Assembly (NCBI GenBank): GCA_020725525.1
Contig: DYEX01000059.1
Span: 1 to 44,443 of the forward strand
DNA: 44,443 nt
From: Desulfovirgula sp.
Lineage (GTDB): Bacteria; Bacillota; Desulfotomaculia; Desulfotomaculales; Desulfovirgulaceae
Direction: 5' to 3'
Numbering within the stretch: position 1 is the first letter of the stretch; every line of letters begins with the position of its first letter. Of the stretch, positions 1-44,443 are shown piece by piece. The notes beneath the pieces were generated by a model. That model was not told the DNA's origin, ran no database searches, and worked only from the letters and a program-made list of their open reading frames with translations. The position numbers and the translations under genes are program-made.

Positions 1-1
1 C

Positions 2-388
2 GCTCGCGCTAAGCGGGCCGCTGGACGGCTTGGAGCTACTGCTGGAGCTGGAGCTCTTGCTGTTGCTGGTGCTGGAGCTCTTGCTACTGCTGGAGCTGGA
101 GCTCTTGCTGTTGCTGGTGCTGGAGCTCTTGCTACTGCTGGAGCTGGAGCTCTTGCTGCTGCTGGAGCTGGAGCTCTTGCTGCTGCTGGAGCTGGAACTC
201 TTGCTGCTGGACGACTTGCTGCTGGAACTTGCCTCAGCCTGCACAACATGGAAGGCACGACCGGCCTCCAGTGCCGTGCCGGTGGCAAGCGTGCCGGAAG
301 GCGGGGCAGGCGGGGAAAAGAGCAGGCACGACACGGCGAACAGGAAGGCCGCCGCGGACGCCGCCAGCCGCTTCACGTTTGCTCGCAT
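2..388 (-). CDS. Secreted Ser/Lys-repeat low-complexity protein (partial, 3' end outside window)
   Basis: The minus-strand frame opens with ATG at 388 behind an excellent GGAAGGAGGTG ribosome site and stays open to the window edge, so the C-terminus is missing. About 129 residues are visible. The first ~30 form a signal peptide: a basic start (MRANVKRLAAS), an Ala/Phe/Leu core, then a Pro/Ala region. From about residue 52 the protein becomes almost pure Ser with Lys at regular spacing, with variants where Thr or Asn replaces Ser. The repeat is eight residues, K followed by seven S or by SSSTSNS. Such tracts usually act as extended, exported linkers or stalks; that role is an inference. It lies downstream of the SLH gene but behind a terminator, so it may be separately expressed. 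The coding assignment rests on the signal peptide and ribosome site; no family is recognised. Confidence 0.7.
   Translation of the reverse strand, partial: MRANVKRLAASAAAFLFAVSCLLFSPPAPPSGTLATGTALEAGRAFHVVQAEASSSSKSSSSKSSSSSSSKSSSSSSSKSSSSSSSKSSSTSNSKSSSSSSSKSSSTSNSKSSSSSSSSKPSSGPLSAS
31..216. repeat. 24-bp tandem repeat encoding (K-S7) units
   Basis: A plus-strand unit close to GAGCTCTTGCTGCTGCTG plus six bases recurs in tandem. Units alternate between a form encoding seven Ser and a form with Thr and Asn, giving a 48-bp higher-order period in the part nearest the window edge. The array is in frame with the secreted protein, so unit gain or loss would lengthen or shorten the Ser/Lys stalk without a frameshift. 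Confidence 0.8.
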
Positions 389-427
389 TTGCGCGTTTCA
401 CCTCCTTCCCGCGCGGGTTGCGCTCTC

Positions 428-459
428 AAAAAATAAAAAGCGGCGGATTCCTCCGCCGC
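428..459 (-). terminator. Rho-independent terminator after the SLH gene
   Basis: GCGGCGGA (440-447) pairs with TCCGCCGC (452-459) around a 4-base loop. Read on the minus strand the hairpin is followed by a T-rich run (428-439). It lies just after the SLH-protein stop codon and before the Ser/Lys-repeat gene. Confidence 0.85.
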
Positions 460-471
460 CGGGACTTTTTG

Positions 472-1800
472 TTACTCGATTACACGTCCACCATCGTTTA
501 CGAACCCGATCATCCGCAGCCACGGGCCGCGGTCGTCGGCGTACAGCGCCGCGATCTTCCACTTCCCGCCCTGCTTGACCAGTAAGGCACGGTAGCCGTA
601 ATCCGCGGTGCCTTCGCGCGGGCTGTCCGGTGGATCGGTTATATAGAGTGCATCGACCCTACCCCCTACGTTGACTTCGGCTATGGGGCCGCGCCCGACG
701 AAGTCCACCACGTCGGTCGCCCTGAGGTTGCCACCCACGTACACCGCCGGGACGAACGCGCTCTCCTCCGGCCACACCCGCAGGAGCATGCCGTCCACCA
801 GGCCGTACGCGCCTGCCAGGCCGCCCCAGTCGTTCCGCGGCCCGACCTCGTCACGGTCACCAAGTACACTGAGGGGACCGAACCCGTCCGGGCGGATCCT
901 GGGCCACAGGTTGTACTCGGTCACCAGGTCTTTTACTCTGGCCTGGTACTTCGCCAGGGCGTTCTCGAACGCCTCGTTCCGCTCCCAGCCCGCCTTCAGG
1001 TTCACCGGCCAGGACTTGCACATCTCCGTCATCGCGGCCACGGTCTGTTCCATCATCCGCTTCGCTTTCTCGCCGTCGATGCCGTCAAACAGCGGCAGGT
1101 GCTTCAAAAGCCTGACCAGCATGACCGCCGCTTCGGCCCGGTTGGCGGTCCCGCCGGGCCTGAAGGTGCCGTCCGGGTAGCCCTTCAGGATGCCCAGCCC
1201 CACGGCCTTCGCCACGTAGGGGGCCTGTTTGGAGCCGGAGTCGAAGTCCTTGAAGGAAACGTTAGCGGGTTCCACCTTGACCCCCGCCCGCTCTGCCGCC
1301 CGGACCATCCACACGGCTATCTCCTGCCGGGTGATCGGCCCGTTCGGGTTCAGTTTGCCGCCGTAGTCCGCCGGGTCGATGATACCCGCGGCCACGAGCC
1401 TCAACACACTCGGCCCGAACCACTGGGACGGGCTCACGTCGGAGAAGGGGCTCTTCCCGTACCCGGCGTTCTCCATGTCCAGCGCCCGGCACACGATGGC
1501 CGCGTACTCTCCCCGGCTGATCCTTGCGTCGGGCTTCAGTTCGCCCAGGACTTTGGTTATCACCCCGCCGGTACCCCTCCAGTGGTATATCATTTCGGGT
1601 TTTTCCGGCGGGTAGCCCCGGAACAGCTCGGAAGCGACCGCGAGCTTGAGGTCGTTCATCGCCCAGTGGAAGTCGCCGCCGGGTTCGGTGTAGCGCTCGA
1701 AATCCGCCACACCGAAGAAGTCCGCCGCGCCCGCCGGTACGGCCCCGGCGAGCAGTACCACCATTAACACGCTCAGCATGTAAACGATTTTTTTCCGCAA
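472..1800 (-). CDS. S-layer homology (SLH) domain surface protein
   Basis: 442 residues. It has an N-terminal signal peptide (MRKKIVYMLSVLMVVLLAG, cleaved near AGAA). At least two clear SLH modules lie at about residues 95-160 and 165-235, with typical features such as ISRGEYAAIVCRAL, FSDVSPSQWFGPSV and ILKGYPDGTFRPGG-NRAEAAVMLVR. SLH modules bind pyruvylated secondary cell-wall polymer, so the protein should be held at the cell surface. The C-terminal half (about 240-442) matches no family I recognise; it ends in a GGKWKIAALY segment resembling small NTF2/Cif-like accessory domains, which is weak evidence. Start is TTG behind AAAGGAG. It sits downstream of the Tad pilus cluster but has its own promoter (1961-1989), so it may share the surface location without sharing the operon. 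Confidence 0.88.
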   Translation of the reverse strand: MRKKIVYMLSVLMVVLLAGAVPAGAADFFGVADFERYTEPGGDFHWAMNDLKLAVASELFRGYPPEKPEMIYHWRGTGGVITKVLGELKPDARISRGEYAAIVCRALDMENAGYGKSPFSDVSPSQWFGPSVLRLVAAGIIDPADYGGKLNPNGPITRQEIAVWMVRAAERAGVKVEPANVSFKDFDSGSKQAPYVAKAVGLGILKGYPDGTFRPGGTANRAEAAVMLVRLLKHLPLFDGIDGEKAKRMMEQTVAAMTEMCKSWPVNLKAGWERNEAFENALAKYQARVKDLVTEYNLWPRIRPDGFGPLSVLGDRDEVGPRNDWGGLAGAYGLVDGMLLRVWPEESAFVPAVYVGGNLRATDVVDFVGRGPIAEVNVGGRVDALYITDPPDSPREGTADYGYRALLVKQGGKWKIAALYADDRGPWLRMIGFVNDGGRVIE

Positions 1801-1836
1801 AGCATATCCGCTCCTTTCTTTTGATTTGGTATTTTT

Positions 1837-1908
1837 TCACACCGGACGCATGCCCGGCATGAAGATGACGAAGAGTGCCAGCAGAATGACGAACCAGAAG
1901 AACCTCAG
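1837..1908 (-). CDS. Possible 23-residue membrane micropeptide (CTG start)
   Basis: A minus-strand frame from CTG at 1908 gives 23 residues, LRFFWFVILLALFVIFMPGM and RPV, then TGA. A GAAGGGAG ribosome-like site lies upstream. The peptide is essentially one hydrophobic helix with a basic end. It lies between the promoter at 1961-1989 and the SLH gene, so it would be the first cistron of that transcript. The non-standard start makes it uncertain; it may simply be leader sequence. Confidence 0.3.
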   Translation of the reverse strand: MRFFWFVILLALFVIFMPGMRPV

Positions 1909-1960
1909 AGGGCAACCACTCCCTTCTGGCTTTTGCCTTGGTTTGACCTTCTTTGACCTT

Positions 1961-1989
1961 AGTTTACCATATTTTTGATTAACTGGCAA
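1961..1989 (-). promoter_or_regulatory. Sigma-A promoter of the SLH gene, with TTTGACCTT direct repeats downstream
   Basis: On the minus strand, TTGCCA (1984-1989) and TAAACT (1961-1966) are separated by exactly 17 bases. Just downstream, about 1942-1960, plus-strand TTTGACCTT occurs twice in tandem with a 10-bp period, near the expected transcription start. It could be an operator, but no regulator is assigned. Confidence 0.55.
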
Positions 1990-2012
1990 GCGTTTATTCT
2001 AGAACACCACCT

Positions 2013-2045
2013 CCTGAAAAACAAAGAGCCGGTCATCCCGGCTCT
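2013..2045 (-). terminator. Terminator of the Tad/envelope operon
   Basis: AGAGCCGG (2025-2032) pairs with CCGGCTCT (2038-2045). On the minus strand this is followed by TTTGTTTTTC (2013-2024). It closes the transcript ending with the gene at 2075-2443. Confidence 0.8.
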
Positions 2046-2074
2046 AAAGAGAAAAATAGCTACGGCTTTCCGGC

Positions 2075-2443
2075 CTATTCCGCCTGCCAGTGCACCGCCA
2101 GTACCCTGTCCTCCGAGATCAGCACGCGCACGCGCGTGCCCTCCGGGAGGTCCGGCAGGTGAGTGAGCACCTCGCCGTCCCGCTGGATTACAGCGTCGGG
2201 CACCAGCCGCCCTTTTATCTCTTGACCTTTTGAGTCGCTTTTGTACACCAGCTCGGCCCCGTGCGCCTTTACCACGGTCCCGGAATCCGCGAGCATGGCG
2301 GCGCGGCGGGGAGGCAGCTCCGCCAGCCGCGCCGCCGTATAGACCACCGGGGGTTTGCCCCCGAGGTAGTACAAAAACCCCAGGAACCCCACGACGGCGG
2401 CAAAAATGACCCCCGATACGATTAAAACGACTCTCTTCCGCAA
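2075..2443 (-). CDS. Small membrane-anchored hypothetical protein
   Basis: 122 residues from a TTG start behind GAGGGGGCGG. One N-terminal membrane helix (MRKRVVLIVSGVIFAAVVGF-LGFLYYL) is followed by a soluble ~95-residue domain with no recognised family. This domain alternates hydrophobic and polar residues (VVYTAARLAELPPRRAAMLA, RVRVLISEDRVLAVHW) as in a small beta-rich domain. It is the last gene before the operon terminator and is one base from the preceding secreted protein, so it is probably a Tad-cluster accessory envelope protein. That role is inferred only from position. Confidence 0.7.
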   Translation of the reverse strand: MRKRVVLIVSGVIFAAVVGFLGFLYYLGGKPPVVYTAARLAELPPRRAAMLADSGTVVKAHGAELVYKSDSKGQEIKGRLVPDAVIQRDGEVLTHLPDLPEGTRVRVLISEDRVLAVHWQAE

Positions 2444-2444
2444 A

Positions 2445-2819
2445 TTACCGCCCCCTCAGCGCGCTCCAGCCGCTGGCCAGGCGCCCGTATACCATCCCGA
2501 AAAAGCCGCCGCCGGGCAGGGCGACGCGGATGCCGCCGGGCGGAGCGATGTACGGCCCCGGAGCCGGCGGCCTGGCCGGTACGAGGGTTTCCTTCACCAC
2601 ATCCAGGCCGTTCTTGAACCGGTCGCCGATGGAGGGCCTGAACACCTCGACGGAACCCAAATAAGAGACCACGGGCGGCGGCACGGTGGACGGCACCGAC
2701 ACACCGTTTTGATCCCTTACCGTCACGTTGACCCACTCCCCGCCGGAGGCGGGGGCCGCCATCGCCAGGACGAGAAGCAACGTCAGGAGCACCTTTCGCA
2801 CACTCTTTCGCACACTCAT
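2445..2819 (-). CDS. Secreted hypothetical protein of the Tad cluster
   Basis: 124 residues. ATG lies behind AAAGGGGGGA. The signal peptide (VRKVLLTLLLVLAMAAPASG) is followed by a short exported domain rich in Pro, Gly and Val, including PPAPGPYIAPPGG. No catalytic motif is seen. It is packed between two other small envelope genes with almost no spacing, which suggests a surface or cell-wall partner of the pilus. No family is recognised. Confidence 0.65.
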   Translation of the reverse strand: MSVRKSVRKVLLTLLLVLAMAAPASGGEWVNVTVRDQNGVSVPSTVPPPVVSYLGSVEVFRPSIGDRFKNGLDVVKETLVPARPPAPGPYIAPPGGIRVALPGGGFFGMVYGRLASGWSALRGR

Positions 2820-2831
2820 TCCCCCCTTTGC

Positions 2832-3110
2832 TCAAAACTTCCCCAGTCTCTCCAGGTAGCGGTGGAGCTCGGCCGCGAGGGAACCGGCGGCGAAGCCCCC
2901 GAGTACTGCGGCCCCCTGCTCCGCGCTCCGGGAAAACAGCAACACGGAAACGACGAATTCCACCCCGGCGGCAAACACCCCCGCCAGGAAACCGTCACGA
3001 AAGACCAGCCGGGCGGCGGACAGGAGGGCGAAGTGCACGGCGAGCAGTGCCCCGAGGAAAACAAGCATCCGCGTGAAAAACCCTTCCGGGTCGAACAGGA
3101 ACATTTCCAC
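2832..3110 (-). CDS. Small integral membrane protein of the Tad cluster
   Basis: 92 residues from GTG at 3110 (AAGGCGGTGA upstream). Two or three hydrophobic segments are visible: TRMLVFLGALLAVHFALLSA, FLAGVFAAGVEFVVSVLLF and a Gly/Ala-rich AAVLGGFAAGSLAAEL. The gene lies four bases from the TadE/G-like gene upstream. It could be an assembly or anchoring factor; this is positional inference and no homologue is recognised. Confidence 0.65.
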   Translation of the reverse strand: MEMFLFDPEGFFTRMLVFLGALLAVHFALLSAARLVFRDGFLAGVFAAGVEFVVSVLLFSRSAEQGAAVLGGFAAGSLAAELHRYLERLGKF

Positions 3111-3114
3111 GTTA

Positions 3115-3567
3115 TCACCGCCTTAACGAACGGGGCACCGCCCGGCACTCCGTCTCGAAGAAGTCGCGCCTCGGTCCCAGCGGCGTCATGATGTCCACGC
3201 TGCACCCTGCCCGCACTCTCACCAGGCGGGAACTCACAAAGACGTTTTTAATCCCGGCCCTGCGCTGAAGCACGGGCGGCAGGTTGCCGGCAAAAGCCTC
3301 TTCAGCGGCCCGCTCCACGGCGCGGCGGTCCATGTTTTTCCCCCCGTACTGGGCGACGTCCACGTCAACCTGGTACGCCCCGGCCTTCGCCGCCGCCAGC
3401 GTGGCCTTTAAAAGCGCCCCGCGCACCAGTAAAAGCTGGGAGACGTAGAGGCTGTACCCGAGGAGCATATATATGAACAGCAGCAGGGCCGCCCCCATGA
3501 ACAGCACCCCCACGCCGCGCCGGTCCGCGATTACGCCCTTAAACCTTTCTTTTAACATCCGGCGCAC
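3115..3567 (-). CDS. TadG/TadE-like minor pilin (pseudopilin)
   Basis: 150 residues. A short basic start (MRRMLKERFKGVIADRRGVG) leads directly into one long hydrophobic helix (VLFMGAALLLFIYMLLGYSL), then an extracellular domain of ~100 residues with alternating Ala-rich helix and beta segments (VFVSSRLVRVRAGCSVDIM). A basic start with RRG before the helix is typical of TadE/TadG-type proteins, processed minor components of Flp pili. It follows a second TadE-like gene. The assignment relies on architecture and neighbours rather than a strong motif. Confidence 0.65.
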   Translation of the reverse strand: MRRMLKERFKGVIADRRGVGVLFMGAALLLFIYMLLGYSLYVSQLLLVRGALLKATLAAAKAGAYQVDVDVAQYGGKNMDRRAVERAAEEAFAGNLPPVLQRRAGIKNVFVSSRLVRVRAGCSVDIMTPLGPRRDFFETECRAVPRSLRR

Positions 3568-3576
3568 CGCCCTTCC

Positions 3577-3978
3577 CTACGGCGTCTCCTCGATGCGCAT
3601 GACCGACCTGCCGGTCAACTGCCACACCTTCGCGGTTCCCACCACGCCGTACAGCTTCACGGGCAGGTTGTAGGTCACGGTGACCACCAGCTTCATGTCA
3701 GGCGGGGAACCCGTCGTGGAGGCCTCCACCTTCAGGGTGTTCGGGTCTCCCCACCCGGGCAGGGCTCCTTTCGCGAAGTTCCTCGCCGCCGCGGCCGCGC
3801 TGTTGATGGGGTCGTCGGACGCGACCCCCACCCGGACCGCCTCGAAGGCGGCCTGTTGCACGGCCAGCTTCGCGTTCCACGCCTGGACCATTACGACCAT
3901 GAACGCTCCCATAAGTGACAGGACGAACATGACCCAGGCCGCCGAGTAAAGATTGGAAAGCCCGCGCTCGTCGCGCAT
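3577..3978 (-). CDS. TadE-like minor pilin
   Basis: 133 residues from ATG at 3978, chosen because GAGGTGG lies just upstream; an in-frame extension to 4284 would overlap the pilin gene and lacks this signal. The sequence begins MRDERGLSNLYSAAWVMFVL, i.e. a short charged leader, then a hydrophobic helix (VMFVLSLMGAFMVVMVQAW), then AKLAVQQAAFEAVRVG. This is the TadE pattern of a membrane helix followed by an amphipathic Ala-rich helix. The rest (VEAST to MRIEETP) looks like a small beta domain. It lies downstream of the pilin and its attenuator hairpin, and would be made in lower amount than the major pilin. Confidence 0.7.
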   Translation of the reverse strand: MRDERGLSNLYSAAWVMFVLSLMGAFMVVMVQAWNAKLAVQQAAFEAVRVGVASDDPINSAAAAARNFAKGALPGWGDPNTLKVEASTTGSPPDMKLVVTVTYNLPVKLYGVVGTAKVWQLTGRSVMRIEETP

Positions 3979-3997
3979 TGAACACCACCTCAATAAT

Positions 3998-4019
3998 GGG
4001 GAGGGGAATACCCCTCCCC
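3998..4019 (-). terminator. Intercistronic hairpin after the pilin gene (attenuator)
   Basis: GGGGAGGGG (3998-4006) is a perfect inverted repeat of CCCCTCCCC (4011-4019) with a 4-base loop. There is no long T-run after it on the minus strand; instead the next gene's ribosome site follows. Such stable hairpins after major pilin genes commonly stabilise the pilin mRNA and reduce read-through into minor pilin genes. That function is inferred here. Confidence 0.7.
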
Positions 4020-4025
4020 TCCCGA

Positions 4026-4211
4026 TTAGAACAGTCCGCTGATTGAAGAGCTGGCTTTGGTCAGCAGGTCTCCCACCATTTTCTTGGCCTGCGGGCTGGC
4101 CATGATCACCACGGCAGCCGCTATGGCGACCAAACCGATCGCCGCGACCAGCTCCGAAATGCCGCGCCGGTCCGCCAGGCGGGCGGCGGCCTTCCGGTAA
4201 AGCTCGAGCAT
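4026..4211 (-). CDS. Flp/Tad-type major prepilin candidate
   Basis: 61 residues from ATG at 4211 (GGGGGG ribosome site 7-8 bases upstream). The basic leader (MLELYRKAAARLADRRG) ends in Gly, followed by ISELVAAIGLVAIAAAVVIM, a hydrophobic helix with Glu at +3 after the presumed cleavage site. The C-terminus is short and polar (KKMVGDLLTKASSSISGLF). Small size, single helix, basic leader ending in Gly and position beside TadB/TadC strongly suggest the main pilus subunit. Glu at +3 rather than +5 departs from classical type IV pilins and recalls archaeal-type prepilins. No prepilin peptidase is encoded in the window. Confidence 0.75.
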   Translation of the reverse strand: MLELYRKAAARLADRRGISELVAAIGLVAIAAAVVIMASPQAKKMVGDLLTKASSSISGLF

Positions 4212-4284
4212 CGCGTATTCCCCCCTTTCGCTGGTGGATTTCAATACCTGCATCCCCCCCTTCGTTTGGGATTGGGATCCCCAC

Positions 4285-4307
4285 AAAAAAAGGCCGGTGT
4301 TCCGGCC
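4285..4307 (-). terminator. Terminator between tadC and the pilin gene
   Basis: GGCCGG (4292-4297) pairs with CCGGCC (4302-4307) around TGTT, followed on the minus strand by seven Ts (4285-4291). It should stop or limit transcription from the upstream assembly genes before the pilin. No clear promoter fits in the ~75 bases between it and the pilin start. Confidence 0.8.
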
Positions 4308-4308
4308 G

Positions 4309-5052
4309 TTAAAACATTTCTTTTGTTTTCAAGAACGACATAATGAAGGGGAAACTCAATATCACCGCCGCCGGGATGAAGTAGCAGATCATCACGGGCA
4401 GGAAAAGCTTGTTCGGCAGTTTCCCCGCCCGTTCCCTGGCCTCTATTTTCTTTTCCTCCCAGATGTCGTGGGCAGCCTTTTCGAGGATCTCCGCGAGCCC
4501 CGCCGCGGTCTTCCGCCCCGCTTCCACGGATCTCGAAATCGCCCTGAAAGACGGGTGCAGGCTTTTTTCGGCGGCGTACGACAGCGCGAGTTCCAGCTGT
4601 TCTCCGGCGTCGCGGTGTGCCAGCGCCTCGTCCAGGAGATCCCGCACCACTCCCTTCCGCGTGCTGACGACGTGGCGGATGGCGCCTTCAAGAGTAATCC
4701 CCGTCCCGACGGCGGATGCCAGCGTCTCCAGCACGGAGGGCAGCTCTGCCTCGGACATCACCGCCTTCCGGCGGCCTTCAACAGCTTCCCGGTAGCGCGA
4801 CCTCAGCAGGAAGGCGGCAAAGACCCCCGGCAGGAAACCCTTCAACCCCGCGCCCAGGGCCGCCCCGACCAGCCCGGCGGCGAACGACAACCCCAGGACT
4901 ACGAACCAGAGCGATACGTATTCCAGGGCGTCACGCGCTTCCAGGCCGAAGAATCTCACCCCGCCCACGGCCCGCAGTTCCTTCTCGATCTGGGCGAGGC
5001 GGGCCGAACCGAGGACGCGCACCGCCGTTTTCCGCTCGACCAGCCTGCGCAC
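4309..5052 (-). CDS. tadC: TadC-like pilus assembly membrane protein (T2SSF family)
   Basis: About 247 residues from GTG at 5052. A GGGAGGTGG site lies seven bases upstream, and the start overlaps the tadB stop as TAGTG; an ATG-started extension to 5085 would overlap tadB further. Type II secretion F features are visible: paired N-terminal membrane helices (EYVSLWFVVLGLSFAAGLVG), the cytoplasmic signature ELPSVLETLASAVGTGITLE, SLHPSFRAISRSVEAGRKTA, and a C-terminal membrane helix pair (FLPVMICYFIPAAVILSFPF). TadC partners TadB as the inner-membrane platform on which the TadA ATPase extrudes Flp pilin. Position directly after tadA-tadB supports this. Confidence 0.88.
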   Translation of the reverse strand: MRRLVERKTAVRVLGSARLAQIEKELRAVGGVRFFGLEARDALEYVSLWFVVLGLSFAAGLVGAALGAGLKGFLPGVFAAFLLRSRYREAVEGRRKAVMSEAELPSVLETLASAVGTGITLEGAIRHVVSTRKGVVRDLLDEALAHRDAGEQLELALSYAAEKSLHPSFRAISRSVEAGRKTAAGLAEILEKAAHDIWEEKKIEARERAGKLPNKLFLPVMICYFIPAAVILSFPFIMSFLKTKEMF

Positions 5053-5960
5053 TACATTTCCACCTCCCGCTCGATGATACTCCATATCCAGAACGACCCC
5101 GCGACCATGACGAGTACCGCCAGCCCGACCACGGTCCTCCCGGCGGGCGAGGCCAGCACGTCCGCCATCTGCCCGGAAGAAACCTGCATGGCCACGGAAA
5201 GGCCCAGTATGCCGGCTATCCCCGCCGCCGTCGCCTTCGCGCCGGAAGCCGACGCCCGGATCTCCCGGGCGAAACGCAGCCGCTCCCGCACCTTCTCGGC
5301 GGTCTTGAGGCAGACGTCCGCCATGTCCGCACCGGCCCGGCGGGCAAACATGATGTTGTCCGCCCAGGCCCGCACCAGCGGGGAACCGGAACGCTCGGCA
5401 AAGTCGAACAGGGCTTCCTCCACCGAACTCCCTTTGATGGCGTTCAGCACGCGGTCGATTTCGGCGGCCAGCCGCCCGTCCGGGATTCGCGTGCGGGCGT
5501 CCTTGAGCGCGTCTTCGAACCGGGGTACCACGCGCATGGTGGCGGCCATGTCGTAAAGCATGTCCAGAAAAGCCGGGCTTTCAATCTGCCGCCTGCGGGC
5601 CTCCCGGAAGCGGTCAATTATAAAGTTTGCCGCATAAACGCTCAAAACCGCCGCCGCGATGCCGGGGATCAGCCAGCCGGATACCGCCCCCAGTACCACG
5701 GCGGCCACCGCGACCGCCGTTTTGAAGAGCAGGAAGTCCTGCGGTTTCATCTCCAGGCCGGCCAGGCGCTTCTTTTCTTTCTCCAGCAGCCCTTCCAGCC
5801 CGGACAGGTAGAAGACGTCCTCGTTGTGCTCCCGCGGCCTCAAGAGGTCGCGTTCGACCTTCTTGAGGACGGTCAACCGCCGTTCTTCCACGCCGACCAA
5901 CAGGGCCAGCACCGCGAAAAAACCCGCTACCGCGAAGATTAACGCAGCTCCCGCGATCAA
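5052..5960 (-). CDS. tadB: TadB-like pilus assembly membrane protein (T2SSF family)
   Basis: 302 residues from TTG at 5960, overlapping the tadA stop by four bases (TTGA) with GGGAGGTG upstream. An N-terminal helix (ALIFAVAGFFAVLALLVGV), a hydrophobic pair near residues 90-120, the T2SSF core (AFLDMLYDMAATMRVVPRFE, AWADNIMFARRAGADMADVC) and C-terminal helices (AAGIAGILGLSVAMQV, GLAVLVMVAGSFWIWSI) give the usual TadB layout and length. It should form the platform complex with TadC. The tightly overlapping tadA-tadB-tadC arrangement implies translational coupling. Confidence 0.9.
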   Translation of the reverse strand: MIAGAALIFAVAGFFAVLALLVGVEERRLTVLKKVERDLLRPREHNEDVFYLSGLEGLLEKEKKRLAGLEMKPQDFLLFKTAVAVAAVVLGAVSGWLIPGIAAAVLSVYAANFIIDRFREARRRQIESPAFLDMLYDMAATMRVVPRFEDALKDARTRIPDGRLAAEIDRVLNAIKGSSVEEALFDFAERSGSPLVRAWADNIMFARRAGADMADVCLKTAEKVRERLRFAREIRASASGAKATAAGIAGILGLSVAMQVSSGQMADVLASPAGRTVVGLAVLVMVAGSFWIWSIIEREVEM

Positions 5961-7324
5961 ATTTTAAACACCTCCCGGAGATCGTACATACCGTCCGGGA
6001 GGAGGTCGTTCCCGACTTCCACCACTTCGTCGATCCTGCGACCCACCACGCCCCCGCGCTCGTTCTCCTCCAGCCTCACGAACACCACCACGTCCACCAC
6101 CCTGGCGATCAGCCGCCTGATGACGTCGATGGGCAGGTTCTTTTCTTTCTTCTGTATGAGGGTCTCCAGCCGGAGGAGCGCGTCCAGGGCCGATTTGGCG
6201 TGTATCGAGGTGAACGAACCTTCGTGCCCGGTGTTGAGCGTCTGGATGAGCTCGCACGCCGCCTCGTCCGTCCGCACTTCGGTCAGGACGATGCGCTGCG
6301 GGGAGAACCGCAGGCAGTCCTTGAGTATGTCCCCCCAGGTGATGGGCGGCACGCCCGGCACCTCCCGCGTCTTGAAGTACGCCACAAACGGCAGCTCGTC
6401 GAGGTCTATCTCCCAGGTGTCCTCCAGCACCGCTACCGTGTGCAGGGGCTGCACTTCCTTCAGCAGCGCGTTCATGAGGGTGGTCTTGCCGGAGTTGGTG
6501 CTGCCGGCTATCACGAAGTTTTTGCGCTCCCTGACGGTTTTCTTGAAGTAGGGGATCAGCCCGTCCAGGCCGCGCAGCCCGGCTACAAGCTCTTCCAGCC
6601 GTGCCGACCGGCGGACGTGCCTGCGGATGGCGGCGTAATATTTCTTGCCTTTCGGCGGCACGGACAGGAGCACCCGCGACCCGTCGGGCAGCTCCGCGTC
6701 CAGGCTGGGGTTGGCGATGGACAGCTCTTTCCCGGCCCGGGCGGCTATCCGGTCGAACACCCGCCGGACTTCTTCCTCGGACATAAATCCTTCCGGGTCT
6801 ACTTCTTTAATGCCACCGGGACGTTCGATCATGACCTTCGTACCGAAGACGATTATGTTCGTGACGTCGGAGCCGGGCTGCAGGTATTTTTCCAGCGGTC
6901 CCAGGGAGAACAGGCGGTTGTAGGCGTCCTCCGCGAACTCCCACACCGCGCCGAGCAGGTCGGGCCTCCTCGCCGCCAGCACGTCCCGGCAGACGGGCTC
7001 CAGCAGCTGGCGGACGTCCTGCTGCCGGGCGCTCCCCATCCGGGCCAGCACCTTGACCTGCACTTCCTTCAAGAGGGCCTCGTGCTCGGCCGGCGCAAGC
7101 CTCCCCGTACCTCCGGAGCAGGACCGCTCCTGTTCCGCCAGCGCCCGGGCCAGATCGTCCCGCGTGACGTATCCCAGGGAGAGGAGGATTTCGCCCAGCT
7201 TCTGACCGGTCCTTCTCTGTTCTTCCAGCGCCCGGGCCAGCTGCGCGTCGTCCAGGACGCCGTTCCGCTTCAGGATCTCCCCGAGCATCGGCCTCCTCCC
7301 GCTGAACCTTTCAAGCAAGCCCAC
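5957..7324 (-). CDS. tadA: TadA/CpaF-type secretion ATPase with N-terminal MshEN-like domain
   Basis: 455 residues from GTG at 7324. Residues ~12-70 hold two copies of an MshEN/GSPII_E-N-like motif (LGEILKRNGVLDDAQLARAL, LGEILLSLGYVTRDDLARAL), a fold that in other systems binds c-di-GMP. The CpaF core follows: the ASP-box-like LDAELPDGSRVLLSVPP, Walker A GSTNSGKTT near residue 275, Walker B/Asp-box VLEDTWEIDLDELP, and the His-box region NTGHEGSFTSIHAKSA. This is the cytoplasmic hexameric ATPase powering Tad pilus assembly. The MshEN-like N-terminus is more typical of PilB/GspE than of TadA, so c-di-GMP control is possible but unproven. The gene overlaps both neighbours. Confidence 0.92.
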   Translation of the reverse strand: MGLLERFSGRRPMLGEILKRNGVLDDAQLARALEEQRRTGQKLGEILLSLGYVTRDDLARALAEQERSCSGGTGRLAPAEHEALLKEVQVKVLARMGSARQQDVRQLLEPVCRDVLAARRPDLLGAVWEFAEDAYNRLFSLGPLEKYLQPGSDVTNIIVFGTKVMIERPGGIKEVDPEGFMSEEEVRRVFDRIAARAGKELSIANPSLDAELPDGSRVLLSVPPKGKKYYAAIRRHVRRSARLEELVAGLRGLDGLIPYFKKTVRERKNFVIAGSTNSGKTTLMNALLKEVQPLHTVAVLEDTWEIDLDELPFVAYFKTREVPGVPPITWGDILKDCLRFSPQRIVLTEVRTDEAACELIQTLNTGHEGSFTSIHAKSALDALLRLETLIQKKEKNLPIDVIRRLIARVVDVVVFVRLEENERGGVVGRRIDEVVEVGNDLLPDGMYDLREVFKI

Positions 7325-8039
7325 GCGCGAACCACCTCTTTCTCAACACCGAAAAAACGGAATTCCCCGGCGCTCTCAGTTCTTTCAGGCCCAGCACCGG
7401 CATGAGCTTCCTCGCCAGGCGGCCGTCCGCCACGGCAGGCGCTTTGAGTTCCGGGAGAACGGCTGCAAGGGGGAGCCTGGACCCCAGCGTTTCCCTGAAG
7501 AGCCACATCAGCCTCCGCGGCACGCGGTTCAGCACCAGCGCCGACCGGCCGGGGAAGATGACCTCCCGCACCAGGGCGTAGTCCGCCCAGATGTAGGTGC
7601 GCCTGATCCCTTCCTCACCCCTGTCCCCGGGCACGACCACCAGCACCAGGTCGGCCTGCCGGGCGGCGTCCACGGAAGAAGGGGACAGCCTCCCGGCGGT
7701 GTCCGCAACGACCAGGTCGTACTCCCTGCAGGCCCCGGCCAGGAGGTTCAGCAGCGGCTGCCCGGCCACCATCTCGTCTTCCTCCGGGAAGCCGCCGGGG
7801 AGCACGTCGAAGCCCAGCCCCGACGGTGAGGCCAGGGAGGAGAGCGCGGCCGGCGACCGCGCCGCGGCCACCACGCCGCCGCCCTTCTCCATGTCGAAGA
7901 GCGCCCGGAAGGAACCGGGAGAGAAGTCCAGCTCGACCGCCAGGGATTTTTTCCCGGCCAGGGCCGCGGCCCGGCAGAGCGCCAGCGCCGTCATGGTCTT
8001 GCCCGCCTTCCCCACGGGGCTCATTACCACCGCCAGCAC
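7311..8039 (-). CDS. MinD/ParA-like P-loop ATPase of the Tad cluster
   Basis: 242 residues from GTG at 8039, four bases after the cpaB-like stop. The start MLAVVMSPVGKAGKTMTALA contains a deviant Walker A (GKAGKT) with the extra Lys typical of the MinD/ParA/SIMIBI family. Further family features are AVELDFSPGSF (Walker A') and YDLVVADTAGRLSPSSVDAA (Walker B region), then DLVLVVVPGD. In Tad systems such proteins (TadZ/CpaE) position the assembly machine. This is one of four related ATPases in the cluster and the shortest, having no N-terminal receiver-like domain. Confidence 0.8.
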   Translation of the reverse strand: MLAVVMSPVGKAGKTMTALALCRAAALAGKKSLAVELDFSPGSFRALFDMEKGGGVVAAARSPAALSSLASPSGLGFDVLPGGFPEEDEMVAGQPLLNLLAGACREYDLVVADTAGRLSPSSVDAARQADLVLVVVPGDRGEEGIRRTYIWADYALVREVIFPGRSALVLNRVPRRLMWLFRETLGSRLPLAAVLPELKAPAVADGRLARKLMPVLGLKELRAPGNSVFSVLRKRWFARGLA

Positions 8040-8040
8040 C

Positions 8041-8640
8041 CTACATACCTCCCCTGATCAGGAGCCTGAAGTGGCCGTCCTTCACCCACGGGGCGGCCCG
8101 CACCACCGACTGCTCGTCGCCGTAGAGCAGCGCCTCGGCCTTTGCTTCCCCGGCGTCCGATTTGTTCTGCACCACGCTGGCCACGCGGAAAACGCCGGCA
8201 ACTTCGCCCGGGCTGCCCGCGCCCGGGCAGGTGACGACGGCCACCAGGTCGTTCGGTTTGAGCGACCCGGCTTCCGCCGGACCCAGCGGGACGAAGAAGC
8301 CGGCCGCTCCGGACGGTATCTGGGACACCTTCCGGTCCGTCAGGCACGCCCCGGTGATCAGGTCGCCGGGAAGGCGGGCGACGCTCACGCGCTTGCCCTT
8401 GAGTTCGTCGAGAGAGGTGACCGCCCCGTCGGGCACCAGCCGCCGGGGCAGTTCCACGAGGCCGGCGTTTTTGGCCGTAACTTCCGCTCCCGGCGGGATG
8501 ATTTCCTTCGCGGCGGCCACCTTGACCGTCCCGGCGCTCATCTTGAGCACCGCGAACGCCCCGCAGAAGACGAGCAGCGCCGCCACCGCGGCGAGCTTGA
8601 ACGCTCCGGAAAAACCTTTCTTCTTCTCCACCTTTTCCAC
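8041..8640 (-). CDS. cpaB: CpaB/RcpC-like protein with SAF domain
   Basis: 199 residues from GTG at 8640, adjacent to the previous stop (TGAGTG). One N-terminal membrane helix (FKLAAVAALLVFCGAFAVLK) is followed by a SAF domain: VAAAKEIIPPGAEVTAKNAG, LVELPRRLVPDGAVTSLDEL, KGKRVSVARLPGDLITGACL. The C-terminus (residues ~105-199) resembles the CpaB-C region. In Gram-negatives CpaB works with the outer-membrane secretin; here, in a putative monoderm, it may bind peptidoglycan or guide the pilus through the wall. Its place between the MinD-like ATPases and TadA is typical of tad loci. Confidence 0.85.
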   Translation of the reverse strand: MEKVEKKKGFSGAFKLAAVAALLVFCGAFAVLKMSAGTVKVAAAKEIIPPGAEVTAKNAGLVELPRRLVPDGAVTSLDELKGKRVSVARLPGDLITGACLTDRKVSQIPSGAAGFFVPLGPAEAGSLKPNDLVAVVTCPGAGSPGEVAGVFRVASVVQNKSDAGEAKAEALLYGDEQSVVRAAPWVKDGHFRLLIRGGM

Positions 8641-9588
8641 TCAGCCGACCCTCCGTTTCGATAAAAGTCCGGCGAAAAGCCCCCGTTTCGGCTTTTCGGT
8701 AAACACGTAGTCATCCCCGCAGAGGTATTTCAGCACCCGGAGCACCCCGGCGTCGAATCCCCGGGATCTCATACCCGGAACGACGGCCGCGCACGGGAAC
8801 GGCAGGACGTCGTCCCCGAGGGCGACCTTATCCGCCGCGTTGAAGACCAGGGCGACCTTCCCCGGCGGGAAGCCCTTGTCCAGGGCTGCCAGCCGCCCCA
8901 GGCTAACCCCGTCCGCCCGGGAGACCACCAGCACCCGGTCGAACTCCTCCGCCAGGGAGGGGGAGAAGGGCCGCTCGGCCAGCGCCAGGCCGGTTCCTCT
9001 CAGCACGGCGGGAGAGGTGCCCGCGGGCAGGACCTTCACGCCGCCCGGCACGGTTATCCGGTCGTCCGTGCAGACGCTGACCGGTACGCCGGGTACCGCT
9101 CTGGCAAAAGCGGCGGCCAGGGCGGCCATCAGGAAGGTCTTCCCGCAGCCCCCGCGCAGGCCCGTCACCGCGGTCACGGGCAGGAGCAACGGGCGCACGG
9201 GGTTTCTTTTCAGTTCTTCCTGCAGGGCTTCGTTTTCGATCCCGCGGGCCGCGTCCAGTTCCACCGGTTCACGTCTCCGGAAGGCCGCCGCGTTTTCAAC
9301 GACCGGGTCCACGTCTTCCGGCGCGAGCGGGGTCACGCCGGCAGCTTCAAGCCGTGCCCACTGCTCCAGGGAAGCACTCCCGGTAACCAGGAAGAACCGT
9401 TTGTCCCTGTACAGGGACGCCGAGCGGCAGGCAAATTCTTCCCCGGCTTCCCCGGGGAAGGTGACCAGGACCAGGGCGGGACCGTCCACTTCTCTGAGCA
9501 GGCGCGCGCTCTCACCCGGCGTGGAGGCGGCGGCAAAGGGCACCACGGCAGTGCCCTCGACCGGCGGCCCGAAAAGCAGTACCCTCAC
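8641..9588 (-). CDS. TadZ/CpaE-like ATPase, second-type (N-terminal domain plus P-loop)
   Basis: About 315 residues from GTG at 9588, preferred over a longer form because it follows the upstream stop without overlap. The N-terminal ~120 residues (VRVLLFGPPVEGTAVVPFAA..., LVLVTFPGEAGEEF, RFFLVTGSASLEQWARLEAA) look like a degenerate receiver-type alpha/beta domain. A P-loop domain follows, with TGLRGGCGKTFL near residue 180. The later region carries EEFDRVLVVSRADGVSL and KVALVFNAADKVA, similar to the MinD switch segments. It is a probable Tad localisation ATPase. Confidence 0.7.
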   Translation of the reverse strand: MRVLLFGPPVEGTAVVPFAAASTPGESARLLREVDGPALVLVTFPGEAGEEFACRSASLYRDKRFFLVTGSASLEQWARLEAAGVTPLAPEDVDPVVENAAAFRRREPVELDAARGIENEALQEELKRNPVRPLLLPVTAVTGLRGGCGKTFLMAALAAAFARAVPGVPVSVCTDDRITVPGGVKVLPAGTSPAVLRGTGLALAERPFSPSLAEEFDRVLVVSRADGVSLGRLAALDKGFPPGKVALVFNAADKVALGDDVLPFPCAAVVPGMRSRGFDAGVLRVLKYLCGDDYVFTEKPKRGLFAGLLSKRRVG

Positions 9589-9595
9589 GCGCGCA

Positions 9596-10714
9596 TCACC
9601 CCGCCAGGCGGGCGAGGATTTCCCCCGCCGCGCGGGAAATGTCGTCGGAAACAAGCGCCTGCGGCGTCCCGACTGCCTTTCTGCTTTCCGGGTCGTAAGG
9701 CACCACCGCGTCCGCCCGCCGGCCCAGTTCTTTCTCCATTACGCGCTGCAGGTATTCCGCACCCCGGTCCCTGACGCGGTTGAGCACGAGCACGTCGCCC
9801 GCTCCCGCTTTCTTCAGCGCGATTATGTGCTCCCTCTCTTCGGAGACCACCGTCACGACGGGAGACACGTCCAGCTTCCACCCGGCGGGGGCGTCCACCA
9901 CCACCCGGTCGTATCCCGCCGCCAGCTTTTCAGCCATTTTGACCGCCCGGCCGGCGTCGTTCCCGTCCCAGGTACCCGGTTTCGGAACGCAGACAGTTCC
10001 CCAGGGCGTGTCCGCACGCAGGAAATCTCCCGCGTCTTCAAATTCCGGGTCGCCGAATCTCAGGTGCGCCTGCGGCGGCTGGCGGAGGTCCAGAAGGGCC
10101 GCGCGCTCACCAACGCTGGTCGCCAGCATGGCGACCAGTGAGCTGGCCAGCGTGGTCTGGCCGGAACCGGCAACGGGCGAGATGAACCAGACGATCTTCG
10201 CACCACGTCCCGCAGGCATTCCCGCCCGGGCAGGTTCCCTCGCGTCTGGCGGGTCAACAGGAAGCTTTACTTCCGGCGGCTTTCCCGCCGTAATCCCTTC
10301 AGCGTCCTCCCATATAACAGGATTGAAAGGGCCGTCCCAGACCACCGGGTCGGCCCGCAAACCCCTCTCCCACGCCGTCCTGGTGAAGCTGACCACGTCC
10401 GACAGCCTCACCGGCCTGCCGCCCTGCCGGAAGAGCAGGCATTCCTCCGGCACGCCCAGGGCGAGCAGTTCGGAGCGCAATCTTTCGCCCTCCGGGTCGC
10501 GGTCGCCCAGGACGGCCACCACTACAGGCGGCTCGGGCGATTCCAGCAGTGCTTTCCCGACCGCCCCCGCCACGTCGTCCATACCGCCCCCGTTCCAGCG
10601 CCGCACCACGACCATGAGATCCGCCGCACCATTCGCCGCCTCACCGCCGAGCGCCTTCAAGAACGCGCAGGCCAGGGCGTCGTTGCCGAACACGGCTCTG
10701 ACTTTCAATGACAT
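9596..10714 (-). CDS. MinD/TadZ-like protein with altered Walker A
   Basis: 372 residues; ATG at 10714, or TTG at 10708 with better spacing to AAAGGAG. The N-terminal ~130 residues look receiver-like (VVVAVLGDRDPEGERLRSEL). The P-loop region reads SPVAGSGQTTLASSLVA, where the position of the essential Walker A Lys is Gln. The remaining MinD landmarks are present: ALLDLRQPPQAHLRFGDPEF, YDRVVVDAPAGWKLDVSPVV and DVLVLNRVRDRG. It may bind nucleotide poorly and act as a pseudo-ATPase partner of the neighbouring ATPases. The 5' end overlaps the upstream gene by about 74 bases in another frame. Confidence 0.72.
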   Translation of the reverse strand: MSLKVRAVFGNDALACAFLKALGGEAANGAADLMVVVRRWNGGGMDDVAGAVGKALLESPEPPVVVAVLGDRDPEGERLRSELLALGVPEECLLFRQGGRPVRLSDVVSFTRTAWERGLRADPVVWDGPFNPVIWEDAEGITAGKPPEVKLPVDPPDAREPARAGMPAGRGAKIVWFISPVAGSGQTTLASSLVAMLATSVGERAALLDLRQPPQAHLRFGDPEFEDAGDFLRADTPWGTVCVPKPGTWDGNDAGRAVKMAEKLAAGYDRVVVDAPAGWKLDVSPVVTVVSEEREHIIALKKAGAGDVLVLNRVRDRGAEYLQRVMEKELGRRADAVVPYDPESRKAVGTPQALVSDDISRAAGEILARLAG

Positions 10715-12074
10715 CCTCTCCTTTCTCCGTTTTCAGTCCACCCGCAAGTCCACCCGCAAGCCGGTCCACGGCATCCAGAAAATCGGCCCTCTCCCCGGGG
10801 CGGGGCGGGCGGGCCCCGGTGAACAGCGACTCCACAAACGAGTCCTCCGGCAGTACCGCCCCCAGCGGGAACCCGGTCGCGGCGGCCACCTCCGCCGGCT
10901 TCCTGGGCGCCAGGGGGTAGCTCCGGTTCACCACGAAGGTGAGCTTCTCCTCCAGCGAGGGGACCAGCCGCCCCTCGCTCATGGCGAACCGCTTCACCGC
11001 TCCCACCGCTTTAGCTTCCGGCGTGCACAACAGCCAGATGTGGTCGGCGGCGGCCAGGTATTCCCTGATGTGCTCGTACACTTCCAGCGTGCCGGGGCAG
11101 GAGTCGACGATCATGAAGTCGTACCGGTCCCGCAGCGCCATAACCATCCGCGCGGAGTCCCTGCCGTAGTCCGCCGGATTGACCGGACCCGGCACCAGGT
11201 CGAAAGTCCAGCCCCGGGGCCGTACGGCCTCGAAGGCGTACCTGCCCGCGGGGAGGCCCGCGAAGTGTTCGGTCAGCGTGTGACCTGTGGGGTCGGCGTC
11301 CACCAGGCACACCCGGCAGCCCCGCCCGGCTAAAAGGGCGGCTGTGGTCATGGATACGGCCGTCTTGCCCACCCCCGAGGCGGACGAGTAGACCACCAGG
11401 AGACGGCCCGCCCTTTTCTCCGGAGAAATGGTCGGAGACCGGGCAAGCCAGTAGGAGAGCGGCGCCTTCCGCGGGGAATTGCCCACCGCACCCGGCAGCT
11501 CTTCCCCGGGCGTTTTTTCCGGAAATATGTCTCCCGGTTTCCCGCCGGTTTCCGGGGACGCCCAGGGGCGATCGTCACCCGGGATTTTCCTTTCCTCCGC
11601 GGCGGGCTTTGCCCGGCGGAACAGCCTCATCCAGAAGGGAATTTTTTTCTCCGGCTTCTTTACGGCGATCCCGGGCACCTCCCCCTCCGGCTCCACGCCC
11701 GCTTCGGCCAGCGTGGCCGGGTTCAACACCCGGTTAATTACCGCCGCCGGGCTGACCGGGTCCCACACGATGTCGTAGACGCCCAGAGATACGGCTTTCC
11801 TGGCCAGAGCTACCGCTTTTCCGTCGTCCCGGCGGCCGGGGAGGAATATAACGCGCAGGCCGGCCATGCGGAGCTCCCTCACCAGATCCACCGTATCAGC
11901 CTGCCCGGGCAGGTGGGGAGAGAGAACCACCACGTCCGCCCCGCGTTCTTTCGTAAGCGACAGGAGGCCTTCGCGGTAGTAGCACTCGCCGACCACATCT
12001 ATATCCCGGCTGGAGAGTTCGCCGGAAATGATACCGTCGAGCTCCTCCAAACCTGTTGCAATCAACACACGCAA
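10641..12074 (-). CDS. TadZ/CpaE-like ATPase with receiver-like N-terminal domain (first gene of the tad operon)
   Basis: About 477 residues from TTG at 12074, chosen because GGGGGGTGA lies seven bases upstream; GTG at 12068 is possible. The N-terminus (RVLIATGLEELDGIISGEL..., ADVVVLSPHLPGQADTVDLV, VYDIVWDPVSPAAVINRVL) forms an atypical response-receiver domain as in CpaE/TadZ. A charged Pro-rich linker follows, then a canonical P-loop, YSSASGVGKTAVSM (~residue 250), CLVDADPTGHTLTEHF, and YDFMIVDSCPGTLEVYEHI. This is the most complete TadZ of the cluster and probably directs the polar or focal placement of the Tad machine. Confidence 0.85.
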   Translation of the reverse strand: MRVLIATGLEELDGIISGELSSRDIDVVGECYYREGLLSLTKERGADVVVLSPHLPGQADTVDLVRELRMAGLRVIFLPGRRDDGKAVALARKAVSLGVYDIVWDPVSPAAVINRVLNPATLAEAGVEPEGEVPGIAVKKPEKKIPFWMRLFRRAKPAAEERKIPGDDRPWASPETGGKPGDIFPEKTPGEELPGAVGNSPRKAPLSYWLARSPTISPEKRAGRLLVVYSSASGVGKTAVSMTTAALLAGRGCRVCLVDADPTGHTLTEHFAGLPAGRYAFEAVRPRGWTFDLVPGPVNPADYGRDSARMVMALRDRYDFMIVDSCPGTLEVYEHIREYLAAADHIWLLCTPEAKAVGAVKRFAMSEGRLVPSLEEKLTFVVNRSYPLAPRKPAEVAAATGFPLGAVLPEDSFVESLFTGARPPRPGERADFLDAVDRLAGGLAGGLKTEKGEDVIESQSRVRQRRPGLRVLEGARR

Positions 12075-12090
12075 ACAAAAATCACCCCCC

Positions 12091-12120
12091 AAAAAAAAGA
12101 AAAACCGGGCACATGCCCGG
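12091..12120 (-). terminator. Terminator between the T4SS cluster and the tad operon
   Basis: CCGGGC (12105-12110) pairs with GCCCGG (12115-12120), followed on the minus strand by a long T-rich run (12091-12104). It lies just after the VirB1-like gene and directly before the ribosome site of the first tad gene. It separates the two clusters, or attenuates between them. Confidence 0.85.
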
Positions 12121-12133
12121 CAACTACTGCGAA

Positions 12134-13981
12134 CTATTGCGGCTGTACCACCAGCAGCGGGTCGATCCAGTGGGCATCGGGGTCGTCCCGGTAAGGGCAC
12201 ATCAACCCGCCTTCAGTAACGCCGAAGTGAAGGTGTGGACCATCAGAATCCCCCGTGTTCCCCACCGCGCCTATCCTGTCCCCGGGCCGCACCGCTTGTT
12301 TTTCCGAAACGTCTATCCTGCTCAGGTGGGCGTACAGGTACATGTGCACGCCGTCGTAAATGCATACAGTGTTGCCGTACCCGCCCCACCATCCTGCAAA
12401 GACCACTGCACCGCCGGAAACCGATACCACCGGGGTTCCTTCAGGCGCCGGTATGTCAATCCCGTAGTGAAATTTCCATTTGCCTGTAATCGGGTGGGTT
12501 CGCCAACCGAAGTGAGAAGATATTTTTCTGTACCCCGGCACGGGCCACACCGCTCCAACCTGCATGCCTTCAGCGTAGCCGAGGACTATCTCTATCTGCC
12601 TCTTCTCTTCCGCTATGTCCTTGTCTATCCCGGTGTTTGCTTCGAGATATTCCCACGTCAGTTGCGGCCAGTTCGCCCATCCCTTGTAGCGCGCTATAGC
12701 CCTTATCACCCTGTCGTCCTTCCTCAAATCGCCGTTCCAGTCTATCTGTTCCGGGTCGCCCAGGTAGTCGGCTATAACAAGCGCCCCTGCCAGTATCTGC
12801 GCCCTGGGGTTCCACTGGTAGAGTTCCGGCGGCTCAAAACCGAGCTTTATCCATCTTTCCCTCCAGTAATCCGGGTGTTGCTGGGAAATACCGAAGCAGC
12901 CCGTACGGGTATTGACTGCCATGGGGTCCCAGGACGATTCGGACTGGAATAATGCCGCCAGGAACCATGCAGGAACTCCGAACTTTTCAAAAGCTTCTTT
13001 CAGGAACGGCACGTACTCCGGCGGCACCATTGCCCCGGAAGCAATTGTTTCCGCCCCGTAATCGGAAATGAGCCACTGAAGCCATTCCTTCTGCTGCGTG
13101 AATCCTTCTCCAGCCTCCATCACCCAGTAGCGCGTTTGTTCTATCTGTTTCTCTTTGTCCAAAATTCCGTCAAGTTTGTACAGGTTCTTCAGGTACCGCT
13201 TAATCCACTGGTATCTGTCCGGCCAGAGCTGGATTGTGTCCTTCAACTGCCAGGTCCGGGTCGTCACCGTGCACTCGCCGGACCGGTGCGTCTCCGTGAC
13301 TTCCTCGTAGTGGTACTGGTACCACCCATATATCGTGTGGGCCTCCACCAGCAGGTAGACATCGCGTGTCTCCGAATGGGAACCCTTTGGGCAGGAGACG
13401 GAGTAGCTCTCCGTCCGCTTGATGTAGTAAAAGTGCGGGTGCAGGTCCTTTGCCACCTTCTCCCGCAGCCAGTCCGGTATCTCCTGCTTGTTGAAAATGT
13501 ACTGCCAGTACAGACACACTGCGTGGACCGTGCCCCACCTTAACCGCAGGTCGAAGTCATGCCGGTACTTGTCCTTCAGAGCGTGCATGTTCTCGAAACC
13601 AGTTTGCGGGTAATACCGGAATCTCCTGAAGGACTCCTCCGGTACCAGGTAGGTGTCCGCGGCGTTCCACGCCGGCCCCTCCCCCCAGACCGTACTCGTC
13701 AGCCGCTCGTATTTCGCCTTGATAACTTTGTCCTGCGGGGAGGAAACCACCCCGGTCATGTAGGACTGCGGGGACATGGTGCTGTATACGCCGGCCACCA
13801 GAACGGCAACGCCCAGAAAGACGGCAGCGCCGACCAGTACCCACGGGAGAAACGGCAGGAGCAGCACCGCCAGTTTCTTTAACAGAAAGGAACCGATCCT
13901 CCTGCCGGCTGCTTTTCCCGCTGCCAGCGCGCGGTCGGCGTACTCCCTCGCTCTGTCTTCCGCTTCACGCAATCCCCCCAC
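12134..13981 (-). CDS. VirB1-like cell-wall hydrolase: lytic transglycosylase plus M23 endopeptidase
   Basis: 615 residues. One membrane helix lies at about residues 33-65 (LAVLLLPFLPWVLVGAAVFL). Next is a ~270-residue region without a recognised family. An SLT-like domain follows at about 325-420, with the catalytic-Glu context LFQSESSWDP and GCFGISQQHPDYW. A C-terminal M23 domain has the Zn-ligand pattern SSHFGWRTHPITG, HYGIDIPAP, YAHLSRID and HLHFG (about 480-590). Such two-domain proteins open peptidoglycan for Gram-positive conjugation machines (compare CwlT/TcpG/PrgK types). It follows the VirB6-like gene. Confidence 0.9.
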   Translation of the reverse strand: MGGLREAEDRAREYADRALAAGKAAGRRIGSFLLKKLAVLLLPFLPWVLVGAAVFLGVAVLVAGVYSTMSPQSYMTGVVSSPQDKVIKAKYERLTSTVWGEGPAWNAADTYLVPEESFRRFRYYPQTGFENMHALKDKYRHDFDLRLRWGTVHAVCLYWQYIFNKQEIPDWLREKVAKDLHPHFYYIKRTESYSVSCPKGSHSETRDVYLLVEAHTIYGWYQYHYEEVTETHRSGECTVTTRTWQLKDTIQLWPDRYQWIKRYLKNLYKLDGILDKEKQIEQTRYWVMEAGEGFTQQKEWLQWLISDYGAETIASGAMVPPEYVPFLKEAFEKFGVPAWFLAALFQSESSWDPMAVNTRTGCFGISQQHPDYWRERWIKLGFEPPELYQWNPRAQILAGALVIADYLGDPEQIDWNGDLRKDDRVIRAIARYKGWANWPQLTWEYLEANTGIDKDIAEEKRQIEIVLGYAEGMQVGAVWPVPGYRKISSHFGWRTHPITGKWKFHYGIDIPAPEGTPVVSVSGGAVVFAGWWGGYGNTVCIYDGVHMYLYAHLSRIDVSEKQAVRPGDRIGAVGNTGDSDGPHLHFGVTEGGLMCPYRDDPDAHWIDPLLVVQPQ

Positions 13982-13988
13982 CTCTCAT

Positions 13989-14009
13989 AAAAAAAGCGGC
14001 AGGCGCCGC
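13989..14009 (-). terminator. Hairpin with T-run between VirB6-like and VirB1-like genes
   Basis: GCGGC (13996-14000) pairs with GCCGC (14005-14009) around AGGC, followed on the minus strand by seven Ts (13989-13995). The stem is short but GC-only, so partial termination is likely. Confidence 0.65.
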
Positions 14010-14011
14010 CG

Positions 14012-16054
14012 TCACGAATTGATGGAGCGTGACTGCAGTCCCTGCCGCTTTGCCCCCCAGTTTGCCGCCCAGTGCCCGGCACCGACCGTGGATAAAGTAA
14101 CCGCGCCCGTGAGTTTGATTGCCGCCTTCCACGTGCTGTCGGCTCCGGTATACTGCTGCAGCGCTTCCCCGAGAGAGGCGTTGTTGTCTAAACTCCGGCG
14201 GATCTCGCGGACACCCTTCATGGCATTGAACGTCGCCATAGTCATACGGGTCCCTGCTCCGGTTGTCGCCGACACCAGGCCGCCTACAAGCTGTCCCATC
14301 CCGGGCGCCCCGAGGCCGCCAAACGCACTACCAAGTTTTCCGGCTATGTCCGCAACCTTCCCTCCAACCGTTTGAGAATGGTGAACATCAGATGCCAGGG
14401 ACGGCGAACCAGCACCTGCCGGGACAGCTCCCGTACCGGAAACAGAACCGCCCGGACCGGTTTCCCTGGAGGCAGTCCCCGCCGGAACATACAGCCCGCT
14501 CGGACGCTGTTCCCAGTTGTTGAGCTTTGAAAAAAATGCAGATTCCGGCGAGCTCAAACCACCCCCGGATGGTGGAACAATCGGCCCGCCGAGACCTCCA
14601 CCCGGTACACCACCTGAATTTAAATCGCCTCCAGGTGATGAAACGATCGGTCCGCCGAAACCTCCACCAGGGGTTCCAGCTGGTGTTATACCGCCGGGTA
14701 GTACACCGCCGGAACTTCCACCCGGCACTGTACCACCGGTTACCTTCCCGGCCCTGCCGCCCAGGGAAGCGATACCGAGGCCTATCAGCCCCGCGACGGC
14801 ACCCATGCCGGTCATGGCCCCCAGAACCTTACCGGCCCACTTCTCCTCGGGTACTCCCAGAAACTTTAGGAAACCCTGCAGCAGGTTGCGGACGACTTCC
14901 GCAATCGGGATCAGCGCCACAAGCGCCACAATCGGCACCCAGAACCTGGTGTTGGATTCCTGGGCGAATATCGTGAAATACAAACTGAGTACAACCGCGT
15001 GGGCGGCCTGCATGAATATGTTCGACGTCAGCTCGCCGAGCCAGACGCCGATGGCCTGCGGGTTCCTGCCCGTCGCCCACGCGAAAGCAAAGAACGGGGT
15101 CAGCACGAGGATGGCCGCCAGCACGAACTTCCGTATGATGTACAGGAAGTTGAGGTACAGCATTACCCCCACGAAGGCCAGCCGCACGAGAGCGCCCCCG
15201 AGACAGCCGGAGTAACCGGTTGAGATCGACATCGGGTCGGGCAGGTGGCCGATCTTATCCGCGGACGCGGCGTAGAAGAAGTCCACGATCCCATCGTTTA
15301 CCCCGGCAAGTATCTGAAACAAAAGCGGGGCCGACAGCGTTATGAAAAGGGCCATCATGATATACAGCAGGTCGGATTTGGCGTCCGCCTGCCCCGACGG
15401 GTTGGCCGCCGCGGTGACCATCACCCTGTATCCCGACGCCACAAAAGAGAGAAACATCAAAACCCCGGTAAAACCGGCGGCCAGCGCGTACCACCACATC
15501 AGCCTCTCCCAGTCTTCTTTGTCGAAGGGTCCTGCGCCGGCGATCACTTTTTCCCCGAAACCGTTGTGGTTGTAGATCAACTCGTTGACCGGCGTGAGGC
15601 CAAAGAGTTTTTCAATGAAAAAAGACAACCCTTCTATGGGAAGGGCCAGCACCGTTTCGAACGGCCCCGGGGTGTATTCGCCCAGCGACGGACCGTTCTG
15701 CTGTTCCGCTTCGGGTCCGGTCTTGCCAGGAGAATACGGCCCTACTGTAACATCGTTCGTAAACGCCCCTATGCCGTAGTGCAGGCGGTAGGTGTACGTG
15801 GTGTTTCTGTCGGCGGTCCGGTCGGTGTAGCTCCCGTCCGTCTGGGGCACTTCCGCGAGATCGCTGTAACCTATCCCCTTATCACCAACGGTCCGCTGTA
15901 TTGTAAGCTTTTTGCCCGTCTCGCCGCCGGACCACTTGAGCGTTACGCTCCCGTCCTCGTTCCGGACGGCGGTGAAACTGCCGACGGCAAAGGCTGGAAT
16001 CGTGAAAACAAATATAAAAAATAGCGCGAGCAGGAGAGCGAGGTTACGCCTCAT
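14012..16054 (-). CDS. VirB6/TrbL-like polytopic membrane protein with FN3-like N-terminal domain
   Basis: About 680 residues from ATG at 16054. A signal peptide (LALLLALFFIFVFTIPAFA) precedes a fibronectin-III-like domain at about residues 24-110 (GSVTLKWSGGETGKKLTIQR, TTYTYRLHYGIGAF). The middle (about 130-480) holds six to eight membrane helices, such as WWYALAAGFTGVLMFLSFVA, LLYIMMALFITLSAPLLFQI and FVLAAILVLTPFFAFAWATG. The last ~200 residues are Gly/Pro/Ser-rich (GGGFGGPIV repeated) and probably disordered. VirB6-type proteins form the inner-membrane channel of T4SSs. An extracellular FN3-like domain fused to VirB6 is unusual and could mediate contact between cells. A longer upstream extension would overlap the next gene and is rejected. 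Confidence 0.8.
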   Translation of the reverse strand: MRRNLALLLALFFIFVFTIPAFAVGSFTAVRNEDGSVTLKWSGGETGKKLTIQRTVGDKGIGYSDLAEVPQTDGSYTDRTADRNTTYTYRLHYGIGAFTNDVTVGPYSPGKTGPEAEQQNGPSLGEYTPGPFETVLALPIEGLSFFIEKLFGLTPVNELIYNHNGFGEKVIAGAGPFDKEDWERLMWWYALAAGFTGVLMFLSFVASGYRVMVTAAANPSGQADAKSDLLYIMMALFITLSAPLLFQILAGVNDGIVDFFYAASADKIGHLPDPMSISTGYSGCLGGALVRLAFVGVMLYLNFLYIIRKFVLAAILVLTPFFAFAWATGRNPQAIGVWLGELTSNIFMQAAHAVVLSLYFTIFAQESNTRFWVPIVALVALIPIAEVVRNLLQGFLKFLGVPEEKWAGKVLGAMTGMGAVAGLIGLGIASLGGRAGKVTGGTVPGGSSGGVLPGGITPAGTPGGGFGGPIVSSPGGDLNSGGVPGGGLGGPIVPPSGGGLSSPESAFFSKLNNWEQRPSGLYVPAGTASRETGPGGSVSGTGAVPAGAGSPSLASDVHHSQTVGGKVADIAGKLGSAFGGLGAPGMGQLVGGLVSATTGAGTRMTMATFNAMKGVREIRRSLDNNASLGEALQQYTGADSTWKAAIKLTGAVTLSTVGAGHWAANWGAKRQGLQSRSINS

Positions 16055-16169
16055 CCCTGACCACCCCGCCCCCTTCAAGCTGCCAGCGACCCCCTTTCGC
16101 CGGTTCCGGTGGAGCGGGGACGTGAACCCCTGTCCTCCAGCCGCTGCCTTTTTCCCGCGCACGCCCGGC

Positions 16170-16412
16170 TCACTCCCTTCCCTGCAGCCACGCGCAGAGA
16201 CGCTCCGCGGCGCCGAACACCGCGCCCAGGAACCACATGAATATACCCGCAAAGAAAAACATTAAGTCCCCAAACCAGGCGCCACCATCATCAAAATAAT
16301 CTTGAGGAGAAATGTAGCAATAACTGTACTCTTCCTCCTCATCTTCCAGTATGGCGGCCAGCAGTTCCGGGTTTTCCATCACCTGCCGGTTGAAATCGGC
16401 TATGCCGAACAC
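16170..16412 (-). CDS. Small acidic membrane protein in the T4SS operon
   Basis: 80 residues. The N-terminal half is strongly acidic (ILEDEEEEYSYCYISPQDYF); the C-terminal half is one long hydrophobic, aromatic-rich segment (GDLMFFFAGIFMWFLGAVFG) ending in AERLCAWLQGRE. It sits 16 bases downstream of VirB4 and before the VirB6-like gene. It may be a small T4SS channel component. No family is recognised. Confidence 0.6.
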   Translation of the reverse strand: MFGIADFNRQVMENPELLAAILEDEEEEYSYCYISPQDYFDDGGAWFGDLMFFFAGIFMWFLGAVFGAAERLCAWLQGRE

Positions 16413-16428
16413 CGAAAACCACTCCTTT

Positions 16429-18288
16429 CTACGCCATTTCGTCCGGTTTCTTCTCCAGCATACTCCACTCCCAGGGCGTTACGTACACCCTCACCTTCGC
16501 CATCTCGTCCATTATGTCGAGCACGCCGAACCCGCGTTTCCTGATGGAGCTGATGTAGTCGCGCACGCCGTCGGAGTAGCCGAGCGTGCCGCATAATAGT
16601 TTCGCCTCTTCAGGCTTGCTCCGCATCAGGAACGCCGCTGAACACTGGGCTATAATGTTCTGACCGTCTTCGGACGCGAAATCCCGGAAGGATTGAGTCG
16701 CGATGACCAGCGACGTCCTGTACTTCCGGCCGCGCTTGGCCGCTGCCAGCAGGAACTGCACGGCGTTCGGGTGCCTCATGAACACCCACGCTTCGTCCAC
16801 CAGCAGAACTTTTTCCACGTCTTTCTGGGCCTTCACGAAGTGTTCCCAGAGCCAGAGGAAAATCGCCTGCGTCGCGTAAAACCGCATCAGATCATCTTTC
16901 TCTGTAGGCTTCAGGTTGAAGCAGACCGCCGGGACGTCCCTCACCGAGACTTTAGTTTCGCCGTCCAGGAAACCCAGCGTACCACCCCGCGTGAAAGGTT
17001 TGAGGAGAAAGGCCACCCTCCCGTCCCTGGCCTCAATGCGCCGCACCACGTCGGAGATCGTCGGCATGCGTTTCTTGATGCGGCCCACCGCGAAAGTACC
17101 GTCGGCAAGCTTTTTCCCGCCCGGTTCGTAAAGGCTTTCCGGATCCCTGGTGATCCCGCGCGCCGCGTATTCCTCCCGCAGGGCCTCCTCGATGTGGGTT
17201 TCCCCGTCCACCCCGAGTTTTTCGCCGCGGTGTTCCAGGACGCCGGAGAAGAGCGCTGCCACCTCCCGTACCTTGCCGGGAACGTCGACGTAAAATTCCT
17301 TCTTCCGGTCGTCCCACTCCGGCTCCAGATCCAGGATGTTGAACACCGGCTCCGCCGCCGGGTCCAGCCGGACGTGAAGGCCGCCCATCTTTTCGGTCAT
17401 CACGCGGAATTCGCCTTCCACGTCCAGAAACGCCACCCGCCTGCCGCAGGCGATGTTGCGCCCCACCAGCACGCTTAGAGTCACCGATTTCCCGGCCCCG
17501 GTCTGGCCGAAGACGAACATGTGCGGCGCGAACATCTCCTTCGCGAAAAGGTCCAGGAAGACCGGAGACCCGGTTTCCAGGTTGAAGCCGACAAAAACGC
17601 CGGAGGCGTGGCCGGTGTCGCACGAAGTGAGCGGAGCAAGGCACGCCGCCCCGCCCGACAGTAAATTCTGATACTGCCACCTCGCCGCGTGCGGCGGCAG
17701 AATCCCCAGAGGGAGCAGGTGGTGGATGCCCCTGTCCTGCCAGTATTCCAGCGCCTGCACCCTGATACCCGCCCCGGCCATCAGGTTCTCAAACGCCTGG
17801 CAGCGCGCCTCCAGTTCGTCGGGAGACGGCGACGACACCGCAAACAGCAGGCAGCAGTAGTACATGCGGTCGTAGCCGAACTGGATCGCCTGGCGCACGT
17901 TTTCCGCTTCGGCCATTTTGCGCTCGAGTTCTGGCCTGTTCGTTATGTGCCCCCCGCGCACTACTTCCAGTTCGTACTGGGAGGCCGCCTCGGTGTACTT
18001 CCTGGTCAGCTTGTTCACCGCGTCCCGGTTGGGGACGGGAACAACGTGCAGCGAAACCTCCACGTCACCGAAAGCGTACGCCCTGTCAAGCACCCACGGT
18101 ACCAGCGCGGCCGGCAGCACTGCAGTGGAGTACACCCTCCTGTAGACGCCGTTCACCCGCAGGTCGCGCACGGAAACGGTCAGCCCGTCGGGCGCGTACA
18201 GCAGCTGCAGCGGATTCCCGCCATCAGAAAGACGGCTGGACTTCTTTTTTCTGCGGAACAGCAAAAGAATCAGCTCCCTTCCAGTCAA
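16429..18288 (-). CDS. virB4: VirB4-family conjugation ATPase
   Basis: 619 residues if it starts at TTG 18288; TTG at 18264 has a better-placed GGAAGGGAG and gives ~611. The N-terminal ~230 residues form the VirB4 N-domain. The ATPase domain holds Walker A GQTGAGKS (about residue 262), AFLDVEGEFR, and Walker B KVLLVDEAWVFM (about 490), followed by ATQSFRDFASEDGQNI with the Gln-containing motif. VirB4 (TrsE/TraE/TcpF in Gram-positives) energises T4SS assembly. It overlaps the upstream VirB4-N-like gene by about 40-65 bases, which suggests coupled translation. Confidence 0.93.
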   Translation of the reverse strand: MTGRELILLLFRRKKKSSRLSDGGNPLQLLYAPDGLTVSVRDLRVNGVYRRVYSTAVLPAALVPWVLDRAYAFGDVEVSLHVVPVPNRDAVNKLTRKYTEAASQYELEVVRGGHITNRPELERKMAEAENVRQAIQFGYDRMYYCCLLFAVSSPSPDELEARCQAFENLMAGAGIRVQALEYWQDRGIHHLLPLGILPPHAARWQYQNLLSGGAACLAPLTSCDTGHASGVFVGFNLETGSPVFLDLFAKEMFAPHMFVFGQTGAGKSVTLSVLVGRNIACGRRVAFLDVEGEFRVMTEKMGGLHVRLDPAAEPVFNILDLEPEWDDRKKEFYVDVPGKVREVAALFSGVLEHRGEKLGVDGETHIEEALREEYAARGITRDPESLYEPGGKKLADGTFAVGRIKKRMPTISDVVRRIEARDGRVAFLLKPFTRGGTLGFLDGETKVSVRDVPAVCFNLKPTEKDDLMRFYATQAIFLWLWEHFVKAQKDVEKVLLVDEAWVFMRHPNAVQFLLAAAKRGRKYRTSLVIATQSFRDFASEDGQNIIAQCSAAFLMRSKPEEAKLLCGTLGYSDGVRDYISSIRKRGFGVLDIMDEMAKVRVYVTPWEWSMLEKKPDEMA

Positions 18289-18898
18289 TTATCGCACCGA
18301 CTGAAGATACCGACTCCGCGGGACGGAATATACGCCCCGGGTTGAAGATGTCGTGCAGCAGGTTCAGCACCTGCTCCGGAGGCAGCATCTCCGTCCGTAT
18401 ACCGCCGGCCTGCATCGCGGCCCTGAACAGGAGCACCCGCTTGTGCAGTTCCTGTTCAGGCGATTCTCCGGGTGTATCCACACCTACGACGGCATACGAC
18501 CGCCGGACTTTCACCGTTTTTTCACCGGAAAGGAACGTGTAAAAATCCATCATCGCCAGCGCGTACTCCGCCGGGCCGCCGCGCAGGTCGGAAGCCGCCC
18601 CGGCAAGGTCCGCCGCGGCCTTTTTCAGGTCTACCATTTCGGATACGGTAAAAAACTGTACCGGAAAGTCCAGGGACAGGATGCACGACCGCAGGGTATT
18701 CGCAACCGACCGCTTTTCTTCGTCGGACAGGAGATGAAAGTTTACCCCACGCACCTGGCTGATCGCGCGGTACCTTTTTCCGGCAAGCACGAGCATCCCG
18801 TACCTGAAGTCCGTACCGTCGTCGCCGAGCCCGAAAACTTCCCGTATGTCTTCCACCGGGCAGAGAGACCCAAACAGGTCCTGTTTTCGTTTCGCCAC
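18224..18898 (-). CDS. VirB4 N-domain-like T4SS partner (TrsD/TraD-like)
   Basis: About 224 residues from GTG at 18898 (GAGGTG six bases upstream); GTG at 18907 is an alternative whose start overlaps that site. The core (FRYGMLVLAGKRYRAISQVR, LLSDEEKRSVANTLRSCILS, DFPVQFFTVSEMVDLKKAAA) resembles the N-terminal part of VirB4 without the ATPase domain. In Gram-positive conjugation operons a small protein of this kind (TrsD-like) often lies directly upstream of VirB4. It therefore probably belongs to the inner-membrane ATPase platform. This is a moderate-confidence family call. Confidence 0.65.
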   Translation of the reverse strand: MAKRKQDLFGSLCPVEDIREVFGLGDDGTDFRYGMLVLAGKRYRAISQVRGVNFHLLSDEEKRSVANTLRSCILSLDFPVQFFTVSEMVDLKKAAADLAGAASDLRGGPAEYALAMMDFYTFLSGEKTVKVRRSYAVVGVDTPGESPEQELHKRVLLFRAAMQAGGIRTEMLPPEQVLNLLHDIFNPGRIFRPAESVSSVGAIIDWKGADSFAVPQKKEVQPSF

Positions 18899-18910
18899 CG
18901 CGATCACCTC

Positions 18911-18938
18911 AAAAAAAAGCCCGCGGTTCTACCGCGGG
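18911..18938 (-). terminator. Terminator overlapping the PrgI-like stop codon
   Basis: CCCGCGG (18920-18926) pairs with CCGCGGG (18932-18938), followed on the minus strand by CT then eight Ts (18911-18918). It contains the stop codon of the PrgI-like gene and lies directly before the ribosome site of the VirB4-N-like gene. It would therefore reduce VirB4 expression relative to the pilin-like genes. Confidence 0.8.
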
Positions 18939-19252
18939 GGCCAGGTTTTCGTCAAAAAATTAAACCGCAAAATTGAGAAAATGTACTGGTCGAGAGGCCC
19001 GCCGCCGAACCGGCGGCAGTCCGGGTCGGACAGGATACCCAGCGCGGCTCCCGGAGCGCCGAAAACAGCAAGCATGACAATGATTGTCAGAGCATCGAGC
19101 CGGTTCGTGTACAGCCAGCAGATGGTACTCAGTACACCGGCCACCGCCGGACCGGCCAGCAGGTAGATGAACTGCCGCAGGGTGAAGCGGCCGCCGACGA
19201 TCTTGTCTTCCTTGTCGAATTGTATCGGCGTCGGGTAGTACACGGCAGTCAC
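18929..19252 (-). CDS. PrgI-family / VirB3-like T4SS protein
   Basis: 107 residues. PrgI-type features: YYPTPIQFDKEDKIVGGRFT near the start, then two membrane helices (LRQFIYLLAGPAVAGVLSTI, ALTIIVMLAVFGAPGAALGI), then a conserved-looking basic/aromatic tail (LDQYIFSILRFNFLTKTWPP). PrgI proteins are the Gram-positive counterpart of VirB3 and usually lie next to VirB4, as here. The stop codon lies inside a terminator hairpin. Confidence 0.82.
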   Translation of the reverse strand: MTAVYYPTPIQFDKEDKIVGGRFTLRQFIYLLAGPAVAGVLSTICWLYTNRLDALTIIVMLAVFGAPGAALGILSDPDCRRFGGGPLDQYIFSILRFNFLTKTWPPR

Positions 19253-19253
19253 C

Positions 19254-19643
19254 TCATGCTTTGGCCAGGTGTCCGATGACGGCCTTTGTCAACAGCCAGG
19301 CAAAAAACACCAGCGCGGCCCCGCCTATGCCGTACAGCATTATCGCTTTGGCCCGGGCGTTTTCCTGCGGGTTGTCGCCCGTGGTCATGATCTTGAACCC
19401 GGCGTAGACCAGCACCCCAAACAGTACCACACCCACAAACCCGGCAAACAGGTTCACAAGACTGATCAACTTGTCTGCGAGCTGTCCCGCAGCCTGGTTG
19501 GCGTCGGCGTTCATCTCCGTTCCGAAGACTTCAATCTTTTCGGCATAGGCAGGAAGAGCGTAAACCAGCGTGAAGATCGAAAACACAAAAAACGATATCC
19601 GGGAAAAAGCCCTGCGTACAGCCGGAACACTTTTTTGCAGCAC
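19254..19643 (-). CDS. VirB2/TrbC-like small membrane protein 1
   Basis: About 129 residues from GTG at 19643. Signal-like N-terminus (AFSRISFFVFSIFTLVYALPAYA), then a region with two membrane helices (LISLVNLFAGFVGVVLFGVL and IMLYGIGGAALVFFAWLLTK) separated by a short polar loop containing TTGDNPQENARAKA. Signal peptide plus two helices with a small loop is the TrbC/VirB2 pilin layout. It is one of three adjacent small proteins of this sort just upstream of the PrgI-like gene. Confidence 0.72.
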   Translation of the reverse strand: MLQKSVPAVRRAFSRISFFVFSIFTLVYALPAYAEKIEVFGTEMNADANQAAGQLADKLISLVNLFAGFVGVVLFGVLVYAGFKIMTTGDNPQENARAKAIMLYGIGGAALVFFAWLLTKAVIGHLAKA

Positions 19644-19644
19644 C

Positions 19645-19950
19645 TCACATACCCCCTTTTTGAACTGTATTTCCCAAATACTGCACCAGACCGACAAACA
19701 GCGGAACCGCATAGAGAAACAGTAGACCTAAAAGCGCAAAAGCTATGCTGGCAATCATCCTCTTTCTCATTTCCGGAAAGAATACCGCTATTATCAAACA
19801 CACGGCGGACGCAGCTCCTACGACAAGCGACACCGGGCCTGCTACGTCAAGGAGCAGCCTGTGCACCGAAAGTAACACGTCCCATACCCTGCCGGTGAAC
19901 TCCTGCTCCGCGCCCGGAGAATTCCCGACACCATAGACCTCAAACCCCAT
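19645..19950 (-). CDS. VirB2-like small membrane protein 2
   Basis: 101 residues. No signal peptide; a polar N-terminus (MGFEVYGVGNSPGAEQEF) is followed by two or three hydrophobic segments (LLLDVAGPVSLVVGAASAVC, LIIAVFFPEMRKRMIASIAF, LLGLLFLYAVPLFVGLV). The end resembles the ends of the two neighbouring VirB2-like proteins (small helix, Gly, Leu, polar tail), consistent with tandem divergence. It is probably a channel or pilus component. Confidence 0.65.
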   Translation of the reverse strand: MGFEVYGVGNSPGAEQEFTGRVWDVLLSVHRLLLDVAGPVSLVVGAASAVCLIIAVFFPEMRKRMIASIAFALLGLLFLYAVPLFVGLVQYLGNTVQKGGM

Positions 19951-19956
19951 AATTAA

Positions 19957-20331
19957 CTACCTCGTCGCGTACTGGGCCAGCCCCTTGACGAGACCAATGA
20001 TGAAAGGTGCCCCGTAAAAAAGCAGCAGGCCGAAACCCACGCACAGGACCGCGCCCAGCACCCTCTGGAAGAGTTTCATCCCGCTGAAAAGCACCAGCAG
20101 CGCCGCCACACCCGCCACAGCCAGCATGATCTTGGCCACGGCGTCGGTCACGGGACCGGCCGCCTTATAGGCACCGTCGATCATGGTGTTAATCTTTTGT
20201 GCAAACTGGTCCGGACTCACCGGCTGGATCCCGGCGGCCTGGTCCTGCTGCGCCGCCTGGTCGGCAAAAACAGGAACAGCAAAAACCAGCAGCGCGGCGA
20301 CCAGCAGGAAGATAATACCGTACTTACGCAC
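19957..20331 (-). CDS. VirB2-like small membrane protein 3
   Basis: About 124 residues from GTG at 20331 (AAAGGGG upstream). Signal peptide (YGIIFLLVAALLVFAVPVFA), a Gln/Ala-rich segment (DQAAQQDQAAGIQP), an amphipathic region, then two membrane helices (IMLAVAGVAALLVLFSGMKL, LGAVLCVGFGLLLFYGAPFI). The layout matches TrbC/VirB2. It overlaps the preceding TM2-like gene by eight bases, indicating an operon. Confidence 0.7.
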   Translation of the reverse strand: MRKYGIIFLLVAALLVFAVPVFADQAAQQDQAAGIQPVSPDQFAQKINTMIDGAYKAAGPVTDAVAKIMLAVAGVAALLVLFSGMKLFQRVLGAVLCVGFGLLLFYGAPFIIGLVKGLAQYATR

Positions 20332-20557
20332 CAGCACCAGCCCCTTTGTTGATTTCCTCGGCTGTCCTGTAGGCGTCGTAGATGCCGTATATCCATGCGA
20401 CCGGCAACAAAATGAATCCAATTGCCACCGCGCAGAGCAGGCCGGAAATGCCAGCCGCCACTAAAAGTGCGATCCCTTTGCCGATCTGGCCGTTGTAGAT
20501 CTGGCCGAGACCGCAAACCAAAAAGCTCAACACCGCTGCGAGTCCGGCATTTTTCAT
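20324..20557 (-). CDS. TM2-domain-like small membrane protein
   Basis: 77 residues from ATG at 20557 behind AAAGGAG. Pattern LAAVLSFLVCGLGQIYNGQI, then a second helix pair (LLVAAGISGLLCAVAIGFIL) and WIYGIYDAYRTAEEIN. The GLGQIYNGQ turn between two helices and the terminal YDAYRTAEE strongly resemble TM2-type proteins. It is the first gene of the T4SS transcript after an upstream terminator. Its role in conjugation is unknown. Confidence 0.75.
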   Translation of the reverse strand: MKNAGLAAVLSFLVCGLGQIYNGQIGKGIALLVAAGISGLLCAVAIGFILLPVAWIYGIYDAYRTAEEINKGAGAGA

Positions 20558-20806
20558 AGAAAACAGCTCCTTTCCGTTTGTAGCGCAGCCGGACACGGGG
20601 TACAGAAAACGTCCCCTCCTTCTTCCCCGGAAGATTTTCCGGCAGCGCCCGGATTATATAAAAAAGCCCGGTCGAAACCGGGCAAAAGAAAAGGGGAAGA
20701 ATTTTTGGGGGAAGCCGGCCTGCCGTTCATCAGGTGGGGAAAATCCCGGACGGGCATCTCCTGCCTGAGAGAATCGGACAACATATATACACATCCCCTC
20801 CTCGTG
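20558..20806 (-). promoter_or_regulatory. T4SS operon leader with terminator-like hairpin
   Basis: No convincing gene. On the minus strand a GAGGAGG ribosome-like site lies near 20797, and a short open frame from 20784 runs through the hairpin; I do not trust it as a gene. GCCCGG (20666-20671) pairs with CCGGGC (20678-20683) and is followed by six Ts (20660-20665), a good intrinsic terminator. A TATAAT-like box follows it directly and may start the T4SS transcript, but no matching -35 box is clear. The 100 bases before the terminator could fold and control it. Confidence 0.5.
20666..20683 (-). terminator. Intrinsic terminator upstream of the T4SS genes
   Basis: Six-base GC stem GCCCGG/CCGGGC with a six-base loop, followed on the minus strand by TTTTTT. 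It separates the DUF2325-like gene from the TM2-like gene. Confidence 0.82.
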
Positions 20807-21073
20807 TTATGAACATTTTTCTAGTTCGGACAATCCTCTGTTTACGATGAGCATCTGCGTCCCGGTTTCCTTGGCCAGTTTCTTTACCCGCCACATCAAT
20901 GAATGAGATACGAACCCGCTGTACAGCAGAATCAATTGTATACCAGCAGGCAGACGGTCGGGATACTTTTTTCTCCTACCATCCCAGTGGATTATTTCCT
21001 GCACGCCGTATTTCTGCCTCAGTACTTCCGGGGCAGCACCCAGCCTATCGGTGCCCACGACGAGGCATCGCAT
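20807..21073 (-). CDS. DUF2325-like protein
   Basis: 88 residues from ATG at 21073, with GGAGGTGG directly upstream. Family features: MRCLVVGTDRLGAAPEVLRQ, VQEIIHWDGRRKKYPDRLPA, LILLYSGFVSHSLMWRVKKL and a final short strand with IVNRG. DUF2325 proteins are small Rossmann-like proteins of unknown function, frequent in Firmicutes and in mobile elements. It is upstream of, and co-directional with, the T4SS genes but separated by a terminator, so it may be a regulator or simply a neighbour. Confidence 0.78.
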   Translation of the reverse strand: MRCLVVGTDRLGAAPEVLRQKYGVQEIIHWDGRRKKYPDRLPAGIQLILLYSGFVSHSLMWRVKKLAKETGTQMLIVNRGLSELEKCS

Positions 21074-21427
21074 TAAAACCACCTCCTGCCAAAAAAGTTG
21101 CGGGCCGGGAAAACTCCCGACCCGATTGCTTCCTGCCGTTGTAGCATGTTTCGATCACAGGAACGATTTTTTATCCAGGCCGGATCGCCTGCAAGCCGCA
21201 CCGCTCTACCCGGACGGTAACTGGGCTCCAAAAGAAAAAGCCCGCATTCCCGCGGGCCGCAAAACCGGGAGGTACATCCGCCACCGCCGCCCCTCCCGAA
21301 AGCGGCAGTTTTCAGCACAAAAACACAACGTAGCATATTTTTCAGTAAATGCTCCTTTATGCTGAGCTCCCCATGGCTAAAGCCAGGTGCTACTGCGCCG
21401 GAGAAAGAAAAAGAAAAGGTGTAGATA
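21074..21427 (-). promoter_or_regulatory. Intergenic leader with terminator (no gene seen)
   Basis: About 350 bases without a supported gene. On the minus strand GCCCGC/GCGGGC (21240-21257) followed by a T-rich run (21232-21239) forms an intrinsic terminator downstream of the AT-rich methylase operon. This stretch is also where composition changes, from AT-rich (right of ~21430) to GC-rich (left). Confidence 0.6.
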
Positions 21428-22285
21428 CTATGCAAATAAATCATAAACAGATTCTGGTATTGAAATCTGGTGACTAAAAATAACCACTTCTTGCCCCTTA
21501 TAACATTTGTTAGCACTATAATTTAAATTATAAATCATCTGTCGATAATTATGATAGAGAGCTTTAATTTCATTAACATTATCATAAGTTATAACCCAAA
21601 ATTTATCTTCGACCTTAGTTATAAATTCAGCTATTCTTTTGTGATCATCATAATTATAGTAATTTAAATATAAATCCTTACCTTTATTAAAGTATGGAGG
21701 ATCAAGATAAATCAAAGTTTTATACGGGGTTGTTGGCAAAATGTCACTTAAAAAGTCCATGGCGTCTTTGTTTGCTAAATTTATCCTATCCTTATATAGT
21801 GCAATTCTTTCAATTCGTTTGATTAATTCAACCTTATTATACCGTGCGTCAATTTTCCATTTTCCATTTTGATTTATTCCGCCAATCACCCCCCCTTTAT
21901 TCAATATACCAGATCTATTAGTCCTGTTTAGAAAAAAAGCAGCAAAACCAAGGTCAATTGTTGACACATTATCTTGATTATAATAAATCAGTCTTTGTCT
22001 CTTCCATTCATCCATATTAACTGGAGTATCGTATATTTTCTTACATAATATTTCAGTTTCATTTAATACTGAAAACCAAAATGAATATATTGCCCTGTCA
22101 ATATCATTTATAAAAACTTTTATTACATATTCATTTATTAAAAGGTCAAGGGCCACTGAAGCACCACCACAATATGGTTCAATGTAATAACCATCACATA
22201 GCATGTTTGCTTCGCAAAGCAATTTAAAAAAACGACCTAGTTTCGCTTTGCCACCAGGATAACGTAATGGCGAATAGTATTGCAT
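21428..22285 (-). CDS. Dam-type (D12 class) adenine-N6 DNA methyltransferase, AT-rich
   Basis: 285 residues. SAM-binding motif I region is PLRYPGGKAKLGRFF and the FxGG-equivalent YIEPYCGGASVAL (residues 5-50). The catalytic motif IV YLDPPYFNKG lies at about residue 192. This is the D12 (alpha-class) family that includes Dam and DpnM and methylates adenine in short sites such as GATC; the actual site is not predictable. The gene is strikingly AT-rich against GC-rich surroundings and ends with FSHQISIPESVYDLFA. It lies 13 bases downstream of a ParB-like gene of the same composition, so the two probably arrived together as a module. Confidence 0.9.
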   Translation of the reverse strand: MQYYSPLRYPGGKAKLGRFFKLLCEANMLCDGYYIEPYCGGASVALDLLINEYVIKVFINDIDRAIYSFWFSVLNETEILCKKIYDTPVNMDEWKRQRLIYYNQDNVSTIDLGFAAFFLNRTNRSGILNKGGVIGGINQNGKWKIDARYNKVELIKRIERIALYKDRINLANKDAMDFLSDILPTTPYKTLIYLDPPYFNKGKDLYLNYYNYDDHKRIAEFITKVEDKFWVITYDNVNEIKALYHNYRQMIYNLNYSANKCYKGQEVVIFSHQISIPESVYDLFA

Positions 22286-22298
22286 ATTATCATATCCT

Positions 22299-23645
22299 TT
22301 ATATCTGATTCCATAGTGTTATAATAAATGGCTCAATGTTATCCCATACTAGCTTTAAATCACTTGCAATTGGATTAAAGTTTTTATTATGTATGTAAGA
22401 ATGAAACGTATTTATTGACATTATATTATTAGGATCAGATACCGAGGTCTTAATACCTTTCGACTGATGTTTGTCTAAGTAGCCATTTGCCTCAAGATAA
22501 TCTGCAACTGCTTGAACCTTAATATGTAATTTTGTATCCTTATCCATTTTGGGTAATTTATATTTTTCTATAAAGGCATCAATAGATAATTCAATAAATA
22601 CTCTGAATAAAACAGCTCCTGCATTACAAAAATTATCTAAATCAAGATCTTTTAGCTCTCGGTATATTTTGTTTATTCTTGGATTATTGATAGGTATTAT
22701 ACAACTTTTCGGTATTAGCGTCTTTCTTTTTATTGATAATGGCTTATTTCTCTGCCTCGTTGGACCCCTTTCTTTTTTGTTTCTTTCAAGGGTCAACGCA
22801 GACATTAATTCCCACTTCTGGTCTAGTGTTTTTGTTTTATCAGGTATATCATTTTTTGTAAAACTTTCGATATAATTCAACCTATCATCTTTGTAGTATA
22901 TTTGTTTTACAGTAAAATCATCTCGTAATAAATCATTAACAATCCTCTTTAAGGGTTTAATTACTTCATCAGGTTCCAATCTAGAAACCACTTTTCCATT
23001 TTCAATTTCAATACCTATCATTCCTCTTACATCCGGATCAGATAGCAACCTTTGCAGACTTGATAATGGGACTTCTTTTAATTGTTTTTTAAACTCTTCT
23101 TCAATATTATCTTGATTCTTTAGAAATTCAATTACTTGCAATGAATATTTAGCTTTACCCTCCATTCTTTCTTCAAACCTTGCTTTTTGTTGAGCATCCC
23201 AGCTTACCGTACCAATTCCATCGTTTTCACCTGTATGCTTTAATCTTATCCACTTATAAGATTCTTTTTCATCCGAAAATATTATGCAAGGAATTTCAAC
23301 TATTGGATTCTTCTCAAAGCTTTCGTTAAGTTGCTTAAATTTTCTATATAACGATTTGTGTTTTTCTAATATAAGGTTTGGATTATTTAATAACTTCAAG
23401 GCGACAATTCGTCTATTGCCTTCAAGTACAACAAATTGCGATTCATTTTTTTCATAAGGGGTTACCATAATTAAATCAGATGGATTTAATCCATTAGCAA
23501 GAATATCCTCAGCTAGTTTTACGAGTTTATCTTTTTGCTCTTCAATCATAAGCTGTATTGCCTCTTGTTGGTTTGATACCATCTCATATCTTGGATTTTC
23601 AGTATTGACTAGCAACGATGTTAATGGTATTAATTTAATCTCCAT
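22299..23645 (-). CDS. ParB/Srx-like N-terminal domain protein, AT-rich, partner of the methylase
   Basis: About 448 residues from ATG at 23645 (GAGAGGTG upstream). The N-terminus carries ParB-like features: LIPLTSLLVNTENPRYEMVS, LAEDILANGLNPSDLIMVTP and FVVLEGNRRIVALKLLNNP, where GNRR matches the ParB box-II GxRR motif. A long charged middle follows. The C-terminal ~130 residues (NAGAVLFRVFIELSIDAFIE, SINTFHSYIHNKNFNPIASD, LVWDNIEPFIITLW) are helical and may be a HEPN-like domain; this is a guess from pattern. ParB-like proteins of this type occur beside DNA-modification genes in mobile defence loci. Base composition is AT-rich like the methylase and unlike the rest of the window. Confidence 0.75.
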   Translation of the reverse strand: MEIKLIPLTSLLVNTENPRYEMVSNQQEAIQLMIEEQKDKLVKLAEDILANGLNPSDLIMVTPYEKNESQFVVLEGNRRIVALKLLNNPNLILEKHKSLYRKFKQLNESFEKNPIVEIPCIIFSDEKESYKWIRLKHTGENDGIGTVSWDAQQKARFEERMEGKAKYSLQVIEFLKNQDNIEEEFKKQLKEVPLSSLQRLLSDPDVRGMIGIEIENGKVVSRLEPDEVIKPLKRIVNDLLRDDFTVKQIYYKDDRLNYIESFTKNDIPDKTKTLDQKWELMSALTLERNKKERGPTRQRNKPLSIKRKTLIPKSCIIPINNPRINKIYRELKDLDLDNFCNAGAVLFRVFIELSIDAFIEKYKLPKMDKDTKLHIKVQAVADYLEANGYLDKHQSKGIKTSVSDPNNIMSINTFHSYIHNKNFNPIASDLKLVWDNIEPFIITLWNQI

Positions 23646-23711
23646 TGTTAACACCTCTCTTCTTGCTTACATCAGTAAAGTCGTTAACTTTTTAACCATC
23701 TAATAAATACT

Positions 23712-24566
23712 CTACTCCCACGCCAGCTTTTCTACCGCTCTTTCTAAATCTTTCGCCCCTGGCCTGGTATATCTTGCTGTCGTGTTCAGGCTAGTATGTC
23801 CGGCCAGCATGGCCACCCGGTCCAGGGACTCCCCCGCATCCACCAACATTTTGCAGAATGTGTGCCGCAACTGGTGGGGCGTGACCTCCACGTCAGCCAG
23901 CCGGGCGTACTTTTCCAGGATTTTTTCTGCAGTCCGGGCGGTTATGTGTCCTTTTCTCCCGGGGAAGAGCCAGTCACCGCCGGGATGGACGGTAAGCCAC
24001 TCCTGGATCGTCCTCCGGGCCGTAACGTTCAACGGCACTTCCCTGCGTTTTCCACCCTTGCCCTCCCGGACCGTCACCCATCCAGAACGCTCCCGGATTA
24101 CCACGTCTTCCACATGCAATGACACCGCCTCGGAAATCCGCAGGCCGGTATGCAGTAGAATTGCCAGCAACGCCCGGTCCCTGGGAATGCCGTACTTCTG
24201 TACCGCTCTCATCAGTGCTCCCAATTCCTGTCTTGTGAGCCACCTGGGAGCTCCACGCTGCTCCGGAATTCTCTTGACACCCTCTGTCGGATCGGAGGAA
24301 ATTATTCCATTGGACGCAGCCCACGAAAAAAAGGACGACAGGGCATCCAGGTGAAGGTTTATTGTGGCCGGCTTGCGATTCCTGTTCAGCATGTACCGGC
24401 GGTAGTCGGCCACATCCAGCGGTGTGACGAAAGCGGGGTCGAACGGACACCCGGTCGTTTCCTCCAGCCACTTTATAAAACTGCGCAGGGCCCCAGTGTA
24501 CGCTGTCACGGTTCTCCAGGAACAATTACGGCTTTTCAAATGCACGATAAAATCATCCGGCACCAA
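23712..24566 (-). CDS. Tyrosine recombinase (XerC/D-like integrase)
   Basis: 284 residues from TTG at 24566 (or GTG at 24563), directly after the nuclease stop. It has an N-terminal SAM-like core-binding domain (FIVHLKSRNCSWRTVTAYTG, DALSSFFSWAASNGIISSDP). The catalytic domain shows Arg-I HTGLRISEAVSL (about residue 144), a beta-hairpin Lys region REGKGGKRREVPL, HQLRHTF (His-x-x-Arg, about 231-235), GHTSLNTTARYTR and the nucleophile Tyr (about 266). All catalytic residues appear present. It is in one operon with a methylase and nuclease, so it may mobilise this restriction-modification module or serve as the element's excision/integration enzyme. Confidence 0.9.
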   Translation of the reverse strand: MVPDDFIVHLKSRNCSWRTVTAYTGALRSFIKWLEETTGCPFDPAFVTPLDVADYRRYMLNRNRKPATINLHLDALSSFFSWAASNGIISSDPTEGVKRIPEQRGAPRWLTRQELGALMRAVQKYGIPRDRALLAILLHTGLRISEAVSLHVEDVVIRERSGWVTVREGKGGKRREVPLNVTARRTIQEWLTVHPGGDWLFPGRKGHITARTAEKILEKYARLADVEVTPHQLRHTFCKMLVDAGESLDRVAMLAGHTSLNTTARYTRPGAKDLERAVEKLAWE

Positions 24567-25010
24567 CTACAGTTCCCCCTTGTTGGCACGTGAGAGAAAA
24601 TCTTCCAGGGATACTACCTCCACTAGGTGCCCATCAGCAAGAACCTTACGGTGATCATTACGCAGCAAAAAGCTGCGCGCTCCCCCGGAAAAACCGATCC
24701 CGCCCAGAACTACGTAAGCTTTGCGGTACTCGTCCGAATTCCGGATGATGGAAATGAGGCTCGCTATTTCATACAAAAGCTTTTGTTCCGCCGTTCCACG
24801 GACCTGCTGCCACTTTGCGCTTACTATAATCCCGCCGGCATCGTCCCGGACGACAAAATCAGCATAATAGGCAGCGCCAAAAAGCTGCCTTCCCACCGGC
24901 ACGTGGGTTTGAAACCGCCCCGAATAATGTATGTCCAGAACCGGCCTGATGACCAGTTCCCAGAAGGCCCCTGTTTTTGTCCCCTTCCCCCCCGGTGACA
25001 ATCTCCCCAC
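24567..25010 (-). CDS. PD-(D/E)XK-like nuclease, probable restriction endonuclease
   Basis: 147 residues from GTG at 25010 (weak ribosome site). Pattern: conserved Glu in GAFWELVIRPVL, Asp in YYADFVVRDDAG, then IIVSAKWQQVRGTAEQKLLY, resembling the strand-strand-helix core D-x(n)-(E/D)-x-K plus Q of PD-(D/E)XK enzymes. The acid before x-Lys is Ser here (SAK), so the active site deviates or uses another acid. It lies between a Dam methylase and a tyrosine recombinase with only a few bases between genes, the usual arrangement of a type II restriction enzyme beside its methylase. Specificity is not predictable. Confidence 0.7.
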   Translation of the reverse strand: MGRLSPGGKGTKTGAFWELVIRPVLDIHYSGRFQTHVPVGRQLFGAAYYADFVVRDDAGGIIVSAKWQQVRGTAEQKLLYEIASLISIIRNSDEYRKAYVVLGGIGFSGGARSFLLRNDHRKVLADGHLVEVVSLEDFLSRANKGEL

Positions 25011-25016
25011 TCCCGT

Positions 25017-25862
25017 TCAGCTATAGTTGCGAATAACCAACTCCGAAATCGGCCCGCGCTTATCAGCCCGGCAATTAATGGCTCTTTTTGCGTAAACCAC
25101 CTGTATGTCATAGTTCTTATAGAGCTCACGAATGAACGGCGTATCCGAGTTGCTTAACATGACAAGACAGCCCCTCCGGTCCAGCTCCCGAAACACTTCC
25201 GCCAAACGCCGCTGGTCGTCTTGCCCAAATGCATCGGGGGTATAGCTGGTGAAATTAGCTGTTTCCGAAAGCGGATGGTAGGGTGGGTCCAGGTACACGA
25301 AAGCTCCCGGATCGGTGCAGTCCAGGACCCGGCTGAAGTCGCCGCAGATTATCTCCGCCCTTTTTAAAGCCTCGCTTACCAGGCGGAGGTTCGGCTCATC
25401 CACTATTTTAGGGTTCTTGTAACGCCCGAATGGCACATTGTGCTTACCCCGGCTGTTCACACGCCACAACCCGTTGTAGCCCGTCTTGTTCAGGTAGAGG
25501 AATCTTGAGGCCCGCTCCACGGGAGTCAGCTGACCGGGATCAAGGGCGCGGATACGGTAGTAATATTCCGCAGTATTTTCATGCCTCCTCAGATCCTGCA
25601 GGAGAACTTCCAGGTCGTCCCGCACGACCAGGTAGAAATTGATTAACTCATCATTGCTGTCGATCAGCACCGCCCTGGGGGGTAACAGGTGGAAGAAAAC
25701 CGCCCCGCCGCCGACAAAAGGCTCAGCGTAGAGGCCGTACTCTCTTTTGGGAAACAATGGTTCGAATTGAAGTATAAGCTGGGATTTCCCCCCTGCCCAC
25801 TTGACGGGGGGCCTGGGTTTTTCTTCCTTTATCTGAGCATGGTATGTCTCGTACAAAACCAT
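25017..25862 (-). CDS. Dam-type (D12 class) adenine-N6 DNA methyltransferase
   Basis: 281 residues. Motif I region VKWAGGKSQLILQF and YAEPFVGGGAVFFHLL (residues ~18-55), DSNDELINFYLVV, and motif IV YLDPPYHPLSE at about residue 187. These are the hallmarks of the Dam/DpnM group. It is GC-rich like most of the window, so it is not a recent duplicate of the AT-rich methylase at 21428, with which it shares only motif-level similarity. First gene of an operon with the PD-(D/E)XK-like nuclease and the tyrosine recombinase. A GC-poor leader with four 10-bp motif copies precedes it. Confidence 0.92.
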   Translation of the reverse strand: MVLYETYHAQIKEEKPRPPVKWAGGKSQLILQFEPLFPKREYGLYAEPFVGGGAVFFHLLPPRAVLIDSNDELINFYLVVRDDLEVLLQDLRRHENTAEYYYRIRALDPGQLTPVERASRFLYLNKTGYNGLWRVNSRGKHNVPFGRYKNPKIVDEPNLRLVSEALKRAEIICGDFSRVLDCTDPGAFVYLDPPYHPLSETANFTSYTPDAFGQDDQRRLAEVFRELDRRGCLVMLSNSDTPFIRELYKNYDIQVVYAKRAINCRADKRGPISELVIRNYS

Positions 25863-25879
25863 CTCCCCCCCTGAGTTAT

Positions 25880-25976
25880 CTTATGCGAACAAAAAATTCG
25901 CCCTTAACCGGACGAACTCCTGCACCTTATGCGAATTTTTCCAGGGTGTTTTTTCGTATAAGGCTCCTTATGTGAA
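25880..25976. promoter_or_regulatory. Cluster of four CTTATGCGAA-type operator motifs
   Basis: Copies are at 25880-25889 (CTTATGCGAA), 25926-25935 (CTTATGCGAA), 25953-25962 (inverted, TTCGTATAAG) and 25967-25976 (CTTATGTGAA). The last two form an inverted pair with a 4-base spacer (8 of 10 positions match). They fill the leader between the subtilase stop and the methylase start. An operator or recognition-site cluster controlling the restriction-modification/recombinase operon is the likely reading; recombinase arm sites are an alternative. Confidence 0.6.
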
Positions 25977-26006
25977 ATTTTATTTTATCCTCTACAGCCC
26001 GTTTTT

Positions 26007-27245
26007 CTAATGCACAGCATTATATGCATTTACCCGTCCGTAAGCCCAGTAAGTGCCAGTCCCGGCAATGCGGTCGGCAGTGCTTTCGATGCGCTTCCGC
26101 ACGGCCTGGTTACCGGTACCGTACTTCGAAGCCCAGACCAGCGCGGCCACACCGGAAACATGCGGCGTAGCCATAGAAGTGCCGTCCAGTGCACCGTAAC
26201 CCGTAACCCCCAGGTAGCTACCGACGACGCTGGGGTGGTTGGGAAGGGTCGAAAAGATATTTACGCCAGGAGCTGCCACAGTGACCCACTTTCCATAGCT
26301 TGAAAAAACAGCCTTCTGGTCGTTAGCGTCCGTGGCAGCCACAGCAATGCAGTTCTTATAGGCCGCAGGGTAAAGCGGTTGTTTGGAGCCTTCGTTTCCC
26401 GCTGCCGCCACGAGCACCGCGCCTTTAGACCAGGCGTAGTTGACTGCTTGTTCGAGAAGCCTGGACGGTTGCGTGCCGCCAAGACTCATGTTGATCACCC
26501 TGGCTCCGTTGTCAACTGCCCATACAATTCCCTCCGCAATCCAGCTGTAGTAACCGCTCCCCGTGTCGTCCAGAACCTTCACGTTCATCAGGGAAGCGTT
26601 GTACGCCGTACCTGCAATACCTTTTTCGTTGTTGCCAACAGCGGCAGCAATCCCGGCAACGTGAGTCCCGTGACCAAAAAAGTCGTCAACTGTCGGACTG
26701 ATTGTAAAATTTACGTTTGCATCAATCTTACCTGCCATGTCCTCGTGATCCTGGTCAATACCCGTGTCAAGGATGGCAATTTTCACTGACGGACTGCTGG
26801 CTGTAACGTCCCAGGCTTCCGGCGCATCAATGTCCGCGTCAGGTTTGCCCCCGGTCTGGCCGGTGTTGTTCATATCCCACTGTTTGGAAAAGTAAGGGTC
26901 GTTGGGAATTTCCAGTACTTTCGCCACGCAGTCAGGCTCCGCAAATTCCACCGAATCTTCTCTCTGATACGCATCCGCCTTTTCCTTCGCTTTTTCCGCA
27001 GGTACTTCCACCACCTGGACGCCCAGGGCAGGGATTTCCCTGACCACCCTGCCGCCGTGTATCGCGTGCACCTTCCTCTTCACTGCATCGTCCGTGCCGG
27101 CCTTGAATTTTACCACCACCCGGCTGGGTGCAGTCCCACCCCCGGAGTTCCTCAACGGAACTACTGCCGCAAACAAAGGTGTACCCAATACGGTTAATCC
27201 AAACACCAGACTGACAATAACCGAAAAAATTTTCCTCCACATCAT
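26007..27245 (-). CDS. Subtilisin-like serine protease (S8, thermitase/fervidolysin type)
   Basis: 412 residues. Signal peptide (FSVIVSLVFGLTVLGTPLFA), then an inhibitor_I9-like propeptide (VVVKFKAGTDDAVKRKVHAI, VQVVEVPAEKAKEKADAYQR). The catalytic domain has Asp in KIAILDTGIDQDHED (about residue 158), His in FFGHGTHVAGIAAAV (about 195), oxyanion Asn in VAAAGNEGSKQP and Ser in LDGTSMATPHVSGVAAL (about 356). All catalytic residues are intact, so an exported active protease is expected. Nothing in the neighbourhood explains its role; it may be cargo. Confidence 0.95.
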   Translation of the reverse strand: MMWRKIFSVIVSLVFGLTVLGTPLFAAVVPLRNSGGGTAPSRVVVKFKAGTDDAVKRKVHAIHGGRVVREIPALGVQVVEVPAEKAKEKADAYQREDSVEFAEPDCVAKVLEIPNDPYFSKQWDMNNTGQTGGKPDADIDAPEAWDVTASSPSVKIAILDTGIDQDHEDMAGKIDANVNFTISPTVDDFFGHGTHVAGIAAAVGNNEKGIAGTAYNASLMNVKVLDDTGSGYYSWIAEGIVWAVDNGARVINMSLGGTQPSRLLEQAVNYAWSKGAVLVAAAGNEGSKQPLYPAAYKNCIAVAATDANDQKAVFSSYGKWVTVAAPGVNIFSTLPNHPSVVGSYLGVTGYGALDGTSMATPHVSGVAALVWASKYGTGNQAVRKRIESTADRIAGTGTYWAYGRVNAYNAVH

Positions 27246-27288
27246 CAGACACCCCTCTTAAATTTTTACTTTGGAATCAGCTTATTTC

Positions 27289-27483
27289 CTATTCTTCTTC
27301 CCCCCTTTTCTCTGGTTGCTCATCTGCATCTTCCAGCTCGAAGTTCATGTCATATTCTAAGAATCTGTCTGGCGCGCACTCCGGTACAAACACTGCTTTA
27401 CTACAAGGATGACCCCGTAAAACACCAGCACGGTAAACTCTTCGTCCCAGGGCGGCGCGGGCAGGACAACGAATCCTTACCAG
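27289..27483 (-). CDS. Possible small Cys-containing protein (CTG start)
   Basis: 64-residue frame from CTG at 27483 with AAGGAG about six bases upstream. It begins VRIRCPARAALGRRV and contains GHPCSKAVFVPECAPD, then an acidic tail (EYDMNFELEDADEQPEKRGE). Three Cys might form a small metal site. It directly follows an intrinsic terminator, so it might be a decayed fragment. I am unsure that it is translated. Confidence 0.35.
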   Translation of the reverse strand: MVRIRCPARAALGRRVYRAGVLRGHPCSKAVFVPECAPDRFLEYDMNFELEDADEQPEKRGEEE

Positions 27484-27500
27484 AGGTATCTCCTTGACCT

Positions 27501-27527
27501 AAAAAAACAAAAGCCAGCTGCCCTGGC
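27501..27527 (-). terminator. Intrinsic terminator
   Basis: GCCAG (27513-27517) pairs with CTGGC (27523-27527), with flanking AAAA/TTTT pairing and a T-rich run on the minus strand (27501-27510). It is downstream of the Rpn pseudogene fragment and upstream of the subtilase gene. Confidence 0.65.
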
Positions 27528-27576
27528 GACTTTTATTCCAAATACACCAGTACGACTGTTCGATACTTGCAAACCG

Positions 27577-27655
27577 TTAATTCTCGTGGTCCTTGTCGAT
27601 CCACTTCTCCAGGATACCGTCAAACAGCGGATGCTTCCATCTTGCTCACCTCAGC
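27577..27655 (-). pseudogene. Decayed duplicate fragment of the neighbouring Rpn-family gene
   Basis: On the minus strand the fragment reads VSKMEAS, then after a two-base deletion LFDGILEKWIDKDHEN-stop. The intact neighbour has VSKMEASPLFEGIRQKWVNE at the matching place. At DNA level the plus-strand stretch CAAACAGCGG-[N]-GCTTCCATCTTGCTCACCTC recurs at both loci. This is a frameshifted remnant of a tandem duplication or partial recombination of the Rpn gene. Confidence 0.65.
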
Positions 27656-27662
27656 ACGCCTC

Positions 27663-28565
27663 TCAGTTTGCTGAGGTGAGGATATCACTTAGAATAGCCA
27701 AGAATTCTTCCAGGCTTTTAACCCTTACTGCACGGCGGAAAAGCATTTTTAGTGTATCCATGTCCTCAATCGCCCGCAGTTTTACCGCCAGTTCACCCGG
27801 GTATCGCCCGATCTTTTCCTCCAAAACTTCGAGAATTGCTTCGATACGGTCTTCTCTTGACCCTTTCTGAATCCCTTCTTGTATCCCTTTCTGAATCCCT
27901 TCATTAACCCACTTTTGCCTGATTCCTTCAAACAGCGGGGACGCTTCCATCTTGCTCACCTCGATGTTCTTAAGAATTACCTCGTCTGGAATTTTCCCCA
28001 GATGAGCGAACAGTGCCAGGCCGACGTACAGGTCAGGCACCCATTCCGCCGGGGCTTCCCTTATGCGTCTCGCGCAACGGGCCATCAGCTCTTCGTCCGA
28101 CAATTGCCGCTGCATCAGCGGAACCAGGGGTACAATCCCCACCGGCCCGTACCTCAAAACGTCCTCGGCCGGCAGGTCGGCCAGGTTGATCACCCGGTAG
28201 CTGAAGGCCACCACTGTCAGGTCAAGGCAGTCAAAACCGTATCCGCCTTCCTGCGGCCTGCCGGTCAGGTTGAGCACCACCGGGTAAACGGGCTTCTTGT
28301 ATTCCCGGTGTTGCATGGCCGTGTATTCCAGCAACCGCAAGGGCATTTCCCTGTCGGGTCGGGTCTGGATTTCCATGAGCATGATATATTCATACCCGTC
28401 CTCGCAAACGTTAAGCAGTACGTCTGATTCCCGCTTGACGGCTACGGCCTCTTTTTCCAGCCGTTCAACCCTGTCGGCGGACATACCGCGCACCAGGTGG
28501 ACAAAGTGGGATGAGTACCGTTCAACCAGAGCTTTAATGATAAGGTCATATTCCTGCAATATCAT
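27663..28565 (-). CDS. Rpn-family recombination-promoting nuclease / PD-(D/E)XK transposase-like
   Basis: About 300 residues from ATG at 28565. The N-terminal PD-(D/E)XK region shows KRESDVLLNVCEDGYEYIML followed by MEIQTRPDREMPLRLLEYTA, i.e. Asp, then Glu-x-Gln, typical of this family. The C-terminus holds a (G-x-x-x-G-I-Q-K)-like repeat (NEGIQKGIQEGIQKGSRE), as common in these proteins, and a helical end. Rpn proteins are mobile-element-associated nucleases, recently also linked to phage defence. A decayed partial copy lies just downstream. Confidence 0.85.
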   Translation of the reverse strand: MILQEYDLIIKALVERYSSHFVHLVRGMSADRVERLEKEAVAVKRESDVLLNVCEDGYEYIMLMEIQTRPDREMPLRLLEYTAMQHREYKKPVYPVVLNLTGRPQEGGYGFDCLDLTVVAFSYRVINLADLPAEDVLRYGPVGIVPLVPLMQRQLSDEELMARCARRIREAPAEWVPDLYVGLALFAHLGKIPDEVILKNIEVSKMEASPLFEGIRQKWVNEGIQKGIQEGIQKGSREDRIEAILEVLEEKIGRYPGELAVKLRAIEDMDTLKMLFRRAVRVKSLEEFLAILSDILTSAN

Positions 28566-28663
28566 CACCGGCCCTTTAGTTGATTATAACCCGTTTTCCG
28601 TAAAATTGCCAGCGGTTTCGGGATGGACGTGTTAGCTATCCTTTTTTAAAGCACCGCCATTCC

Positions 28664-29110
28664 CTAACCCAGTCCCCCCAGCTTTGCGTTCCATGCCTGC
28701 CCTACGGCTGCACTCTTTATACGGCCGGAACTGTTCTTCCATTTCGTCCGCTTTCCACCACAATTCGCGATTGTACCCCCGCCGGCCTCCGCCGCGGCCA
28801 GTCTTGAAACGTCCTTTGCATTTATATCCCCGGTTTTCCTGGCTGATCGTTGCCGCCGTGCCATATTCCGTTGCCTCTTGAATTCCCTTATGTCCCCTTC
28901 ACTGTATAAAGAATCATATGTAACACCCAACATTCTGGCCAGCAGCCTCAACCCTTCCGCCTTCTCATGTCTCCACACTATCCTTATGATTTCCCGCCTG
29001 GCTCCCGGGGTTGACTGCCGCCGGTATTCCCAGGCATATCTTCTCAATTCGCTTAAAGACAAAAGACCCACCCTTTCTCCCGCTTTTCGCCGCACGCAAA
29101 AAGAGATCAT
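28664..29110 (-). CDS. Basic hypothetical protein
   Basis: About 148 residues from ATG at 29110; TTG at 29062 has a better ribosome site (AAAGGGTGGG) and would give ~132. The protein is strongly basic (RREIIRIVWRHEKAEGLRLL, REFKRQRNMARRQRSARKTG) with a Tyr/Trp-rich N-terminus (LSELRRYAWEYRRQ). It may bind nucleic acid. No family is recognised. The end is convergent with nothing; a GC-rich block of unclear content lies upstream. Confidence 0.5.
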   Translation of the reverse strand: MISFCVRRKAGERVGLLSLSELRRYAWEYRRQSTPGARREIIRIVWRHEKAEGLRLLARMLGVTYDSLYSEGDIREFKRQRNMARRQRSARKTGDINAKDVSRLAAAEAGGGTIANCGGKRTKWKNSSGRIKSAAVGQAWNAKLGGLG

Positions 29111-29149
29111 GCGTGCGCCCCCGGCGCGCCAACGTGGAGGCAGCGGTAA

Positions 29150-29741
29150 TTCGCGCCGGTACGGTACCTTGCCCGGAGCTGAGCTCATGCACCGTGGATC
29201 AGACCACCCTCACGCTTTCCCGCCCGGGGTGCGCCAAACGGGAAAGGGGAAAGCAGCCCCCTCGCACGGCTCCCTGGTTTCAGGGTTACGGGATGCACCG
29301 TCGCGCAGAATACTCCCAATTATCCCCACAGGGGTCCCCGTTTTCCGGTCCGGTGGCCCGGCGGCAACCGACTGCGCCGCGGCGCCTGCTCGGCACGACC
29401 GGACCGCCGCTGGGGGGAAGGGCTATGTCAAGGAACATCGCCACAGAATTCGCGCACCAGCCTGCACGTCTGTGGAGGGCTTTTACCCGGGCGGGACGCC
29501 ATCCCCACCGCGGGCGCGGCTCTTCAGGGCGGCCGCAGTCCCCCAGGTTTAACCCTCGCTGGCGGGTACGACTGTTTCCCGGACCGTCGTCGTCCTCCCG
29601 GCGGCTTCACCCCCGCCGGCCGGGTCAAGTGGACTGCGTTGCGCCGCACCCCTGGTTTGTACTGCCGCAACCACTCTCCCACACCCCTACGGGCCGCTGT
29701 ATCAGGAGGCGATACGGCAGGACTTGCAGAGGGGCTCCCGG
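29150..29741. other. GC-rich block without a convincing gene (possible structured RNA or decayed DNA)
   Basis: About 590 bases with long frames on both strands, but none shows a ribosome site, a recognisable family or natural amino-acid composition. Both strands are rich in short inverted repeats, e.g. CCCTG-GTTT-CAGGG and GGTACGGTACC. ATGCACCGT occurs twice about 105 bases apart, and ATTATCCCC at 29319-29327 recurs in the palindrome at the end of the block. I see no tRNA, tmRNA, RNase P or group II intron signature. Confidence 0.4.
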
Positions 29742-29795
29742 ATTATCCCCTCTCCCGCGCCGTCAATAACTTGACGGCCAGGGACAGGGGATAAT
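29742..29795. repeat. 54-bp near-perfect palindrome
   Basis: Left arm is ATTATCCCCT, C, TCCC, GC, GCCGTCAA (29742-29766). After a TAAC loop the right arm is TTGACGGC, CA, GGGA, C, AGGGGATAAT (29771-29795). Twenty-two bases pair, interrupted by one C/C and one GC/CA mismatch at symmetric positions. No T-run follows on either strand, so it is not an ordinary terminator. It could be a recombination or transfer site, a replication hairpin or an RNA stem. Confidence 0.85.
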
Positions 29796-29820
29796 GCAAC
29801 GAAACGAAATTTTTACCCAG

Positions 29821-29845
29821 CGAACAGGAAATTTATACCTGTTCG
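29821..29845. repeat. 8-bp inverted repeat downstream of an XRE gene
   Basis: CGAACAGG (29821-29828) and CCTGTTCG (29838-29845) are separated by AAATTTATA. AT-rich flanks follow on both sides. It lies between the 54-bp palindrome and the XRE gene at 29866, so it may be the XRE terminator or a protein site. Confidence 0.6.
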
Positions 29846-29865
29846 GTTAAGTAATAAATTATTGG

Positions 29866-30105
29866 TCATTTACAGGCTGCTGGCGGTAAATCTTCACTGT
29901 ACAGAAACTCCGAAATTGTCAGGCCGAAGGCTTTTGCAATCTCCACCGCCTCGTCAATATCCGGTAAGAATTTACCGTTTTCCCAGTCTGAAATTGTCGT
30001 CTGTGGTTTACCAATCATCTGCCCGAGCTCTTGCTGTGACAGTTTTCTTTCTTTTCGCAGATAACGGAGCCTCGCCCCAAAGGTTTTTGCGTCCACTTCT
30101 TTCAC
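29866..30105 (-). CDS. XRE-family HTH regulator
   Basis: 79 residues from GTG at 30105; GTG at 30096 has better spacing to GGAGG. The protein is essentially one HTH_3 domain (FGARLRYLRKERKLSQQELG, QMIGKPQTTISDWENGKFLP, IAKAFGLTISEFL). It is divergent to the XRE gene at 30233, with three operator copies between them. Its promoter has an operator in the spacer, so it should be autoregulated, in the manner of a Cro/CI pair. Confidence 0.88.
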   Translation of the reverse strand: MKEVDAKTFGARLRYLRKERKLSQQELGQMIGKPQTTISDWENGKFLPDIDEAVEIAKAFGLTISEFLYSEDLPPAACK

Positions 30106-30119
30106 CTCCGCCTGCTTAT

Positions 30120-30148
30120 ATGGTAAACGGTATATCGTTTACTGTCAA
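30120..30148 (-). promoter_or_regulatory. Promoter of the 29866-30105 regulator with operator in the spacer
   Basis: Minus-strand TTGACA (30143-30148) and TACCAT (30120-30125) are separated by 17 bases. That spacer contains the palindrome GTAAACG-N6-CGTTTAC read on the plus strand (30123-30142). Confidence 0.65.
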
Positions 30149-30214
30149 TGGTATTTCGTTAGATGTCCTACAAAAATATGTTTTACAATATTTCTGGGAT
30201 AACGGATTTTCGTT
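30126..30214. promoter_or_regulatory. Three AACG-N6-CGTT operators between divergent XRE genes
   Basis: AACGGTATATCGTT (30126-30139), AATGGTATTTCGTT (30147-30160) and AACGGATTTTCGTT (30201-30214). The first two centres are 21 bp apart, i.e. two helical turns; the third is 54 bp further and lies close to the rightward start. A TACAAT box at 30184-30189 may serve the rightward gene. This is the layout of a lambda-like switch. Confidence 0.72.
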
Positions 30215-30232
30215 AAGAAGGGTATGTTTTAC

Positions 30233-30565
30233 ATGGATATTGCCGACCGTATTGTACAGCTGCGCAAAGAGAAGAATTACAGCACCACAAAACTGGCCAA
30301 ACTTGCCGGAATAGCGCAATCCACGCTTCGTGAAATCGAGTTGGGCAAGACATCGCCGACCTGGGACACGATCCTCAAGCTTTGCAGGGCGCTTGGTGTT
30401 TCACCCCGTGAATTGCTCGACTTTGAACCGGATGACCGGGGCGATTTGCCCCACGACTTTAAACGTTTCCTGGAAGTTGCCCGTCTTCTCACCCCCCGCC
30501 AGCGTGAGTTGATCCTGGAAGTTATGGAAGAATGGGCGGAATATAACAGGATTAAAGCTAAATAA
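30233..30565 (+). CDS. XRE-family HTH regulator with C-terminal helical domain
   Basis: 110 residues from ATG at 30233, chosen over ATG 30224 because of spacing to AAGAAGGG. HTH_3 is at residues ~4-60 (IVQLRKEKNYSTTKLAKLAG, IAQSTLREIELGKTSPTWDT). A C-terminal helical segment (LPHDFKRFLEVARLLTPRQR, ELILEVMEEWAEY) is shared in pattern with the regulator at 31510, so the two are paralogues. Probably the repressor of the divergent pair. Confidence 0.88.
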   Translation: MDIADRIVQLRKEKNYSTTKLAKLAGIAQSTLREIELGKTSPTWDTILKLCRALGVSPRELLDFEPDDRGDLPHDFKRFLEVARLLTPRQRELILEVMEEWAEYNRIKAK

Positions 30566-30615
30566 TTGTCTCCGCAGTTTTACTAAGATACGACGCGGCG
30601 AACAGGTGGTTTCGT

Positions 30616-30864
30616 ATGAGAAGTATCTACGTGAGATCATCTGAACCTGTTGCAAGGCGAATCTACGAACTTTGCCGGGAAAAAGGAATCACCATAAACC
30701 AATTGGCTACCCTTTCGGGGTTACCCCACTCCACTATCGACAGTATTATAAAAGGGAAGAGCCGCAACCCCCGTCTGACAACTATTAAGAAGATCTGCGA
30801 TGGCTTGGGAATGACTATTTCGGAATTTCTAGACGATCCGGTGTTCAAAAAAGTGGAAGATTAG
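30616..30864 (+). CDS. Small XRE-family regulator
   Basis: 82 residues from ATG at 30616 behind AGGTGG. The HTH core is IYELCREKGITINQLATLSG, LPHSTIDSIIKGKSRNPRLT, TIKKICDGLGMTISEFLDDP. Located 50 bases downstream of the preceding XRE gene in the same direction, so probably co-transcribed. It could be a second regulator of the switch or an antitoxin. Confidence 0.82.
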   Translation: MRSIYVRSSEPVARRIYELCREKGITINQLATLSGLPHSTIDSIIKGKSRNPRLTTIKKICDGLGMTISEFLDDPVFKKVED

Positions 30865-31133
30865 GTCTCCGAGTTATCCGCACATACACCTACAGAAGGC
30901 CGATCCCCCCGGGCGAGAGCCATCCCTGCCCCAGGTACGAAAAATTTTTAATCTCTTCCCGGCGACGCTGCCCCCACCGGATCTAATTCAATGACTAAAC
31001 TGCATTGTCAGTCCCAGGTCAGGGATATCCTCTCTCCCTTACCGCCACTTTTCCGGTAGACTGGGACAAGAGACAAAATTTCTTTTGTCTTCTGGAAGGT
31101 TATTCCATGTTTTCGCAGAAATATTGTTTTGAG
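30865..31133. other. Intergenic region with three-way-junction-like inverted repeats
   Basis: No gene is supported. GTCCCAG (31011-31017) pairs with CTGGGAC (31061-31067) and encloses two small hairpins: AGGGA/TCCCT (31021-31039) and TACCG/CGGTA (31040-31058). Together they make a compact three-way junction on either strand. A separate hairpin AGACAAAA/TTTTGTCT (31071-31090) follows. It may be a structured 3' region of the leftward XRE gene. I do not recognise a known riboswitch. Confidence 0.45.
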
Positions 31134-31373
31134 TCACTCTCCCGCTGCCTTTGCCTGCTGCTCGTCCAGCAATTCGGCTACGGTTACCCCCAGGGCGGCG
31201 GCAATTCGAGATAGTACATCAATGCTCGGATTTGTCTTGGTACCACTTTCTAACTCACAGAGGTAAGCTGCCGTAATTTTGCTGTCACTTGCCAGCTTTA
31301 CTTGGCTTACGCCTTTTAACTCCCTTAGTGTTTTTATCTTAAAGCTGATACCATTTTTTAACACGCGGTTCAC
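31134..31373 (-). CDS. XRE-family HTH regulator (second divergent pair)
   Basis: 79 residues from a TTG or nearby start at 31373. HTH_3 core: FKIKTLRELKGVSQVKLASD, SKITAAYLCELESGTKTNPS, VLSRIAAALGVTVAELLDEQ. It has its own near-consensus promoter (31387-31415) with a TTAGC-N5-GCTAA operator inside, and diverges from the XRE gene at 31510. Confidence 0.88.
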   Translation of the reverse strand: MNRVLKNGISFKIKTLRELKGVSQVKLASDSKITAAYLCELESGTKTNPSIDVLSRIAAALGVTVAELLDEQQAKAAGE

Positions 31374-31386
31374 TCCCTTTGTTATA

Positions 31387-31415
31387 ATTTTAGCCTACAG
31401 CTAAGTTCTAGTCAA
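31387..31415 (-). promoter_or_regulatory. Promoter of the 31134-31373 regulator with operator in the spacer
   Basis: Minus-strand TTGACT (31410-31415), a 17-base spacer and TAAAAT (31387-31392). The spacer holds most of TTAGC-CTACA-GCTAA (31390-31404). Confidence 0.75.
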
Positions 31416-31491
31416 TAATAATTTAACCATTAGCTAATAAATGCTCTTTGCTTTCTGAGTCGTTGAGTTGATAAAATTAGCTCATAGCTAA
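31390..31491. promoter_or_regulatory. TTAGC/GCTAA operators between divergent XRE genes
   Basis: TTAGC-CTACA-GCTAA (31390-31404), ATTAGCTAAT (31429-31438, arms fused) and TTAGC-TCATA-GCTAA (31477-31491). The last copy directly follows a TTGCTT-N18-TAAAAT rightward promoter (31448-31477). The outer copies have identical 5-base arms and spacing, different from the operator type of the neighbouring pair. Confidence 0.72.
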
Positions 31492-31509
31492 CGAAGGGAA
31501 TATATTCTT

Positions 31510-31833
31510 ATGGATATAGGCCGAAGAATCCGGGAGATTAGAAAAGCAAACAATCAAAAATTACTTAACATATCACAACAAACGGGACTTTCACAGCCGT
31601 TCATCAGTGAGATAGAACGCGGAATTAAAGTCCCATCTATTGAAACCCTCGAAAAAATCTGCTCCGCCCTGGGCATCACCCTGGCCGAGTTTTTCGCCGA
31701 CCAGGCCCCGGAACTGCCGCCGGACATCCGCCAGATGATAGATGTAGCCCGAAAACTTACCCCTTTGCAACGCGAGTTGATCATCTCCGTCATGAAGGAA
31801 ATGGCGAAAGATAATCAAACGGAAGGGGAATAA
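31510..31833 (+). CDS. XRE-family HTH regulator, paralogue of the 30233 gene
   Basis: 107 residues. HTH_3 core IREIRKANNQKLLNISQQTG, LSQPFISEIERGIKVPSIET, then a C-terminal helical tail (LPPDIRQMIDVARKLTPLQR, ELIISVMKEMAKDNQ) matching the pattern of the protein at 30233. It is divergent to the XRE gene at 31134 and three bases upstream of a coiled-coil protein, so it likely heads a two-gene operon. Confidence 0.9.
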   Translation: MDIGRRIREIRKANNQKLLNISQQTGLSQPFISEIERGIKVPSIETLEKICSALGITLAEFFADQAPELPPDIRQMIDVARKLTPLQRELIISVMKEMAKDNQTEGE

Positions 31834-31836
31834 TCC

Positions 31837-32202
31837 ATGTCAGAGCAACTGCTGAAAGAAATTCTCGGTGAACTGAAGGCCCTGAATCAGCATGCCGGCA
31901 ATATAGAGCAACGCGTCGGCAACATGGAGCAGCGCATCGGGGACCTGGAACAGGGCCAACAGCAACTAGAAAAGGAACTTAAGGCCGCTATCAAAAACGT
32001 GGATAACAAGGTGGACAAGTTGAAACTTCGTCTCGAAAACGAAGTCATTGACAAGGTGCGTGCCCTCTTTGACGGTTTCGCACTGAGGGGCGACCAGATC
32101 GAGCGGCTGCAAAAACACCTCGATGAACGCCTGGACAGCATCGAAACAGATACCCGTTATCTCGTTGCCAGGGTCGCCAGGCTGGAGAAGCTGGCGAAGT
32201 AG
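31837..32202 (+). CDS. Coiled-coil protein in a regulator operon
   Basis: 121 residues. Almost the whole protein is heptad-like (IEQRVGNMEQRIGDLEQGQQ, VDNKVDKLKLRLENEVIDKV, LDERLDSIETDTRYLVARVA). No membrane segment or catalytic motif. Starts three bases after the upstream XRE stop. It probably oligomerises and may bridge regulators or DNA. Similar small coiled-coil proteins are common cargo in Firmicute mobile elements. Confidence 0.8.
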   Translation: MSEQLLKEILGELKALNQHAGNIEQRVGNMEQRIGDLEQGQQQLEKELKAAIKNVDNKVDKLKLRLENEVIDKVRALFDGFALRGDQIERLQKHLDERLDSIETDTRYLVARVARLEKLAK

Positions 32203-32212
32203 GTAGTCATGT

Positions 32213-32437
32213 TCACCTTTTGTTCCCCTGCGGCGCAGGTTGTTCAGGCTCCACAGCCAGCAATTCACTTGCGGAAATTCCGAAGAATTTTTCCAGACGC
32301 TGGGCCACCTCCCAGGAGGGGTTTCGGCGACCAGTTTCTATGTGGCTATATGTCTTTTTGCTAATACCAATTGCCAAGCTTACTTGTTCTTGGGTTAGCC
32401 CCAATTTCTTTCGACTGTTCAATAGGGCTTTCCTCAT
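32213..32437 (-). CDS. XRE-family HTH regulator (third divergent pair)
   Basis: 74 residues. HTH core ALLNSRKKLGLTQEQVSLAI, GISKKTYSHIETGRRNPSWE, RLEKFFGISASELLAVEPEQ. Its promoter is a perfect TTGACA-N17-TATAAT with the operator palindrome occupying the whole spacer. It diverges from the XRE gene at 32523. Confidence 0.88.
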   Translation of the reverse strand: MRKALLNSRKKLGLTQEQVSLAIGISKKTYSHIETGRRNPSWEVAQRLEKFFGISASELLAVEPEQPAPQGNKR

Positions 32438-32453
32438 GGTTGCACACTACCTT

Positions 32454-32510
32454 GTCTCCTATAAGGAGACTCAGTAATTTCATTATAGTCTCCTATAAGG
32501 AGACTGTCAA
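32454..32510 (-). promoter_or_regulatory. Perfect consensus promoter with palindromic operators (two GTCTCCT-ATA-AGGAGAC copies)
   Basis: Minus-strand TTGACA (32505-32510) and TATAAT (32482-32487) match consensus completely. Their 17-base spacer is exactly the palindrome GTCTCCTATAAGGAGAC (32488-32504). A second identical copy lies at 32454-32470, centre 34 bp away. A rightward TTGTCT-N17-TAATTT candidate (32452-32480) overlaps the second copy. Confidence 0.88.
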
Positions 32511-32522
32511 GGATGTTTCTCG

Positions 32523-32750
32523 ATGTTCTCTAAAGAGGTTTTTGGCCAGAGATTGCGCCAACTACGACAAGAAAGTAAGCTATCACTGGAGCAACTCGGT
32601 AAGAAAATCGGAGTGGCTAAACAAACTGTTGGCCACTGGGAGACCGGTTACAGGTTACCTCCCTTAGACGTAGCGGTGGTTCTCGCCGACTTCTTCGACG
32701 TATCCTTGGACTACCTCGTGGGCCGCTCCGACGACCCGCGCAGGCACTGA
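32523..32750 (+). CDS. XRE-family HTH regulator
   Basis: 75 residues. HTH core FGQRLRQLRQESKLSLEQLG, KKIGVAKQTVGHWETGYRLP, VLADFFDVSLDYLVGRSDDP. This ending (DVSLDYLVGRSDDP) matches the pattern in the ImmR-like protein at 35189. It diverges from the 32213 gene. The 3' end overlaps a small convergent gene by 40 bases. Confidence 0.88.
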   Translation: MFSKEVFGQRLRQLRQESKLSLEQLGKKIGVAKQTVGHWETGYRLPPLDVAVVLADFFDVSLDYLVGRSDDPRRH

Positions 32751-32908
32751 TCTTCCTGGCGTTTCTCCTCCTGTATCGAACCACTGGAAACGTTCCTGGC
32801 ATACTGGAGCATCTTCAGGAATGCAGCCATACCCTCTTCGTACCTGCGCTCCCAGCCGGGAACAGGAACAAACTTAACACTTATCACGTATCTAGGCGGC
32901 TTTCCCAA
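32711..32908 (-). CDS. Small basic protein, convergent with an XRE gene
   Basis: 65 residues from TTG at 32908, with a strong GGGGAGGGA site. Sequence opens GKPPRYVISVKFVPVPGWER and continues RYEEGMAAFLKMLQYARNVS, with a charged tail. A TTGACC-N17-TAGACT promoter lies just upstream. No family is recognised. The promoter and ribosome site make it more than a chance frame despite the 40-base antisense overlap. Confidence 0.6.
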   Translation of the reverse strand: MGKPPRYVISVKFVPVPGWERRYEEGMAAFLKMLQYARNVSSGSIQEEKRQEDQCLRGSSERPTR

Positions 32909-32940
32909 AACTATCCCTCCCCGGCCTGCTGGCCTTATTA

Positions 32941-33056
32941 TTAGTCTAGATCAATATCAATTAAAGGTCAAGCCTCTAATTTATTTTACCCCCTGTACTT
33001 TCTTTGTTTTTTGGGTTAAACTAATATAGAGCTTATTCTTAATCTAGACCAATTTC
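32941..33056. promoter_or_regulatory. Two dre-like GntR operator sites
   Basis: TTAGTCTAGATCAATATC (32941-32958) and TTAATCTAGACCAATTTC (33039-33056) match at 15 of 18 positions. Both contain the TCTAGA core, and the second has the TCTAGACCAAT arm typical of sites bound by HutC/NagR/DasR-type GntR regulators. They lie 98 bp apart, flanking a candidate rightward promoter (TTGGGT-N17-TATTCT, 33011-33039). Confidence 0.65.
32943..32971 (-). promoter_or_regulatory. Promoter of the small gene at 32711, overlapped by a dre-like site
   Basis: Minus-strand TTGACC (32966-32971), 17-base spacer, TAGACT (32943-32948). The dre-like site 1 (32941-32958) covers the -10 box and half of the spacer, so the GntR protein may repress this gene too. 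Confidence 0.6.
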
Positions 33057-33079
33057 TATATGTCAGGAGGTGAGATGTT

Positions 33080-33781
33080 GTGGACCGCTTTTCTACCTGG
33101 GAAGACCTGAAGGGTGTAAAAATTGCTTTCCTGCCCGTGGGGTCCCTGGAGCAGCACGGGCCGCACCTTCCCCTGGGTACCGACGGGATTATCGCGGAGG
33201 CGCTGGCCGGCAGGCTGGCCGATATTTTCGCACCGGCCTACCTGCTGCCGCTGCTACCCTTCTCCTCCTCTTTTGAACATGCCGGTTTTCCGGGAAGTGT
33301 GTCCCTCAAAGTGACGACCATTGCTTCAGTAATTTCCGACGTGGTAGAGTCCCTCGCCTTTTCCGGCATCGGGAAGCTTGTCATCGTCAGCGGCCACATG
33401 GGTAACCACCTCCTGAGAAACGTCGTCCAGGAATTGAACTATCCCCGCCCACGGGTGCTGCTGCTCCCATCCCGCCATCACTGGGAAAGGGCTTACCGGG
33501 CAGCCGGAATATCCTCGTCTCCTTCCCGGGACATGCATGCTGGTGAAGGCGAGACGTCCATTATCATGCATTTGTTTCCCGGGGCTGTACGCTCCCAGGA
33601 AATGAAGGATGTTGACCGGCCGGAACGGCAGCTTCTAGAAACTCTGGGTATGAGGGCTTATACCGAAACCGGAGCCATCGGCTTCCCTTCAAGAGCTTCT
33701 GCCGAAAAGGGAGCTATGCTCCTGAATGCCCTGGCGGAAGAAACAGCAAAAACGGTAAAGGAGTTTGTTGAAATTGGCTGA
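33080..33781 (+). CDS. Creatininase-family amidohydrolase
   Basis: 233 residues from GTG at 33080 (AGGAGGTGAG upstream). Signature VGSLEQHGPHLPLGTDGIIA (metal-binding Glu, His, Asp) lies near residues 21-40. LVIVSGHMGNH corresponds to the usual NGHGGN loop, and HAGEGETS contains the second Glu. The creatininase fold (also MftE-like) hydrolyses cyclic amides using divalent metals; the substrate is not predictable. In an operon with a GntR/UTRA regulator whose gene overlaps the 3' end. Confidence 0.9.
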   Translation: MDRFSTWEDLKGVKIAFLPVGSLEQHGPHLPLGTDGIIAEALAGRLADIFAPAYLLPLLPFSSSFEHAGFPGSVSLKVTTIASVISDVVESLAFSGIGKLVIVSGHMGNHLLRNVVQELNYPRPRVLLLPSRHHWERAYRAAGISSSPSRDMHAGEGETSIIMHLFPGAVRSQEMKDVDRPERQLLETLGMRAYTETGAIGFPSRASAEKGAMLLNALAEETAKTVKEFVEIG

Positions 33782-34505
33782 GCAATTCAGCTGGCAGGAA
33801 ATAGCTGTAATTCTGCGTGAAAGAATTCTTTCGGGTCAACTGAAACCGGGACAACCTTTTCCGACCAACAAAGAATTGATAAACGAATTCGGCGTCTATG
33901 TAAGCACCGTCCAGAACGCCGTAAACGCCCTCATAAGGGAAGGATTAGTCGTAACCTCCGGCCCCGGCAACAAGCGCCGCATCGTCAAGCCTTTGCTGGA
34001 GCGGTCGGTACGCCGGGGAGGTTTCCTGACCGAGTTCGGGCCACGGGCCAGGCTGGAAATCCTGGAGTTAAAGATCGTCCGCAGTTCCAAAAAACTGCCG
34101 GCAGCAGTTCTTAAAGAGATGGAGCCGCCTGTTCTAAGGTATTACACCCGCCAGTGGCGGGACGAAATTCCCGTTGCCCTGTCGGATGCGTATATTCCGG
34201 GGGTTGTCCCGCTCAAAGAGCTGAAGTCACTAATTTCCGACCCCGGCACGGATTTATACCGGGCGATGGAGTCGCTGGGTATGAGAGCCGACACCTGTGA
34301 GGAATCGCTGATTGCCGGTGGGTCTACGCCGGAGGAACAACAGATCCTCAACGGTGCGCCTGTAGTGGTACGAATTACCCGGAAAGTTTATAATAAAGAC
34401 GGACGGTTGCTGGAACTGTGTTTTCTAACCAACCGGGCGGATTGCTACGAGTTTTTATACCGGTTCCCTTTTGAAGCTCAAGAAAATAATGATAAACTAA
34501 CATAA
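33765..34505 (+). CDS. GntR/HutC-family regulator with UTRA domain
   Basis: About 246 residues; TTG at 33765, 33768 or 33774 are possible, the last best spaced from AAAGGAG. An N-terminal winged HTH (ILRERILSGQLKPGQPFPTN, FGVYVSTVQNAVNALIREGL) is followed by a UTRA ligand domain (LEILELKIVRSSKKLPAAVL, LRYYTRQWRDEIPVALSDAY, EEQQILNGAPVVVRITRKVY). Overlaps the creatininase 3' end by 17 bases, so likely co-regulated with it. Two dre-like sites upstream of the operon fit autoregulation. Confidence 0.9.
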   Translation: MLKLAEQFSWQEIAVILRERILSGQLKPGQPFPTNKELINEFGVYVSTVQNAVNALIREGLVVTSGPGNKRRIVKPLLERSVRRGGFLTEFGPRARLEILELKIVRSSKKLPAAVLKEMEPPVLRYYTRQWRDEIPVALSDAYIPGVVPLKELKSLISDPGTDLYRAMESLGMRADTCEESLIAGGSTPEEQQILNGAPVVVRITRKVYNKDGRLLELCFLTNRADCYEFLYRFPFEAQENNDKLT

Positions 34506-34523
34506 AAGGAGGGTAATAATACC

Positions 34524-34730
34524 GTGCGATTACCTGTAACCCTTTACCCGGGTGAAGATGGTTTTATAGTTGCAGAATGTCCGGTTATACCAGGATGTAT
34601 CTCCCAGGGCAGAACAGAGGAAGAAGCCCTGGCAAATATCAAAGAAGCAATTGAACTTTGCCTTGAAGTCAGGAAGGAAGCTGGCTTGCCCTTAACGATA
34701 CCTCTCCGTGAAATAGAGGTGGCCATCTAA
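34524..34730 (+). CDS. hicB: HicB-like antitoxin (first module)
   Basis: 68 residues. HicB fold features: LPVTLYPGEDGFIVAECPVI, PGCISQGRTEEEALANIKEA, IELCLEVRKEAGLPL. The C-terminal DNA-binding domain is absent, as in short HicB variants. It sits one base before the hicA-like gene. Co-transcription with the toxin is expected. Confidence 0.88.
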   Translation: MRLPVTLYPGEDGFIVAECPVIPGCISQGRTEEEALANIKEAIELCLEVRKEAGLPLTIPLREIEVAI

Positions 34731-34731
34731 T

Positions 34732-34956
34732 ATGGCTTCCCTTCCTGTAGTTTCAGGTAGGCGTGCTGTTCGCGCTTTTGAAAAGGCCGGCTGGAAAATT
34801 GCCCGGCAAAGAGGCAGTCATATTATTATGGTTAAAGCAGGTATGCTGGCAACGCTATCAATCCCCAATCACAAAATTTTGGATCGTGGCCTGCTGCGTA
34901 GTTTGATTCGCAAGGCTGAAATGTCCGTTGATGAGTTTATCCAATTGTTGGATTAA
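34732..34956 (+). CDS. hicA: HicA-like toxin (first module)
   Basis: 74 residues. Features: LPVVSGRRAVRAFEKAGWKI, ARQRGSHIIMVKAGMLATLS (dsRBD-like fold with the catalytic His in GSHII), IPNHKILDRGLLRSLIRKAE. HicA is an mRNA-cleaving toxin neutralised by HicB. Here the order is antitoxin first, unlike the second module at 36338, where toxin comes first. Confidence 0.88.
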   Translation: MASLPVVSGRRAVRAFEKAGWKIARQRGSHIIMVKAGMLATLSIPNHKILDRGLLRSLIRKAEMSVDEFIQLLD

Positions 34957-34994
34957 TCTTTTAGGTCTACCAGGGAATGTATCCAAGCCTTATT

Positions 34995-35080
34995 TTGCCT
35001 GATGCAATCTCACTAAAACCAGTATATCTTGCATAAGGCAATATGTCAATATGATGTGCATATATTCTTGCAGAGGGCAA
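34995..35080. promoter_or_regulatory. Three TTGC-N5-GCAA-type operators upstream of the ImmR-like gene
   Basis: TTGCCTGATGCAA (34995-35007, inverted version), TTGCATAAGGCAA (35029-35041) and TTGCAGAGGGCAA (35068-35080), with centres about 34 and 39 bp apart. They lie 110-190 bases before the XRE gene at 35189 and within the only substantial intergenic region nearby. Probably the repressor's own operators. Confidence 0.6.
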
Positions 35081-35188
35081 GATTTGTCAAACCGCCGCAG
35101 GGTGACCCGTTCCCTTCAAGTGCAGGGAGGAAATTACTGCAAGTAGCATCAAGACCTGCTTATCCAAATAGACATAAGGAGACTTTTT

Positions 35189-35647
35189 ATGGAAAACAGT
35201 ACCAACCTTTTTCCGCAGCGTTTAAAAAACTTACGCAAGGCAAGAAATATTTACCAAAAGGAATTGGCAGCTGCAATTGGGGTTAAACCGGGAACTGTTG
35301 CCGCTTGGGAAGCAGGACATAGAGTACCCGAGTTGGGCCTTGCAACAAAACTAGCAGATTTTTTTAATGTCTCGGTTGACTATTTATTAGGACGCACCAA
35401 TGACCCCCGACCGGTGGATAAAATCATTTCTCCGGAATCTGACGTCAGAACGGAACGATCCCTCAAAGACAAAATCTTCGACCCCACCTACACCCCCACG
35501 GAAGTGGACCTGGAAGAACTTCTGGAGGTAGCAAACATCCGCTTCATGGGCGAACGCATGGCCCGGGAAGACAGGGAAAAGCTGCTTCAGATAGCAAAAA
35601 TAATCTGGGAAGAGCGCAGGAAAATCAAAGAACGAAAAGGCAAGTAA
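35189..35647 (+). CDS. ImmR-like XRE repressor
   Basis: 152 residues. An N-terminal HTH_3 domain (LKNLRKARNIYQKELAAAIG, VKPGTVAAWEAGHRVPELGL, FFNVSVDYLLGRTNDPRP) is followed by a ~70-residue C-terminal domain (VDLEELLEVANIRFMGERMA, REDREKLLQIAKIIWEERRK). The size and the ImmA-like metalloprotease gene downstream match the ImmR-ImmA pair of ICEBs1-type elements, in which the protease cleaves the repressor to switch the element on. Confidence 0.88.
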   Translation: MENSTNLFPQRLKNLRKARNIYQKELAAAIGVKPGTVAAWEAGHRVPELGLATKLADFFNVSVDYLLGRTNDPRPVDKIISPESDVRTERSLKDKIFDPTYTPTEVDLEELLEVANIRFMGERMAREDREKLLQIAKIIWEERRKIKERKGK

Positions 35648-35802
35648 CGGCCGCCGCGGCGTTTCCAGGGCGGCTGCTATTGTTTTTCTGCTTTTCTCGT
35701 CTTCGTTCGACAAATGTTTTAACCCTGCGGGTTCAGTTTTTGTGTATAATAAGAATTAATGGAACTTGTGTTCGCAATCTTGCTCCGGAAAGGTTGGGTG
35801 TT

Positions 35803-36237
35803 ATGATCTCTCCCGAGCGTAAAAAGGTGATCGCCAGCATTGAAAGGCTTGTAGCACGATTCAGGACGAGAAACCCTTTCCTCCTCGCATCGTACCTGGA
35901 CATGGAGGTAATAAAAAGGGAACTGCCGGATGGAATAGCGGGCCTGGTGACCGAATTATACGGGTCCGTGATGATAATACTGGATCCTTCCCTGCCGGAC
36001 TGCGAAGCCAGGTACATCGTTGCCCACGAGATATACCACCACCTGGACGAGCATCCGGACCTGCGCCTCCTGAAGCGCACTTTCTTTGGGGACAAGTACG
36101 AATACAGATCGGACTTATTCGCCGCCGCACTCCTGATCGACGAAATGCCTGAAGAGGGGGAAACAGACGTCAGCTTCGCCGCCAGACTGGATATACCGGT
36201 GCGGCTCGTCCGCCTCTGGTTTTTCCCGGCGGCGTGA
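35803..36237 (+). CDS. ImmA/IrrE-family metallopeptidase
   Basis: About 144 residues from ATG at 35803; a TTG-started extension is possible. The zinc motif HEIYHH (as AHEIYHHLDEHPD) is at about residue 75, followed by Glu/Asp-containing KYEYRSDLFAAALLID, giving the third ligand. N-terminus MISPERKKVIASIERLVARF. It lies about 150 bases downstream of the XRE repressor; a TATAAT box at 35745-35750 may give it a separate promoter. Its predicted role is cleavage of the ImmR-like repressor. Confidence 0.92.
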   Translation: MISPERKKVIASIERLVARFRTRNPFLLASYLDMEVIKRELPDGIAGLVTELYGSVMIILDPSLPDCEARYIVAHEIYHHLDEHPDLRLLKRTFFGDKYEYRSDLFAAALLIDEMPEEGETDVSFAARLDIPVRLVRLWFFPAA

Positions 36238-36283
36238 CCATCCTTTTGCCGGCGCGGCAACTGGGTTTTTAATGTACTGCAGA

Positions 36284-36313
36284 TTGACGCGGTGCTATCG
36301 AATATGCTATCAT
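36284..36313 (+). promoter_or_regulatory. Promoter of the second hicAB module
   Basis: TTGACG (36284-36289) and TATCAT (36308-36313) with an 18-base spacer. It lies ~25 bases before the toxin start at 36338. Confidence 0.6.
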
Positions 36314-36337
36314 GGCGGCAACAGGGTGTGATATCCT

Positions 36338-36583
36338 TTGGGCAAGCTGAAAAAGCTCCTGGAAAAGATTAAGCGCAACCCGAAAACCGTGAGGTTTGAT
36401 GAGCTGGACCTGGTGCTCCGCAGGGCGGGGTTTGAGCGCAGCCAACCGGGAGGCGGGTCCAGCCACTACGTTTACCGGAAAGGAAAACTGAAGCTGGTAG
36501 TCCCCTACCGGCAACCATACATCCTGGTTGCTTACATTAAAAGGGCAATCAAACTTCTAGAGGAGGCGCAGGAAGATGAATAA
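36338..36583 (+). CDS. hicA: HicA-like toxin (second module)
   Basis: 81 residues from TTG at 36338. Features: VRFDELDLVLRRAGFERSQP, GGGSSHYVYRKGKLKLVVPY (HicA His in SSHYV), ILVAYIKRAIKLLEEAQEDE. The gene overlaps the following hicB-like gene by eight bases. Toxin-first order is the classical hicAB arrangement. Confidence 0.85.
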   Translation: MGKLKKLLEKIKRNPKTVRFDELDLVLRRAGFERSQPGGGSSHYVYRKGKLKLVVPYRQPYILVAYIKRAIKLLEEAQEDE

Positions 36584-36986
36584 AGACCTGGAATATTACC
36601 TTCGCCTGCCTTACAAGGTGATGATCCACCCTTCTCCCGAGGGGGGCTATGTTGCGGAAGTGCCGGATCTCCCCGGCTGCCTCACCCAGGGCGAAACCCT
36701 GGAGGAACTTATGGAGATGGTCGAAGACGCTAAGCGCTGCTGGATTGCGGATGCCCTGGAAAAGAACGAAGAAGTCCCGGAACCGGTGGATGAGAGCTAT
36801 AGCGGGCGCATCCTGGTGCGCGCCCCGAAATCCCTGCATCGCATTCTAGCCGAAAAAGCGCGGGAGGAAGGGGTCAGCCTCAACCAGTACATCGTGTACC
36901 AGCTCTCCCGTGCAGTGAGTAAAACCTCCGAGACAAATAGAGGGATTATCACTTCACCTCACTGCGGGACAACTCAAGAGAGGTAA
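36576..36986 (+). CDS. hicB: HicB-like antitoxin with RHH-like C-terminal domain (second module)
   Basis: 136 residues. HicB fold at residues ~5-60 (LPYKVMIHPSPEGGYVAEVP, DLPGCLTQGETLEELMEMVE). The C-terminus contains RAPKSLHRILAEKAREEGVS and LNQYIVYQLSRAV, a ribbon-helix-helix/Arc-like segment typical of DNA-binding HicB. Unlike the first module it therefore carries its own operator-binding domain. Its 3' end converges with the replication-initiator-like gene, overlapping by 13 bases. Confidence 0.9.
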   Translation: MNKDLEYYLRLPYKVMIHPSPEGGYVAEVPDLPGCLTQGETLEELMEMVEDAKRCWIADALEKNEEVPEPVDESYSGRILVRAPKSLHRILAEKAREEGVSLNQYIVYQLSRAVSKTSETNRGIITSPHCGTTQER

Positions 36987-38023
36987 AGGGATTTGAGCAG
37001 TTCCCGTTTTTTCAGCTTTTCGTATTCCTCAGAACCCGTTTTATTTTCCGCTTTCTTTGTTTTTGATTTATTCTTTTCGACCCGGCCCTGCGGCCGCCCG
37101 GGTTCGTGCCTGTAATCTTCCCTGAGAGCAGCAACCAGCAGGCCGGGGACATTCCTGATTTCCGTACCGCTGCCCATTTCACTGATAAGTTTGATTTTCT
37201 CCCTGATCTTTTCTTTTGGAAATTCCAGCAGGAGTTCTTCCAGGAACTCTGAAGGCACCCGGGCACCGGTGGCCACCAGCACTGCCGCCTGCAACTCCCC
37301 CAGAACAGCGGCGTTAAGGCAGGGATGGGCGCTCGTTGCAGGATCGCCCGGCGTTTCGCCGTGGTTGTCTGCGGGCACATTATCTCCCGGTTTTTGGTCT
37401 TCATCAATGGTACCATGATCAACATCAACAACAACAAATATATTATTATTTAATTCGTCTGAACCCATGGTAAGAGGGGGGGTGAAATTTTTACAGACCC
37501 CCCTCTGAAATTCGGGAAGTGGGGGGTGTGAAATTTTTTCACACCCCCCGGCATGATCCACCCGGGTAAGAGGGGGGTCTGTATTTTTTACACACCCCTG
37601 TCCGGAATCAGGAGTTTCTTCCCCCTCGTTTTGAATAATCTGCTGCAGTTTTTCAAAAACAGGCGCCAGGTCATATTCATTGCTCAGCTGGCCGTTGCTG
37701 GAATCGTACCTGTTGCGTACAACGATCAGTCCCTTTTCAACCAGGCTTTTTTTGTAAGAATGCAGGGTCTTTTCACTCACGCCGGTTAGCTTGCTGAGTT
37801 CCCTGATGGAGGGATAAGGATCCTTAACGGTCCACCGGTAGCTCAAAAGGTGGCAGATAAAAGCCACCTCCTGGAAGGAAAGTCCCAATTCCCTCTGGTA
37901 ACGGAACAAAGCGGTGGGAATGGGAGCCACACCCTGTTCGGCAATCGTTCTGCCGTAAAGTTCGTAAAAACGGTTTGGATTTCCATTTTCCTGCTTGACA
38001 ACGCCCGGGTTTTCCACTACCAT
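36974..38023 (-). CDS. DnaD/RepA_N-like winged-helix candidate replication initiator
   Basis: 349 residues. The N-terminal ~125 residues contain a winged HTH (RYQRELGLSFQEVAFICHLL, SIRELSKLTGVSEKTLHSYK, KSLVEKGLIVVRNRYDSSNG), like those opening many Firmicute plasmid and element initiators. The middle is low complexity, with three 16-residue repeats (CVKNTDPPLTR, CEKISHPPLPE, CKNFTPPLTM). A C-terminal basic helical domain (EFPKEKIREKIKLISEM, KSKTKKAENKTGSEEYEKLK) follows. The repeats are encoded by GC-rich palindromes that may form an internal origin. It lies beside a hicAB module that could stabilise the element. Confidence 0.65.
   Translation of the reverse strand: MVVENPGVVKQENGNPNRFYELYGRTIAEQGVAPIPTALFRYQRELGLSFQEVAFICHLLSYRWTVKDPYPSIRELSKLTGVSEKTLHSYKKSLVEKGLIVVRNRYDSSNGQLSNEYDLAPVFEKLQQIIQNEGEETPDSGQGCVKNTDPPLTRVDHAGGCEKISHPPLPEFQRGVCKNFTPPLTMGSDELNNNIFVVVDVDHGTIDEDQKPGDNVPADNHGETPGDPATSAHPCLNAAVLGELQAAVLVATGARVPSEFLEELLLEFPKEKIREKIKLISEMGSGTEIRNVPGLLVAALREDYRHEPGRPQGRVEKNKSKTKKAENKTGSEEYEKLKKRELLKSLYLS
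37469..37600. repeat. Three ~48-bp GC-rich palindromic repeats (candidate internal origin)
   Basis: Palindrome B (37521-37549) has arms GGGGGGTGTGAAA and TTTCACACCCCCC with a 3-base centre. Copies A (about 37472-37505) and C (about 37569-37598) are related palindromes of G-run, T-run and C-run. Both A and C begin with the identical GGTAAGAGGGGGG (37469-37481 and 37565-37577), 96 bp apart. The spacing of ~48 bp matches a 16-residue protein repeat. Confidence 0.8.
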
Positions 38024-38046
38024 AGCCTTGAGAAACTCCTTTCATT

Positions 38047-38074
38047 TGCCATACGCTTGCATGAGCGCATGGCA
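38047..38074. repeat. Inverted repeat in the replication-gene leader
   Basis: TGCCAT-A-CGCT-TGCATG-AGCG-C-ATGGCA. The stem has two mismatches. On the plus strand it is followed by TTTTTGTTTT, so it could terminate rightward transcripts. On the minus strand it lies in the 5' leader of the initiator-like gene and could be an operator. Confidence 0.6.
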
Positions 38075-38103
38075 TTTTTGTTTTGGACCTCCCTCCCGGA
38101 AGC

Positions 38104-38137
38104 CCACAAAAAAACCCGCGTGATTTGTCACGCGGGT
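38104..38137 (-). terminator. Terminator of the NurA-HerA-DUF4338 operon
   Basis: ACCCGCGTGA (38114-38123) and TCACGCGGGT (38128-38137) form a perfect 10-base stem with a 4-base loop, followed on the minus strand by seven Ts (38107-38113). It lies 20 bases after the DUF4338-like stop. Confidence 0.92.
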
Positions 38138-38157
38138 GGTTGTTTTAAAATGGTCTT

Positions 38158-39384
38158 TTAAACTACCGGCTGCTGTTGGCATAAACAATCGGATAATAAA
38201 TGGCCGTCCTTCTGGACAGCCCGCGGGCTTGCTATTTCTTGTTTATCAGCAAATTCGAGAGTATCAATAATTAATTTGTTATAAAGATCGCTTTTTCTCC
38301 AACCAAGCCATTCTTTTGTCCTCTCGACTCGTGGCAATAACCATCGCATCCGCCACCAGTCAGCCAAATCACTAAAAGGCAAATCCCGGTAAACAGGTTC
38401 AGTAGTACGACCCTCCATGTAATCCGTAAGATTATCTACTAAAGGAAATAAAAAAGCTTCTCTTTTAACATTATGGCGCAATAAATCAGAAGAAAAACCG
38501 AGACGCTCCAATGCTCTAACCATAATTTGCCACTTTATACGTGGACCTACACCAAAGCCTCCCCTTGTTGAAATCCCCTGGGACTCAAGAAACTCTTTAA
38601 ACAAAGGGTAAAGTTCCATTAGATGGAAACTACCGTACCCGTCGGTATATCCCAATGAGTAAGCAATATGTAAGGATTTATAACGCAACCGATTATATAA
38701 GCTACTTCTACCAAAAGCACTGGTAGTAGTTAGAGCAACAAGATGTGCTGGCAACAGACGCTTCTCCATCTCAGTCATACGATCACCGTATTTTAGCCGG
38801 TAAGCTTCTCGAATCTCGTTAGATGCTGCAGCCATGGCAACCAACTTGCCTCCCAGTAAATAGTTATAGGGAGGCACAGCACCAAGCGTTTGAATGTCCA
38901 TCGTTTGATTGACCAGTTCAACCTTCTTACCCTCGGGGTAGCGGAAGAGACGATCGCGAGGTGGAAAGCTTAGGGGTGGTGATTGTAAAGCCAAAATACC
39001 AATTAGTTTGTTATTATTATTGTCAAACACTAGAAACCTTAAGCGGCGGCCATATCCCTTGGAAAAGGGCAAAGACCAAAGTAAGCGCGCGATTCTGAAA
39101 AGAGCATGTTGTTTTCTATTTTTTACTTCAACCAGTACAGGGGATATTTTTTCCGGAACTACTTCTACACCATCAGCAAAAAAATTAATGAAACGCGGCA
39201 AGTTTTTAGCAAGCCACTCTTGACGTCTTGCAAGTTCCAGCAGCCGAGCTGGCTCGTGAAGCTGACGAAGCGCATCCTTTGTATTGCCGCAGTATGTCAG
39301 GTACCCGTCTTGATCAATATCAAATCCTACAGATTCAAGTTTCTCCAAAACTAATCTATGTAATTCCTTTGCCGAGATTGACAA
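38158..39384 (-). CDS. DUF4338 / DruA-like protein
   Basis: 408 residues from TTG at 39384 (AAGGAGGGGAG upstream). Features resembling DUF4338/DruA: EVKNRKQHALFRIARLLWSL, LRFLVFDNNNNKLIGILALQ, YLLGGKLVAMAAASNEIREA, TTTSAFGRSSLYNRLRYKSL, GYTDGYGSFHL. DruA is the small subunit-type gene of Druantia anti-phage systems; its biochemical role is not firmly established. Here no DruE helicase is present. Instead the gene is last in an operon with HerA and NurA, which suggests a different use of the same domain. The family call is from remembered pattern and should be checked. Confidence 0.68.
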   Translation of the reverse strand: MSISAKELHRLVLEKLESVGFDIDQDGYLTYCGNTKDALRQLHEPARLLELARRQEWLAKNLPRFINFFADGVEVVPEKISPVLVEVKNRKQHALFRIARLLWSLPFSKGYGRRLRFLVFDNNNNKLIGILALQSPPLSFPPRDRLFRYPEGKKVELVNQTMDIQTLGAVPPYNYLLGGKLVAMAAASNEIREAYRLKYGDRMTEMEKRLLPAHLVALTTTSAFGRSSLYNRLRYKSLHIAYSLGYTDGYGSFHLMELYPLFKEFLESQGISTRGGFGVGPRIKWQIMVRALERLGFSSDLLRHNVKREAFLFPLVDNLTDYMEGRTTEPVYRDLPFSDLADWWRMRWLLPRVERTKEWLGWRKSDLYNKLIIDTLEFADKQEIASPRAVQKDGHLLSDCLCQQQPVV

Positions 39385-39398
39385 TTAAACTCCCCTCC

Positions 39399-41222
39399 TT
39401 ACGTAAGAACCAAACCATTGGCTTGTACAAATTCCTCAACCGTATTAAAGGCATTGAAGAACAAAGGTGTCCCGGCGAATGAAAGTGGAGATACCGGCCC
39501 AGTTGTCATAAAAGAATATTCTCGAGATGCTACATCAAACGAAGAATGGGGATCTCTAAAAAGCCGATATAACTCCAGGGCTTTACTGCGACCACCCACC
39601 AGTTCGCTTAAAGCCTTAAACTCGGTACCCATACCTAATCCAAAACCAAAGAAAAATATTCGTAACTGATCTAAAATCTCCCGGTGTAAGCTGGATAAAG
39701 TCTGACTTATGAACATCCAACCTACACCATATTTACGAGTAGTGCGAGCAGCATCGATCAAAATATGCCTTATGCCTTTCTTTTCTTCAATGCCTGGGTC
39801 TTCCCGTGGAGCTAAGCGGTGGGCCTCATCTATTAGAACCAATGTATTTAGGCTGCGTTCCTCTTTGTATGCTCCTTCCGCAGCAGTACGGATACCCTCT
39901 AAGAGACGCCTAATAACCAGGGCTTGGATGGTATCATTCCAAAAAAGAAACGAAGATTTATTGCCTTCTACAATTAGTTCACCAAACAAATTTGCCTGCG
40001 ACTCTTGAGTTGTTATAGTATTAAGTTGTTCGCCAGAAAGATCTATTACTACTAGTGGACGGGATTTTTGGCCTGGCTTCAAGAGACCAAATAAAATGCT
40101 TTCCACTTTTCGAGCACCCGCACGATCTTCTCGAAAAAGTTGAGCTACCGGAAGCCAATACTTCTCGTAGTACAAGTCAGGAACGGCTTGGGAAAAAACA
40201 TCTTTAAAACGTGCTCTGGAAGATTCACTTCGATAAAAAATTTTCTGTACGTTATCATCGCCTAAAAGGTTCCAGGCTTTATCAAAGGCGGACCGTTTAT
40301 ACAGATCTTTTAAAGTAATTCCGTCCCGCTCCATTCTCTGAACTAAGGTATCTACAGCCACTTCCCGATTTTCGCCTTTGGGCATGCTGAGTTCTTGAAA
40401 GAACGGCGATTCATATAATATCTTCGCAAAAAGTTCCCACCTGTCCAAAACCAGATCGCGTACGCTGTAAATATATACGGGCTTCCCTAGATTCTTAACA
40501 ATATTCCTTAATGGTAATTGAAATTCGCCAGTAGGGCGACCCTGAAAATCTTTAGCAAACTCTCCTTGAGGATCTAAAACTAATAGAGCCATTCCCGGAT
40601 ATCGGGTATAAGCTAATAAAATCATCTTTGCCAATACGGATTTCCCGGATCCTGTTTTACCAAAAATACCGATATGATACGCCTCACCAGCACCATCAGC
40701 ACCTTTATCGAAATGTTTAAACCATAGTGGCAGGAGAGGCCTGGAACCATAAACATGTCCGAGGTAGAATAGTTGCGTCCGGTAGGGTGAAAGCAACTCC
40801 TCCAATACATCATTGTTTACTAAATGAATTGGAGTACCGGTAGAAGGAACGGAACCTAAAATGCTCGGACGGTAACCGCTTGGCCCCGCGGAAAATACTG
40901 CGCTAATCGTCATTTCCCCTGTATGTGTATCCTGGCGTTCACTTACCGCATCTATTTTCCCACGCTGGCGAATAAGGCTACGCATGGTTGGATCTTCATG
41001 CCAAACATTGCGAAGAGTTATTTCGGTTATCTGGCCGAGCGCATAATGTTCACGCCCGTCCTGCATATAATGGAACATTGCCAGTTCACCCACAAGTTTT
41101 TTACTCACGGCACTGGCAAGTATATCTAGGGTTAATTCGCTTGTAGACGAAGGTGAACCAATAATGCCGATTCGCTCTGCCGAATCCACCAGCTGGCTCA
41201 GCTTTTTATCTTTAGCTTCCAT
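39399..41222 (-). CDS. herA: HerA-family (FtsK-HerA, DUF87) hexameric ATPase
   Basis: 607 residues from ATG at 41222; longer forms overlap NurA. An N-terminal HAS-like barrel region (RIGIIGSPSSTSELTLDILA, ALGQITEITLRNVWHEDPTM) precedes the ATPase core. Walker A is GKTGSGKSVLAKM (about residue 190-200), with MALLVLDPQGEF (Asp-rich strand), Walker B TLVLIDEAHRLAP (about 466), RTTRKYGVGWMFISQTLSSL and a C-terminal Arg-containing end. HerA translocates DNA and works with the nuclease NurA. NurA directly precedes it with one base between genes. Confidence 0.92.
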   Translation of the reverse strand: MEAKDKKLSQLVDSAERIGIIGSPSSTSELTLDILASAVSKKLVGELAMFHYMQDGREHYALGQITEITLRNVWHEDPTMRSLIRQRGKIDAVSERQDTHTGEMTISAVFSAGPSGYRPSILGSVPSTGTPIHLVNNDVLEELLSPYRTQLFYLGHVYGSRPLLPLWFKHFDKGADGAGEAYHIGIFGKTGSGKSVLAKMILLAYTRYPGMALLVLDPQGEFAKDFQGRPTGEFQLPLRNIVKNLGKPVYIYSVRDLVLDRWELFAKILYESPFFQELSMPKGENREVAVDTLVQRMERDGITLKDLYKRSAFDKAWNLLGDDNVQKIFYRSESSRARFKDVFSQAVPDLYYEKYWLPVAQLFREDRAGARKVESILFGLLKPGQKSRPLVVIDLSGEQLNTITTQESQANLFGELIVEGNKSSFLFWNDTIQALVIRRLLEGIRTAAEGAYKEERSLNTLVLIDEAHRLAPREDPGIEEKKGIRHILIDAARTTRKYGVGWMFISQTLSSLHREILDQLRIFFFGFGLGMGTEFKALSELVGGRSKALELYRLFRDPHSSFDVASREYSFMTTGPVSPLSFAGTPLFFNAFNTVEEFVQANGLVLT

Positions 41223-41223
41223 G

Positions 41224-42375
41224 TTAAAACCCCCATTCAGTACGATAGCCGTGAAGGCCCATAAAAACCTCTGTAACATTACCATGGTAGGTTTCCGCTA
41301 AACGCTGGCTAGTTATTTGACGAAAGGCTGGAATGGACTTCGGCAAATGTTTTACCATCCTGTCAGCCATGTAAAGGGGAAAAGGTTCCATTATAGCTGC
41401 TGCACCACACTGATGTTTTACACCGTGGAGTACAAGAGCTAGACGGGCAGGATTCTCGAACACTGTTCGACTTGCTTCCAGCCTTAAAGCGGGAAGCCAA
41501 GAATAGGGTCGGTAATAAATTACCTGAATGTTTGTTAATAGATCAATGATTTCTTCGCTTAAGCGGGAAGCTTTTTCGCGTTCTTCAAAGGCAACTGCTT
41601 CTGTATTAAGATGCCAGGGTTGTTGTGGCTCCTGGAGCACTTGTGGTTGAGTAAATTCACCCGGTTCTAGTAAAAAACTTAGTAAACCGCGGTCGTCGTA
41701 CGTCTCCGGCCACTCTATTATTTTACCAATTTCACGACGCGTTGTATATTTGGGTATGGCCACCCACGCGCGATCGGTTCGGACAGAAGAAAGGATAACT
41801 CTATAGGCTTGTAGGAAGCGAACAATACCCGCTGTAAGATATTGTGTTATCTTGAGTTGCTGTGCCTCTTTTGTCTTAATCATGGCCTGGTTAAAGTATA
41901 TTAGAGGTGTGGTAAGTGAGCCATCAATAAAGACGAGCTCGTGCGGAGCATTAGATGCAAGCTCAAGTTCCATTCCGATCATAAAGGCCCTTAGTATGGT
42001 CCCAGTTCCAGAATCATGAACCTCCATCTCTACCAACACCTTGTGGCGTGGCTCAGGCCAATATCGAGTTTCAGAAGGTGGGGTAAGACCCTCAACGGCT
42101 ACAGCTGCTGCTGCAACTAAATCACTGGTTAATAGATGTTCAATCGCGTAAGAACCATCAACCCCACAAGTGGTAGGTATTGGCATATAAGGAAGTTCTG
42201 ACTCCCTGCGTAAAATACCAAGATTCATTAATTTCTTCCGCCATCGCTCCCTTTGCTCATGTACTTTTTCAAAGCCTTCAAGTAATGCCTGGCTCAAACC
42301 TTCGGTGCTTTGTAATACTTCATTTACTAAAGCACTTGGTAATTCAGCAAATAAATTATTAATCTGTTCGTTCAT
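41224..42375 (-). CDS. nurA: NurA-domain nuclease
   Basis: 383 residues from ATG at 42375 (AAGGTGAG upstream). Two acidic NurA motifs are visible: TTCGVDGSYAIEHLL (about residue 70) and LVFIDGSLTTPLIYFN (about 147), both near beta strands as in the RNase H-like NurA fold. WVAIPKYTTRREIGK and LRLEASRTVFENPARLALVL lie in the C-terminal half. NurA is a 5'-3' DNA nuclease driven by HerA in archaeal end resection and in some bacterial loci. Order NurA-HerA-DUF4338 suggests a three-protein complex. Confidence 0.85.
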   Translation of the reverse strand: MNEQINNLFAELPSALVNEVLQSTEGLSQALLEGFEKVHEQRERWRKKLMNLGILRRESELPYMPIPTTCGVDGSYAIEHLLTSDLVAAAAVAVEGLTPPSETRYWPEPRHKVLVEMEVHDSGTGTILRAFMIGMELELASNAPHELVFIDGSLTTPLIYFNQAMIKTKEAQQLKITQYLTAGIVRFLQAYRVILSSVRTDRAWVAIPKYTTRREIGKIIEWPETYDDRGLLSFLLEPGEFTQPQVLQEPQQPWHLNTEAVAFEEREKASRLSEEIIDLLTNIQVIYYRPYSWLPALRLEASRTVFENPARLALVLHGVKHQCGAAAIMEPFPLYMADRMVKHLPKSIPAFRQITSQRLAETYHGNVTEVFMGLHGYRTEWGF

Positions 42376-42387
42376 AATTGGGTCTCA

Positions 42388-42486
42388 CCTTGTTTTAGGG
42401 TAAAATATTTGAGAGCTATTTTCAAACGAGGTCTTAATTGGGATATATTCTCCGCAAAAGAAACTTTTCCCTGTTTTAAGGTAAAC
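42388..42486. promoter_or_regulatory. Two direct repeats upstream of nurA
   Basis: Plus-strand CCTTGTTTTAGGGTAAAA (42388-42405) and CCCTGTTTTAAGGTAAAC (42469-42486) match at 14 of 18 positions and lie 81 bp apart. The first is almost at the ribosome site of nurA. A poor TTGAAA-N17-TACCCT promoter candidate lies between them. They may be operators of the NurA-HerA-DUF4338 operon. Confidence 0.5.
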
Positions 42487-42640
42487 GAAAATCGCATTTT
42501 TTCGCCCGCAATACCTGTAGCCAAAAGGTAATACAGACCCAGGTCCCATGACGATAAAGTGAAATGGTGAAAATTAGAGCTACATTCGATAGCAGGTTAA
42601 CTCTTCCCTAGAGGTAGCTATTGGCTCCACCACCCTGTTA

Positions 42641-42672
42641 AATACCTGCCCGCACGGGCAGGTATTTTTTTG
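42641..42672 (+). terminator. Rho-independent terminator on the plus strand
   Basis: AATACCTGCCCG (42641-42652) and CGGGCAGGTATT (42655-42666) form a 12-base stem (the central bases open as a loop), followed by more Ts. No plus-strand gene lies directly upstream, so it may end a small RNA or insulate the recombinase gene. Confidence 0.8.
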
Positions 42673-42722
42673 GTATATGTGGAATACCGTTCTTCATACC
42701 AAACCCGGGAGGGCTGGTTGAC

Positions 42723-44372
42723 TTGTCACGAAACAGCACTCACGCGGCGGGCTCCTCGAAACGACACGGGGGAAAGATTATCGACGCGGATTTCACACTC
42801 AACATCTACCGCATAATCAACTACCTGCGCCGATCCCGGCAGGATATAGAAAGGGAAAAGCGCACCGGCGAAGACACTTTAGCCATTCAAAAAAGGATAA
42901 TGGCCAAAGTACTGGACGATCTGGGCATTCCCTATGACCAGGTGGAAGAAATCGGTTCCGGAGACAGGATCGAAACCCGGCCGGTGTTCCAGCAGGTCCT
43001 GGCGGATCTGGAGCAGGGCAAATACAATGCAATAGCCGCCAAGGAAATATCCCGGCTTGGGCGCGGATCTTATAAAGACATGGGGCGGATTTACGACCTT
43101 CTCGTCACCAGGCGAATCTACATCATCACTCCCTACAAAATCTATGACCCCCAGAACCCCGCCGACGCTCAGCAGATTCGTTTTGCGCTTTTTTTCGCCC
43201 GAGAGGAATTTGAAATGATAAAGGAGCGTCTGATAAGCGCAAAGTACAACCTGGCCCACGAGGGCCGGTGGATGTCCGGCATTACTCCGTTTGGGTACCG
43301 CCTCAACCCACACACCGGCCGACTGGAGATAGTCGAGGAAGAGGCCCAGGTGGTCCGGCTGATATTTGCCCTCTATGTCCACGGAATTGAAGAAGAAGGC
43401 ATAACAAAAGACGTATCTTTCCGGGCTATAGCGAGTTACCTTACCCGGATGGGCGTACCCACCCCCGGGGGAGCAAAAAGCTGGAATTACATGACGGTGC
43501 GACGGATAATCCAGAATGAGGTTTACATAGGAACTGCGAAATACCGCACCTCCCGGCGGGTGGATAATAAATACTACCCCAGGCCCCAGGACGAATGGAT
43601 AGTTGTAGCCGACGCACATGAGCCCATCATCGATCCGGAAACCTGGTTTCTCGCCCAGCAGAAGTTTCGTAGCGGCAGGAACCTGCCCAATGTCAAACTT
43701 GACTTCTCCCCCTGCGAGCTGGCGGGGCTGGTGGTCTGTGCGAAATGCGGCAGACGTATGGTCCGCCAATATTCCGTTCAACGCTACCGCAAAAAAAATG
43801 GGGAGATAAGCAAATATCACAAGGAATTCCTGTGGTGCCCCACACCTGGCTGCACCACCGTAAAGTACCGGGACGTCGAGGCCGCCATCCTGGAATACCT
43901 CAAAACACTGGGCAGCTTCGACGTGCAAAGGCTGAAAGAGATTTTCGGGGAAGTCTACAATAAGCAAAGGGAAGCCGCTGCCGCCATCGACACCGACGAA
44001 TTGGTTGAAAAGAAACGGGCCGAGCTGAAGCGCAGGTTGAAGTTCATCTGTGAGAAATACGAAGCCGGCATCTACGATGACGAGACTTTCCTGGAACGGA
44101 AGGGCGAGATCGAAAAGGAGCTGTCCTTGCTGGAATTAATTCCCACACGGAAAAGCTCCGAACCCGAGCCGGAACGGGACATGCTGGTGCTCCGGGAAAA
44201 CATCAACACCTTCCTTTCCGCTTATCAGGCCGCGGAAAACAAGACCCTGAAGAACAAGCTGCTCAGGGAATTGATTTCCGTGGTCTACCTTGATAAAACC
44301 GGAAAGGGCAAATTCGACCTGTCCATCTACCCCAGGTTTACTTTCGGTTCCGGGCAACCCCCGCAAAAGTAA
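42723..44372 (+). CDS. Large serine recombinase (integrase)
   Basis: 549 residues from TTG at 42723 (GGGAGGG nine bases upstream). The resolvase domain has Ser38 in INYLRRSRQD and YNAIAAKEISRLGRGSYKDM. The recombinase domain (GITPFGYRLNPHTGRLEIVE, MGVPTPGGAKSWNYMTVRRI) is followed by the zinc-ribbon LVVCAKCGRRM ... WCPTPGC (about residues 337-375) and a coiled-coil region (KKRAELKRRLKFICEKYEAG). All hallmarks of large serine integrases are present. An N-terminal extension of ~28 residues precedes the catalytic core. Its place near the window end, pointing outward, suggests an element boundary. Confidence 0.95.
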   Translation: MSRNSTHAAGSSKRHGGKIIDADFTLNIYRIINYLRRSRQDIEREKRTGEDTLAIQKRIMAKVLDDLGIPYDQVEEIGSGDRIETRPVFQQVLADLEQGKYNAIAAKEISRLGRGSYKDMGRIYDLLVTRRIYIITPYKIYDPQNPADAQQIRFALFFAREEFEMIKERLISAKYNLAHEGRWMSGITPFGYRLNPHTGRLEIVEEEAQVVRLIFALYVHGIEEEGITKDVSFRAIASYLTRMGVPTPGGAKSWNYMTVRRIIQNEVYIGTAKYRTSRRVDNKYYPRPQDEWIVVADAHEPIIDPETWFLAQQKFRSGRNLPNVKLDFSPCELAGLVVCAKCGRRMVRQYSVQRYRKKNGEISKYHKEFLWCPTPGCTTVKYRDVEAAILEYLKTLGSFDVQRLKEIFGEVYNKQREAAAAIDTDELVEKKRAELKRRLKFICEKYEAGIYDDETFLERKGEIEKELSLLELIPTRKSSEPEPERDMLVLRENINTFLSAYQAAENKTLKNKLLRELISVVYLDKTGKGKFDLSIYPRFTFGSGQPPQK

Positions 44373-44384
44373 CCGGATAAACGC

Positions 44385-44412
44385 GTCAAGGTAGCCCTGA
44401 GGCTACCTTGAC
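44385..44412. terminator. 12-bp perfect hairpin after the recombinase gene
   Basis: GTCAAGGTAGCC (44385-44396) is the exact inverse of GGCTACCTTGAC (44401-44412) around CTGA. There is no T-run on either side. It may act as a bidirectional transcription stop or be part of the recombinase attachment site. Confidence 0.75.
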
Positions 44413-44443
44413 TAATTAGTATAATGAAGTAACTGCCGACGAG

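Follow-up and report, generated by a model that had tools for sequence, protein, structure and literature searches.

Two short genes diverge from an intergenic region in which a consensus promoter carries a palindrome as its spacer. This raises the questions of which of the two encoded proteins reads the palindrome, what the arrangement controls and how protein and operator can stay matched when specificity changes. We analysed the locus in a 44,443 nt stretch of Desulfovirgula sp. DNA (contig DYEX01000059.1), referred to here as the window, and compared it with related loci in genomes and phages. It is quite likely that the two genes form a CI/Cro-type switch in miniature, carried by an ICE-like mobile element, and that the specificity of the switch is exchanged as a cassette.

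Promoter of gene A and the two copies of its putative operator

The promoter at 32482-32510 is located on the minus strand and drives gene A (32437-32213). It consists of TTGACA (32510-32505), a 17 bp spacer (32504-32488) and TATAAT (32487-32482). Direct reading and a promoter scan agree that all 12 hexamer positions match the consensus, which bears out the preliminary description of this DNA on this point and assigns the promoter to the minus strand. The scan revealed two promoter-like sites in the region 31800-33200, and this is the only one with 12/12 positions.

The spacer had been described as consisting entirely of an operator palindrome. An inverted repeat, GTCTCCT-N3-AGGAGAC, does fill the 17 bp exactly (putative operator 1, 32488-32504; plus-strand reading GTCTCCTATAAGGAGAC). 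Its 7 bp arms are perfect, but the 17-mer as a whole is an imperfect palindrome, since the 3 bp centre is non-symmetrical. The identical copy reported 34 bp away is present at 32454-32470 (putative operator 2), adjoining the probable ribosome-binding site of gene A. Both copies have the same strand reading, are 34 bp apart from start to start and form an 18/18 direct repeat when one flanking base is added. The second copy had been placed over an opposite promoter, which did not hold: no sigma-70-like promoter for gene B was scored on the plus strand in the consensus scan, and operator 2 sits in the early transcribed region of gene A. If the transcription start is taken by rule of thumb as 7 nt past the -10 element, it covers about +6 to +22 of the minus-strand transcript. 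The sequence TATAGT at 32484-32489 was considered by eye as a -10 element of gene B and was not adopted (no -35 element).

With up to three mismatches, the 17-mer gives four strand-matches in the window, which are its two sites counted on either strand, compared to an expectation of 0.06, and elsewhere in the 3.24 Mb genome only two places resemble it, with three mismatches each. A genome search with a looser, 12-base operator yielded an exact match at one further place and a single mismatch at seven others; these matches are attributed to chance, since the reversed control gave equal numbers (10 and 10 per strand). Among 113 genomes of the class, a 14-base operator was found in two, namely that of the window and G005.

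The location of operator 2 also bears on the idea that the palindromes act in RNA, with a hairpin of operator 2 in the A leader governing mRNA stability or translation. The leader is able to form a 7 bp hairpin next to the ribosome-binding site, but its fold is no better than that of shuffled sequences (z -0.85). Moreover, operator 1 is not transcribed with A and yet has the identical sequence, and the operators covary with the DNA-reading residues of the proteins (see below). We regard an action in RNA as highly improbable.

Genes A and B encode two small XRE proteins

The two genes both encode HTH_3 (XRE) proteins, and their start codons are 85 bp apart. Gene A (32213-32437, minus strand) codes for 74 amino acids, with the recognition helix at about residues 26-35 (SKKTYSHIET), and the C-terminal half of its product is conserved (NPSWEVAQRLEKFFG). 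Gene B (32523-32750, plus strand) codes for 75 amino acids that comprise a DNA-binding domain only; its recognition helix reads AKQTVGHWET, and the C-terminal part is conserved (LADFFDVSLDYLVGRSDDPRRH). The probable Shine-Dalgarno sequence of gene B, AAGG (32509-32512), overlaps by two bases with the opposite strand of the gene A -35 element. Five of the ten recognition helix residues are identical between the two proteins (K27, T29, H32, E34 and T35).

In the AlphaFold models, helix 3 comprises residues 27-35 in A (mean pLDDT 85.8) and 33-41 in B (mean pLDDT 91.2). A Foldseek search with the B model placed the operator-bound P22 c2 repressor (3jxb) at rank 5 (E 4.5e-4). With the A model it was found at rank 37 (E 0.023, rmsd 1.0), and no match of A reaches 0.001. 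B furthermore resembles the DNA-binding domain of ICEBs1 ImmR (7t8i, E 2.4e-7), and the fold of A is similar to those of C.AhdI and C.Csp231I. According to Pfam, the nine ORFs of 31134-34956 include no restriction or modification genes. Two ORFs that resemble DNA adenine methylases by eye are located at 21428-22285 and 25017-25862, 7-11 kb from the switch.

We call gene A Cro-like and gene B CI-like by position, because of gene arrangements in phages. Four annotated phages that contain a B-like gene were inspected, and three of them have the integrase on the B side (GBSV1, MCACPph1 and Likha). In two (GBSV1 and Likha), the gene diverging from the B-like gene is annotated as a regulator, and antirepressor genes lie further on; phage Emery has neither the integrase on the B side nor the regulator-antirepressor arrangement. 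Spacer-filling palindromes were also observed in Moorella phage MCACPph1 (L233, 2373) and Brevibacillus phage Emery (L234, 2460), in promoters pointing away from the B-like repressor gene.

Genomic setting

A convergent gene follows the 3′ end of gene A after 10 bp, thus A leads no operon. On the other side, about 330 bp past B and in the same orientation, are genes for a creatininase family protein (33080), a GntR/UTRA protein (33765) and HicB/HicA (34524/34732). The creatininase family gene (33080-33781) is 93-95% identical in G001, G004 and G005. Besides the HicB/HicA pair (34524-34956), a second HicA/HicB-like pair, recognised by eye, lies near the switch at 36338-36986.

The surroundings contain a VirB4/TraG-like gene (16429) as well as genes for a tyrosine recombinase (23712) and a serine recombinase (42723), which suggests that the switch sits in an integrative conjugative element. 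No ImmA metallopeptidase gene was found beside gene B, where the adjoining genes are the creatininase family and GntR/UTRA genes. At 35189-36237 an XRE gene is followed by a 185-aa ORF that looks by eye like an ImmA-type metallopeptidase but gave no match in Pfam at 1e-5. The window contains two more divergent XRE pairs, one at 29866-30565 with its own AACGGTATATCGTTT-like repeats and one at 31134-31833 with TTAGCT-N3-AGCTAA-like repeats, each in three copies. Unlike the 32213/32523 pair, the proteins of these two pairs are 95-100% identical in G004.

The locus might also be a decayed or captured phage switch without present function. There is no operon past A and no other close operator in the genome, and neither protein has the C-terminal domain found in typical phage repressors. 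However, the promoter and the operators conform fully to consensus, neither reading frame is interrupted, and another genome of the genus has the unit at 98% identity; we consider a loss of function quite unlikely.

Other divergent XRE pairs share the arrangement

Homologues of A were found in 61 of 113 genomes of the order at E 1e-6. Promoters near them have the identical design with other palindromes, such as GTTAAGTATTACTTAAC, GTTCGGAATATCCGAAC, GTGCAATGTAATTGCAC and AGGTACCATAAGTACCT and others. A wider search of the phylum matched 193 of 398 genomes at E 1e-9. This 398-genome search, a viral scan (80 loci kept), a contig scan (5 loci) and fetched stretches together provided 232 partly overlapping sequences, which contained 139 distinct divergent XRE pairs. 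The 42 pairs with gaps of 75-122 bp were analysed and the other 97 were left out. The contig scan was made with a narrow alignment and its five loci were among 19 pattern matches; a viral scan with the A alignment gave six pattern matches and no relatives. In a DNA search of 150 genomes with the 101 bp region, the only real match besides the window was in G005, the remainder being short matches with E 0.0066 or worse.

A promoter with at least 9 of 12 consensus positions is present on the A strand in 39 of the 42 pairs. The spacer contains an inverted repeat (net score at least 5) in 24 of these 39 scored promoters compared to 5.5% of shuffled spacers, a control in which only the chosen spacer was shuffled and the choice of the best promoter per region was not repeated. 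In these 24 pairs the best second copy is found 31-38 bp further on. No strong inverted repeat was detected in 15 of the 39 spacers; in some viral ones, a longer repeat extends past the spacer (by eye). Near-perfect spacer palindromes occur in 18 of 105 promoters within divergent XRE gaps and in 9 of the 277 promoters located elsewhere in these loci. Seven of the nine background cases are located directly upstream of a B-like gene, the divergent neighbour of which was missed by the XRE profile, so this contrast is, if anything, understated. The window's promoter had been regarded as an extreme example; it is instead one member of a family, since divergent XRE pairs of both genomes and phages show the arrangement with many different palindromes.

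Recognition helices are matched within pairs and covary with the operators

Cro recognition helices reportedly correlate with operator half-sites. The helix 3 columns compared here contact bases in the 434 and P22 repressors. We used 27 cluster representatives of the 42 pairs, with A and B swapped by hand in one of the 42 (L036). Helix 3 of A and B has an identity of 0.485 within pairs, compared to 0.234 between pairs (0/20,000 shuffles, z 10.3). Little excess was found for helix 1 (0.333 within, 0.303 between; 1176/20,000 shuffles), a small one for helix 2 (0.343 and 0.267; 18/20,000) and a small but consistent one for the C-terminal half (0.298 and 0.248; 0/20,000, z 4.6). The columns with the largest excess correspond to window residues 27 (0.59 within, 0.13 between), 28 (0.67 and 0.25), 26 (0.56 and 0.20) and 32 (0.41 and 0.09), followed by 41, 51 and 31. 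Judged by helix 3 alone, the true partner comes first in 16 of 27 cases if ties are counted and is strictly best in nine. The excess holds separately for the 17 genome representatives, the 10 viral ones and an 11-member tight-family subset of the 17 (0/20,000 each).

Operator similarity was then correlated with the identity of the contact columns for 25 operators, namely those of the 24 pairs with a spacer repeat and that of L034, which has no promoter under the scan rule and was added by hand. Correlations of r=0.44 for A and r=0.68 for B were obtained (0/5000 permutations each). After removal of C-terminal similarity they are 0.40 and 0.55 (0/5000). With one member per cluster (15), the correlation is kept for B (r=0.35, 0/5000) and weak for A (r=0.19, 274/5000). 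The C-terminal half of B follows the operators about as well as the contacts do (r=0.53, 0/5000 for the 25 operators; 0.38, 9/5000 for the representatives), and 0.27 (9/5000) is left after removing the contacts. For helix 1, values of 0.28 (A) and 0.24 (B) were found (6/5000 each).

Since the helix residues are matched and operator similarity follows these residues, A and B of a pair probably read one operator, like CI and Cro. The weak correlation of A among the 15 representatives would also fit a palindrome that is read by one protein alone, with either A as autorepressor or B as repressor and the other one a bystander or a reader of other sites. A precedent is phage TP901-1, for which CI and MOR are assigned different DNA motifs in the available text of the study (PMC7250872). 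A single reader is, however, difficult to reconcile with an A-B matching that is strongest in the contact helix, in the genome and viral subsets alike, with 25 operators that covary with the contact columns of both proteins and with the five residues shared by the window pair itself. We regard it as rather unlikely. The preliminary description had proposed a tight switch read by the two XRE proteins, and such a switch is well supported by sequence comparison, with its matched recognition helices, operator covariation and conserved anatomy.

The centre of the switch is replaced between related genomes

The switch is present in five of six genomes of the genus that were searched (the window's genome, G001, G002, G004 and G005), and its operators are of five types; the protein most similar to A in G003 has 45% identity. 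Comparison of the window with the congeneric G004 revealed a left flank that is 87% identical over 1008 bp, up to the 3′ part of B, and a right flank that is 91% identical over 1034 bp, starting from the 3′ half of A. The central part of about 360 bp finds no alignment in G004, which has an AGAAGT-type operator there. The putative exchangeable specificity cassette, replaced in G004, spans 32322-32680 with approximate boundaries and comprises the HTH half of B, both operators and the HTH half of A. At the protein level, the neighbouring XRE proteins 29866, 30224 and 31510 are 100% identical in both genomes and 31134 is 95% identical, compared to 69% for A and 54% for B.

The same picture was obtained for one of the three tandem switches of G001 and the switch of G002: among the matches listed, the left flank is 97% identical over 447 bp and the right flank 84% over 703 bp, and the centres differ. 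G005 contains the window's switch at 98% identity over 495 bp and, adjoining it, a second switch of the GTTAGT type, beyond which the B-side flank of the window follows (94% over 1020 bp; both among the matches listed). Adjacent to the switch, the DNA past the A gene of G005 and that past the B gene of G002 have no alignment with the window among the matches listed. Because each of the two is unaligned on one side, the slot is common on both sides only to the window, G004 and, as judged by gene content, G001. Other genomes than G004 thus contain two or three units in tandem. In G001 (L172), the three tandem units with three operator types are located at 7382-9399, between homologues of window genes 31837 and 33080, and the coiled-coil gene 31837 has a second copy in this tandem region.

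Alternatively, the replaced centre might have diverged by point mutation, with diversifying selection acting on the HTH halves. The C-terminal halves are under protein constraint as well, and the excess of identical four-fold-degenerate sites in them is modest: in A, 351/673 sites agree in the C-terminal compared to 112/298 in the N-terminal half, in B 109/199 compared to 15/62, counted over pooled pairs with C-terminal identity above 80% and N-terminal identity below 75%, which are selected and not independent. These sites thus favour C-terminal recombination only modestly. Point mutation does not readily account, however, for flanks that reach outside both genes and are 84-97% identical in two comparisons around a centre that is unalignable including its intergenic part. 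It is likewise at odds with the three neighbouring XRE proteins that are identical in the window and G004, and with the one genome that has the window's switch and another specificity in tandem. We consider point mutation unlikely as the source of the new centre. The comparisons suggest that related mobile elements exchange the entire recognition unit as a single cassette, and this may be how they change their immunity type.

Discussion

The switch itself is of a textbook kind. The lambda-type CI-Cro switch combines two divergent HTH proteins that have matched recognition helices with operators over the core promoter, and its Cro side has a strong promoter close to consensus. The switch of the window resembles the lambda, 434 and P22 systems in its divergent HTH pair, in a presumed operator over the core of a strong promoter and in its matched helices. 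In contrast to them, it has two operators instead of three, B has no C-terminal cooperativity or cleavage domain, the operator fills the spacer exactly and the boundaries of replacement lie inside both coding regions. The engineered promoter PLtetO-1 has a TetR operator filling the gap between the hexamers; the operator of the window occupies the same place, whereas PLtetO-1 is synthetic. With ICEBs1 ImmR-ImmA the locus shares the ICE-like setting and the resemblance of B to the ImmR DNA-binding domain, but B consists of this domain only, no ImmA-like gene is adjacent and the partner is a divergent Cro-like protein.

The anatomy of the switch and its conservation, the matching of the helices, the covariation of operators and helices and the centre replaced between conserved flanks are properties of the compared sequences themselves. 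The likely mechanism is that of a CI/Cro-type switch in which an operator occupies the promoter spacer. Either XRE protein, bound as a dimer to operator 1, would cover the DNA between -35 and -10 and thereby turn A off, and a dimer on operator 2, just past the transcription start, would add to this shut-off. Gene B, the CI/ImmR-like partner, is probably expressed weakly or conditionally, since it has no recognisable consensus promoter. With matched recognition helices on one operator, A and B would control each other as well as themselves, which would probably result in two stable states. The unit of about 360 bp, comprising the DNA-reading half of B, the operators and that of A, could be swapped by recombination via the conserved 3′ ends of the genes or, alternatively, be added in tandem. 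As the DNA-reading halves and the operators would move as one, the type of repression, and presumably of immunity, would change while the match between protein and operator is kept.

Repressor-operator coevolution is known from cluster A mycobacteriophages; to our knowledge, their immunity involves no paired small proteins. The evolution of immunity specificities has been studied in these phages (PMC6550527), and the available text of a further report describes monomeric repressors and many stoperators spread across the genome (PMC9283540). Compact Gram-positive divergent switches with an operator overlapping the lytic promoter are described in the available texts for lactococcal phage TP901-1 and S. 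aureus phage 13 (PMC7250872, PMC8516035). According to the former, OM sites of its own are assigned to MOR, which acts as part of a CI:MOR complex (PMC7250872), whereas the helices of the window pair match each other and probably read one operator. In the literature, judged by title and start of abstract, we found no paper describing such an exchange, none on this element among the papers listed and nothing relevant on palindromic spacer operators in divergent XRE/Cro-like switches, which does not prove that any of these is unpublished.

Less expected is that matched protein halves and operators are exchanged as a block. It is unusual for the first protein, the operators and the second protein to change specificity jointly, as they appear to do here in a single short block flanked by constant ends; five genomes of one genus have five operator types, and as many as three units occur in tandem. 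Tentatively, we propose that ICE-like elements hold a dedicated slot for interchangeable immunity cassettes of about 360 bp, each with two matched DNA-reading halves and their operators, which would be swapped or stacked in tandem via the invariant ends of the genes and might allow the elements to escape the repressors of resident relatives and to gain exclusion types; the paired sets of helices and operators might then constitute a natural library for the XRE recognition code. The 25 matched operator/helix sets (15 clusters) are material for testing rules of DNA recognition, and the locus offers a direct route to test how mobile elements gain new immunity types.
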